This document shows, one piece after another, positions 1 to 64,000 of a DNA stretch of 64,000 nucleotides. How positions within the stretch are numbered: position 1 is the stretch's first letter; each line of letters begins with the position of its first letter. A program made the translations under genes and the position numbers. The notes beneath the pieces are model-generated. The model saw only the letters and a program-made list of their open reading frames with translations, ran no database searches and was not told the DNA's origin. Source of the stretch: Daphnia pulex (lineage: Eukaryota > Arthropoda > Branchiopoda > Diplostraca > Daphniidae). Where the stretch lies: the NCBI RefSeq assembly GCF_021134715.1, contig NC_060020.1:6758001-6822000 (forward strand), read 5' to 3'.

Positions 1-1851
1 GCTGCTGCAGACTGCGGGGAGAATAGTCTATAGTGTGTAGTAGAACTTGTGATACATGCGATGTTGTTGTCGGTGGATGAGAGAAGACCGGAATAGCTAC
101 AGTTATTGCAGTCGGCGCGGCCCGGGCGTTTGTGTCGAGTCCGCTGCGTTTTGACATTGTACAAAAGAATCGCAAAGGCAGCACGTCGAGTGCTTCTGCT
201 TCTGACGCCATCCCCCCACAACGCCTCCTACACAATTGGGTCTATAGTTGTTTGCAGCCGAGAGAAGAAGAAGAAGAGGAGGAGGCAGCAGCAATGTTAT
301 TATAGTTACGACGGGCCGGCTGGCCGCTGTCGTTGACAGCTCAACAAATATCAAATCAAAAAATCACATCCAGAAGCGAAAAGAATAACCACACCACTGC
401 CGCCATCTAAAAATATCTCAAATCGGGGGGGACCCTGGGAAATAAGAAATGAAATACCAAAGAAAAAAACATTCGACAATAAATCGCCATCATGTCGAAT
501 CTAATACCAAACCGAGAAAGAAACCAAATAAAAAATAGAGCAGTAGTGACTCTATATTTCAACTATACTTATATTTTCTTTTGCGCTCCCGCTTACATCA
601 CGGGGGCTCTGAAAATAGCAAGCGAACGACCCCGATCGAAACTCGATCGCATTACGTATGCCGGCGTGCCTGAGGCAAAGAGAAAACCTGATTTGTCTAT
701 TGATGTGTGTGTGTGTGTGTCTCTATACACACACACAGACACACAATAATCGGATGAAAATCCAATTGAAAACGACGGTGCTGTGGAAGCTACCCAAACA
801 TAATTTATACACTAGACACTTTTTAGACGCCATCGAAGGGCTCTTTTCTTTTTGCCTCCTCCTTCGGTATAGGAATAAAAAAGATAAGAAAAAAAGAAGA
901 AAATGTTGATTTGTATGTTTGCCTTTCGGAATGGAAGTGGAGTGTGTGTGTATTATAGCGAGCTCCTCTTAGACTGGTCGATGATGAACACGTTGGCACG
1001 GAAACTTTTGCCAACTTGCTGATAAACGACCCTCTCTCCTTCACAACAACAAAAGTTTCGGTTGGCTTAGATTCTATTATAGCCAATAGAGTAGCCCGAT
1101 AACAAAACACACAAAAATAATAATAGAATAACCAACCCGAAAGCGCGCCACTTTTATTTTATTATTTTATTTTTTTTCTCTCCTCCTGTATTTTGATGGT
1201 AGTATTATTTCATTTATTCGTTTCTCTGCATGGAGGTGGCTGCTGTTGTTTGAAAGGATCTAGCGCAAACTTTTGCTTCATCCTCTTATATTTGTAGAGA
1301 TACACATTTTCCTATTTATTTCTTATATCCTTTTTGTTTTGCTCTCTGGCGTTCTTTATCTATTCTAGACTCTTCTTTGTTTGTTTTATTTCGTTCGGGT
1401 CTTACTTCCTCACTCAATCTTTCGTACGTCCCTCTCTCTCTCTCACGACTCTGCCCGTCGGCAGATCAATGGCAGCGGAAAACGACGATCCTGGCGCCGC
1501 GGTAGTCGACAACGGCGGCACGTGATTTATATTCGATTTCGTCTCTCTTGCCTATTTTCGCGACGCCCTTCACACTACATTTGTTATTCCAACCTACTAT
1601 TCTTATAGAAAAAAAAGTCTCTTTTTTTCTTCTTCTTATTTTCCTGGGGAGGGAATCCAGCGCTTCAAAACGTCAACCAAATCCGACCGTAAATAAATAT
1701 ACAAATGCCAATAGAAAAAAGAGGCCCACCATTTCGCAACACGGTTTCAAAAATGTCTCATATTAGATCGGACCAGCAAAACCCGTTGCCGAACTGACGT
1801 TAGAAACAGAAAGTGAATGACAACAAGAGATTGATATTGCGGGCGAAGATG
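1..1851. other. No gene recognised; simple-sequence-rich flank
   Basis: I see no exon with coding character here. The stretch holds CAG/GAA-rich patches and a (TG)n tract at about 704-720, followed directly by a (CA)n tract at about 726-747. These two could pair as a hairpin. Pyrimidine-rich runs occur near 1160-1180 and 1430-1445. It could be upstream or 5'-untranslated sequence for the membrane-protein gene at 4289, but nothing in the sequence proves this. Confidence 0.5.
704..747. repeat. Adjacent (TG)n and (CA)n microsatellites
   Basis: About 8 TG units then, after a 5-6 base gap, about 10 CA units with one interruption. The two tracts are complementary and could pair. Confidence 0.7.
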
Positions 1852-2293
1852 TACAGTGGGTACCGAAAGTATCCGTACGGCTGAGAGGATCAGTAGGGAA
1901 AACGCGTTTTTCAAAACGCTCCCAAAAATAGAATTCTCGGTGGAATTCGATAAAAATTTTTTCAAAGGTTAATATTAGGGCGGGGTATCATGTGATTTTT
2001 TTTGGGAATTTTTCGACAACGCGATATGTTGTTTTTATCGCGTTGCGTAAGTATCCGTACGGCCGAGAGGCCTAGTAGGGAATGGGCTTACTTTGGAGGC
2101 CTGTCATTCGGTATCTACGTAATATTATAGGGTGGGAAAGTTCTTAAAAAAAAGAGCTGCATTAGCTCTATGTGTGGTCATAAGATCACATTTTTCAAAT
2201 TTCATTTATAGTAATGAAATCGAAATTGAAAACACGAATTATAAGTTTTCCGTTTTCTTCCCCTCGATTCCCCATCACCAGTGTTGCCATATC
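1852..2293 (+). repeat. Left 442-bp terminal inverted repeat of the MITE
   Basis: Starts with the TA border. The subterminal motif AGTATCCGTACGGCTGAGAGG at 1868-1888 recurs at 2050-2070 with a small change, so each arm has two copies. The short reading frames found on both strands here are mirror images of one another and are not genes. Confidence 0.88.
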
Positions 2294-2352
2294 AAAAATA
2301 TTTATCCTTTCTCTTTCTCCCTCTTCCGTCCAAGGGAAGAAAGAGATTTTGA

Positions 2353-2794
2353 GATATGGCAACACTGGTGATGGGGAATCGAGGGGAAGAAAACGGAAAA
2401 CTTATAATTCGTGTTTTCAATTTCGATTTCATTACTATAAATGAAATTTGAAAAATGTGATCTTATGACCACACATAGAGCTAATGCAGCTCTTTTTTTT
2501 AAGAACTTTCCCACCCTATAATATTACGTAGATACCGAATGACAGGCCTCCAAAGTAAGCCCATTCCCTACTAGGCCTCTCGGCCGTACGGATACTTACG
2601 CAACGCGATAAAAACCACATATCGCGTTGTCGAAAAATTCCCAAAAAAAATCACATGATACCCCGCCCTAATATTAACCTTTGAAAAAATTTTTATCGAA
2701 TTCCACCGAGAATTCTATTTTTGGGAGCGTTTTGAAAAACGCGTTTTCCCTACTGATCCTCTCAGCCGTACGGATACTTTCGGTACCCACTGTA
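2353..2794 (-). repeat. Right 442-bp terminal inverted repeat of the MITE
   Basis: Reverse complement of 1852-2293 along its whole length, ending CGGTACCCACTG plus TA. Beyond the TA on each side the flanking sequences (GGGCGAAGATG and TAAGACCTGG) are unrelated, which fixes the element border. Confidence 0.88.
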
Positions 2795-4284
2795 TAAGAC
2801 CTGGGCTGGATGCTATTTAAAATATGGGAGGCACGTCAAACCCAAATTCCAAAGGGAGGAAGAGGAGCTGGCTATAGTTGCAGTACGATAGCGACGACAA
2901 CAGACAGACAGAACGTTAATAACAAAATACCGCCAAAGTTGATTGTAGCTTGACAGTTGCGGGTGAGGTTATATTGCGCCTGATACACGGCAGCAGCAGC
3001 CTCATCAAGCCCAAGTATTTCTCTATAATATGGATATAAAAATGGAATGGCATATCTTTTGAATGGATGGCCAGGTGGAAGCAGATGCGAGTTCCTGGCA
3101 CGATGAAATACAAATATATATCGAAATCTCAAAACGGCGCAGTAGCAGCAGTCTGCTGCCTGCTCAGCTGTGACTGTTTGAATTGTTGTCTGCGTCTATA
3201 ACAAGACATTCGATAGAGCGTCGGATGCGATCATCTTGCACGACTGCGGATCCACTCACCGTGGTGCTGTCATCATCACCGAGTGCAGTCGAACCCCTCC
3301 CTGAACGGGAGAGAGGACCCTAACTACTGTTGAGGCGCACGTCAAGCGCGAGTGGATACAACACCTTGTCAAACGAACTCTTTATTAGCCATCTAGAGAC
3401 TTCGTTTCCGCCTGATAATTACGTAACAATTTCAACTTGACGGCACAACACTGAAGGATCTTGGGAATGGCTACCCTAGTCAATGGAGAATAGCGATCGT
3501 CCCCGTGTGGACGCAAGTAGACGGCAAGATGCGTCCCACAATAGAGCCAACTTTTTAATTGGCACCTTAAAGATATTGCTGAGGTTGTGTTCCTTGTTAC
3601 GTAATCGACTACCGCGCCAGGTTGGTTGTACCCCACCGGGGAACATCAAGGAAAAAATTGATGAAATTAAAAACATGCTTGATTATTCCAGTGAAAAGGA
3701 CTTCCAATCATAGCTATCCCGGTGTATGCATACGCTAATTAGAAGACAGATCGTATTTTCCTTCAGCTCGTCTTTTCAAAGCGCCGCTAGAATGATCTAT
3801 CCCGACCCCGAGCTGTGCGAGCGAAACTCAATAGACGACTCGTTGAGCAAGCATTTTTAATTTTCAACGTAATCGGACCCAAAAGTCGATCCCCGGTCGA
3901 ACCCTATGCCTATAATAATAAAACTAAAACGAGACTCTCCCCCCGTATATGTGTAGTATTGGCCAGTCCAAATGAGTACGCATGGCAGCTAGGGTCACTA
4001 GGGTCTTGTTTCCACCTTGTTAACGATGTCGTCTAGTTGTTTGTAGTAGTCGACGACCCAAGTTGGCCTCCAGCAAAGCCCAAGCAAATCCCAAGCAAAG
4101 CTTCTTTAGAAAGATATTTAATCTACATCATCAAACCAAATATTCCTCGGGGCATAATCAGTCGAATAAGCCAGCAGAGTCGACAAACAAGCAACCCACG
4201 CACTCACGCACAAACTCTCTTAACGACCACCATCTTTTTTGTTTTGTTTGCCTGTTCTATTTCTTGTGAAAACAACGACAACAG
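2795..4284. other. No firm gene; possible upstream region of the 4289 gene
   Basis: Apart from the weak exon at 2872-3022, nothing in this stretch shows coding character. Near 4230-4284 there is a long T/C-rich tract followed by ACAACAG, which looks like a splice acceptor. If it is used, the gene that starts at 4289 has at least one upstream exon in this stretch or further left. Confidence 0.4.
2872..3022 (-). CDS. Possible last exon of a membrane or GPI-anchored protein (weak)
   Basis: A minus-strand frame ending at 2872 encodes a piece with a glycosylation-type NLTRNC motif followed by a strongly hydrophobic 20-residue segment (about GGILLLTFCLSVVVAIVLQL) right before the stop. This shape is typical of the C-terminal end of a small membrane or GPI-anchored protein. 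A possible splice acceptor (TTATAG) lies at about 3022. No upstream exon could be found, and chance is a serious alternative. I do not recognise a family. Confidence 0.2.
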
Positions 4285-4288
4285 GGGG

Positions 4289-4920
4289 ATGATGAGCAGC
4301 ATGGAGATGTCGTCGATGGTGACGACCGTCGGCTCAGAAGTGACAGTGTACGGGGCCGTCGGAGCCGTCTTCCTCTTTCTGCTGGTGGCCCTGCTTCTGG
4401 GACTCTCGTTCAGCAGCCCGTGCAAATCCGGCGACAATGGCAAATACCTGTCCAACAGCAGCAATCTCGGCTACGACAGGGATCAGGTAAATTACAAATG
4501 ACGACCGGAGGGGGTTGGGGGGGGGGGAGAGTTAAACATTAAGACGTCGCCTTTGTTTATCTCGTTATTACTTTGACGGGACGGTGTACTATGCAGATGG
4601 ATTGCAATTATTCGCCGGACGGTTTCGCCGAATGGGGTCATAGCCTGTCGACGATGGAATTGATGCCAACTCCGCCGCCGGTGATTTACACGGAGCAGTT
4701 GGCCCGCGACATCGAAGGCGATTGCGTCGGACTTGAGCAGTTGCTGAAGAAGCCCAGTCATTTCATGTCTTCGTCCAACAGCAGCAGCAGCAGATCGCCC
4801 CTAACGACAACGACCGATCGCAGCAGCACTTTGGCCGACTTTCACCACCACCAGCAGCAGCGCTATCAGAATCCCGACGACTCCCTCTACCGCCATAATC
4901 ATAATGCTAGTCGATCCTAA
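4289..4920 (+). CDS. Small single-pass membrane protein, family unknown (2 exons)
   Basis: Exons 4289-4486 and 4597-4920 join in phase 0 across a 110-bp GT-AG intron and give 173 residues. The N-terminus is short and Met/Ser-rich. A hydrophobic segment (AVGAVFLFLLVALLLGLSF) spans about residues 24-42. The rest (about 130 residues) would be a soluble tail with a Pro patch (MPTPPPVIY), a segment DIEGDCVGLEQLLKK, and a Ser/Thr/His/Gln-rich low-complexity end. I do not recognise the family. The start chosen is the first of two adjacent ATGs, but the reading frame stays open upstream and a strong splice acceptor sits at about 4284. This may therefore be the last two exons (membrane anchor and tail) of a larger receptor. 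The stop is followed by AT-rich sequence typical of a 3' UTR. Confidence 0.6.
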
Positions 4921-7900
4921 TAGAAGTTACTAAAACAAACAAAATCATATATACTATATACATTCCATTCTTTCGAATTCGAATTTCTCGTGCATATATA
5001 TATACATAGCCTATACTTCTTCCTTGATTGACTGCAGTATATAATTACGATAAACAATATATACTACTGTATAAGCGCAAATGATTTCTCGTGTTTGTAT
5101 ACTAGTTGCATTAAACCCTGGCGGAGAGAGTAAACAAAAATGGCAGTACTACACACACTCTGTAATTTTGGGCGGTTAATAATTTTCTTTTTTTCTTCTT
5201 TTCATTTGTGAGAATTTAAGAAAAGAAAATGGGAGAGAATAGACGCGCATGGAAACCGGATCGCCATCAAAGTGCACGGGCGCGCGTGATGCGGCAGCTC
5301 CCGACGTTCAATTAAGATGCGTCGGTGTGAGTCTAAAGATATTAGCCTCGGTCCGTCACACCGACATAAAAGAAAAGGAGAAAGCGAAATAATAAATGCA
5401 CGAAATTGTAACATAAAGAAAACTCGCAATTGAATCTCTCGCCGCTAATGAATTTGGTTTTGTTTCTTCCTTTAGAAAATTTAAAAATCAAATCAACCGC
5501 CAACTTTTTTGTCCGTAAATTTGTTTCAAAAAGAAAAGAGAACAATGGAGTCAGCTGAGATCCAATATATTCGATCGGCTGCTTCGACTTTATTCTCTTT
5601 TGTGAGCGGCGTGTTTCTATGACTGTTTTGTATACATATATAGAGGGTCTGAAAGATATAAAATAAAAATCGTGTAAAATTTGTAATAGCACGTTACGCA
5701 ATCGAGCCCCGGTGGACCTTTTTTCTTTTCTCGTCTTCTTTTCCTTTGTGGTTGGCTTGAATAAAAATTCGCTCCCACTCTGGCGTTCTGTCAAAATGAC
5801 TATTCGCACGCAACAGAGCAGAGCAGCCGCAAACTGAGCCAATCGGCCGTATTGTTGTTGTTGTTGTTGTGTGCCATTGTGTGGCTTTCTCAGCCTGTGT
5901 GTGTTCCCCCGACCCTCCCTCTTTGGTTAATGGGATGACTGACGACGCTGATTAAACACCACCAACACAACACACTCGGCTACCGCCCAAATTGCCAAAA
6001 TGCCAACGACATAACGAGCCACGCAGTACCAATCCGACAATATTACGTCAGCGGAAATTAAAATATCTCCACTACTCCTGCAATATTTATAATAATGCTC
6101 TCCTACGATATGATGTTATATTACTACACTGTGTGCACAATCTCTTAACAACGTGTACTTGATGACGATTATATAAATATATATTACGGTGCCCTGTTAC
6201 GTAACTGCTGCAGGCTGCGTAACACGAAAGACAACTTGTTTTTAATCATTTTCATCAGTAACACTCGATGAACCTGAAAAGATAATGAAGTGTATGTGGA
6301 AACTTTTGCAAGACAAGTTGAACAGCCATTGATTCGCCAAGCGTCATCCGCTTTAGCAATCGACGTCTGCTTTGATCGAACCATTTCGATTTGACAATGG
6401 ACGCATATAATGCACTCCACACGACAAGAGTTGCAGCTGGCAAGTCGATTCGAAACTTTGGGCGGGATAAGTTGGTGGGAGTCCGATTTGAAAAAAAAAG
6501 GTTTCCGAGTATATATCGGCACATACGGTGTTATAGTCTGCTGTCAAAGGTCAAATGGAAAGTAGAGTTGCAACTCGCTGAACCGTTTGAAATCATCTCG
6601 GGCGTCAAGACGCTACACGGTTCCCGAGAATCAAACACCCGCGTAGATACACAGCGCACGCGAGACACGGTCCCTAGCGACTAAATCACTTATTCGACTT
6701 TACATAAGTGGATACACATAGAATTTCATATTAGATATGTTCGACTGCGTCATCCGGCGGAATACGAAGGGGGGGGGGGGAATCCAGCCATGATAATATG
6801 ACATGACTCCGATGGGAGTGCGAATGAAAATAACAATAAATCGCACGTCACAGACACACAAGCCAGTTGCAACTCTTGTTTGGCCTGGCCGTGGCTTTCT
6901 TCTCGATTGATTATGGACTTGTTTCCATCCATATACAACAGGAGACAGACACATAAAAAGTGATGCGCCAATCCCATGGCAGAAATGGCGGATAGAACAT
7001 CTGCCACGCCGTTGATTCAAATGGACTTTTGAGGTCAAAAGTGGACCCAACTATAAATAGAGGATGGTGGTGGCTCTAATGCTTTATATAAATACAAGAA
7101 AGAGTGACTCTATTCTCTGCTTTTGATTTATATCTTTGGCCTTTCTTGTCCCTTTTTGATTCACCCGCAAAGTCCACCAAATCCCGGCCCATCATTCGAC
7201 CATCACTTTTTGTAGGCACAGCGCGCGGCTCTCCTTTGCCCCCATTATTTTCCGTGTGTATCTTCCCTTTTGAATCGTCTTCCCCTCAATCTTATCCAGC
7301 TCTAGTATGGGCCTCTCTATTTTGGCCGTCGTGAAACGTTTGCTTTGTCGGATGGAGTGCGAGAAATGGAAGTGTCGACAAAGAAAATACACCCGAAAAA
7401 TAATAAAAGTAACGATGGAAAACGTTTCTCACACACACACAAAAAGGAATAAAGGCACGGGCATCGATGCGTGCAAAAGGGATCAAAGATGGGCAAGATG
7501 GTTTTGGCTTTCTACTTTAATACCTTTTTTTGTTTTCTTTTTTACTACTATTTATTTATTTACTTTTATCGACGGAGGAAAGTCAACCTGCCAACAAGCT
7601 TTTTCTCTTTCTCTCTCCATCTCTCCACTTATCTGCTAGCTACTTTTGTCTACACACTCCGAAACAGTTGGAGATTGGATAGAAGCCCAACAGCTCGGAC
7701 GAAAACGGTTACCACCAACACACACACACCCCGACGCCCTTTTATTTTACCCCCCCACGCGCGTCTTCATTGAAAACCTTTTTACACTTTTATGGGGCGG
7801 GAGAAATGTATAACGTCAGAGTATCCCGCTGATCTTTCTCTTCATGTTTTATTCGCCGTCTATTGATTTGTCATTTATCTATGGACGGTATATAGCGCTT

Positions 7901-10900
7901 CGTTCGCTCTCGCTCCATTGGGGCTGGCCGAGGTTTAGATCAAATGGAGCGGCAGAGATTATATTTCTCGCCCCCGGTAATAGAATCAAGATTGCGAGGA
8001 CGAATGCCCACGCCTGTGTGTGTATAAGTAGGTTTGGATTATGCCAAGTGTCTGTACACACTGTGTGGGGCGACAGTATAAAGCGGGTCACGCAAACAAC
8101 TGGGATATTGGGTTCATCAATCATTTCACGTCTACTTCCGGAGCTTCCTCAAGAAGAAACCCCTAGCTGCTTGGATCTCTCAATCTCTTTGACTTTGAAA
8201 TGAGATGACCATCAATCCGTGGAACAAAGCCATTATACCCCAACGTCGCTGCTGATTTGATCTTTCGCAGTCACCGAGGCTTAGATCAAATGTAACCCTC
8301 AAATGATGGTGACCCCATTTATCCCACTCTCTAGTCTAGATATAGACTGAAAACTCATCGGCACACAGAAACTGAGCTGATGCAGCAGCAGCAGACTCTC
8401 CTGGTTTTGGGGGCTGCGTGGGGACAGTCTTGGACGACTGATTTATTCAGCCGCCGTGTCGGAGGAATAACGACCGTGACTACTGCCGCCCTTTTTTACA
8501 AGGTGACAAGTGGCGCGTCGTCGCATCTTCCAGCATAGCGAGAGAAAAGAAATAAGAAATGAAAAGGAAAGAGGCCGTCCTGGTCGACCAGCATTTTTCC
8601 ACGACGGTTTAGTACAATACGGAATCAAGAGAGAGAGAGATCCTCCAGCAAGCAGCAAGCTCATCTATTGCATTGCTTGATGAGAGAGGAAAATGCAAAG
8701 AAAAATGAAAAAAGTGGCCAGCAAACAAGAGAGTTATATCTACAAGATAAACAGTATATAGCACGGGCAAGGCTGTATAATCCACTGGCAATTGGCCCGC
8801 AAGGTTCCGACACTGTCCCCGCCCACCGATGAGAAACGTCGGCTCGTTGGGAATTCAGACGTCAATGGCTGTACAGCATAGGAGCACGAGGGACTGCACA
8901 CAGTTGCCGATCCTATACAGAAGAATCTAACGGGCGCTGGCCTCCGCTTCTTTTATTCTTCCTTCCTTCCTTGCTGCTTTCCACCAGCCACTTAAAGAAT
9001 TCAGGACACACTTTCTTTTATATTACACGTCCCGTCACATTTTCTCGAGGATTTGTCCCTTTGTCTCCGGCGCGTCTCTTTTTCCTCTTCTATTCGCCCA
9101 ACACTCGAAAAACTTTGACAGGGCGCGTCTCTCCAGACACAAGAAATGCAATTGCCGGATAGATCCAGCCTGGCAGAGACGGGCAAAAGACAGACAGGTA
9201 TGACGGGCACGACTAGAGCCGATAAGGTGGAGGGCTACTAGGGATCAAGTGGGTGTGACGGAACCACAAAAAGAGCCGCAATCCAAAAATATTTCATCCG
9301 AAATAAAAGCAAACGGGAAAATAACGCCGAGTTGAAGAAATCAATAACCCCAAAGACAGTACACTTAAACTTGGAAAAATAATGTACGACCCTGCATAGT
9401 GTGGTGGGACCTGCATGAACTGGCCGTCGGTCACGTTCAAGTACGACAGCATTACGTTTTTATAGTATATCTTATAGTATAGATACAGATGTATGTACTA
9501 CGTCTTTATAGAGTCCGGATGTGTCTGGCCGGAAGGTTTATGGCGTGCTGGATCGAAGACGACACACACGGGCCAGGGCTTTCTCTGCTCCCCGACCAAG
9601 TCCAGCAAACACTAATGAAGACAGGAGACATGTCCTCCCGCTATCTCTCCTTCTTGTTGCTGCCCTTGTAAATGTCCAAAAGGAAAAGAAGAAAAACAAA
9701 ACTCACAGCCAGAGAAACTCGACTGCGGAGTAGCTCCTAGCCACCAAAATTCGTAGCTGACCCTCTCTCTTTGGCTCCTTTTTTTCCCCATGGTTTTTTT
9801 AGCTTTCGGCTCCTTTAGGACTTTGTGCGATGAGTCTTGCATTGGGGAGCCTGTGAAAGTTGTCTGGCCGCCCACAGTCAACTTGGCCAAAGACATGAGG
9901 GAGTTGAAAAGAGGAGAAATAGAAACTGCAGCAGCGGTTCCTGGGACGTTTTCGGCAGAAGAAGAAAAATAACATTCCTGGGCCGAATGATTTCGAAAAT
10001 AACAGACGTTCGCTCCGTGTTCCCGGCGAGTAGGAGAAACAAAACAAACAAACTCAATTACCAGGAGAAGAAGGAGGAACAAGGGAGAAGAAACTGGCTT
10101 CTCCCTCCGACATGTGTGTAGTGCCTACACCTGTCCTCATGTCTTATAACGATCCGTGCCCCGGCTCTGAGCTCTCTCTCTCCTACTACTCCACATATCA
10201 ACTAGACGGTCACAGACGCTTGTAACGATGGCACTATACACAGTACGGCGGAAGAAGAAAAAACGGAATGAGCTTTTTTTCCTTTTGATCCGAATCTCCT
10301 CTAACGTGAACGTAAGACCAGCAGAGAATCAGAAAAAGCAAGGACAGAAGAAAACAACAAAATAGTCGAGTTATCTCTCTCGTGTGTGTACGCCCAGCAA
10401 AGGCGATATCGATCCGGGAGAGCAGGAAAGCAACCCATGGAACATTGAGAGAGAAAGACGCAGTCGCTTCTTGTTCCATTATTTTCGTTTCGAGATATAT
10501 ATCCCCCCTCCCTTGATGGATATGTCTATACTGACTACACCGTAATAGTGTGCAGCCTACACTTTTATTTCTTCTCCTACAGGATCCTGCCATTACTGTT
10601 GTTCAATCGCTAGCGACCGATAAAGAAGGCCCAGAAAACGTCACGAAAGAAAAAAAGAAAACAAAAGCTTTAGTGGCTGACGAGAGTTCTAGACAGTGTA
10701 GGCCTTACAGTCTATATAGTCGAGCTATATCCATCACTAAATAACAACTAAATAACTTTCCTTTTGGCCAATCCCGCATTATGTCCGGGCAGCTGAATAG
10801 AGTGCCGCGCGGGTCTGACGGGCTGGCGGCCCACTGATTGAGGGACAAGCCAATGCTGGTGGAATTGTTGATTAGTTAAACGACGATTGAAGGCTGTTAT

Positions 10901-13900
10901 GTGTATATATTCACGATTGTCGAGAGTTTCCCACGTTCCCGGAGGAGGAAGTCGGCGGCAGCGGTATAGGGGATATGTGAGTGGTGAATAGTTGATTACG
11001 GAATAGATGACGTATTTATTATACATGTCTAAGAGTGGTGCCGGAAAAAGGATTCCCCCCCATCTCCCGCTACTTATAATTTAAACTCCCGCGTTCTCCG
11101 TCGCCCATCTTTCTCCCGATCCTTTGCCACCCTGCAAAATCGCGGGCGATGTGATTAAGTTGGAAGACTGAGGCGTTCGCGCGCTCAATAATGCACTTGT
11201 CACTCTTCAATTGTAAATTACCATGATAAGTGGCGCTGAGCTGAGACTCTGCCGAGGTAAAAGGTTTCCACCGAATCCTTAATGGAATACAATCGAGTGT
11301 CACAATAAGACCCAGGGAAAACGGACGGACGGGGCTATCCGCTATATCTGTCCGCCACGTCCGTCTCTTTCTTATTCCGCAATCGATATCCATCTATCTA
11401 TACACACATCTATCCCCCCCCCACACCTCAATACTGATTCTAAATATAAGTCCGACGTGCATCCCCTCTCCCAATCTACACGCAGATGCGCGGTATATAC
11501 TTTCGGTTTAATACATTATTAAAAATGGTCCGGGAGTGTGGTTTTTGGGTTGGGCAGCTCAGGCTCTCTTATTACGGAATCATTTCCCGTGTGTTTGTTG
11601 GGGCGCATCATAGCAAAAGGAAAGAAAATACCAAAAATTGTGGCGGTGGTAGGATATAAGAGAGATGATATATGCGCTGCTGGCGGGCGCCGAGTCTCCA
11701 CACGACGGGAAATTGGTCCAGCGGTTTGGAGAGGGCCAGAGCACTCGACGAATAACCCACAGTCTCAGGATACCAGAGCCGTGTGTCGATGGGGAAAATG
11801 AGAGACAGAAAATTGGTGGGGGGAAGGAACTTGTTGCCCCGGCGCTGGCAAATCCCGTTGACCCGGTTCTCGTTTCCCCGCCGGCCGTCAAGTGTGTAGT
11901 AAGCCCAACCAGGGCTATACACCGGCTGCCTTCGACTTCCGCCTCAAAAGAAGAAGATTGCCGGTCGCTCGTTTCGTCGCCATGGAGAACCTAAAAGGAT
12001 AGCCGTGTGCTGTGCAGCAAAGAAGATGGTGTGTTTTTTCTCTCTCTCTGTCTGTGTGTGGGTGTGACGTTATAAAAGAATTGCCCCCTCTTTATTTCTA
12101 TCCAACTTGGAATCTCCTTTTTTTTCCCGACGCTCTTTTTGTTCTTCTTTATCTGGTTTGATTCCCATTACATCCGAAAGACTAAAAAAACTAAAAGCGG
12201 ATGTCTACCTTTTACAGGGTCTCATCCTTAGCGGCCGAAGGAGAGCAGAGAGGCCGCGGCGCCGTTGTTTTGTGTGCCAATTCTCTCGAGTCGCAGCAGC
12301 AGCCGTTGTCTCTCTCATGGGCGACACAACAAAGCCGATTCGTTAAGGGCCAGCTGTATATACTTATGTTACAAAAAGCCGACGACGACGACGACGACCG
12401 AAAAGACCTTTGGCTCTTTTGGTTATAAAAGAAGAAGAAGAAGCTTTTCTTCTACGTCAAAAAGGGAAAGAGGAGGGTTTTGTTGAAGCAGCAACTGATG
12501 TGCTAACTACCATACGGCTATATATATTATAGAAGCGCTAAAAAATAACATCGTAGCAACAGTTCTCGCTATTCCCACGGGCTGAACGTCTTTTGCCGAG
12601 ATGGCACTGCATCAGGGGCGGAAAAAGCGGACCGGAACAAACTGAAAAGTTTCTTCACTGAATTTCAATTGGAAAATAGAAAAGAATTCAAATAGAATTT
12701 TCGACGTATAAAAAGCAAATGGCTAGGACATAAATGTGTCAATGCTGAAAACGGTGAAAGGGACGTAGAATTGGGGGGAGAAAAAACAACTTGGCTCGAG
12801 ACTCCGACTGTCAATTTGGGAATCGTTGCTGTCCGCGGGACAAAAAAAGAAAAGACGACCACGCCCGTTTTGATCGGAACGAATATAAATGGGAGAGTCG
12901 GGACGGCCAGCACGGCTGTGACGATCGAGCATTTGCGGGGGGGTTGGGGGGTGATTTGTACTCGTTTAAGGACGCATCAGCATTAGTTTCATATTAGATG
13001 TAATGGATTGGCACTTGATGTCATTCGCTGATTCATTCCCGGGACCCGAGAGAAAGATCTTGGCCGTCTCCTCTACTACAACAGATTTTATACTAGACAC
13101 TCTAGCCTCCCACCAGTCCTCTTCCGTCCTCGAATGGGAAAGAGTCTATACGACTGCAGCAGCAGCCAGCCAGCCAGCCAGCTGCGCAGTTTCTGGGCCA
13201 TCAGTTCTGGTGCTGCTGGCACGGCAAATGGACGAAACGGCAGTTAACGTAGAAGGTGGATCGCCAGTAAAACGCGGAGGGATCTTAAAAAACCCGACAA
13301 GAAAGGCACAGCTAGCCATCGCAGCATTTATTTTAAAGCCGACGTTTGCGCTAAAGGACCTTATATATACTCTGAAATCAAAACGAAATGAATGCAGGGC
13401 GAGATCCATCGATGGCCGTCAAAAAAGAAGAAGAAGAAGAGTCTCCACGCGAGTCTATATCCTGTCGGATTTGATTTAGAAACTTATTTTATTATTACGC
13501 TCGGTCGTCTGCACAGGAATGAAATAAAAATATGACTAGGAATGGTTATAAGTGCTGCGTGACTCGTCGCCATATAGACGGCAAAAGATGAGAAAAAAAT
13601 AAAAATCGACCTGCCATTTCTTCTTTCTCCATGTCTTTATGGCAGTGCTGCGGTCGACGTTGAGTGCTCGACATTAACATTTTGATTGCTCGAGATTCTC
13701 CTTCAAACGACGGCCCAATTCTCCTTTTTTTTCTCTTCTTCAAGAGATGAGGAGAAAAGGGGGAGGAGGATATAATCATCTCGTATTTTGTCTCTCTTTT
13801 CCAACGTTTGCTCCGATGACGATCCCCTTTAGACACACACGCGACAAAGAAGTTTTTGAAAGGACAAAAAAGAGTGAACAAATAATACAAAAAAAAGGAC

Positions 13901-16900
13901 CCAAAAAAGATTTGGGTATATTGCCGTATCCAGGCTCTTCCATCTGGTGGCGAGGATCGGCCGAAAAATAAAAAAGGAATTTTTCCGTTTCTTCGCATGA
14001 CGCGCATGAGGATTCGTCATATTGCAAATACCTCTTTCCTGTTCTCTGATCTCGGCTTATTTATATATTCAACTTTTTTATTTTACTTCTTCTCCCCACT
14101 CCCCATTTTTTCCGGTTTGATTTCCTCTTTGAGCTATTTTTTTTCTCTCCTCCTTCCGTTTCTGCACAACAAATAAATAAATACAATAAAAATGGAATGG
14201 CCCCCATATCAAAATACACGAGATCCGTTAAGCCATATCTTCCTATATAGATATTATCGATGCACATCAAAGCAACGACATTCAGTGTGCTACACAAGCG
14301 CTCTCCGTGACCTGCAGCCATTTTTTTTCATGTCTGGCTGGAGGAACTCAAAAACCCCCGGCCACAAAAAAACAAAAACAAAAAAATGGAAAATTGAAAT
14401 GGCTTGTAAATAAACATCGGGTGGTTAATTCAAAAACTTTCGACAAAAAACCAATTTGCAACTTGTGATCATAATGTTGAAAGGTATACAAGTTTGAGAT
14501 CCGGCGAATTGTAAACACTGGGGGACTCACAACTTTTCTTGCTAATTAAAAATCAACAAGAACTTTGTTAGAGACTAGACAATAAAGTTCACATCAGGTT
14601 AAACTGGGGTACGAAAAAAAAACTCAAGTAAAGTTACTCTGAGCTCTGCGCAGTGTTTGAGAGAAGGAGAGAGAGAGAACTTTACTCCACACTCGCGTAT
14701 AGAGTTGAAAGTGGCACCCGCGTTTGGTCTGTGTATGGGTCTGTCTACGAACGTCCTTTGCAACCGCCGCTAATCAATCAAGTCGCCATAGAGAAAAAAA
14801 AAAAACCCAAAAAAAAGAACGTGTTTGTGTGCAGAGCTCTTCAAAAAAATCCCCCTCCGCTCTGCGGGACGACATTATTATTTCCTTGATCCCGTTCATT
14901 CAATCTGGCTTAAACACAAGTCGTCCATTTGATGAAAAAGACGTGCATTACTTACGTATGAGGACCCCACCGAAAATGTGAGACGAAAGATCTCTAGGAG
15001 GCCTACCAGTTTGGAAATCTCATTATTCTGACTTTTCAGCCTACTGGGAAGTTTCCAAGAAGTTGTTAAAAAAAAAAAGAAAAAGAAAATGATAAAAAGA
15101 AGGACAGCACTGACCATTTCACTCAAAATGTCTTGCGCAATCTTTGGGAAAATGCGAGGAACTGCAAGTTGATGAACCAATTCATCCGCCCCCCTTTGGA
15201 ATAATAACGACATTAACCATTGACTGTTTTAGCCTTGGCTTATTTAGGATTCGCTTTGTATAAACACTCCCATTTCTATGGCTGCTGTGGGGATAGTGTG
15301 TAGTTTCCTAATTTATCAGTCGGCGGCGCCAATTTCAAACAGCTAAACTAAATAGTCTGCTGCGTAATACGACAGAGGAGAGCGGAACAATCGAGTTGGC
15401 ATTCAAAGTGTACCGTCGAGGTTGATTCAATTAACTGTGTGTTGATTGAGACTCGATTGTGAGCGTGCAGAACTGCAGATTTCCGGCGATGGTACCGAGG
15501 AGGAAGCCCTGGAGCGAACGATACCAGGGTAACGCGGCTAGAATAATGGCAGAGCACATTTCAATTCGTATAATTGATATTTAATCAACAAGTCAAGAGA
15601 GTGAGCCCCGGTAGCACGTTTCCCCGGTAACGCTACTAACCTCATTCCCGAGAGAGAAATAGAATTGTAGGAAAAGTTGATTAATAAAAACTTGGGTGGG
15701 GGGGGCTATAAAAATAAGCATCAATATGCTGGTGATCAGCATTGAAAAGGCCTCAACCACCCACGCCATGAAAAAAGACTAATGGCATCCATTGTCTTGA
15801 AAAAATTGCTAATAAAAATGCAATCAACCGGAAAAATCCAGAGAGGATGAATATATACGGCGGGTCTTCCGTACAGACGAGCAGACTATACTATACCCAA
15901 GACGTAATCAATACCGTTTGACATTCCCTTCCCCAACCCCCTCTCTCCTCTGTAAAATTATGCGTTGCTAACGAACAACGGCGAAATTGGACCCGGTAAA
16001 TTCCGATCGATATTACACCGACAACGTGATTTTTGTTTGATTTTTTTTTCCTCCTCCTACTCTCGCTAGTCCTACAGGGAGCGCTTTGTAAAAGAGATGA
16101 GGCGAAGCACAAGCTATATACGGGTGGGTCCTTCGTTACTGCGATGGAACAAAGCCTCTTGTGCCTCTTATACACATCGCACACACACACAGACGTATAG
16201 CAGCGTTGTTCCAATATATTTAAGCTCTCCGGCTCCCAGCATCCCCACCAACCCGAAAACCTAGTCGCCCGTATTACCTCGCCCATTCGTTTTCACGTGA
16301 TTAATCATGTTTTATTGACTTTTTTTCTTTTTGTTTTCTTTTTTCTCTGCTGGTATAAGGACTATAAGCTGATGCTTTTCAGTGTTCTCCCGCTGTCTTA
16401 CTCTCCCGCCAGTGAACAGAGTTAACAGCCAAGCCAGCAACGTCATCTGATCAGTCCGGCTGATACATAACGAGCTGGGAAACTATACACGATGGTCGCG
16501 CGGGCGGGACGAATAACGAAAAGGGTCACCGAGACACACAGAGATCCCGTGAAACGAACGTTGTATTACGCGGTGCACACATCTAGAGCAAAAAGAGAGA
16601 GAATTGTGTGACACAACAGCGTCAGTGGATATCGATCCGTAAATTAATTAGACATCTCCGGCCCGCGCGACGCGACAGGAGGAGGGCAGCAAAGAAGTGG
16701 GACGGGAGACGGAAGCGTTCGGTGGGGGGGTACATCACGACGACTGACGGTGGTGCCAACCAAATAAAAATAATAAAAAAAAAAGGTCACCCGTGTTGTT
16801 GTTGTTGTTGATGGTGCTATTGTTATTGTTGTCTAATGGTATTCCACCGTCAACGCAACCAAGCAACACTTTCGAATCGCCCCAGACTTTTCAACACGGA

Positions 16901-19900
16901 AATGTATTGAACTTTATTCCAAACTAATAAAAGTTCTATTCAAAAGAGAAGAATATGTACACTTCCCCACCCCCCTCTTTCTCAACTTTATTCGCCAATG
17001 TTTGCCAATCCATCAATTGGATTTCATTTGAAAATCTCATCGAGGACACATTCGTTTGATAAATCTGCGCCTGTCTGTCTGCTGTGTTAACTTGGCACTC
17101 CCAAATAAACAGCATATAATCCCACGCTCGTACAACTCGGCGCCCGTGGGGCTGATGTTGCACCTACTGGGGTAATCTACTGCGTATAATATGCCGGGCG
17201 TGTTCTCTGCTCGAGAAATTGGCCATGAGCCGTCACGACGCAAAGAAGAGGGGGACACAAAAATAACTCGGGTGGTGCTGCTGCCACTACCATGAAAAAT
17301 GAATTCGATTCACGCATCTGTTATCCCGTCGTCGCTGATTGATCCTCTCTGCGTGTGTGTGTCTCTCTATCTGCACGTTTCACAAGGACGACGAAATGCG
17401 AGCTACTAGTTATTACGTACCGTACACGTACGTAATAATAAATGTCGGAGAAGTGAAACTCGCCAGCCAGATTGGAAAAACCACCGCATTGAGATTTGTT
17501 CGGCGGAATATCTTGCATAACCTGTCCCCCCCCCCCCCACCCTAAAACCCTATATATAGCGTCTAGATCCTTTTTGCCTTTTGCTCATGACCAAGCCAGT
17601 CGGCCATCTCAATCCGCTAATTGAGTCGTCAGGAAGACGCAGCAGGGCGTATGATCAAATGCGGAATCCTCCCAGCCAAGAATCACGTCGTCGCCCCCCC
17701 TTCCATTTCCATCCATCCCTTTTCGTTTCGAATCGCCCTGTCGCTGGACCCTATGAAATAGTAGCTCACCGCTGTATGCTCGCTATATAATCATCATTAT
17801 ACCCAGCAGCTCATCTGCATTCCAAATTGAATTGTGCGTGCCACACACCAATCAATAGTTCCGCTTTCGGGACTATTGAATGTGAGAGCCAGCAATAGAA
17901 ATGGGAAACTCGCAACGGATGAAATTCCGTGAAAATGAGATGAACGAAAATGTTGGACAAATGGGGGGGAGAATTTTCGTGATGGCGTTATTGACCGTTC
18001 AGACTGCGTAGTTTGAATGCGTAATGGGCAACGAGTCTCTATAAAGTATTTGGATAGATCTCTGTAACTATAAAGAATGGGAGAGTGATGCTGGGCTATC
18101 TTCCAAGGCATTAGCGCTAAAAGCCAGAAAAAAACGTTCTGAAAACTTTTGGTAAAATATAAAAATGTTTTCCAGTTGGCAATGTAGAATACTAATATGT
18201 CCACATACTTCTTCTTAGACTGCACACAGCCTGGCTTGATGCCCACAGACAAAAAAAGGATAAAAACGTTGATTAACATCAAACATGAGTTTGAGAATCG
18301 CCTTTGATGGAGAAAAACAAATGAAGACAATTGTGACAACTGCGAAATCGTCAATTCTGCAATGCCAACATTGACGGCGACAAAGATCTCATCGCATAAT
18401 TAGAGAGTCAACAAAGTATAGAGAGCGGATTTGTTCTCACGATGACAAACAACCCAAGAGCTCTTGGCCAAGCAAATAATTCACACAGTCAACACACACA
18501 CACCAAATTCGCGAGCTAAGAAAAACAAGAAGGTCAAAATTTTTGTGTACTTGAGCTGCCTGGGATGAAGCATGTTTTTTGGGGGTAGAACTAAGAAAAA
18601 AACAACTCTCGTCAGCGTCAACATCATCCAGCAGAAGTTTGGGAATCTCGTACGACACTTAATATTTTTCAAAGAAATAAGTTAATCTCATTATTGAGCA
18701 CTTACACAGATCAATGTCTTGTTTCATTCGCGGTAATGCTGTTTTTAGTTTTTAAGATATTACGTGAATTGTTTACAACATCCTGTCATAGTCACGGGTA
18801 ACCCGTTGCTGGATCATCACAATAATCCAATTAGTAAAAGCTGTTGCGTGATACAGTGTCTGCAGCTTTAATTGGATTCATCACAAAATAACAAGCATAA
18901 GCACATTGAATAGCAAAATGAAACAGACCTCGTGCTGTTTTTCGTTTCTCGTGTTCTTCAACAAAATCACAAACGCTGCCAAGTCACTTCTCGTTAAAAT
19001 AATTTTCATTCTTTTTAATTATTAAGTTGGGACATGGTCTAAGACCATGGTTGGGAAAAAAAAGTTTGCTTTTTTCTTATTTTTTTATATTGGAGAACTT
19101 GTCAAATTTCAATCAAAAAGTTCTGTAAAAAAGTTAGAAAGTCCAAAAGGAAAAAAAATATTTAATCGTTTGCTTCGTTCTTATTAGTTCTTACGTTAAA
19201 GTTTAATCCAGATTCAGGAGAGAAATGCCAGAGAATTTTCAAAAATAGGTAATTCAGTTGATAATAATTTGATGTCTGATTCGAATGAGAACCCAGCTTA
19301 TAGTATATGCATTTATAATAAGATTTCAAGGGAAGAAGAAGAACTGCCGGGGCTAAAGTTTAGTTACCATGCAGATGGGAAATATCGGCCAGAGATATTT
19401 GCAGTTGTCAAGTAGATGACTGAAAGTTAGGCTCGACATGAAATACTAAAAGGTGGTTTCATTACTGTCGAAGGAATTCTAGTAAATTTCCTGTGATGTG
19501 GGCGCCGGAACACCAGGCGAACTTTGTGTATCGCTCATTCAATTATTATTGACACACTGAGCTGAATCGATTTTTTGGTTGACAAGTTCAGAAATGAAAT
19601 TATCATTAGGCTAAGCTTAATTTGGATTTTGAGGAAATCGGTGCTTTATAGTACATAAGTTAATTTTAAACACAATCAGCGTAGTGATGCGCGCATCCTG
19701 TTTGGAAACTCGCCAGCTGTTTTTTTCTGTTCTAATTTGTGAATTCTGCCATGTAATGAGGGTTGCGTATGAGATGATTAGCTAATTACAAAGTTACTAA
19801 CTTTGGCTCAATTGATTTCATCAAACCATGTTGGTGTGTGTGCTTCAAGTAGCCCAAGCAAATCCGCGACCGCACACAATCTTAATTCTAAAATTTGTGA

Positions 19901-20075
19901 GCGTAATGAAAATCGAGTAAGAGAAGGCTTCGGTGACGAATGTAAACAAACGCTTGATGACGTTGCTGTCGTCTGCTAAAAAACAATACAGAATTTATTT
20001 CTCTGAGTTGGCAGCTTAGTGCTTTAGACGTAATTGTGTGTTGTTAATTTGATTAGGTTATTTAACGTACGGAAT
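4921..20075. other. 15-kb stretch without a recognised protein gene
   Basis: Reading frames of up to about 185 codons occur here, but their translations are low-complexity or lack any family signature. They sit beside simple repeats: (GTT)n near 5853 and 16795, a 12-G run near 6769-6780 and a C run at 17526-17538. The stretch could be long introns, distal regulatory DNA or true intergenic sequence. The only patch with gene-like splice signals is at 14.9-15.2 kb (separate entry). From about 18.3 kb the base composition turns AT-rich, as in the gene island that follows. I saw no tRNA or rRNA. Confidence 0.5.
14955..15213 (-). CDS. Weak candidate small gene or exon pair
   Basis: On the minus strand an ATG at 15213 opens about 32 codons with ordinary protein composition (GADELVHQLAVPRIFPKIAQ). 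A possible donor follows (ATG|GTCAGT near 15115). About 75 bp further on a pyrimidine tract and CCCAG acceptor (near 15041) precede a second open stretch. That stretch ends at a good donor (TAC|GTAAGT, near 14955). The simple splice joining the two does not keep frame, so the model is not proven. The first segment vaguely recalls the paired-helix region of BOD1/Shg1 proteins, but that is a guess. Confidence 0.15.
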
Positions 20076-22059
20076 ATGTTGTGGCGAATATTTGCATCCA
20101 TTACATTCGGAAAGCTACTCTTCATACCGTCTTAGTAATATTTTTTCAAATTATTTATTTCCATTGTTTATACTAACGATTTCTTTACTCGAAGCCGATC
20201 GACTGATTTTGAAGTCCATCGTAACTGGTTGGCCGTAACACACAGCCTGCCGCTAAACAAATGGTATGTCGATGATACTTCTCAATGGACGCTAGATTAC
20301 CCTCCATTGTTTGCTTGGTTTGAGTACCTTCTTTCTTGGGTGGCCTGTTTGTTTGATCCTGAAATGCTGAAAGTGGAAAATCTTAACTATGCTTCACAGA
20401 ACACAGTTCTATTTCAAAGAATCTCTGTGATTTTCACTGATGTTGTCTATGCATTGGGAGTACAAAAGTAAGATTAATTAAATCTTTGCTCTAATGATTC
20501 CGTGACTAAATGCTATTCCTTCCTGTATAGATGTTTGTACTCGATTGGCAGCACTCAGGGAGGAAAGTTACAGAATAATTCTGGAAAATGGTTTAGCTCT
20601 CCAACCATTTTGGCCTTTTTACTTTTGTGTAATGTTGGGCTGTTTATAGTGGATCATATTCATTTTCAGTACAATGGGTTTCTGACTGGCATTCTGCTTC
20701 TTTCAGTTGGCTCTATCCTTCAGGTAAAAATATCTTTTGGATATGAATAATAAGGTCTCCAGTTGTACTCTTTTATATTTTTATAGAAAGAAAACCTGAA
20801 GGCAGCATTTTGGTTCTCTGTGCTTCTCAATTTAAAGCATATATACCTTTACATTGCTCCAGTTTATTTTGTGTACCTCTTTCGAAGCTACTGCATTGAA
20901 ATTCAGAAATCAAGATTGACATTTCACTTTAAGAGACTAATCAAATTGGGGATAATAGTTGTTACCACATTTGGTGTGGCATATGGTCCATTTGTTGGCC
21001 AATTTCAGCAGGTATCACAGACCAAATTATTCTTTTAAAATCTCTTCTTATTCTATACACTGTTAAGGTCATGTCCAGGTTGTTTCCATTTGAAAATCGC
21101 GGGCTGTGCCATGCATACTGGGCGCCTAATTTCTGGGCAATTTACAATATTGTGGATAAGATCTTAGCTCTTTCTGGTATCCCTATTTTTAATGTATGGC
21201 TTTGATTTGAAAGTTTAATTATTTCCTGAATTTTAGCGCGCTTATTTGGTTGGACCGCTGTTTCAACTACGACTGCTTCAATGACTGGAGGCCTAGTCCA
21301 GGAATTTGAGCACGCGATACTTCCATCTGTGGGACCGAAAACTACTTTGATTTGCACGTTACTGGCTCTAATAGTAAGGTTTTACGCAGCTAACATTATA
21401 TACTTATTGAAAACAAATCATTCACAACGTTTAAATTTACAGCCGGCGATTGTCATTCTACTCCGGCAACCTAACCAACCACGCGTGTTTGTCCGAGCTA
21501 TTGTTTTGTGTGCCTTTGCGTCGTTTCTCTTCGGATGGCACGTCCACGAGAAAGCCATCCTCATAGTCATCACTCCGTTGACGTCAGTATTGGCACATTT
21601 TTTCCTGCGTTTGAATCAATAAGACATGCATCACTCTTTTACAGGTTGCTAGCTGTTTCATCTCACGAAGATTGCCGACTCTTCCTTTTGTTAAGCATGA
21701 CGGGTCACGTATCTCTTTTCCCCTTGTTATTCACGCCGTTCGAGAACGTTTCCAAGATATTTCTGGTCCTTACCTATTCCCTCGCTAGCTATTCGTTCTT
21801 GTCCGCGCTCCATTATGACCCCAAATCTAAAAGCACATTGGTGAAATTCCGATCTTGGGAGCGCCTCTTCCTTTATGGACTGGTTGCCGTTGCATTGTTC
21901 GAAAGCTTCATTCACTCCATGGTCGATCCATCCGGTAAACTGCCGTTTTTACCTTTGTTGATCATGTCGGTCTATTGCGCCGTTGGAGTTATTTACGTTT
22001 GGCTTCTTTTTGTCATCGCCTCTCTGAAAACAGAGAAAAAGATCTCAAAGCAGAAGTAA
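20076..22059 (+). CDS. ALG8: ALG8 dolichyl-P-Glc:Glc1Man9GlcNAc2-PP-dolichol alpha-1,3-glucosyltransferase
   Basis: ALG8 adds the second glucose to the lipid-linked oligosaccharide in the ER membrane, using dolichyl-phosphate-glucose, for N-glycosylation. Eight exons (20076-20134, 20195-20467, 20531-20723, 20787-21011, 21068-21176, 21237-21373, 21443-21582, 21645-22059) give 516 aa, close to the usual length of about 525. Family hallmarks are clear: [20 protein letters not shown] near residue 21, [19 protein letters not shown] in the ER-lumen loop, [50 protein letters not shown] and [12 protein letters not shown]. The rest is many hydrophobic spans, as expected for a GT57 multi-pass enzyme. 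Introns are 56-69 bp; the first has a perfect TACTAAC branch-point match at 20171. The start is the first ATG, giving a short hydrophobic N-terminus ending KLLFIPS before the conserved YRSTDFE. No defect seen. Confidence 0.96.
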
Positions 22060-22083
22060 GCATGCCTGTTGCCACCCATGTTA

Positions 22084-22098
22084 AATAAATGTAATAAA
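22084..22098 (+). terminator. Poly(A) signals of ALG8
   Basis: Two AATAAA hexamers (22084-22089 and 22093-22098) lie 25-40 bp after the ALG8 stop. They imply a very short 3' UTR that ends only some tens of bases from the end of the convergent CEP120 transcript. Confidence 0.75.
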
Positions 22099-22161
22099 CT
22101 TCATGCAGATTGTTATTTTCAAGCCAAGCAAGACAAATAGTCAACAGATGAAGTGGCAAAA

Positions 22162-22167
22162 TTTATT
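22162..22167 (-). terminator. Poly(A) signal of the CEP120-like gene
   Basis: TTTATT on the + strand reads AATAAA on the - strand, about 107 bp after the CEP120 stop. Cleavage 15-30 bp downstream would place the end near 22135-22150, next to the ALG8 end. Confidence 0.6.
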
Positions 22168-22273
22168 TCACTACAATGTGCAATTTTCTCTTTCAACAAT
22201 AACACGTTTGTACACCATGTTATTTATATATCGGAACTAGATAGCAAAACCACAAAAAAAAACGTGCGTAGAA

Positions 22274-24092
22274 TTACTTTTTGGTTTGCCTCAAACTGTT
22301 CAATTCTTGTTCTAAGTCGCTGATCCGTGTAGAGTCGTCGGAGGATTTTTGTTGTTGAATCTTGAGCTTACGGCGCAGATCCGTGACAATGTCAGTATGT
22401 CGCCTTTTCTCTGCTTCTAGTTCAAATTTATGTTTCGTTGTAAGGCTCTGCGTCACTCGCTCAACCTCCGAGGCAACTGCACTCTTTTCTCGAGCCAGTT
22501 TAGTTCGTTGCTTGTTCAATTGTTCTTTTTCCTGTTGTAGATCCAGTTCGACTTGACGCGTATTCTGAATGGCATTTTCTAGTTGTTTTTCAAGTTCTTC
22601 GACATGATGCACTCGTCGTTGAAAGGCGGCTTCTTTAATAGCTGTTTGTCGTCGATATTCGCTGTTTAAAAGCTCCAAGTAGGAAGCTCTTGTGCGTTCT
22701 TGCCTTTCCTTCTCCAGTAGCTTTTGCTCTTCTTTCCAAACTTCAAGTTCCAATGCTGCAGCATAAACTAGGCTTTCTTCAGTTTCTTGAGTTTTTCCTT
22801 GACTACGACGGTGCTTCTTAGAAGAGATCCTGACCTTTTCTGAGCACGTTTTCACAGTTTCTGATGAAACAATAGATGACTGGATGCTAGGAGGTGTGGG
22901 AGCTGTATTAGTTTGGTTGGCTGGTTGTGTTGCAGTTTTTGGCTCAGCTTCAGACAATGTAACCACTACACCAATTTGCGGCGTTGTAAAACCCGAATTC
23001 ATTTCATTCAAATCCACTTCCAACAGTGAGCTTATGGGAAAAATTCCCGAAATGTTTATCGGTTCAAGGTGTAGTTTTTCCAAGATCCGGCGTTCTAACT
23101 GATAATGTTCAATGCGCTCTTTGATAGGTATGGTGGCTTCAGCAATTGGAATTTCTTCGCAGAAAAGCATTATACTCAACGCTTGCATGGACTGTTTCAA
23201 AAAGCGTAAAATACACTCTGGCGAACCCTTTAATTTAGCAGTTGCTCTCTCTCCAATTTCGGTAAGGTTCCGTAAACAGTTGAACGGCTGAAAGCAAATA
23301 GGGCTTCCAAACAAACTAAACCGGAACTCGAATGGGATGTTTTCTGACGGCCACAGGCTCTTCGAGGGGAACAAGTAGAGAAGGTTTTCGGCAAATGATA
23401 TAGTCACCGACATATTAAAGAGAATCTGCTCACTGGTGTCGTTTGGGTCTTGTATAAGGAAATATTCGTCATTGATTAGAACTGGTCTCAGCTGTCTCTC
23501 TTTTGAAGCTTCAGTTTTTGGTGTCACAAGTTTAAGCCGATCTCTTTGATTCGTTGCCAAAACTTCTTTTGGTATAGCCTCTTCGTTAGACTCACCAAAA
23601 ATTGATATAAAGAGAGAAGGTTCTTTCACAGACGAAATGCTGCTGGAGGTGCATTTGTACCACTAATAATAAAACATAAATTAAAATTCAATTCTCTTTA
23701 ACCAAAAATTGTGTTAATCTTCATACCTTTTCACTTGATTTGGATTTTATATAAAATGACAAATCAATTGGATCAAAATCAAATAGCGTACCATCTGAAG
23801 AGACATGTGTACACAAAAGTGATACATTTTCCATGTTTGAAATTCTTTCATCAAGTTCTGACGTAAGGAAAGCCACTTCTTGATTAATAACTACATTTTT
23901 TGCACAACACACTGGCTCCATAATAGCTTCATCATCCCCCCAAAAGACTTTAAATCTAAGCTCTCCTTCGTTTGAAGGAAAATTCTCCCCTGTAATAGAA
24001 CATAAAGATAAGAGATGAATTTTTCAATCTAATAATTTTAACTACAGCAATATTTTACCTCTGATAACACGAACAATCACTAAATCCATCAT
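22274..24092 (-). CDS. CEP120: CEP120-like centriole assembly protein, short form
   Basis: CEP120 works with SPICE1 and CPAP in centriole elongation and cilium formation. Exons (minus) 24092-24059, 23989-23727 and 23662-22274 give 561 aa. The N-terminus (MMDLVIVRVIRGENFPSNEG) matches the first beta strands of the CEP120 C2A domain. Residues about 170-310 contain FNMSVTISFAENLLYLFP and FRFSLFGSPICFQPFN, as in the family's second C2-type region (an IMSVTIAFATQLEQLIP-like segment in vertebrates). Residues about 400-555 are a charged coiled coil, the known dimerisation and centriole-targeting part. Vertebrate CEP120 is about 980 aa, so this form is much shorter, mainly in the middle. Exon 1 has only 34 nt, and its ATG shares a base with the stop codon of the upstream C15orf61 homologue, so no separate promoter space exists. 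The family call rests on recalled similarity and domain order. Confidence 0.8.
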
Positions 24093-24544
24093 TAGAAGTG
24101 TGCTCCAATATCTTCTTTATATAGAAAGTGAATGGGGACTCTACCTTTGGATGTTTCTACAATTTCCCTATGAGATATAAGGAATTCTGCCGCTATTCCA
24201 TATGCAAGACAAGGAAGACCTAAATTCATGATCTTGATGATCCTGAACAAACTGTCTTCAGCTGACAAATCTTCATGGGGGCGACAGGTACAATGGTATT
24301 TTATGTATGGATAACAACCAGTGCGAAGAATGTGATAATTCTTGTCTTTCACAGCCCAGTTGAAATGAGAGAATCCTCTTTGGTCATTGATAATGTCGTT
24401 GTATTTTACGAAATAAGAAGTCCAAGGAGGAAGATTTCGTTGAAGCAAATATCTTGTCAAAACCTCGGATGCATTTGGTTTCTCTTTGAATTTGGATGCA
24501 GTTGAATATGTCTTCGTGGAAGAAACTAATGATCGCCACATCAA
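24092..24544 (-). CDS. C15orf61: C15orf61 family protein (function unknown)
   Basis: A single uninterrupted exon encodes 150 aa. It matches the conserved animal family named after human C15orf61 along its length: SEVLTRYLLQRNLPPWTSY (about residues 26-44), GFSHFNWAVKDKNYHILRTG, CYPYIKYHC, a hydrophobic stretch NLGLPCLAYGIAAEFLI (about 108-124) and FLYKED near the C-terminus. The biochemical role of the family is not established to my knowledge. The N-terminus (MMWRSLVSSTKTYSTASKFK) is basic and Ser/Thr-rich with no acidic residue, so it could be a mitochondrial targeting sequence (inference). Its stop TAA overlaps the start of the CEP120-like gene (TAATG). It is the upstream partner in a probable dicistronic transcript. 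Confidence 0.9.
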   Translation of the reverse strand: MMWRSLVSSTKTYSTASKFKEKPNASEVLTRYLLQRNLPPWTSYFVKYNDIINDQRGFSHFNWAVKDKNYHILRTGCYPYIKYHCTCRPHEDLSAEDSLFRIIKIMNLGLPCLAYGIAAEFLISHREIVETSKGRVPIHFLYKEDIGAHF

Positions 24545-26748
24545 TTGATGATATAAAAAACTCCTATCCTATCAAATTCCAAACCCAAATGACAAAAAAA
24601 AAACTAAAAAAAAAACTGATGGCATGCAGGCTTGCAGTTGCAGACTAAACTTATACGCGTCTTTTAAACCTTTTACAAACACGCCAATGCAAAAAGAATC
24701 TAGTGGTGCTAATAATTTTTTCTGCTATAGATGTTATTCCAACCAGCTTAAAAGCATGTTAAAAGGCAGGCTATAGAATACGTATTCTATGGCTCTGTTA
24801 AAAGGTATAAAACTTAGGTATAAAACGCTGGGAACCACAAAGATCGTGATTATTTGTAGGTTATTTCCACATCAATCACAGTGTAAAGGAAACAACGCCA
24901 ACACTACAAAAAAAAACATTAGAAAAGAGAAGATCGAGTTGAAAACCGAGTAAAACCTCTACCCAACCATCATATGTGTCGAGTCCATCTTCCTGCCCTG
25001 CCTTGTAAGGTATCTGTCAAGTAAATCAAATTAATTTACATTTGATCTGTCATACATGAACACTTGCAACTTTTTCCCCAGTTGACGCAGGCTGCTTCCC
25101 GGAAAGTTAATGGTTTCAAGTAACAGTGGCCGTGTCACTCCCTTTTCCACTGAATAAGAATAGAAGAGAGGGCATCTACATTTTCATTGAGCGTGAAACC
25201 GTAACCGTGGACGTTAGCAAACATAATTTGATAGCGCTGCTGCTGGAATCAGATCCGTTTTGGATTTGACAGCAGATAGACGCAGTACCTATTTTGAAGA
25301 CTTAAAAATGGTTTTTTTACGGGGATATCCGACAGAAGATGAAGGTTTCCTTATCCAAGCAATTAATTTGTAGCTGCTGCGGTCATTCAAGCGATTCCAT
25401 TCAACATTCCACATCGCATTATTCTCTTATCTTAAATAGAAAAAAAAAATATTCCATCATTGCTGCATTAAAAAGACTACCATCGTTTCATTTTAACGTT
25501 AATTAGGCATATGTCAATAAAAGCATTGTTTTTCCCCCCTTTTTTTGTGAAAAATTCCGTCTGACCCTGATGTAATCGCACAAGTCAAGAGCTCTAGAAC
25601 CAAAAGAAAGCCAGTCGACGAATAAGCGGAATGGGTCACCTTGCATTAGTCATTCTAGCATTCCGTGCGCAAAGTCACGTCCTTGGAGTTCGCTATCTCT
25701 GCCCGCTTTAAATAGATGACTTTTGTAAACAATGTTGCGGCAGACTGTCTGACGTGACTTATCAAGCAGGTTTGTCATCTTACTTCTTTGGTTCCAAGTA
25801 CTTTACATAAACATATTCTAGTTCTAGTTCTTAAAAAATACTTCAATAAGGCATATAATTACTTTCAACTTGGCGACTCAAAATCAATAGGGAGAAAATT
25901 GCTTTACCGAGATTGCTGTCGTAAAATCCTATAGAATAACTATTACTAAAAGCCAGGTAAGTACAATTAATAAGCTAATACCAATTGGACGTCTAGGAAA
26001 GTATCACTAAATAATCTTGGGTTTCTTGAGTTTTGTCTGGACAGTTGCTGCATTCTGGCAAGAAAATTTTTGATTTTAGACAATTGAAACAATGCCAAGA
26101 ATAAGCTAAAGCTATTCTGAATCACAACATAATATGCTTTGAAGATCAAGCTATAAAGTCTTGATAAACTGGATATTTGATGGTATTTATAGCTTATTGG
26201 AAAAGAAAATGCCGGAACTTGGTATTGTCATCGCTTTTTCACCTATACACGAGTTGGTATGTTGGTAAAAAAAACCTTACATAAAATAAAAATTTAATTA
26301 GTATTAACTGTGTAACTTGTTGCGAGCAAAAAAACACTTTCGCGACCATCTGTATTTTCAAATGCATTTCATATGTAAATTTTTGGCAACACATCTAATT
26401 TGCCGAAACATAAATCCGATAAGCCCTTGGATTTGAACAAAAGAATGACAAAACGTAGTACATGAGAAACCCGCAGACAACAAAAATACATGGAATTACT
26501 TGATACTTGCTATTTTAAACGTGAATTTCTTTATTAATACAAAGCATATTGTAAGCACTTATTAGGCTGGATGCGATGTATGATTTGATTTTACGGAATT
26601 CAAATATGGAAACGGAATTTTTCTTAAAACAAGGGGAAACGCAGGATAAAACATAATAACCAAAATGGCACATTTTACCTGCGTGTAAAATCGTTGTAAT
26701 AAAAAAAAATGAACTTGAAACAAGGATGCTTGAAAAACGAAACAATGC
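24545..26748. other. Intergenic stretch and likely CENP-T 3' UTR
   Basis: No coding signal seen. The part nearest 24545-24650 should hold the promoter and 5' UTR of the C15orf61/CEP120 unit. The part near 26520-26748 lies downstream of the CENP-T-like stop and has a TTTATT (AATAAA on minus) near 26529, fitting its 3' end. The middle is AT-rich and featureless to my eye. Confidence 0.5.
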
Positions 26749-29700
26749 CTATTTGTGTTCCCTCTTTGCTTTCCGTTTCCATTCGTAATATTCGGGCGGG
26801 GCAGTGGTAGGAAGGAGTAGTTGGCATTCATCATTCAATAATAATTCGTGGCATAGGCCAGAGTATTCCATGTAATTCTTAACAATACCTTGCCTTTTCA
26901 TCATCTTGTAACAGTGTTCCCACGAATCCAAGGATGGTATACCTTCGTCGATGCAAAAATTCTCCATTTGGTCGAGAGTAAAGTCGAACCATTCTCCCAC
27001 CAAGCCGTGTACAGCATCCAAAGCTTCTTTCGTCACTTTGGTGCCTGCGTAGAAGCGGAAATTTGCTTTATTGAATGCCACACTTGTAATGTTATCTTCT
27101 TCTTTCTTTTTGGTGCTAACTGCACGGGGCTTTTTCTTAGCCGCCTTCTTTTTCGCTTCTGCTGCCGCTTCTTCGGCTTTTTGGGCTGCCACTTTGGCCC
27201 GCTGAAACTTGACTTTCGCTTGAAAAACAGGATCTGCCTTCAGTCGTTTTTCTAATGGGACAAAATCCTTGCTTCTATCTTCAATATTCTGAAAACCGCG
27301 ATAACAGAATTGGTTAGTTTAAGATATTACTGTGAATCCCATTTAATTAAATTTACCTCAAAAGCAATGGCAATGCAACGCGGGATCGGTCTTTCTTGAT
27401 CATCTTCCACGTCGTCCCATTCTGTATCAGAAGATTCAGCTTTCTCATCAAGTGCTGACTTAACTAATGACTTCCCTTTCTCAGGATTTAAAATACTTAA
27501 TCCTTTGGATGCGATATTGGCTACAGACGCGCGTGAAAGAGCAGGTGTAGTAGAAGTCAATTGTTTTTTATCCTGAGCAGTTTTCGCTACCGGAACGCGT
27601 GAAGCTGCAGGAGTAGCTGAATCAGGAGCTGGAGTAGATGGAGTCGAAGGCTGTTGATCCTGAACATTTCTTATAGCTTTTTTCACAGAAGACTTCATCA
27701 CGTTCATGAACATTGGGCTTTGGGTTATGGAACTCTTCCGTTTTCTGGCGAACGGAGCAGGGGTAGACGGGTGTAAAGGAGTCTTTTGAACATTCCTTGA
27801 CGTAGGTGATGATGCGTTCGTACTAGTCACTGTTCCAGCATTAGAGGATTCTGATGCATTCGATTTTTTAGTTGAGAAAATCAGTGTAGGAGCACCTTGC
27901 TCACTAGGTCTGATTGGGGACATGCTGAGCGGAGCTCCACCGAAATCTGCACCTCCTGCAACTACCGTAGAGTTTTTAAGAGCAGGATATCGGTTGGTTG
28001 GACTCATCCCAATTTTTCCTGATTTGCGGGAACTAGACTTGCTGGATTCAGGCAAAGAATGCGTTAGTCTTCTCGACTTCGCAGATAACTCTTCGTCCGT
28101 TTCTTCCTCATCATTTTCTTCTGTAGACTTTTCGTCTATGGAATCGTTATCACTAGGTGGAGTTTCCTCCACTTCCTACGAATTTACAAACAAAATTTAG
28201 TTCTAGGTATAATGATTAACAAGATATTGACAAAATGAAATAGATAGTGAAAAAGAATTTACAGCTTCGTTGATCAATAGTAGATCATCCACAATTGGTT
28301 GAATCGTACTACGATCCTCTTTGGTGGCCAGAGACTCAAATTTCTGACTTCCTCGTGAGCGGCTTCCAGATGATGACAACGATGCTTTAGCTTCTTCGAC
28401 CTGCTCTATGACGGGAGATGGAGTTTTGTTGATGGGTTCCGTAATTTGCTTCGACAAGAGGTCGTCAGGTTCTTCCGATTCCGATTCTACATAAATGGAT
28501 TCGTAAATGGAAGATAAACGAAGAAATATATTTTCAACTAGGACAAACCTGAATCGGAATCTAAGATTACTCTGGAGAACGCCGGTAACGACTTATTGGG
28601 AGGTCGGTTAGAACGCGATGGCAATTCCAATACAGGATCATCATCTTCACCTAAGTAATTTTTTAAAGAAGACAATTGGAATAATAAAGTCGAGATTCAA
28701 GAGATTAAAAAATCGCTTGTGTTGACGGAAAACCAACCTGATTCTGGGCGTGTTATGTTCTTCCTTTTGATTACGTTTGATGAAGACTTTGATTCGGATG
28801 CCCTCCTTGAACTGCCTGGAATACTTTCAATTTCTTCAAGTAATGGCGAAGGAGTTTTGCGAGTAGCAGTTGATCGTGTTGATTTATTGGGGCTGTTGAA
28901 AACTTCATCAATTGTTTCTGACAAGGAATTGTAGGAAGCTCGGCTAGAGCTCCGCAAGTTTTTTTCAATTTCCTTGATTTTAGGCGATGGTAATAGATTC
29001 AATATGGGGCCATTGTCTTCATCTGAATAATGTATCAGAACAATTACAATTATTTGAATGGGCAAGATTTAAGGATCGTTTAAAGCTGAGTGAAACACTA
29101 ACCTGAGTCTGGGCGTTGAATTTTCTTTCTTCTGATTACATTTGATGAAGACGATGATTGAGAGGCTCTGCTAGAACTCCGTGAAATATTTCTCGTTTCT
29201 TCAGCGGAAGGCGAAGTAGTTCTGCGAGAAGCGGTTGACCGTGATGAATTATTTGCTTTTTTCAACACCACATCATTATTTCCCGGTAAGGATTTGGAGG
29301 CTCGGCTGGAACTAATGTTATCATTAGACTTTGTTACCGTCGTTGTTTTGTTGGAAGCTCGACTGGCACTGCGCAAACTTCTGTTAATTTTCTTAATTAC
29401 CGACGAAACTGATTCAGCATCAGCATCTTCGGGATCATTATCTACCAATATACAGAAAACAATAATGGTATTTTAAATATGGCTAGGAAACGGGATATTG
29501 TCATTCTATAAGTTACCTGAAGCTGGGACTGCGCTTCGTTTGCTGTCATTTAATGACGATGATGACTTATTTGATGCTCGGCTGGAAGTACGCGAAACCG
29601 TTCCTTTTTCTTCTATTTCTTCGTCGACTAATGGAAGAGTTGCGTGATGCGAGGTTACCGCCGTTAAATTAGATCTCTTAGACACCAAAACGTTTGGGAT

Positions 29701-31001
29701 TTCCAGTGTAGGACCTTTAAGAGGAGATTCTGATGATGCAGGAATGTCATTCTTTTCTCTTGGCTCCACTGTCGGGCCAGTCATTAAGTGTTTACTTTTT
29801 ATTATCTGTGTGGATGATGTAGAAGGAGAAAAATCATCTGAGGATTCCAGTTCTGGCATGTCGCTATCGTCAGACAAATCAGAATCACTAGCTTTAGTTG
29901 GGGTTTCTAAGAGTGCTTTTGATTTCTTCATCTCACCAGGATCTTGTTCTTTCTGGCTTTGTAGAGCTTTATTGAACGCTGTAGTCGACATTCGCGTTTT
30001 AGATTTTTTGACAAGGCGATTAATTTGTTGCATCTTTTCAGGACTTTCTAAAGCTGAGGGAATTTCCACGGAATCTTGTTCTTTCTCGTCTTCTTGAGTT
30101 TTTTTTGTTACTCTAGTCGACATTCGCGATTTAGATTTGTTAACAAGGCGACTAACTTCTTGCTTCTTTGCAGGATTTTCTAAAGATGAGGGATTGTCTT
30201 CAGAATCTTGTTCTTGTTGATCTTCTAACACCTTTTTGAAGGTGGTAGTCGACATTCGCATTTTAGATTTGTTTTCAAGGCGACTAACTTCATGCTTCTT
30301 TCCAGGACTTTCTAAAGTTGAGGGGATTTCTTCAGAATCTTGTTCTTGTTGATCTTTTTTCCCATCAAGGGTTTCTTTAAACATTGATGTAGATGTACGT
30401 TTCTTAGATTTCAAAGGTCTTCGAGAGAGTAATTTATCTGGACTTCCTAAATCAGAAGGAATATTTGATTCACCCAGGTCATCAGAGGTATTTACCACCT
30501 GTGACTGCTGACCGAGCTGCTGGCTTTGGAATGCTTTGGAATAAGCAGAAATTGACATCCGTTTCTTGTTTTTTTTGGTTGGTATTGGGCGAACAACTAA
30601 ACTCGGACTTCCTAAGTTTGACAGAATCTCAGAGTTATCAAAGACGGAATCATCCTGAAAGCTGTGAGTCCGTGTCTCATCAACACTCTTCTTTTTTGAG
30701 ACATTTCCTTGAGATAGTACTTCATCATTAAGTTTCCTTTTCTGAACCCTCTGACTACTTTGAGAACTTACTACAGGTGTAACAACTTCTTCGTTTTGTA
30801 GAACAAGTTTCTGAAATTTAAAAAACCATTTATTATTATGTTGGAGCAAAGAATTCAACAAATTACCTTATTAGGAGGTTCAAAAATTTCGTCTAATAGA
30901 TCAGGCGAATCAACTGGTGTGGCAATATCAAAGAACCTGTCAATCACACGTAGTGGTGTCGTAGTCTCAATCGATTTGTTCATCTTCTCATCTTTCGCCA
31001 T
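26749..31001 (-). CDS. CENPT: CENP-T-like inner kinetochore protein with repeated tail motifs
   Basis: CENP-T bridges centromeric DNA and the outer kinetochore: its C-terminal histone fold pairs with CENP-W, and its N-terminal tail recruits NDC80 and MIS12 complexes after phosphorylation. Exons (minus) 31001-30867, 30810-29517, 29441-29103, 29022-28738, 28650-28549, 28486-28263, 28175-27357 and 27288-26749 give 1245 aa. The last 110 residues align by eye with the CENP-T fold: FRFYAGTKVTKEALDAV (helix 1), a central helix, then KMMKRQGIV and CHELLLNDECQLLLP, corresponding to the LMRRQGLV and LPLEYRKLLIP region unique to CENP-T's two-helix extension. The N-terminus TTPLRVIDRFFDIATP recalls the NDC80-binding TPRxLLRxxLDT motif. 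Five copies of a K/R-x-[M/T]-S-[T/I]-x-x-[F/Y] motif lie at residues about 128-331. The rest is a disordered Ser/Pro/Lys tail. It is about twice the length of vertebrate CENP-T (about 560 aa). The start is the first ATG with a sensible N-terminus; the frame is open to 31142. Confidence 0.68.
28738..29441 (-). repeat. Tandemly duplicated exons of the CENP-T-like gene
   Basis: Exon 3 (29441-29103) and exon 4 (29022-28738) encode related segments. Both begin with D-N-D/D-E-D, contain (R)S-x-SRAS motifs and T-SP-x-x-EE, and end NVIRRKKIQRPDSG or NVIKRKNITRPESG. The end of exon 2 (SRASNKSSSSL...PASG) has the same ending. All these introns are phase 1, so exons can be added or lost without breaking frame. 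Confidence 0.75.
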
Positions 31002-33147
31002 TTTATTTGAACTATTAATTACTTGAATGTTACTTGAATGTGAAAACCTTTTATCGACATTACCGCCACAAAGCACAAAATCGAATTGTGGGAAATCAAA
31101 TTGGAGGGAATAGGCTACAAAATAACAACTTCTGAACTGCAAAGGCCAGTCAACTGCAATTGATAGACTGATAGACTGTAGTAGCTGGTTGCTGGTATAC
31201 TCTGGTGAGTGGTAGTCCTAAATATTTTAGCAGAGCTATAGACTCCTCAAAATGAAAATCTTTGACAGGAATAAATTTTATTTTTTCCGGAATGCTTTAT
31301 TTCGATATATTTATATTCGATAAACTAAATGTATTTAATAATGTTAAGAAATGGCACTGATACATATTTCTTAATTAGTAAACTAGCGGTGGCGCTGTAA
31401 AACCAGAAAGAAATGAAAAAAATAATCCCGCTAAAAATGAATTCTTCATAACAAACTTTAAGTTTTGGGCTTAGTTTAGCGATATGTTTGTATTTACTGC
31501 TGGAGGCTACATCTAAACGGCTAGTTAATTAGTTTACTTACTATTATAGACCAATAGCTAAATTTTAGAACTTATCTGGCATGGCATAATTTAAAAAACA
31601 AACGGAGGTATTCCGACAGACCCCTGGTCGCTTCACGGCTGTGTTGGCTTCCCTATCCCGGTTTCAGGGTCCACGTCCATCCGTGCAGCGAAATTTTTCA
31701 AACAGTGCACATAACGAATGAATTTGACATTTTTGTTGCCGTTTTTTGGTTTCAAACTAGAATGCAAAAACATCATTTTTAAATGTTTAGCTAATTTTCC
31801 CGTAATTCTTACAAGGTAGCTCGGTGACTTAGCCGAAGGCCAACGCTTTTAACGTGAGCCCTAATTATATCTCACATAACGAATTCAGACTTAACGTCTT
31901 CTAGTATAAAATGAATTTACAATTTAGCACCAGGGACGTGGCGCTCGGAATCGTTAACACGCGCGGTCTCTTAATGGCAGATAGCGCGGGTAGTCCCTTC
32001 GTAAACTTAGAATTACAATTTACAGATAACCTGCAAGTCCTATTTTTTTCTACTTGTCTCTAAAACTCAATAATATGCTAGCGCACGGGGTTTTTATGTT
32101 TCAGCAATCGTAAGTTTTTAGCATAATCTCGACCGCAATCATCAACTTTAGTACCGACAGAATCCGTCGCTACGCTTGGCGAAGCATCCACAGCGAATAA
32201 AAAACGCCACCTGCATACGGCGGATTGGTAACCACAATTGAAAAATGCGTTTTTTTTTTAAATAACCGTTTAAATTTAAATAACTTAGGACTACTAGGAC
32301 ATAAATAGAAAATGAACCCCAGTCGTAAATTCTCTTTAAGCAAACATTTTGTCAATCTTCATACCTCTTCACTTGACTTGAATTTCACATAAAATGAAAT
32401 TACTTGGATCAAGGATCAAAATCAAATACGCAATAAATAGTGATAAATTCTATGTTTGAAATTCTTTCATCAAGTTCTGACTCAAGGAAAGCCACTTCTT
32501 GATTTATAACTTTTTTTGCACATTTGGTACTAATGATTTTGTTGTGCTATAGACCTGTCACCATACTCGTTCAAATTGTATTAACGAATTCGTGAGATTC
32601 GATTCGAACAATATTAAGAATACAATAAAGCATTATCACATGAAAAATAAAATAAAGATACATCAAGAGCAATCAAGAAAAGTAAATTTCAAGATTTTCT
32701 GTGAAATGAAATGTGAATCGATAATTCTAATCAGTGAGTGAAAGGTAGAAATCAAGTAATATCATATGAAATTTCTTGGTGAATGTATTTAATTGAAAAC
32801 AAACTTGGGTAGGTAAACGGAATAAAGCACAAGGTTGGGGAATACAGGAACAACTAATTTCATCACAATCTCATTTATAGAGAAAGGAAAAAAATAACCG
32901 AAGGAAGGAAAACGGAGGACAATAAAAAAAAACCTAAGCTAATAAAAAAAATTATGCATCACCCACAGCCGATTAAATTGAAACTGGTGATTTCCCTAGG
33001 AATCTCGCGAGAGGCTTTATCAACCAAGTCTGGCCGACATGCATAATAATATGGTTCCTCAAACAGCACAAGTTGATACAAAATTAAACTGGCGACCATC
33101 ATTGGGAGAGCAGGTTGGTTTTCTTTCTGCATCTGTTTAAGTTCTGT
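31002..33147. other. Intergenic region between CENP-T-like gene and ATRX
   Basis: Holds the upstream side of the CENP-T-like gene (to about 31200) and the likely 3' UTR of ATRX (about 32900-33147). In between lies the CEP120 exon-2 fragment (separate entry). A patch at 31600-32200 has higher GC and short repeated phrases (AATTTACAATTTA near 31914, GAATTACAATTTACAG near 32011). This may be the remains of a mobile element, but no terminal repeats could be found. Confidence 0.45.
32340..32525 (-). pseudogene. Decayed copy of CEP120 exon 2 and adjoining intron
   Basis: The sequence matches 23701-23905 (exon 2 of the CEP120-like gene and its downstream intron start) over about 185 bp. Shared blocks include TCTTCATACC (the splice donor side), GGATCAAAATCAAATA, and TGTTTGAAATTCTTTCATCA followed by AGTTCTGAC and AAGGAAAGCCACTTCTTGAT. 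It carries substitutions and an internal deletion, in the part corresponding to about 23790-23830. Because intron sequence is copied too, it arose by DNA duplication and not from mRNA. It is not open as a CEP120 reading frame and lacks the other exons. Confidence 0.85.
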
Positions 33148-36100
33148 TTACGTTTTAGGTACAGAATTAGATCCTAAAATAAAGAAAAACAAATTATTAC
33201 AAATTCTATAATATGCGAGAGATATATGAGAATTTTGAATAATACCACTCGGTCCTGCTGGTTGATTCGATCCTGTAGCAGAGTTGTAAATAACAGGGGC
33301 CAGTCCATACAAATCTGTTCGCTGGTGTGGGCCTATGGTAGGCCTCCCGCGAGATCTTGGTGGAGCTGATGCGCCTAAACCACTGGGTCCTAAGACGAAG
33401 ATGGTTAGTCAGATATTTAATTTTCCAAATAAATATGCAAACTACCTGGTAAGCCTGGTGATTGCGGAGTATTACCAAATTGGCGTTTGAGCTGGTCAGC
33501 AGCTACTTGGCGCTGCATTAGTAATCTTTGAGCATCACCGGGTTGCTGTAATGCTGCAGACTGAGCGGAAGCAGCGGCTGCGGCGGCTGAAGCGGCAGCT
33601 GCTTGCTGGACAGAAAAGTTTTGAAGTTGATCAACCTAGAATAAATAAAAATAATAAGTTAGGAACAGTGTTTTAAAATAAAAACAAAATCTGATTCATT
33701 AGAAAATGAACTCACTGTCAATCGAAGCCTTCCAAGGAACTCGTCCTGATTAATCCCAGGATTAGAGTTGTAGATCATAGCCGCTATGCTACTCAGTGGA
33801 ATACCAGCAACCGATCGTCCGGCGAGTCCTCCTAAAATTTCTGGCATTCCAGGCATACTCATAAAACCAGGCATTTCATTCATCATCATGCCCATCATAG
33901 GGTTTACGCCGCGTTTCTCATTTTCAAAGTCATCCCAAGCGGCTTTGCGCTCGGCTTCCGTCAGTTCTTCTTCGGACTTGTTTTCGAGAAGCGAGTCATG
34001 TTCGTGGTAAGTAACGATCCAGTCCTTTCTTTGGATAGTGAGCTCAGCCAGAAGACGATCTTTCGGTAGAAGGGGAGTCGGTCGACGTAAATGGCTATCA
34101 GGTTCGAAGATATATAACTCGTTAAGATCCGCTGAGTTGAAATGGCGTTCGATTTGTTGCTCATCGACAACTCGGCACGATAATGATAGTTTCGTAACCT
34201 AGATTTAAAAAAAAAAACGGACAAGATTAGATTTTATACGAGTGAACCGATAATGAACTCTTTTACCTGGCGATCGTAAATTTTCTCCTCCATGGTGCCT
34301 TGAGCCAAAAAACGATAAATATAGCAAGGTTTCTTTTGCCCAAACCTAGAATAAGTCATAAAAATTGTAAGTTTGCGTTATTTAATAATTAATTAATAAT
34401 TTAATTAACTCACCGATAAACGCGGAAAATACTTTGCACGTCGTGCGAGGGATTCCACGAGGCGTCAAAAATTATGACACGATTCGCTGCAACCAGATTG
34501 ATTCCCAAGCCACCGGCTTTAGTTGAAATAAGAAACAGTCGAGAACGAAGATTGGAGGGATTGTTGAAAGCATTGCATGCGTTTTTACGCAGCTCCGCTG
34601 AAGTCTGTCCATCTAATCGGAAGTAGTCGTGATTGAAACGCCATGTCCCAATAGGATCCTGTTTTAACTGTATAGAAAAAATAATGCATAATGTAAAATG
34701 AAGAACTTCATGATGCTAAAAAGAAAAACTTACATCGGTGCTTGCCAAGCTCGCCCGATTTTTCTCATTTTGCTCGTCCTCGGCTGCGAGGAATTCCTCG
34801 ATCAAATTTAACGAAACAAGGGACTGGCTGAAAACCAGGACCTTATCACCAATGAGCTCGCACTGACGAAGAATATCCATGAGAAGTATGAGCTTGCCAC
34901 TGTGTTCCATTTTGACCATGTCCTCGTCTTGGACGAATTGTGACCACCAGGTGCTAGACATTGGAGTAGTCACGCCTAATTCATCTTCTGGCGGAGGCTG
35001 ATCTCCACGGGCAGCACGCGTTCTCATTCTAAAGTTGTTTGATTTAGTTCCTGCCGCTGAAAATTTAACCGACAAAGAGTTCGTTAGTAACAGTCGAACA
35101 TCTATAAAATGAAATGAAATGGTAATTTGAATTTGGGGTTACACGTACCGGCTTCTTTTTCATCGCCACTTTCATCCAAACAAACAACGCCGCCGTCATC
35201 GTCGCTCACGGGTGTTTCTCCTCGGTCGTCAATGAAATCCGCTATTGAACCTTCAGAATCACTGCTGTTGTTTTTTGCTTTAGCTTCACGATTAAGTTCT
35301 GCCAACAGCAACGCTTTGGGATGCGTCCAAACTCGCCCCAATTCCTGGAAATCGGCAAAGAGTCCAGCTCCTTTTCCGCGACCGATATGATTCGGACCAC
35401 CCTTGGCATGATACTCCAGGTAATACTGGTACATCTTGATCTGTAGTTCCGACAACTTCACTGACACGACGTATTCGTGCTTAGGAGGCAAGAATGGAGT
35501 CAGAACGGCGTAATCGAATCGTTGCACGGAATCTGTTAAAAAAATATATATATCTTTAGATAACAAATTCAAGGAGAAGAAAAATGAAATTCACCTTCGA
35601 GCATTTTGTGCAATACGTGGGCTCGTCGTTTCATAACCCGTACGTCAGAGTCAGTCGAGTCGGCAGCCTGTCCGTTTTTAATGGGATTGGCAAATCGATT
35701 CGTGAATTCCCTAACTGTTCCCAGTAGATTAGGTTTGACGAACTGAATCATGCAGTGATATTCTAGCAAGCTATTCTGGAGCGGAGTGCCTGTCAAGACC
35801 ACTCTTCTTCTAGTAGCGATCTTGTTCATTGCCTTGGACAGAGCTGTCTTCTCATTTTTCAGTAAATGGCCCTCATCGCATACAACGAGTTGCGGCCCAG
35901 GATCCACTAGAGAGCGTGTGAACACGTCGCGCTCTTTTTTTGTGATTTTTTTGTTGTTCTCGTTAGTTAGGTTGCGATACATATCGTAACCAATGATCAT
36001 GACCCCTCCACCTTCCAGCCAACTCTGTAGCGTGTACTTTCGGATATCTTTACTATTACCCTTGGCGCTTGCCATTTCGTACACTTCAACATCTGAATTT

Positions 36101-39100
36101 GGCGGAAGCCATACGTTAAACTCGTTGACCCAGTTTAGGACTGTGCTAAGAGGACAGACTACTAGCACACGATCAACCTGGATCGAAGAAAAATACAATC
36201 AATAATTCTCTTGAATTGATATCTAAGAGCAGAAAAAATAAGAGGAAAGAACGCGATAATACCTTGCATGCTTTGTTTGTAAGGACCGTGTGCACCAACG
36301 TGACGACTTGAAGACTTTTACCCAAACCCATGCAATGGGCCAAAATACATCCAGAGCCAGGATGCTCCTTGAGTCTCTCGATGGATTCGAAGCAAGCATC
36401 CCACATGAACTTTACACCCTTGACCTGATGAGGCTTCAGTTTGGTGACGATATGTTTGTCCACCGTAACGAGTTCCTCTTTGGTTTTAGGGTCGAAATCT
36501 AAGACCAGGTGGTGGGTCTGCGCATTGATAAGGGCCATATCACCAACAAAGGCTTCATTGTAGAACCTTTGACGCTCAGCTATACGCCTTTTGCGATCTT
36601 CTTCTTCTTTGGCAGCGGCTTTAGTTTCATCCTGTTAAAGATTAATTTTACAAATCAGATACGTACAAAGGAAACAGCAAAGAAAAAAAAATTGAACAAG
36701 CGACTCACCTTAAGGTTTGTGTCTTTCATGATCTTTTTGATATTTTTCCTGCCTTTCGATCCGCCAGCTTCCGATCGCTGGGATTCGTTCAGAACCTCAA
36801 TATCTGAATCGTTTGAGTTCTCGGAGTCACTTGTAGCGGCTCTCTTGATTCGACGACGTGATTTGGATTTAGATTTTCCATCTTTGCTAGAGTCGTCATC
36901 ATCCGAAACTTCATCCGATGGGCTTGAACGCTTCTTCTTCCGCTTCTTCTTTTCTTTTTCTGATTCTGAAGATTGAAAATCTGAGTCTGATTGAATGCGC
37001 CGCTTCTTCCTTTCTCTAGTCTTCTTTTTTTCTTTCTTGGCTTCCTTGCCTTTCTGTGATTTCTTCGTGTCAGATTCGGCATCGGGATCACCAATTGACA
37101 TACGCAATAGCTTATCAGTTTTGAGATTCGAGCCTTTGACAGCACCTTCTTCATCTGTGCTTAGACCGATGACTTCTTCTTTTAACTCAATTATTCCAAT
37201 ATCATCGGTTTCCATCGCCAAATCACATTCTATAATTATTTTTTCTTCTGCTGATTTTGGAGCTTCGTCTGGAATATTCTCAGTTTCTTGGGTGTCCATA
37301 TCAAAATCTGAATCTGAATCACTAGCTGCTAACAAAGCTAGACGAACGGCTTCGTTGCGATCAGGAATCGACGATGTCGTTGACAACTTGGTTATTCCAG
37401 TTACTTGCTCAGTTGCTTCAATCTCTGAGGACGAAGATGATGAATCCAGATCTTCAAGCCGAAAAGGTTTTGTTTCAGATTTTTTAATCTTTGAGTACTG
37501 TTTTTTAGGCTTATCTGCCTCTTTCTCAAAGCCCCCTGGATCGGAATCATCCAATTCAGAAGTCGAGCTATTTACTGCAATTTTTATCGGACTTTTCACT
37601 AGGCGGTCGACTTGTTTTTTGAGCATCGATTCTTCCGATTCCTTTCCGTTTAGCACTTCGTTCTGCAAATAAAAAATTTTTGTTTTAAGTTATTAGAAAT
37701 GTTTTTAATCTACTCTTATCCTTACCAAATTAGTGATGCGATTGACGACGACGGCGCATTCGGCTTTCAGCTTAGGATCGTCCTCTAACCCCAGCGGTAT
37801 GCTTCTTCTTTTCTTTGTTCTCTTTACACGAGGGCTGAGCTTCAATTCAGCGAGACTGTCGTCTGAATCGGAGGATTCCCTTAAAAGTTCTAGCCTTGCC
37901 TTTTCATTCAAATCTATTTCTGGTGATGATGACGATTTGAGAGATTTCGAGCTCTGACTTGTCACTGGTGTTGAGGTTCTCAATGTTGAGTTGACAATGA
38001 CTTCATCGTTCGATGCAGGCAAGACTTTTGTGCTGGTGCGTTCCTTTGAGGTTGGTGTACTTCTAGAGAGTTTAGATTTGAAGGATTTATTTCCTGTTGC
38101 TGCGAGAGACGGGGTGCCTACACCTCTTGCTGAGCCGGCAGTGGGGGATGGTGTAGTAGAAATTTTCGCTTCTTGTTTGATAACGACTTTGTCATTATTA
38201 ACATTACTGACCTCACCTTTTGGCAAAATATGATCGAGTGGAACTGTCTTTGTGGAATCCTCAAGATCGGAATCATTTTCAGATTGGGTCTTAGCGAACA
38301 TATCGGGTGAATGCGAATTTAACTCTGTCGTTATAAATTTGACTGGAAATGGTTCCAGAGACAGCTTATGATCACCTTCAACTAAACTAGCTTGCCTTTC
38401 TTGGAGAGCGTCTTCTTCGGTCGGTTTACTTTCAGTAAGCTCTGAGAACGTATCGAAAAATTCGACAGATTCATCATTTGCGAGAGTATCTTCCACTGTT
38501 GGCAATCGGGTCTTCTCAGCTGCGTTGGGTTGTGCTTCAGCTTCATTTGATGAGCTGTTGTCCCCAGACTGTTCTTCTGTTGGTAAGGGACTTGGGCAAT
38601 GTGGAATAGTTGCTTGACTGCTCAAGGAGCAAATAGATTTCCGAGGAGAATCTTTCGTAGAATTTGAAGTTGCCGAATGGGGAGGTGGCGATTCCCGAAC
38701 TTCGGCATAGTAATCTTGCTTGCTGTTTGCTTCCCTAAAGTTTTTAATTTTCACTATAAGTCGCTTGCCGGCTCTTGGAGTCGAATCCTGCTTTAAGATG
38801 GATGATTCCTGTTGATCGACCTCTATGTCTGCGGTGTTGCCATAATTCTGTTCAAATTTAGCAACCAGCTTCTCCTCCAGTAACTTCATATTTAGGCGAG
38901 TTGTGACGACGGCTTTACGAAGTTTACGGCAGTAATTAACGACCTTGTCTTTCTGTTGGTGACACGAACTTCCATCGGCTTCTTCGCATTCTTTAGACCA
39001 ACTGACTCCCACTTTTGATGCCAGTGCCTTACAGTACGTGGCCAACTTTTCTGCTTCACTTATGATGGCTGGCAACCAAATGGAAGGATCACTCGAAACA

Positions 39101-40202
39101 TTCGTGTCCTGCAGTGATCGCCTTGACAAAGACTTTCGACTAAATAAAATAAATAAACATTTATAACACGTTTAAAGGTATTATTAATTGATTCATTTTA
39201 AAATGGGAGAAATGCATACCCAGGAGTTGATTTCATCGCTGACATGACCATTCTACATAGCGCTCTTTGACTCCAAAGGGGAAGATTGTTGCAAACTAAG
39301 CAACTCCACTTGCACTTACTGCTTGTGATTTCTAGAAGATTCACACGTCCTAAGCAACGTCTTAAGCATGCCTGTCATGTACATTCGGATAGACTGATTA
39401 AAAGAAAAACCTACTTTCTTAGCGAATTTTAAAAACATTACCTTGCAAAACACATTCGTGCAGGTATCGCAGCATATAATCATTCCGCCTTCGGCACACC
39501 AACGGCAATACTCATCATGTCCGTTTTCATCTTTGGTAAAAGGGCCGTTACTGTAAAATTCTCGACAACTCTACGAATTGAAAATAAAATTCGTAACCAG
39601 AACATGACTGTGAAATTAAATGAAACTAACTTTGCACACGAGTACACCTAAAACTGGGTGGATTCTGATGTTATCCCGATTGACAAGGAAAAGCTGGCAC
39701 GAACAAGTGGTACACTTCAATGATGACATCTGAGCATTATTTGCTGTAGACACATACACAATTAAAGTTATTGTAATGGAAATTTAAAGGCAAAATAAGG
39801 TAATTTACCCTGCTTGTAATTCTCAAAGAATTGCAGCTCTTCGTCAGTCATTTTCATTAGTGTTTCTTCATCATAGATAATTGAACTTTGATTAAATGGA
39901 ACTAAAGATTTTCCAGTGGTAACTGCCATGGAATTTTTTGAAGCTGAGGCAGTAGGTTTTCCATTATCCTTCAAACCACAGGTGGCTCCAACATACTCTT
40001 CCGCTGAAGAGTCTTCAAACATATCAACATCATTTGAAGAATCTTTCTCCAATCTAAAAAAAAAACATTAAGTCATTAAGGCATTGAAAACAGATAATAA
40101 AACACTGTGTGAAATATTTTACCTGCAGTCTTCACTCATGTCCTCATTCTGTTCTGCTGAACCAAAATCAGGAATGCTGAAATCCTCGACAGATGAGGTC
40201 AT
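33148..40202 (-). CDS. ATRX: ATRX chromatin remodeller with ADD domain
   Basis: ATRX is a SNF2-family ATPase that, with DAXX, places histone H3.3 in heterochromatin. Its ADD domain reads H3K9me3 with unmodified H3K4. Seventeen exons (minus) give 1973 aa: 40202-40123, 40053-39809, 39743-39631, 39570-39442, 39371-39220, 39139-37726, 37662-36709, 36631-36263, 36177-35595, 35532-35149, 35056-34734, 34667-34414, 34345-34267, 34198-33716, 33635-33446, 33389-33246, 33173-33148. Residues about 120-235 form the ADD domain: [50 protein letters not shown]. Residues 240-1030 are acidic/Ser/Lys-rich and disordered. The helicase has a GLGKS Walker A (about 1131), [22 protein letters not shown] (about 1250), [10 protein letters not shown], the C-lobe [11 protein letters not shown] and VYRFGQKKP. 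The tail carries Met/Gly- and Ala/Gln-rich patches. Introns are mostly 50-110 bp. The gene is divergent from TBC1D19 with 1.4 kb between starts. Confidence 0.96.
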
Positions 40203-41647
40203 TTTTCTCTAAAATAATTAACGAATTTTTAATTGAAAAAATTAATTGAAAGTTTCATAAGTAAATAAATTGAAAACTATTGGTGATCAGTAAGTTGAAA
40301 GGGATAGTTCTCAAAAGTGTTCACTCATGCATGGACCCAAGACATCTAAAGGTCACTTGTTTTTTTGTCTTTGTAATAACAACAGAAATTTTTAAGGAAA
40401 CAAACATTCACAGGGAAAGACAAAAACCAAGAAGCCAAACTGAGCAGGGAAATCACAACAAAACTTAACAGTGAAGCATTCATAGCCTTTATCGTAAATT
40501 ACCCAATCTTTTCAATGCTTCAGTTTCGACCGTAACTGAGCAATCTCGTACGCAAACCCAGCAAATCTGAAAATCTGCATAAAATGCCAATATCAGGAGG
40601 AGCACAGTAGAAAAAAAAAAGAACTGTTAACAAATTCAGTGTCTTTCTAAAAACCAAAAAAATAGTTGTGAGGACTCAAGGCGCCATTAGACCGGCTAAC
40701 AACGTTGTCGGATTGTATTTTTGTCTTTTTTTTTTATTTCGTTCTGATCTTTTGTGTTGAAGGAGGGGGTACATTGCGCTGAGCCAAGAGCTGTGCGCGC
40801 GTCTGTTTAAAAAATAAATCGGCGTCGACGAAGAGTGCGCAAGATGAAAAGAAAAAAACTAGGGATGCTTGGACTTACCGTTTTCGAGCGACCGTCTATC
40901 CAGGAACTTGAGGCCGACTATGCCCAGCTCACTTGAAGACCTGGAGTTTCAATCCGACGCCAAATGGTTAATGTATGAGAAAATATGGATGATTAGAGCC
41001 CTAGCCGCGCATCGAGGATGCTGTTTCGCCTCTATTGATTCCCGTTGAAACGACCATAGCGCTTGCGCCAATTTCAAATTAGATTCAAAAAGAGCCATGG
41101 AGCAAACGACGTGGAGGGATGGAGGATTGCAAGGAAGTGAGAGAGAGAGAGAGAGGGAGAAGGGTGGAGGGGGAAGGGCTCTACAAGACCGTTAAAGCTG
41201 ATGCTTGATATTTTAGAAATTCTAGTAATTATAGAGTTGAGTCCGCACAATTTCTCACCCCCTAATTCCACCCTCTTCGCCGCTCTTCCGTCTATTCGTC
41301 CATCCGCCGTCTATATCCGTCTATTCGTGGTGTCGTCCACCTTTCCCCCCCTCTCTTCCACACGATCTCTTCCCGCTCCCCCCTTTGTTGGCCTCTCCCG
41401 AATTTCGGCCATTGCTTAGCAACATTACGGGGGGATTGCGACTGTATAGCCTATGGAGAGAAACGGACGACGGATGTTTGATCGATCGAATGAGGGAAGG
41501 CCATATTGGGTCACAGTTGGGGAGTTGTTTTAACTCGCTCTCCTAACCAGCCAGGTTTCACTGCCAGGCTGAAATTCGATTGACGTTTCTCATTCGGCAC
41601 AACAAACGGCAAAGACAAAAAAAGTGGAGAAAAAGGGGAATCGAAAA
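40203..41647. promoter_or_regulatory. Divergent upstream region of ATRX and TBC1D19
   Basis: The two start codons face away from each other across 1445 bp, so both promoters and 5' UTRs must lie here unless upstream exons exist elsewhere. AT-rich sequence next to ATRX gives way to GC-richer, C-rich sequence from about 40800. A pure (GA)n tract at 41138-41160 could bind a GAGA-type factor (inference). No clear TATA box was found near either gene. Confidence 0.5.
41138..41160 (+). repeat. (GA)n microsatellite in the ATRX/TBC1D19 intergenic region
   Basis: About ten GA units in a row, then GGGAGAAGGGTGGAGGG purine-rich sequence to about 41178. Such tracts near arthropod promoters often serve GAGA-type factors; here that is only inferred. 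Confidence 0.7.
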
Positions 41648-44600
41648 ATGTCTCCGACCAGTTCGGCAGCATCCGGCGAGGTGTCGATCCAGGAACAGGT
41701 GGCAGCGTGCATGGAAGAATTGCAAATCCTGGGCACACTAGAAAAAGTCATCGCTGCCTCCGAGGTAAGTTGTCTTACAATTACGTTTTACTGCACACAG
41801 CCCAGCACTTATTATTATTAGTTGGCAATTAAATCAGTTTAGTTTCATTTGACGGTCCGTGTTTATCAGACACAGTTAAAGACATTTTATAACCTAATAA
41901 AATGCCGAGGCAGTAATTAAATTCTGAATGTGCTATTTTTTGTAGCACATTTGTATTGCGACTCCGCTGGGCACTGGGGACTTCCTGGCCGACTTACGGC
42001 ACGCATTCCGGCTCAATGGCATCGAAACGTGCATCAAGAACGCACTTGTGTTGTCCCGGCGACGCAAAAACATGAAGGACGAGCAGGAGCAACTGACCTA
42101 TATGAGGAAAGCTCAAGTATGATTGCACAGGCTGTCTCTTTGTCAACAACAAACTCAAGTAATTGTTTAACAATCACCTCTCCATGATTCCCTTTGGCCA
42201 TAGACCCACTTCGAGCGTCGTGTCAGCAAGGGTGCGTGTTTTCCATTTTCCTATTATTTAATATCATATATTCCTATGTGTGTGCCTATCCTAACAATTC
42301 ATCCTGTCACTCGCTAAAAGCTATTCACGCTAAACTTATTTCCAATTTGATTTCAATCGAATCAACACCGGTTTCCAACAACTTTGATATGACTATAACG
42401 AGCAGCCCTCTTGAATCTCCAAACGGATTTGAAACTCTCCCTGCTTCGTCAACGTTCCTCATCAGAAGCTCAAGAACTATCATCAAAATGGGATGAGCTC
42501 AGCACTTACGATCAAGGTAAAAGAAAATCATGAGCATCAGATTTTCCGTCTTGACGGAATGTCTGTTTGTGCTAATATATACTCGGCCAAGTGCGTACAC
42601 AATGGGCTACCTACCTTCAAGGTGGAGTCCCAAGTTTCTCGTCTGTAAGTTATAGCTAAACGGAGAGACTATATAGACTTTTGTTTAGCCAACTTGTGTT
42701 GAATGTTCTTAGCCGGAATATCTCTCCGCTTGTGTGTATTATACTGTCTGCTGCTGCGTATATAACATTTCTACCTTGTGTGTTCACAGACGTCGGCTCC
42801 ATCCGTAATCTCTACTCGACCCAGGACTTGTACGAGGCGGTGGTGGCTCTGCGGGATCCCGATTACTCCATTAACCGGTCTGGGGTTTTAATTTTATTTT
42901 GTAGCGTGTGTGCATGAAGAGAGAGAGCCTAGCGCATATACGTATAGTAATGCTCGTAGATATATATCTCGGCTGATGTATGAATATGTTTACCATCTCG
43001 GCACGCGCTCATTATACATCTGCTGCAGGTTGGAGGAGAAATGGAGCGCGGTCAAAATACCATTAAACGTCCCGACGTTTGAAGAGTTGGTGAGTTTCCA
43101 ATACGTACCCGATGGCGTTTCCGCTTCGCTTTAGTACCGTACTTGATTCTCATGATATTTCCTTCCCCTTCTCTCTCTCTCTCTCTCTCTCTACCTCCCG
43201 CTTTGTTTGACATCATATACATTACAGAGACGATCAATACATCCACACAGCATCAGTGTTGTATGACTTGACAATTCCCCGTCAGTTTACAACGGACTAT
43301 AAGCCCTAATATGAATAACTTAGCGCTCCGCGTGACTCGGCACGGCGTTCGTTTAAGAACTCAAAAGCTGTAGATAGTCTCTGTATATTGCACACAATCA
43401 CATCGATACAAAAGCCAACGAAAAATAGTCAACGCGGAACTTTTGTATCAGCCAAAGTTATTTCTATCCACCTCCCCATAAACTGCCAATTAAAATTGCA
43501 ACATCGGATTTTCGACTATCAAAGATAAAACAGCAAAGCCCTCCCCCCCTAGCCCCTACTGATTTCGATTGATGATGCGTGAATACATCGCCAACATGAT
43601 TCGGTCGTCCCCATCCAACGTCAGTTGATCTTTCACATAATCCATCTAAAATGAAATGTCTTTGCCTTCCGCTGCTCATGGGTGTGGTTCATTTGCCCTA
43701 ACGAATTGGCTACTCGGCCAATCCCCCCCCCCCCCTATGATGTCTAATGTTTGCCCTTGCGCTTATGTAGTTGCACGTAGAGTAGACAGCTATATAATTA
43801 AAGGGCTGATTTCGTACCCGGTTCCCCTTCCCCCTCTAACTCTCTCCCCCCAAGAGATGTTATTACTCTGCACACTTAAAAATCTGTTTTTCTCTCTCTT
43901 TTCTTTTCTTTTTCCGTGTCTGTCTGGCCGTCGTCTATCCTCATTCGTTGCATCACGCACAACTAGCAAGAACTCTTTTCAGACATGTGCACGAGTGTTG
44001 ACCCGCTTTTGGGGCTCGGCTCATCTTTGGTACTGCAGGGCAATTCAAACGTGACCTTACTCAATCACCGGATCACTCTCGGAACAAAAGGTTGGTTAAC
44101 CTTTCTGACTGCGGCTGCTATAAACATGTTTGCTGAATTCAATGTACACGTACTACTATCTGTTCATTTCCTGTCGTGTGGAACATCACGTCGCCATCTT
44201 CCAGTGGTGGCCGAGAATGACATCCTCCTGTCGGAGGAGTTCGTCAAGGGTGGGTGTCCATCTCATCTGCGAAAAGGGCTCTGGAAGCAGGTCCTTCTGT
44301 CACACGTTGGCGAAAAAGTTTGAATTTTTTTTCTTTCTTTTATTATATAAGTAAAACATTGTTGACTCAAAAAATTAATTTTCTGCCATGTCTGTTGGCT
44401 TATGAAATCATCAACAATGGGAACAAAAGGAGAAGACCTACTTTCAGGCCAAAAAGCACGCCGTCATCCAAACCGAGTACTTGACAGACAAAATTATAAT
44501 GAAGGTATTTGAGCATAAATTTTTACAAATTCTATGTAAAAATGCAATGCCACTCGCTAAGGTATATATGCATACAAACAGTATCATGTCTCACGCAGTT

Positions 44601-46929
44601 TGACATGAGGATCCCCCTGGTCGGCTCGCCCATTTCTTTCGTGATAGAATTACCGCTACGCATGCCATTTTGCTATTTGTGCCTACTATCTACATAATAG
44701 TGCTGCAGAAAGACTTGCGTATAGAGAGATTAAATGTAAAGCGAGAAGATGAAAAATCATAACCCCAGACTCAAATCGTGACGACTCGCTATATAGTCCC
44801 GGGCGTGTTTCAACACTGCGAGAAAGAAAAATAAAATAAAAAAACGAACGAACTATTTTAGAGTCGAACCGAATATATATAGTATCTGACATAGTCCCGA
44901 CAGGGGGGAAAATGACGATGTAGCTACCATTGAGGTAGGCAGTAATGGTGCAGTACATTGTATAACTATCATCAGGTGGGCGCAACTCGTTTTTCTTCAA
45001 TTCCCCAGACGGGATGAATGACACTTGCACGAAATCTCGATTTGCCTTTTTTTCTTATTTTTTTTTTTTCAATTCGTGAGCTGTTGTCTGTCGTGAAACA
45101 ATCTTTTTTTGACTATATAACGATTATAGCCAAGAATTTTATGTATGAATGGATGCATGAGTGAGAGGGAAAGAAGTGCGTGCCCCCATTTGCCGTTTTT
45201 TCTTTTTAAAGGCGACACACACGGCCGTATAACTTCCCGCGTGACAAATTCTTTGACGCTCTTTCAGCTCCCGTCTGCTATAATCGCGTCGTAAAAGATG
45301 GGAAAAACTGAAAGAGAGAGCAAACAAAGTGGGCAGACGTGTGTATATAATAGAGCTATAGGTTGACACACACACCATCTGATTCTTTCTTTTCTCTTTC
45401 GTTTTTCCAGGACATTCAGCTAACGGCGTCGAGAGACGAGCATTACTTTGTATTCGAAGATCTCATCTACCAGGTGACGTCATAACTTTTCTCCTCTCGA
45501 AAACATTTTTCTTTTTTTCTCGATGGCCAATTTCTTATACTCACGCCCACCCAAAGGCAATCGACTTAATGAGCCAATCTGCATTGTCTAGACGCCGGTC
45601 CTATACCTGTGCTGTTTATAAGTAGGAAAGAAGGCTCTTATAGTAAATCTCTTTTAGGAAGGAAGTTGTTGGTAATCGCATACTTGCGCAATGCGCTTAT
45701 TGTGTGCCTCCTGCGTGTATACAATGAAAATGGTTCACTTCCTGCTGGCTCACGGTTCCGCTTGATCGCCGATTTTATTTTTTTCGTTTGTTTTTTGTTC
45801 GAAGGTGTCGCTCTGCTTTTCACGAGACCCTTACGTCTGCCTCCAATTGTGCTCGAAATTCGGGTCGAGAGCGCAGACAACGTCCCGCTTCGCCCATGCA
45901 CCCGACATTTCTTCTTCGGCGAGCGGCGGCAGCAGTGGAACTGGCGGCAGAGCCGACGGCGACGCTATCGGTGGTCAATCCTCCGTGACGACGTCCGCTT
46001 TCCCGCCGTCCAGTTGCATCCCTTTCTACGGCTGGGCCATGTACGGTACGTTCGGTATACAATGCGAGAAAGCTAATGATCGTCTCTCGCGCACTTAGCA
46101 GTTCATTCCGTGTGTCGACAAGGAAATGAAATGAAATAAATGAAACTGGAACGCACTTTGGCGGTCGTCCGAGTATATACGTGGAAAACGAGCGAAAAAA
46201 TGACGAAGCGCTAGACAAGTCATAACATTTGCTTTTAATGGGCTCGTTATGTATCTATTTATACGCGGGTTTTCTCTTTTTTGTGTGTGCTGTGCGTGCA
46301 TTTAGTGGCTCCACTGTGCTATGTCTACGAAGAGGCCGAAGACATTTACTACACGCTGCGCGCCATGTACGTCAAGTATTGGTCGAGATTACATCGATTA
46401 TCGTCGCACGGTCAGGGTATTGTCGCCCTGTCTGTTCTATTTGAACGACTCATCCAACAGCAGGAACCCGAGCTCTGGATTCATTGTCTCAACAACAACA
46501 TTGAGCCGTAATAACAACTGAATTGCTATGTTCTAGATAAGACAGCACGTGTTACACACTCACTTCCTGCATGGCGCTATTGAGCTGCCCAATTCTTCCG
46601 ACACCTTTCTATTCATTCTTATTTTACCTCCTGCGTTCTCGTTCGTTATTTATTATTACCCGCACAGGTTGAGAATCGCAATGCCTTGGATGGTTCAGGC
46701 TTTCAGCGGCTTCCTCATTCCGGAACAGTTGCTCTTCCTGTGGGATCTCATTCTGGGCTTCGATTCGATGCTTCTGCTACCGCTGCTGGCCGCCAGCATC
46801 TTCAGCTTGCGCCGTGAAAACTTGCACCGCATCTTGTCGCACGACTCGGCCGAGACCATCTTTTCGGATTTGTCCACCATCCAAGTGGTGCCTCTTCTTC
46901 AGATGGCACTCACCCAGCAGACCGGATAA
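41648..46929 (+). CDS. TBC1D19: TBC1D19 homologue (TBC/Rab-GAP-like protein)
   Basis: TBC domains act as GTPase-activating proteins for Rab GTPases; the Rab target of TBC1D19 is not established. Thirteen exons give 551 aa (human about 526): 41648-41764, 41946-42116, 42204-42231, 42406-42516, 42790-42877, 43029-43089, 43967-44090, 44205-44317, 44430-44504, 45411-45473, 45805-46045, 46306-46507, 46668-46929. The chain follows the human protein: YMRKAQ (exon 2), QELSSKWDEL (exon 4), VVAENDILLSEEFVK (exon 8), YFQAKKHAVIQTEYL (exon 9), IQLTASRDEHYFVFEDLIYQ (exons 10), IPFYGWAMYVAPLCYVYEE (exons 11-12), SSHGQGIVALSVLFERL, then WMVQAFSGFLIPEQLLFLWD and STIQVVPLLQMAL (exon 13). Exon 11 has a Gly/Ser-rich insert. 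Less certain: exon 4 acceptor (42403 or 42406) and the exon 8/9 junction, whose acceptor has a poor pyrimidine tract. The usual IxxDxxR arginine finger reads I-M-K-D-I-Q-L, so classic GAP activity is doubtful. Introns are longer (up to 906 bp) than in neighbouring genes. Confidence 0.92.
43170..43192 (+). repeat. (CT)n microsatellite in TBC1D19 intron 6
   Basis: About 11 CT units inside the 877-bp intron between exons 6 and 7. Likely length-variable. Confidence 0.7.
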
Positions 46930-47023
46930 AATAACAAGGATCACAAAGAAAAAAAAAAGAACTGCGTCATCGTCAGTTCATTCAAATTTCTGGTTCTATT
47001 ATTTGTACCATGTAGAAATGCCG

Positions 47024-47029
47024 AATAAA
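47024..47029 (+). terminator. Poly(A) signal of TBC1D19
   Basis: AATAAA 95 bp after the TBC1D19 stop codon, in an AT-rich 3' region. A short 3' UTR ending near 47050 is expected. Confidence 0.7.
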
Positions 47030-47059
47030 AACACGCACAATGCTTTCTCAAAATAACTG

Positions 47060-48919
47060 TAGCGGAATGCCATTGCCGAAAACTAGATTTCGTCGGCAGC
47101 TAAAAGAGTTTGCAAGGTCTATTACGGACGACGTGTCCCAATGTTGTGATCGTTCCGCTCTCGGCGTCTACAAATCAAATTTCAAAAGGGAAGAAATTTG
47201 ACGTGGTGAAAATGGACACACATTTTCTCGTGCAACTGATCACGCGTCCGTGAATGGCTTTTGTTTTTCTTTTTGTTTTTTGCTTTTTTTTTAAATTATG
47301 GAAGACCAAAAATAAAGAAACAGTTGAAACGGGACATGGGCGAGAATCAGGGCAAAGTGAATAAGCGATGAGCGCGCGTCCATCGCATAACGTCATCGCT
47401 GGCTGGCTGGAGGGAAAATAAGAGAAGTCAAGAATAAAAAATGAAGGAGAAATCTGTCTGTGAACTAGAGAGAACCTCCAGTGGAGTAGGTTATGACTCG
47501 GAGGGCTGTTGAATAAAAAATGAACTGAACACGGAACTCCTGATTTGACATCGAAAAAAAACGGACAATCCGAATATATTTATTATGGTTCATGATAAAA
47601 AAAGGGGGTATATCGACGTGAAAGGTGGGTGGAAGATACAGCATATCAAAGAGAAAAAAAAAAGATGAAGAGTTTTGCAATAAGTTGAAACAATAGAAAG
47701 AAAAAAACAAACAGTGGAAAAGAGTGGGGTATGAAATTTGGAAGGGTATATCAAGATTCAAGACGAATATCTACGATACGATAGCCAAACTTGGTTGAGC
47801 AACATTGACTACCACATACACATATCATCTCTCGTTGGTTGGGGTTGTTGGTTTTGTTTGTTGGCTGATTGGTTATGCGATGATGTGAGTTAGTTGGGAT
47901 CTCGACCAAGTTCCAAAAATGGCAGATCACACGCGCTTTCGTGTCCAAAAAAAAAAAATAGAAGTCTGACGGGTTAATACATAACATTGGGTTTCATCCA
48001 CTTTCCGAGCATATCCTTAAAATTTGTTCAGGTTTTTCATCCTCGTTTTCAAAATTTTTTAACTACTTTCCCCAAAGTCTTTCTACGAAATAATGATAAT
48101 TAAAAAAAAAAAAAAAAAAAAAATTGGATAACCAAAAGAAACCAACAACATCAACAACAAGAAAAATTTCAAAAAAAAAAAGGAAGTTATAAGAATTGGT
48201 GTTTCAGCCGCTGTCGGGCAAACCATAATAATATCCCGCGCGAGAGTTCATGTTAAAATAAAATGGGAAGTTAAACATCATCATCATCATCATGTGCAGT
48301 CACTCAAGAGTATAATAAGAACAAAAATAAGAAATGCAGAGAAATAGAAAACACATTTTCTGGCCTGAATGAAAAAAAGTAACAAGGCAAGAAAACGAGA
48401 AGTGTCGTCCAGAAAGAACACAGTTGGGAGAGGAGGACTCACAGAAAAGTGGGAAATGATAAAGAAAGAAAACTTTAAAAAAAAAAAGGGGGGATTCATC
48501 TATTTACAAAAGAAGCACGGGCCGGGTGATGCTGGGCAGACGGTACGTGCACCAGGCGAGTACGTCCTCCTTACAATGCGTCGACAAGACTTACTGGAAG
48601 GGTTTTTGTGCATTTTTTTCAGAAAAAAATGTTTTGTGTGTGTGTGTGTGTGTCTGATGTGCGGTGTAAAAGATAAAATCAATGCGGAGAGAGAAAATAT
48701 GTTGCACGGTTTTTTGTTTGTTACAACGAGACATTTGAGTTCGATTTGTGTTTCCTGTTCCTGGCTGATTGTTTGTGTCTGAAATCGGTTTTGGTTTGAT
48801 TTGATTAATATAGAGCTGTCTGAATCAATGCCGCTGATGCGTGATTGAGCTGTGAAGGAATAACAAGAGTAACGGGGGATATAGAGAAGAGGTATAAGAA
48901 CAAAGTGGGACCATCTTTA
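47060..48919. other. Intergenic or 3'-UTR stretch between convergent genes
   Basis: No coding signal. It lies between the ends of TBC1D19 (+) and the repetitive secreted-protein gene (-). An A run of about 20 bases sits near 48101-48122, (ATC)n near 48281-48294 and a (GT)n tract near 48635-48653. An AATAAA on the minus strand directly overlaps the stop codon region of the repetitive gene (GGTTAATAAAG at about 48914-48924). A further TTTATT (AATAAA on minus) occurs near 47577, so the 3' UTR may be either a few tens of bases or over 1 kb. Confidence 0.5.
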
Positions 48920-51900
48920 TTAACCCGATCGACTTTCCTTTTTGAGCTCGAAGATGGCCTCACGAATGGCGGCCTGCTCCTCTAAGGGAACGTCGTCACC
49001 TTCCGGTGCGGCTACTTCGGGGAAACCCGCCTGGAATAAATCTTCTTCCGTCCGCTGGAAGATGATGGGGCGCGGTCGGATGGGGCGACCTCTACCTGCT
49101 TGCTTGTTAGCCGAAATGACTGGAGCCAAATTTTCGTCCGTCTGTTGCTTGGCGAAATTCTCGATCGTCTGCTGGAAATTGAACTGCTGATCGATGGGCT
49201 CCTGGTATTTCGGACTGCTGGCCTGCTCCTGCTGCTTCTCGATCTCCTGCTCGACTTGGTACGACTGCTCCGGCTCTTCACCCTGGATTGAGGCTGGCAA
49301 TTCGGGGATCTGCACTGGTTCAACCAATTCCTGCTCGACCTCGGGCTGTTGGACAATCTGAACGGGCTCGACGTATTCTTGTTCGACCTCGGGAATCACC
49401 ACGGGTTCCTGCACGACAACCTGGACGGGCTCGAAGTATTCTTGGACGATCTCCGGCTCCTGTTGAACAATCCTTACGGGCTCGTAATCGGGAAGGGCTG
49501 GCGCTTCTTCCGGTTCAACTTCGACGTTCTTGTAAGTCGGGAAGGGCGGAAGGTATTCCTGCGAGATCTGGTACGTCTGCTCGGGTTCCTGCTGGATCTG
49601 GACGACTTCTTGCTGAATCTGGACGGGTGCTTGCTGGATCTGGACGGGTTCTACGTACTCCTCCTCCTGCTCCTGCTGGATCTCCACGGGCTGCTCGACA
49701 GTCGGCACCTCCTGCTCCTCTACCTGGAAAGTCTGCTCTGGAACCTGGACAGGCTCTTGGTAAACTGGCAGTTGAACGAGTTCCGGCTCAACTTGGCGGA
49801 CTGGCTCCTGGTATTCCGGCTCCTGGCTGAGTTCCTGTCCGACGGAGAGCAAAAGGCTATCCTCCTGGATGGGAGCCTCTTCCTCTTGGACGTAGGTAGG
49901 GGCTTGCGGCTGCTGGACGTAGACTTCCTCCTCCTGGCTGACGACGGGGACGAATTCCTGCAATACCTGCTGATCCTCTTCCGGCTGGTCCCAACGGACG
50001 GCATCGATGGTGGAGATGGGCGATTCAGGGACTACGGGCTGTTGGACCACGACGGGCTGCTCCGGCTCAGGAACAGCGTAGACCAAGGCGGGCGGACTGT
50101 AGGGCGCAACTGGGGCCGGAGCTTCTTCTTCTTCCAATTCGGGTCTGTACGGAGCGGGCTGAATTTCTGCAATAGTAAATCAGGTCGTAGCTGCAGCGAG
50201 CGCCCGTTGCTTTTTGGTCGGGGGTTTAAAAGGCTGGATAGGCAAGGAAGGGTATTTTTTTGCGTGTGGAGCTGGTTTGGTAAACAGGTATAACATACGA
50301 ACAAAAAAGGATCAAGGTTTCATTTTTATCATATGGTTTCGGTTGCCGGTGATGTGCCATTGTGTCTCGACGAGAGCTCAGCGTGTGCGTTCCACTTCCG
50401 CGCTGGGGATAGAGAAAGGTGTGCTGGGTGCATAGGGAAGAACACACAAGACGGAAGGGAAAAGGAAATCGGGAGCAAGGTTTTTTTTTTCGGGAGAGAG
50501 CGGAATGGATTTTGATTGTGTGCGGTTCGGGTTTTTTTTTTGTTTTTTTTTCTGCGGTAATGTTCTCGTTTTGCGAGGACAAAATAGCAGGAAATAGGTC
50601 TATTAAGGCAAAAACAAGGGGAAGATGTGCTTGTGTGTATGTCTGTGATGTGTGTGGAGGCTATAGGCTATAAGGCTGTGAAATTGGATTGGAATAACTT
50701 TAAGGCTTTTTTAGATTGGATATTGTTCCGGAAAAAGCGGCAGAGCTGAAGCTGATGAGGTGGCGGCGCCCCCGGCCACGTCGGGGCGCCTTAGCTATGT
50801 GTGTAACTGTCAAAAATCTATGCTGTATCAGAATCGAAATATTATGGTTGATTGATCTTGCGGAAAAGGAGAGAGAAACGAAATAAGAAAGTCGGCACGC
50901 GGATAGTGGAAAGAAGGAGTCTTCGAGCCGTTGCAGATTTTCTCGGATGCATGTGTCCAGTGGCCCCCCCCCTCCCTCTTTCGTTACGTTACAGTAATAA
51001 AGAAAAAAACAAAGTAATAAGAAGAATCGACCGTTCAGATGGGATAGGCAAGAGAAGAGCAAAAAAAAATTGTTCTTTAAATCGTAATCAATTACAAAAT
51101 GTATCGGAAGGTAAAGATTCAAGTTAAATTTCGTTTTCCATACCAACTGAAAACGATTTTCTAAATTTTCTAAAAAAAAGGAAAAAAAAAAATGTTCAAC
51201 AGCTAGTGATAGGAAGGAGCAAGAAAGAGAGCAAGAGACAGAAAGGTAAAAGAAAGCTAATAATTGGCACAAAACGATACAGGAAAAGCTAAACCGGAAG
51301 GTGGTACAATATTTCACTGTAATCTTCCTTTTTGTCTTGTCTACGTTTTCTATTTTGGGGGGTATACTACAATGGGTAATTGGTTTAAACTACTACTATG
51401 CTATTCAATTGTTTTCTATTTTTGCCTCTGGGGTGGGGGGAGGGGATAATGCGTTTCTGTGGTGAAGAATTTAAAGGGAAGAGGACACAGCGAAAAACGT
51501 CGTTTCGCTTCCCGCTTGATTGCTGTGTCTCATTTTTTTTTTTGGTTTTGGTCGGTTGGGTAGATTGATAAAAGGTTTGGAATTGGGTAACAAGGTTTGA
51601 TTTTTTGGGGTTGTAATTTAGCGACGGTTTCGTGGAGAAATCAAAGGTGGGTTGGCGTGCCGCGTTCTGTTTCGGTTTCTTATTTTATTTAATGTTTTCG
51701 TCGAACGGATAGTCTTGTAAACCGTGACTTGATGTATGATTGTGTTTTCTCTATTGTTTCATATTAGACACACACGACGCACGATGCGTGGCACTCTACT
51801 CTCTCAATGTGATTCTTTTTTTTTAAGTTTTATTTAATTTTTTTGTGTTTTCGTTTGAGCTGGGTTGTAGTCCCTAATATTTCCTTGTCCAACGGCTCAA

Positions 51901-54900
51901 GCCTGTAACAAAGTGATGCAAGAAGGGTTCCGTCTAATACGAGCAATATACATCATGACAATCTATTTACTAACTCCTCTTTTTTCCTTCTGGTCAATTT
52001 TCTTTTTTATCTTCTTCCCCATAATTACGTGTTACGTATCATATCCAAACCCAAGTGGTTCACATATTGGAAAAAACCCAGTGTGTCCGCTTTTTCCTCC
52101 GTTACACATACTCATCCAAACCGGAAAGGAAACTAGGTTTGTATGCCTACACTTTTTGACTGAAAAGGTGTCATCACACGTATACATACTTATTAATTAC
52201 ATAAAACCAATCATAATCAGATCCAATTTCGGTCACCCTTTCCCATCGTTATCTATACTGTGTTTGTTCCTACCAATTTTTTTTGTTTGTGTGTATAGTT
52301 GTCTGTTTTTTGTTTGTTTCGTGTTTGCACAGAATCTTGTCGTCTATACGGAACTATTTTCTATGAAACCGGAATGGGTACCTTCGGGCAAGCGTTGAGT
52401 GATACGTGAACCGTAGGCCGGCTCAGCGAAGACCGGGATTTCAGCTTCGTATTCCGGTTGGGCAGGGACTGGGACGGGGTCCGGGACAGCGTAGGCAACG
52501 TCTTGGTAGTCGGTCGGAGTCTCCTCCTTCTGTCTGATGTCAACGTCAATGGATTCGTCCGTCTCACTGTGAAACACATTCACATAAGACAACAGTACAT
52601 GCCAGTTTTGGTTTTCAGTCAGTTTTGGTTCAGTCAAATAGTCAAATAGTAAAACAGAATTCAAAACGCGTCATCATGCAAATTTGTAGAACTACGTAAT
52701 AAGTCAAAATAGGAGGAGGAGGAGTTGGAAGGATCAAAGGGTAAATACACCGTGGTATGGGGGGAAAAATCATGTCAAATGACGTCGTCGCAACGGTTCA
52801 AACATTTCAAGAAACCCGGAAAAGGAAGTTGTCGTAAGCGAAAATATGAATATAAGCTTCGTCATCAGCACAGACAAAAAAATAAAGAATGGGACAGAGA
52901 AGAGAAGGATTTTTTCGTTGTTGTTGTGTGAGAAAGAGAAAGAAGAAGAGAACGTCCGAATCAAAAGCAGGTCAGTCTTGTGTGTTGTTTGTAAGGAAAA
53001 AAAAAATAAGGAGTCCGGTGGAGGGAGAGAAAGTCAGTCAGGTAAGAGGTGATGTGTATATGTCATCAGGAGAAGCCGCGGGACGAGAGATGATGAACGT
53101 GGAACGCTCCGAGGTGCACGGAATAAATTTGTGTTTTTTCTTTTCGAGATGACCCGAAATTTTGGTTTTCGGTGTGCCGTTTTTCGGTTGTTCTCTACCA
53201 AGCGCAACTACGGGATGATGCACATAGTACAGTTGGTTTGAAGAATGCCATTGTAGTTTTGTTTTATATTTTGTTCTCTTTCAAACAGACACACACACAC
53301 ACGCACACATACATCAACAGCAGGGTTGAGAAAGAGAAAGAAAGAGAGCCAAAGGGAAGAAGAAACACACTAGAGAGAATTCTTTTTCTTTTCTTATTCT
53401 GCACGAATTTCTTCGTCGTTCATCTTGGTCATCGTATATTGGTTAATTCACGCGTTTTCATTTGTCCTTCTAGTTTTTTAATGAAATTAATTTTTTTAAA
53501 ATTTTAGATCTTGCTTTTTTAAGTTCATTTGTTCATTTTCTTATTCATTTTTATTTTTTTTAAGAACAGAGTGTGTGGGGTGGGTCCGCTCTACAGCGCT
53601 CGGCGATTCAAGCGGATGCTCCACACCACAACACCCGGCAATAAAATGAATAATGAAAATTGCGAAATGTGCATGAAAGGAAGACAGATTTGACGGGTTG
53701 CAAACAAATTGGAATGAAAGAAAATCAAAAAGTTATAACGGAATGTTTTGTTGTCCAGCAAAATGAATAAAGATGAAAGAACAAATGTAAAAATGTAAAG
53801 AGGGAATATAACTGTAAAATAAGAAAAAAAAATGTGATGTTTGGTTTTGGTTGAGAGAGGTGGGTTTGCTTTCGGTGTAGCGATAATAAAGAAAAGATTA
53901 TAGATGCAGACAAGAATGAAAGCAAAAATAAGAAAACAGTGGGACATTAAAAAATAAAATGGAAAATTTACTAAAAAAAAAATTGTGAAAATCAAATCAT
54001 CTTTAAAAAAAAAAAATTCAAAAGAAAAGTTACTTCGCCACTCGTATATATATAAAATAGAACTCTTTGACCGCTCGTCATTTTTACTAGAACAGACAAC
54101 TTCTGTGTCCAGCGTCTCTCGGAAAAGTTTCTCTAACCACATACTCTCTCTCAATGAATTCCATCTCCGTCTCGATTTGCGATCGGGAAGAAGAGGTGGA
54201 GGGAAAGAGTCCTACCATATATATATATATAATATATATTCATAGATATTGTCATTGAACAAGGGGGAGAAAAAATGGGAAATTATGCAGAATAAAAAGT
54301 GAGCAAATGGTACAATCAGCGTTCTGTTTGATATCAACGCCGCTGGTATCTTTAATAACTGACGGAACCGAAAAAAAAAAAAATTGGTGTGCGGATGAGC
54401 GGACTGGAAATAGGAGTGTGCGACAGAATAAAGACAGAGAGAGAAGAAGATGGTGTTGCTGATCAAAAGTAGGACAGAGAAAATGAAGGAGATTTTCATC
54501 GTTATTTTGTATCATCATCAAGAAATCATGGAAGAAAAATGAATTAAGAAATTCTGGAACTGACGCGACGAGACGAGGGGGTAAGGTATGTATATACGAT
54601 AATAAACAAGCATTTGGTTTGTTTAATGACGTGTGGGTAGAGAGGGAGAACTTGAGCATCAAAATCGGATTGGATTTTCAAACCGATTCAACCGCGCGAG
54701 AGATTGAAAAAGGTCTTTTGGAAATTATTTGAAAATTTGGTGGTGGGACGTGTCAGAAAGGACTAACCGATAAGCCAGTCACCGATTTCCTTCTCTGACA
54801 CGTCAGCCTCTTTTATTTGTTTTATTTTTTCCAATCCGATTTTTCTATCGTCTTCAAATCACCTTCATCATCATTTTTTTTTGTTTCTTTTCTTTTGTAA

Positions 54901-57900
54901 TAATCTTTGTCTTGTTTGCTGTTTCTCGTTCTTTTCTGGGAGTTTTTGTCATTTGTGTTTTTCTCACACTCTCACACCGACGATAAAAATGTTAAGGAGG
55001 GCTACTATGCTTCTCTTGGGCAAGGTAGGTATGAAAAGATGACACACTTGTAAAAATAAAACATGATAAGGGACAAAGGTGCAGAAATCAATAATAATAA
55101 TGAAAAAAAAACACACACACACATTTTTTTATGTGATCAAATGGCCGCGGTGCGGTGGTGGTTCAAAAAACTGAAGAAAGACTTTTTTGAACTTACGCTG
55201 ACGGCGGTAGGTATTCGATGGCCGGAGCAGCCACCACCTGTTGGGCGGGTGCGCTAAAGAAGACGGCCACTTGCTGGGGTGCTTCTTCTACGGGAGCCGG
55301 AGCTTCGTAGACCTGGACTGCTTCCTCCTGTTGCACAGTGAAGGGCACTTCAACGGGAACAGCTACTGGCTCCTGTGCAGCCTCGGGAACGCTATAAGAG
55401 GAGTAGGTAAAAGACTCGGGTGCAGCGGTCACGATGGCCGGCTCGTCAACGGGCAGAGGAATGAAAGGAGCCGACGTCGTTTCAGGTTGAGACAGCAAAA
55501 GGTAGTCTTCCTGGACAGCTGGAATGTCGTACGCTGGAACGGAAACTGGCTCGGCCGGGATGAAATATGACTGGATGGGCTCCTGGACAACATCCGGAGT
55601 GGCTGGCTGAGGAGCTTCTTCGACGGGGGTGTAAGTAGGAGCGGCGGCAACCAAGTCATTGTACGAGTCGCTGGATGGAGCAACAGCCTCGGGAACATCG
55701 TCGGAAGGTTGGCTGATGGCGATGGATTCCTCGACGGGCGAGTCGTAGCTGGCAGCTGGAGCAGAGTATTCTACAGCAGCAGGAGCGGAGTAAGAAACTG
55801 GAGCTGGTGGCGAATATTCAGGAGCTGCTGGTGGCGTGTATTCAGGAGCTGCCTCTGGAGTGTATTCGGGAGCAACCTGTGGGGCGTATTCGGGAGCAGC
55901 AGGTTGGTTGTATTCAGGAGCAGCTGGTGGAGTGTATTCGGGAGCAGCTGGTGGAGAGTATTCGGGAGCAGCTGGTGGAGTGTATTCAGGAGCAACTGGA
56001 GCTGGGGCAGAAGCGGAAGGCAGAGAGCGAACATCTTCAGGACGAACTCCATAGACGGGAGTTCCGCCGAGCGGTACCCATGGGTTCGTGGCGCAGGATT
56101 CACAGTTTTCGTGAGATGGGGCAACGGGGACGATAGAGTAGCTGGAAGCGCCAGGAGCGGAATACTGGGCTGCAGACGGTGCTGGAACGTAGACGGGGTC
56201 TTGTGCGGGAGCGGCAGAGTAGATCTGATCGGGAATGGGTGCTGGAGCGGGTGCTGGTGCTGGTGCGGCAGAGTAAGAAGGAACGGCCGGAGCGGCAGAT
56301 GCTTCATAAGGAGCTGGGGCAGGATAAGAAGGCTGAGGAGCATATGTTGGCTCTTGTTGAGCTGGTGCTGAGCCGTAAGCAGTCTGGAGTGGAGCAGGTT
56401 GGTAAGATGGCTGAGGAGCAGCAGGAGCGTAAGACTGTTCAGGAGCTGGAGCGTAAGATGGTTGAGGAGCGTAAGACTGCTCAGGAGCTGGAGCATAAGA
56501 TGGTTGAGGAGCGTAAGATTGCTCAGGAGCTGGGGCATAAGATGGTTGAGGAGCGTAAGACTGCTCAGGAGCTGGGGCATAAGATGGTTGAGGAGCGTAA
56601 GAAGGCTGGGGAGGAGCGTAAGATTGCTGAGAAGGAGCTGGGGCGTAAGACGGTTGAGGAGCGTAAGACTGTTGGGGTTGAGAGTAGGCTGGTTGAGGAG
56701 CTGGGTGATAGGCCGGTTGTTGCTGGTAAACCAAAGTGATGGGGTAAGGTTGAGGGATCTCTTCGTATCCGTGGCTGGGGTAGGGTGGGTCCAAAACCTC
56801 GTAGCTCTGTCCTTTACCCTTGGACTTGAAGTTGATCTTGGGCAGCTTGATCTTGGGCAACTTGAACTTGGATTTGCTGGGTCCGTAGGTCGATTTGGGT
56901 GCCTTGGGCAGCTTGGGTGAGCCGTAAGAAGATTTAGGAGCCTTGGGAGCCTTGGGTGCGCCATATGTACCTTTAGGTTTCTTGGGTGCCTTAGGGGCCT
57001 TGGGTGCGCCGTACTGTCCTTTAGGTGCTTTGGGAGCCTTTTGTGCCTTAGGAGCGCCATATTGTCCTTTAGGTGCTTTGGGAGCCTTAGCTTTAGCCGG
57101 AGCGCCGTACGATGCCTTTGGTGCCTTTGCGGGTGCGCCGTAAGAAGCCTTGGGTGCTTTAGGTGCCTTGGCCTTTGCTGGAGCGCCGTATGATGCCTTT
57201 GGTGCCTTTGCTGGAGCGCCGTACGAAGAAACTGGAGCTGGTTGGTAAGATGGTTGAGGAGCGTACGTCTGAGGAGCGTAAGATTGTTGGGGTTGAGGAG
57301 CATAAGAAGGTTGAGGAGCGTACGATGGCTGTTGAGGAGCATATGAGGGCTGTTGGGGAGCATAAGACGGCTCGGCAGCATAAGTCGGCTCTGGGGCGTA
57401 TGATGGAGCGGGTGCCGGGGCGTAGATTGGTTGAGAATCGTACTGTGGGGCAGGTGCCGGGTATGCTGGCTCAGGTGCGTACACTGGAGCAGGAGCTGAA
57501 GCATAAGTTGGCTCAGGTGCGTATGATGGAGCTGGTGCCTGGGCGTAAGATGGTTCAGGAGCGTAGGCCGGGGCCGGGGCAGCGTAAGCTGGCTCTGGAG
57601 CATAAGCCGGGGCTGGAGCTGGATAAGATGGTTCCGGGGCATAGGCTGGAGCCGGAGCTGGGTACGATGGCTCTGGGGCGTAGGCCGGAGCTGGAGCTGG
57701 ATAAGATGGCTCTGGGGCATAGGCTGGTGCAGGTGCTGGGTACGATGGCTCTGGGGCGTAGGCCGGAGCTGGAGCAGCATAAGATGGCTCAGGTGCGTAG
57801 GCTGGTGCAGGTGCTGCGTACGATGGCTCGGGAGCGTATGACGGGGCCGGAGCAGAAGCATAAACTGGCTCAGGAGCGTAGATGGGTCCAGCTTGTTCGT

Positions 57901-58499
57901 AAGATGGTTGAGGGGCAGCAGCATAACTGGGCTGAGGAGCGTACGATGGCTGTGGAGCAGCATAAGTTGGTTGAGGAGCAGTGTATGCTGGCTGAGGAGC
58001 GGGGTATGCTGGCTGAGGTGCAGGGTAGGCTGGCTGAGGAGCGTGATAGGCCGGCTGTGGGGCGTGGTAGGCTGGCTGAGGAGCTGCTCCATAAGCGGGA
58101 GCCAAAGGAGCGCCATAAGAAGCCTTTGGTGCCTTCGGTGCCTTGGCTTTTGGGGCACCATAAGATGCCTTAGGAGCCTTGGGAGCCTTGGCTTTTGGTG
58201 GGCCGTAGCTTGCCTTGGGAGCCTTGGGAGCTTTAGGAGCGCCATACGATGCTTTAGGAGCCTTGGGAGCCTTGGGTGCGCTATAGCCGTAACCGCTTCC
58301 TCCGGAGCGGAGATGTCCCCATGTTCTTTCTTCAGCGTTGACGATGTACGGATTGGGTCCGGCAGGTTCCGGTTCAGCCCAACAGCTGACGAGGGCAGTC
58401 AGCGCCAAGAGCAGCAGACAAGCGGAAAACTAAAGAGAGCGAAACAGCAAAAGGCAACAAATCAATTTCAATCATTCTTCGATATTGCACCGTTTTCAT
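48920..58499 (-). CDS. Secreted giant Tyr/Pro/Ala/Lys repeat protein with acidic tail
   Basis: Family not recognised; a structural or adhesive extracellular matrix protein is inferred from composition. Four exons (minus) give 1557 aa: 58499-58491 (three codons, MKT), 58429-55197, 52566-52382, 50166-48920. The joins keep frame, and the first makes a clean signal peptide (MKTFSACLLLLALTAL then VSCWA). Residues about 53-115 are Lys-rich (APKAPKASYGAPKA units). About 115-190 are PAYxAPQ units. About 190-370 are 13-residue YAPEPSYPAPAPA units. About 410-560 are a second Lys block ending KLPKIKLPKINFKSKGKG. Then come QPSYAPAPEQSY and AAPEYTPP units. Exons 3-4 change to an acidic Gln/Glu/Val/Pro tail (VQIQQEPEQ and EPVQ units). 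No Cys motif or folded domain seen. Abundant Tyr beside Pro resembles proteins cross-linked through dityrosine or DOPA. Donor of exon 3 is chosen as GAAG|GTACCC; another in-phase choice is about 30 bp upstream. Two introns exceed 2 kb and hold no coding signal. Confidence 0.82.
50167..52381. other. Intron 3 of the repetitive secreted-protein gene, no gene inside
   Basis: This 2.2-kb interval lies between exons 3 and 4. It is rich in homopolymer and GT/TTTG tracts and has no frame with coding character. The reading frame of 161 codons at 51913-52398 (+) is T-rich and hydrophobic by composition, and I do not count it as a gene. Confidence 0.6.
52567..55196. other. Intron 2 of the repetitive secreted-protein gene, no gene inside
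   Basis: A 2.6-kb interval between exons 2 and 3, with a good donor (GC|GTAAGT at 55196) and acceptor (TTTCACAG at 52567). It is AT-rich with (CA)n near 53288-53306 and 55114-55124 and (TA)n near 54217-54238. An imperfect hairpin lies at 54747-54804 (separate entry). Confidence 0.6.
54747..54804. repeat. Short inverted repeat (GACGTGTCAG / CTGACACGTC)
   Basis: GACGTGTCAG at 54747-54756 is the exact reverse complement of CTGACACGTC at 54795-54804. The stem may extend inward imperfectly through AAAGGA/TTCCTT, with a loop of about 35 bases. It lies in intron 2 of the repetitive gene. It could fold in the transcript or be a paired binding site; chance cannot be excluded. Confidence 0.45.
56427..56594 (-). 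repeat. Four near-identical 42-bp tandem units
   Basis: Units start at 56427, 56469, 56511 and 56553 and differ at only a few bases. Each encodes the 14-residue phrase APQPSYAPAPEQSY on the minus strand. The near identity at silent positions points to recent tandem duplication inside the coding exon. Confidence 0.85.
56850..57236 (-). repeat. Lys-rich repeat block B of the secreted protein
   Basis: Codes for degenerate KAPKAPKGQYGAP and AKAPKASYGAP units on the minus strand, ending with KFKLPKIKLPKINFKSKGKG. Strongly basic, no acidic residue for over 100 residues. It matches block A (about 58095-58290) closely enough that one was probably copied from the other. Confidence 0.8.
57582..57854 (-). 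repeat. 39-bp tandem repeat array with a 78-bp higher-order period
   Basis: Seven units of 39 bp (starts 57582, 57621, 57660, 57699, 57738, 57777, 57816), each coding 13 residues of the YAPEPSYPAPAPA type on the minus strand. Successive units alternate between TAAGATGG and TACGATGG forms, so the duplicating block was a pair of units (78 bp). Related but less regular units continue on both sides (about 57400-57580 and 57855-57900). Confidence 0.85.
58095..58290 (-). repeat. Lys-rich repeat block A of the secreted protein
   Basis: Codes for four units of the ASYGAPKAPKAPK type close behind the signal peptide. Basic, with one Tyr per unit. Silent differences between units are few. Confidence 0.8.
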
Positions 58500-58500
58500 T

Positions 58501-58645
58501 TATATAAAATACAACGCGCAATTGACGCGCTAGATCATTTCACGCTAGTTTTTTTTCTAGCGCCATTACCGCGGTCTACATCCAAGCGATTGGGCGTGAA
58601 AGAAGAAGATTCACGAGACCATTGTGCCAGTTTTTCTAGCGCTAG
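58501..58645 (-). promoter_or_regulatory. Upstream region with CGCTAG motif cluster and TATATAA
   Basis: Just upstream of the secreted-protein ATG (58499) lie CGCTAG or its complement at 58528-58533, 58543-58548 and 58557-58562, plus the palindrome CTAGCGCTAG at 58636-58645. The second and third form an inverted pair around a T run. A TATATAA at about 58500-58507 abuts the ATG. That is too close to be the TATA box for a transcript that includes this ATG, so the real start site is probably further upstream (inference). Confidence 0.5.
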
Positions 58646-58649
58646 CCTA

Positions 58650-61600
58650 ATCGAGTTGAAAATTGAATAAGAAAAAGAGGCGCCTGCGGATCGGCAGTTG
58701 ACTCAGCATGCCATATTATGTTGTTACAAGCCATTCAGCAGGCGATGACACCCGAGCGGTTTGCCCTACTGTTCTTGCGACTCTAATCTTCCGAACGAAT
58801 GAAGAAAAAAAAAAAGAGAAAATGGCGAATGATGACAAGAAAAAAGAAAAGAAAAAACAAAATCAGTCCGCCTTTAGTTTTTAGCTTCGATTCATTTTGA
58901 TTTCTTTCTTTTTTCTCGACATTCGTTCGATTTATTATTTTCTCCCGTTGTCGGTTGGCAAGTGTGCCAAGTGTGCCAGCCCATTTTTCTTTCTCCCAAT
59001 CTTGACTTGACGAGCGTGCCAAGTGAAAAGAGATGTATGTGTGTGCCCATTGCCTTTTTCTAGTTATTAGATGCCCCAAAGGATCGGATCGCACAGAAAG
59101 GCGAAACGAGTTCTCTTCTGTGTTGGCATTCCAGCGCCACTGCATGTCAGGCACTACTACACTGTCAGTGCATGTTGATGTTGTTGTTGTTGTTGTTAGC
59201 GACCGATGCGCCCACCGCCGGGACCCCATTACGACCGAAACAGGTACTACTATAGTGTGCGGAGCGCAACAGTGGCGCAGGCCAGAAAAGGAGAGAAGAG
59301 AAAAGAAATAAATAGAAAACACCCGGAAGGGGATCAGCAGCTCGAACGTATAGATTGGGGACTGTGGGAGCCCAGCCAAACTTACACGCACACACAAGTC
59401 TCTCTCGGAGAAAGTGGCAAGAGCCCGGCGCCCTACAAACGAAAATATGAGACACACATACATACACACACACACACACACGATGGGAACCCATTGAAAA
59501 TCTTCTCTCTCTCTCTCTCTTTCGTGAAAGAATTTCTCAGTGCGGGAACCGGCATAGGAGGAATATGAAGCGGTCATTGGTACCCCCACCTACACTGGGA
59601 GCTTCCAGCTCTCTTTTCTCTTTCGCCCGATGAACGAGAGAGCTGAGCCTTAAGGCCAAGTCAGGTGAAACTCGGTGAGAGACAAGACTCTGATTCGTTC
59701 GCTCATCGAGTTCCAGCCCATACAGGTATGGATGAATCCGTGAAAGTCGGATGCCTTCCAGCGGCAGATCGGCCCAAATGGCGTGTATAGTGTATAGTAG
59801 ACGCTCCATGCACGGGGAAAAAACAAAACATTGGCAGCAACGCAAGTCCATAAAGACGGAAAGGCAAAACAAAAAAAAGAAAACGGCGGAGGAAAAAGAA
59901 ACCGGTCGTCCATTCTGATTTTTTCTCCGGATAAGAAAGAAAGAAGAGGAACCCCAAGAGCGAGCGAGAAGAACTGTGTGTGTGTGTTGCCTACTGGGCT
60001 GCAGAGAAACAGACATGCCAGTGCATACCACGACCACTATGGGCGGCTTATCTAGACATTGCGTTTAGACACGCCATGGGATAAGGGATAAGGGGCCTCT
60101 CTCTCTGTTGTTCTTTTTCGTGTCCCTATTCCTATCCAACCGTCTTCCTTCTTTCTCTCTCCCTTCCCAACAACTCGGCCACGTAATAATCGAGAAGAAG
60201 CCGCACCTCACTTCTGTGCCACTGACCCACAGTCGCTTTGCAGCGATTTCTTCATTCTTGGATATTTTCTCTCTCTCTCTCCTTTTCGGATTGAATTTGA
60301 ATGTGTTCCCGGATTACGTTTTCTCCTCCCTTCTTTTTTTTCCTGTTCAAATCGGTAAAAAAATGTATCCCCATATTTTATTCTTCTTCTTGTGCGAAAT
60401 ATAAGAGATCTTTGAGACTTTGTGTGTTTGGTGTCTATGGCGCATGGGGTTTCTGGGTTCGAGACATTGTTGAGTCATTTTTTTGGGATTTTTTTTTAAA
60501 TTTCCTTTCTCTCCCTCTCAACTTTAACAGGGGCGGCTACACAAAACACCTGTCGGATATTTCCTTTTCTCTGGTTAGGGAGAGAGAGGAAAACAGGTGA
60601 AAGTTTTTTTTCTCTCTCCCTTTCTCTCTCCCCACCCCCTTTTTCTCCTGTCTACCTGTTGTGTAAGAAGGGGGGATGATAGGCCAAGGAATGTTTCATT
60701 CAAAAGAAAATAACACAAAAGAGAGAAATAACCCTCCTTGAAAATTACCCCCACCAAAACCCTCTCACCCTCGTCTGGGTACGCGGTAGCTAAAAAGGGA
60801 AAGACGGACCGAGTATATATCTGTGATGATGATCCAACATTCACTCTGCATGGAGTCATCATAAGGAATTTGAGCCTTTTCATGCCTTCATGCTTCTTAA
60901 GAAAGAAGAAAAAAGGGGACCACTTTTAGCTCGGGAAACGACGTAAAGGTCAAATTCTCCTCTAAGAAATGAAAAAGAAAACAATTAATCTTAAACAAAG
61001 AGAGAGAGGGGGGACGATTATAATCTTTGTAGACGCGGTCGGGCTTTTTATTTAATTTAATTTTTTTATGATTATTATTGCTATTATTCTTCCGGTGCGC
61101 TGGATGGTATTAGAAGCCGAGACAATTATTTTCATTATATTATCATTTCTTTTTACGGGTGCAAAGAGGTGAGAGAATTTTATTCGACCAACGACGTAAT
61201 CATCAACTCCACCGCATCGAATGCGACCATTGCCACGGTTCAAGTTCACACAGAAAAAAAACATATATGCGGGTTCAACAACGGAAAAAAAAGGGATGAT
61301 GCGGAAATGTTTTGAAATCGCGCCAGGAATTACAATGGCTAGCGGTTCTTTTATTTTTTGCCAATCCACCCAAAGAGAATCCATTTTACCCGAAGGATAA
61401 AAGCGCAAAAAAAAAGATAATTTTTTTATTAAACAAATGCGAAAAGCAAAACTACTACATTTAAGTCTATGCAAACGAGCCAACGTCTCGTTTATCCTAC
61501 AGTCACGTCTAAGAAAAAAGAAGAAGTAGGCCAACGACATGGAAGCCCGGCTCGGAACGTTCAACACCAACTACTAGTAGTACTACTACACCACACTAGC

Positions 61601-63480
61601 AGCACAATCATCATAATCATCATCATCCGTCGCGAGCCCCTTTTTTTTTCTTTTTCTTTTTACTTCTTCCCTTTCGCCCAGTGATAGCGTGCGGGAGCTA
61701 CTGCTACTACTATATCTATTCGTATTCTATATAGCGCTAGAGGAGAGCGCGCCTTGGCTCGTGTGTGTACCTCTCGTGTTACCCCGGCATTTTTTAAAGA
61801 AAAAATAAAAGATTGAGCCTTTTTTTTTAATCTTCTGACCGGGCTCACACACACACGGCATATAAGACAAACCTCCTCTGGGCTGTCTACCTGTTGTTGG
61901 GCCCCTCTCTCCTTGTATGTAGGTGTGTGACACACTTTTTAGCCTCTGCCCTCCTCCTCCTGTAGCTTCTAGCACTGACTGCCCACCACCTCCCACCTGC
62001 AACAGGGACTCCACCCTTCTCTCTTTGGGTCCGCGCCCATCCCTTACGAGCCTATATTTCCCTTCTTCGCCTTCTTCTTCTGGTTTCGTTGGGGGCTTGT
62101 AAGAAAATTACCTTTTCTATTTCTACCTGTTATATACACACACTCCGTGCTGCAGCTCCGTGTATTGGTTTCTCGTTTGGAGAAGGGAGGGGAAATAGGA
62201 CTGGACTATGGCTAGCGGACACTCTCTCGGATTGGGGCCACATTTCAACCGAAAAAAAAGGAGAGGAAGAAGAAGAAGAAGGCTCGCGATGGACTCACCG
62301 CTGCGAGGGGAAAACTAATTATGCGATCGGACTGCCCGCTTTCTCCCGAACGACGCGGAGAAAAGACTCTCCGGCGAGATTTTTTTTTTTTTCTTTTTCT
62401 TTATTTATTTTTTCTTCTTCTGTTTTGTAGATTAAAATGACCGCAGCCGCACATGTTTCCATTCAACAAGATTTTCTCTATCGCTATCGTCGTGTTGGTT
62501 CTTTTTCTTTTTTTTCCTTTTCTCGATGGGGATGGCCACTCGACTGGATACTTTCTCATTCCAACACGCATGACAACAACCAATTTAGGCGCGAGCTTAT
62601 TTCTCTTCCAATCGAATTATTTTGACGGAAGAATGAACTTGATCAGATTTCGCACACAACGCCAAACATGACAAAATGAACAAAGGCGTAACATGCTATA
62701 CGAAATAATCAAGGCGAGCTAGTAATACTCGTTCAATTCAATTTCATATAGAGTTTTACTAATTAGTTTCTTTTTATTATTATTATTATTATTTTCAAAA
62801 TTGCTTGTTATTTTTTTCTTTTTCTTCTTCCCTTCAGTCATTGTTGTTCTGACATGTCCCGCTATCCATTCATACACACACAAACACAGAGTGTGTGAAT
62901 GACGCGCCCGGTTGCCCGCTTAAATTGTTGTTGTGTGCCAACAACATTCCAACATGCACAAAACGCACCGTTTACAACGGTGACACTCTATCCGGCATTT
63001 TGTTCTCTGCCTAGTTATTGTCAAGCTGATGTCTTTTTTTTTTTTTATATATAATAGTTAGTTTACATATACGCCGGTCTAGTTATACTTGAAGACTATC
63101 ACACAGTCAAATAGTTGACGTCCCCGATTCCGTTTCCCTCCCCCCTCTGCCCGGCTGACATCGCAATATTGACAGTTTTTTTTACTTCACATTCTTTTTT
63201 ATTTTTTCCCACACGAAAGAAATTGACTATTCTGCTGTGTGTAAATATACACCTGTATTGAAGGAAGGCCAGTAGAGTGTCCGTATATACACCTACTTTT
63301 TCTCGGCCGCCTTTTTATCCCAAGTACAATTTCTGCCGTGTCCCCATTAAGCCGGCCAGCAAATAAAAAAAAGGGGACATACAGCCCAGTTCAAGAGAGA
63401 TGGCAATCATTCCGCTTTTTTATATTTGACGACCTTTTTTCTTTCTAATACGGAGGTTGTGACAGGAATTGTGCGAAAAA
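58650..63480. other. No gene recognised; simple-sequence-rich flank
   Basis: No frame with coding character. (CA)n at about 59464-59482, (TC)n at 59502-59521, several T/C-rich tracts (60090-60620) and (ATT)n at 62773-62794. The nearest part should include distal promoter sequence of the secreted-protein gene. The 268-codon minus frame at 58783-59589 is low-complexity (Phe/Ser/Arg from T/C tracts) and is not counted. Confidence 0.5.
59464..59521 (+). repeat. (CA)n and (TC)n microsatellites
   Basis: A (CA)n tract at 59464-59482 and a (TC)n tract at 59502-59521, separated by 19 unique bases. No coding context. Confidence 0.7.
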
Positions 63481-63494
63481 GAGATATGACAGGT

Positions 63495-63817
63495 CGACCT
63501 AGTTCAAACCCTCCATACTCGGAGCGTTTCCATCATAAGCAAAAATAAGCCGGCCGGCTGGATAGGAGGACCAGCGGGCGACCAAAACAAGCCAAGCTCG
63601 ACCTAGATCGACCCTGACTGCATCGTCTGCCTATAATGCACCGACTATTTGTACGGAGAAAATGAAAGAAGAGGACAAAAAAGGACATCAGAGAGAAAGA
63701 GAGAGCAAATAACTATATGGACAGCTAGATAAAAGGAGAAGAGCGACCTAGATTGGCCCCGGCTTCTTCTTTAAGCCGGCGATCAATCAGTTCTAATGGA
63801 TCGACCTAGATTGAGCC
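63495..63817 (+). repeat. Four dispersed copies of CGACCTAG[A/T]T
   Basis: Copies at 63495-63504 (CGACCTAGTT), 63599-63614 (CGACCTAGATCGACCC), 63744-63759 (CGACCTAGATTGGCCC) and 63802-63817 (CGACCTAGATTGAGCC). Three share a 10-bp core, and their following 6 bp agree loosely as YGRSCC. Same orientation, spacing about 104, 145 and 58 bp. Function unknown. Confidence 0.6.
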
Positions 63818-64000
63818 TGCTGAAAGCGGACCTGGGCCCAGCCAACTACTAGCTGACCCGGTACGTCCGTTCTCATCTAGACCCGATCGCACGTCGCCAC
63901 ATCTCTCTGTCCACTGGCGCTATATGTGTCCAGATTTGTTAAGCAGCCGGAAATGAAAAAAAGATATATCCGTCCATCGCCCGCTGATGCTGGCGATCGA

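Follow-up and report, generated by a model that had tools for sequence, protein, structure and literature searches.

The question raised by this locus is whether a repeated element in the second exon of a Daphnia pulex CENP-T gene forms a real array and, if it does, what the array may bind at the kinetochore. The gene lies on the minus strand of the window, the stretch of 64,000 nucleotides that was analysed, with the following features:

26749..31001, minus strand: CENP-T gene, 8 exons and 1245 aa, with an open spliced frame and AG..GT at 7/7 introns
31001-30867, 30810-29517, 29441-29103, 29022-28738, 28650-28549, 28486-28263, 28175-27357 and 27288-26749, minus strand: exons of the CENP-T gene
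26854..27066, minus strand: histone-fold region that marks the protein as CENP-T (hhalign against vertebrate CENP-T)
30921..30959, minus strand: predicted NDC80-type docking motif TPLRVIDRFFDIA in exon 1, residues 15-27, a pattern match to the human sites

The histone fold in the last exon aligns with that of vertebrate CENP-T over 70 columns with 27% identity (hhalign, probability 95.3, P 2.2e-8) and a score of 51.0, against 20.3 for the best of 200 column shuffles. The Pfam model CENP-T_C reports neither the window gene nor P0013 of Daphnia carinata and gives only 15.5 bits (cut-off 28.1) to L008, one of the two paralogs of the window gene described below, and its 62 genome matches all lie outside the window gene, L007 and L008. 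A histone fold that is found by profile-profile comparison and is not called by Pfam points to a diverged CENP-T, and based on these comparisons we identify the product of the window gene as such. A Foldseek search with an AF2 model of the last exon returned CENP-T chains as its top two matches (probabilities 0.90 and 0.85, E 0.1 and 0.24); this second model is weak (mean pLDDT 57, the earlier one with a mean pLDDT of 49 having been set aside), and its input alignment included mammalian CENP-T rows. Among the best 120 of 381 protein matches (mammals as far as they are named), no sequence bridging crustacean and vertebrate CENP-T was found. The CENP-T histone-fold profile also has many near-identical matches on contig C10 between 1.77 and 4.32 Mb, which are probably repeated core histone gene clusters. 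Elsewhere in the window, a Helicase_C domain (34413-34715, minus strand, 59.8 bits) is found in the neighbouring gene, which may encode an SNF2/ATRX-type helicase. Rfam gave no match at the gathering threshold.

Exon 2 contains five copies of a two-part unit of ~36 aa each, listed here with their scores against a Hidden Markov Model (HMM) built from the units of other daphniids:

30520..30627, minus strand: unit 1, residues 107-142, intact, 35.7 bits
30358..30462, minus strand: unit 2, residues 162-196, intact, 45.2 bits
30217..30327, minus strand: unit 3, residues 207-243, intact, 35.3 bits, inside a 132-bp tandem
30085..30195, minus strand: unit 4, residues 251-287, degenerate, 11.7 bits for a partial match (251-277), inside the 132-bp tandem
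29953..30063, minus strand: unit 5, residues 295-331, intact, 47.4 bits, inside the 132-bp tandem or at its edge

The unit consensus consists of an SP half, [IFLVN]PSxLxSP, a spacer that often includes RP, and a core, KK[RK][VMI]S[TS][TS]xFxxx[LIF]; in the window copies the two halves read [IF]PSxLxSP and KKR[VMI]S[TS][TS]xFxxx[LIF]. A typical unit possesses a CDK-type SP, a basic cluster, an Aurora-type R-x-S and a hydrophobic pair, F-x-x-x-[LIF]. Copy 4 is degenerate in both halves, as LENP replaces the SP and its core, STRVTKKTQ, lacks the aromatic and the final hydrophobic residues. Copies 3-5 form a 132-bp DNA tandem (29982-30356, 2.8 copies, 82% matches), while copies 1 and 2 are more diverged. 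Outside the array, exons 3 and 4 (window 28738-29441) resemble a diverged internal duplication with 45% identity over 98 alignment columns, which is a second repeat in this CENP-T.

Because no unit of the Daphnia pulex genome was used to build it, the outgroup HMM is an independent test, and it matched 5/5 window copies at 47.4 to 11.7 bits; when this protein was shuffled 2000 times, the highest score was 8.3 bits. A regular expression for the core occurs at four places in exon 2 (127, 181, 228 and 316) and one for the SP half at five; of 20000 shuffles, 6 had one core match, 42 had one SP-half match and 0 had two of either, both expressions having been composed after the repeats were known. 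The five-copy repeat in exon 2 of CENP-T is therefore confirmed as real. The preliminary description of this DNA had claimed five copies, and its residue numbers, span and spacing agree with the spliced protein. Its claim that an SP precedes each copy is borne out for 4/5, copy 4 being the exception, and this SP is only a fragment of the conserved [IF]PSxLxSP half. The array had also been assigned to the "tail" of CENP-T, which is incorrect, as it occupies the N-terminal and not the C-terminal part of the protein.

Protein searches with exon 2 returned 8 and 6 proteins, with P0006 common to both sets. The best named relative, P0013 of D. carinata, is full length with 4 units; its public name, mucin-2-like isoform X3, is likely a misannotation of CENP-T. 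Four daphniid-like records (P0006, P0008, P0011 and P0012) contain 5 units each, P0005 contains four units and a truncated core at its start, and the short record P0007 contains three. Judging by how the units are ordered and how closely they resemble one another, we read units 1, 2, 3 and the last as traceable across species. In ten pairs formed by five records, identity is 260/368 in the SP half, 347/595 in the core, 258/535 in the spacer and 1520/3770 elsewhere, with 43 further columns mixed, and outside the units it drops to 21-35% in seven distant pairs. Among 38 units picked by regular expression and by eye, so that the counts describe the selected units, the S and the P of the SP are kept in 36/38 and 37/38, the core Ser in 36/38 and the Phe in 35/38; the selection leaves out the near-duplicates P0001-P0003, P0009 and P0010, the L008-like P0004, the eight units of L007, the first unit of P0005, which is truncated, and the SP half of L008 that has no core. 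As judged from these alignments, the unit motif is conserved while the surrounding sequence drifts. The lack of core conservation among relatives that was set to refute the earlier claim did not occur, since the core is kept across daphniids. Copy number is variable, with 4 in D. carinata, 5 in the window gene and in each of the four records, and 8 and 2 in the paralogs L007 and L008.

CENP-T is multi-copy in the Daphnia pulex genome, where the window gene, L007 and L008 all have open reading frames:

G000:C4:3997500-4007400: L007, on the contig of the window and ~2.8 Mb away, 1379 aa, eight units, with the exon plan of the window gene
G000:C11:1849500-1859400: L008, on contig C11, with exons 1, 2, 7 and 8 open, two units and one SP half without a core
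L009 4200-5700 and L033 3900-5100, on contig C3: decayed CENP-T fragments, ~24 kb apart

L007 is 96.9% identical to the window (largest block 5581 columns), and the match spans window positions 24815-31624, starting near the edge of the compared piece, so that it may extend further. Six of its 8 units are intact and its tandems are of 132 and 264 bp; its sequence identifies it as a recent copy of the window gene. L008 has no BLAST match to window positions 28114-29315, and it therefore has no counterpart of exons 4-6, of the greater part of exon 3 or of the beginning of exon 7. A genome scan with the unit consensus found 12 places, of which 11 belong to the window gene, L007 and L008 and the remaining one to fragment L033. 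Between the window gene and L007, dS is 0.014 and dN 0.013 (ratio 0.95), while the ratios between the window gene and L008 are 1.15 in exon 8 and 1.42 in exon 7, on few changes. Since these ratios are near or above 1 on few changes, constraint on the recent copies is not demonstrated.

Upstream of the array, exon 1 matches the pattern TPxx[hydrophobic]2xx[hydrophobic]2xxA in 5/5 daphniid exon 1 sequences, the other daphniid records being without exon 1. Human CENP-T has the same pattern at its two NDC80 sites, T11 and T85, for which peptides are described in PMC5241120, and nowhere else; the pattern was composed with both sets in view, and of 20000 shuffles 49 had one match and 0 had two. By hhalign, exon 1 lands on human CENP-T residues 80-97, with 14/200 column shuffles scoring equally high. 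The array is thus framed by an NDC80-type motif and the histone fold, and the human MIS12 site likewise lies between the NDC80 sites and the histone fold. Most units contain both SP and R-x-S, which are predicted phosphorylation sites. Based on this position, these sites, the basic cluster and the hydrophobic pair, we propose that the array may be a series of phospho-regulated docking sites for the outer kinetochore, with the MIS12 complex as first choice of partner, a tentative reading to which we give somewhat less than an even chance. The N-terminus of CENP-T would then offer one NDC80-type motif followed by an array of putative docking units; once phosphorylated in mitosis, each intact unit would bind a single outer-kinetochore complex, so that a CENP-T with more units would recruit more couplers. 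The putative docking units that are intact number 4/5 in the window gene, 6/8 in L007 and 2 in L008. A PMF1/Nnf1-type MIS12 subunit and SPC25 are found in the genome, both above Pfam cut-offs. For DSN1 (17 bits, in a retroelement-like frame), MIS12 (15.8 bits), NSL1 (16.3 bits) and CENP-C (no match) the profiles did not reach their cut-offs in the genome, and a search of it with a piece of human CENP-C protein was empty, neither result being readable as absence.

It is rather doubtful, although it has evidence in its favour, that the units are conserved and phospho-regulated for another partner and play no role in outer-kinetochore valency; candidates would be a kinase or phosphatase, chromatin or DNA bound through the basic cluster, CCAN subunits, or CENP-T itself through self-association. 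The units are conserved, their partner is what we infer, and KK[RK]-x-S clusters suit many ligands. In favour of this rival, and against the docking proposal, the whole unit shows no similarity to vertebrate CENP-T: there was no match by HMM, 155/200 column shuffles scored equally high by hhalign, and a PDB search with the unit gave 6 matches at E up to 10 with no kinetochore chain among them. What argues against another partner is the location of the array, since in vertebrates the part of CENP-T that lies between NDC80-type motif and histone fold serves to dock the outer kinetochore.

A bolder extension of the docking proposal, which we consider unlikely, is that a conserved MIS12-type unit has been multiplied, that the three Daphnia genes with 2, 5 and 8 units tune valency, and that the core survives in vertebrate CENP-T as two degenerate copies, at 154-166 and 214-226, the latter lying at the end of the MIS12 block. 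When the 13-residue core was scanned over 47 mammalian rows (46 of 110 records over 480 aa, plus human), these were the best and the second place, reached by 33/1000 and 95/1000 column shuffles, respectively (68/1000 and 99/1000 with units of other species only), and jointly equalled by 15/5000 column shuffles and 60/5000 permuted models. In the reversed mammalian alignment one place scores 2.39, more than the 2.23 at 214-226; the match at 214-226 is ordinary by itself, and when human replaces the mammals P is 0.36. The likeness is a weak hint in favour of the docking proposal with MIS12 as partner, and partly after the fact. A collinear match of the unit to human residues 195-226 was not significant alone, and a regular expression matching only human 214 was discounted, as it was composed with that segment in view. 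The preliminary description had likened the element to the human segment RLRLSVFQQGV and tied the latter to MIS12 recruitment. That segment is residues 156-166, whereas the human peptide that binds MIS12 in vitro is 184-215 with pS201, and 200-230 is needed in vivo (PMC5241120); AF2 puts residues 180-235 on MIS12 head 1, with R209 in a pocket that CENP-C and DSN1 also use (PMC11189301), and the chicken MIS12 site is 161-216 (PMC8844409). The residue numbers reject the segment as a MIS12 site, and it is retained only as the best, weak match of the core in mammals.

Still less probable is that the units are extra NDC80 (Spc24/25) docking helices, of which human CENP-T has two. Their F-x-x-[ATIV]-[LIF] spacing resembles the L-x-x-[VI]-L of the human peptides (PMC5241120), and multiple NDC80 sites are a known feature of CENP-T. 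However, the units fail the NDC80 pattern, as they lack the TP at that place, and their core is not aligned with the exon 1 motif, hhalign pairing only 7 columns around the SP; they also carry an upstream basic cluster that is absent from the known NDC80 sites, and neither human NDC80 site is among the two best places of the core scan. The lowest probability that we assign is for an array that is, for the most part, tandem expansion without function in a disordered region under weak constraint: recent DNA tandems account for copies 3-5 and for the additional copies of L007, the dN/dS values given above would fit, copy 4 is decaying, class 4 is irregular in P0006 and P0011 too, and exons 3 and 4 are another duplication, but units 1, 2, 3 and the last are mutually diverged and yet keep the same positions across species, while the residues outside them fall to the low identities of the seven distant pairs.

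The proposal that the array docks outer-kinetochore complexes bears on the number of couplers per linker, a question that has been addressed with engineered proteins such as a chicken CENP-T in which 1-90 is present twice (PMC8844409). With a natural series of 2, 4, 5 and 8 units, of which three occur in a single genome, the relation between docking-site number and kinetochore strength would become directly testable. CENP-T is also now located in water fleas, where the D. carinata relative goes by a mucin name. No such array was found in the literature on CENP-T with Daphnia, tandem repeats, the arthropod kinetochore, NDC80 site number or insect CENP-T motifs, as far as titles, the starts of abstracts and passages among the matches listed go, which is not proof of novelty. 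In the literature match for CENP-T with Daphnia, "daphnia" is absent from the main text and CENP-T appears once, in the references.

Among known systems, the insect CENP-T with a monomeric histone fold (PMC12678787) also belongs to the arthropod CENP-T family; that paper covers the C-terminal fold, and the word "repeat" is absent from its main text. Human CENP-T 154-166 (KQRLRLSVFQQGV) is the best mammalian place for the unit core, but its score is marginal, it is outside the mapped MIS12 peptide, and the papers examined assign it no function. By eye only, the N-terminal auto-inhibitory segment of DSN1 (WRR, RKSL) resembles the units in combining basic residues with an Aurora-type R-x-S; in human, this segment competes for the CENP-C/CENP-T site on MIS12 (PMC11189301). 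The NDC80 motifs (human T11 and T85; the chicken 1-90 region) are docking sites known to occur in multiple copies; the exon 1 motif matches both human sites, whereas the repeat units do not. The human MIS12 block (~180-235, T195/S201) is single, in contrast to the 2 to 8 daphniid units, has no significant similarity to the whole unit, and contains an S201 motif, PXSVXR, without clear counterpart in most daphniid units. Like the units, however, and in favour of the docking proposal, this block, which is conserved through residue 226 in mammals, has TP195, RP204-205, basic residues 209-215, F222 and L226 in matching order, is found in the same region of the protein, and in human is phospho-regulated (PMC5241120, PMC11189301).
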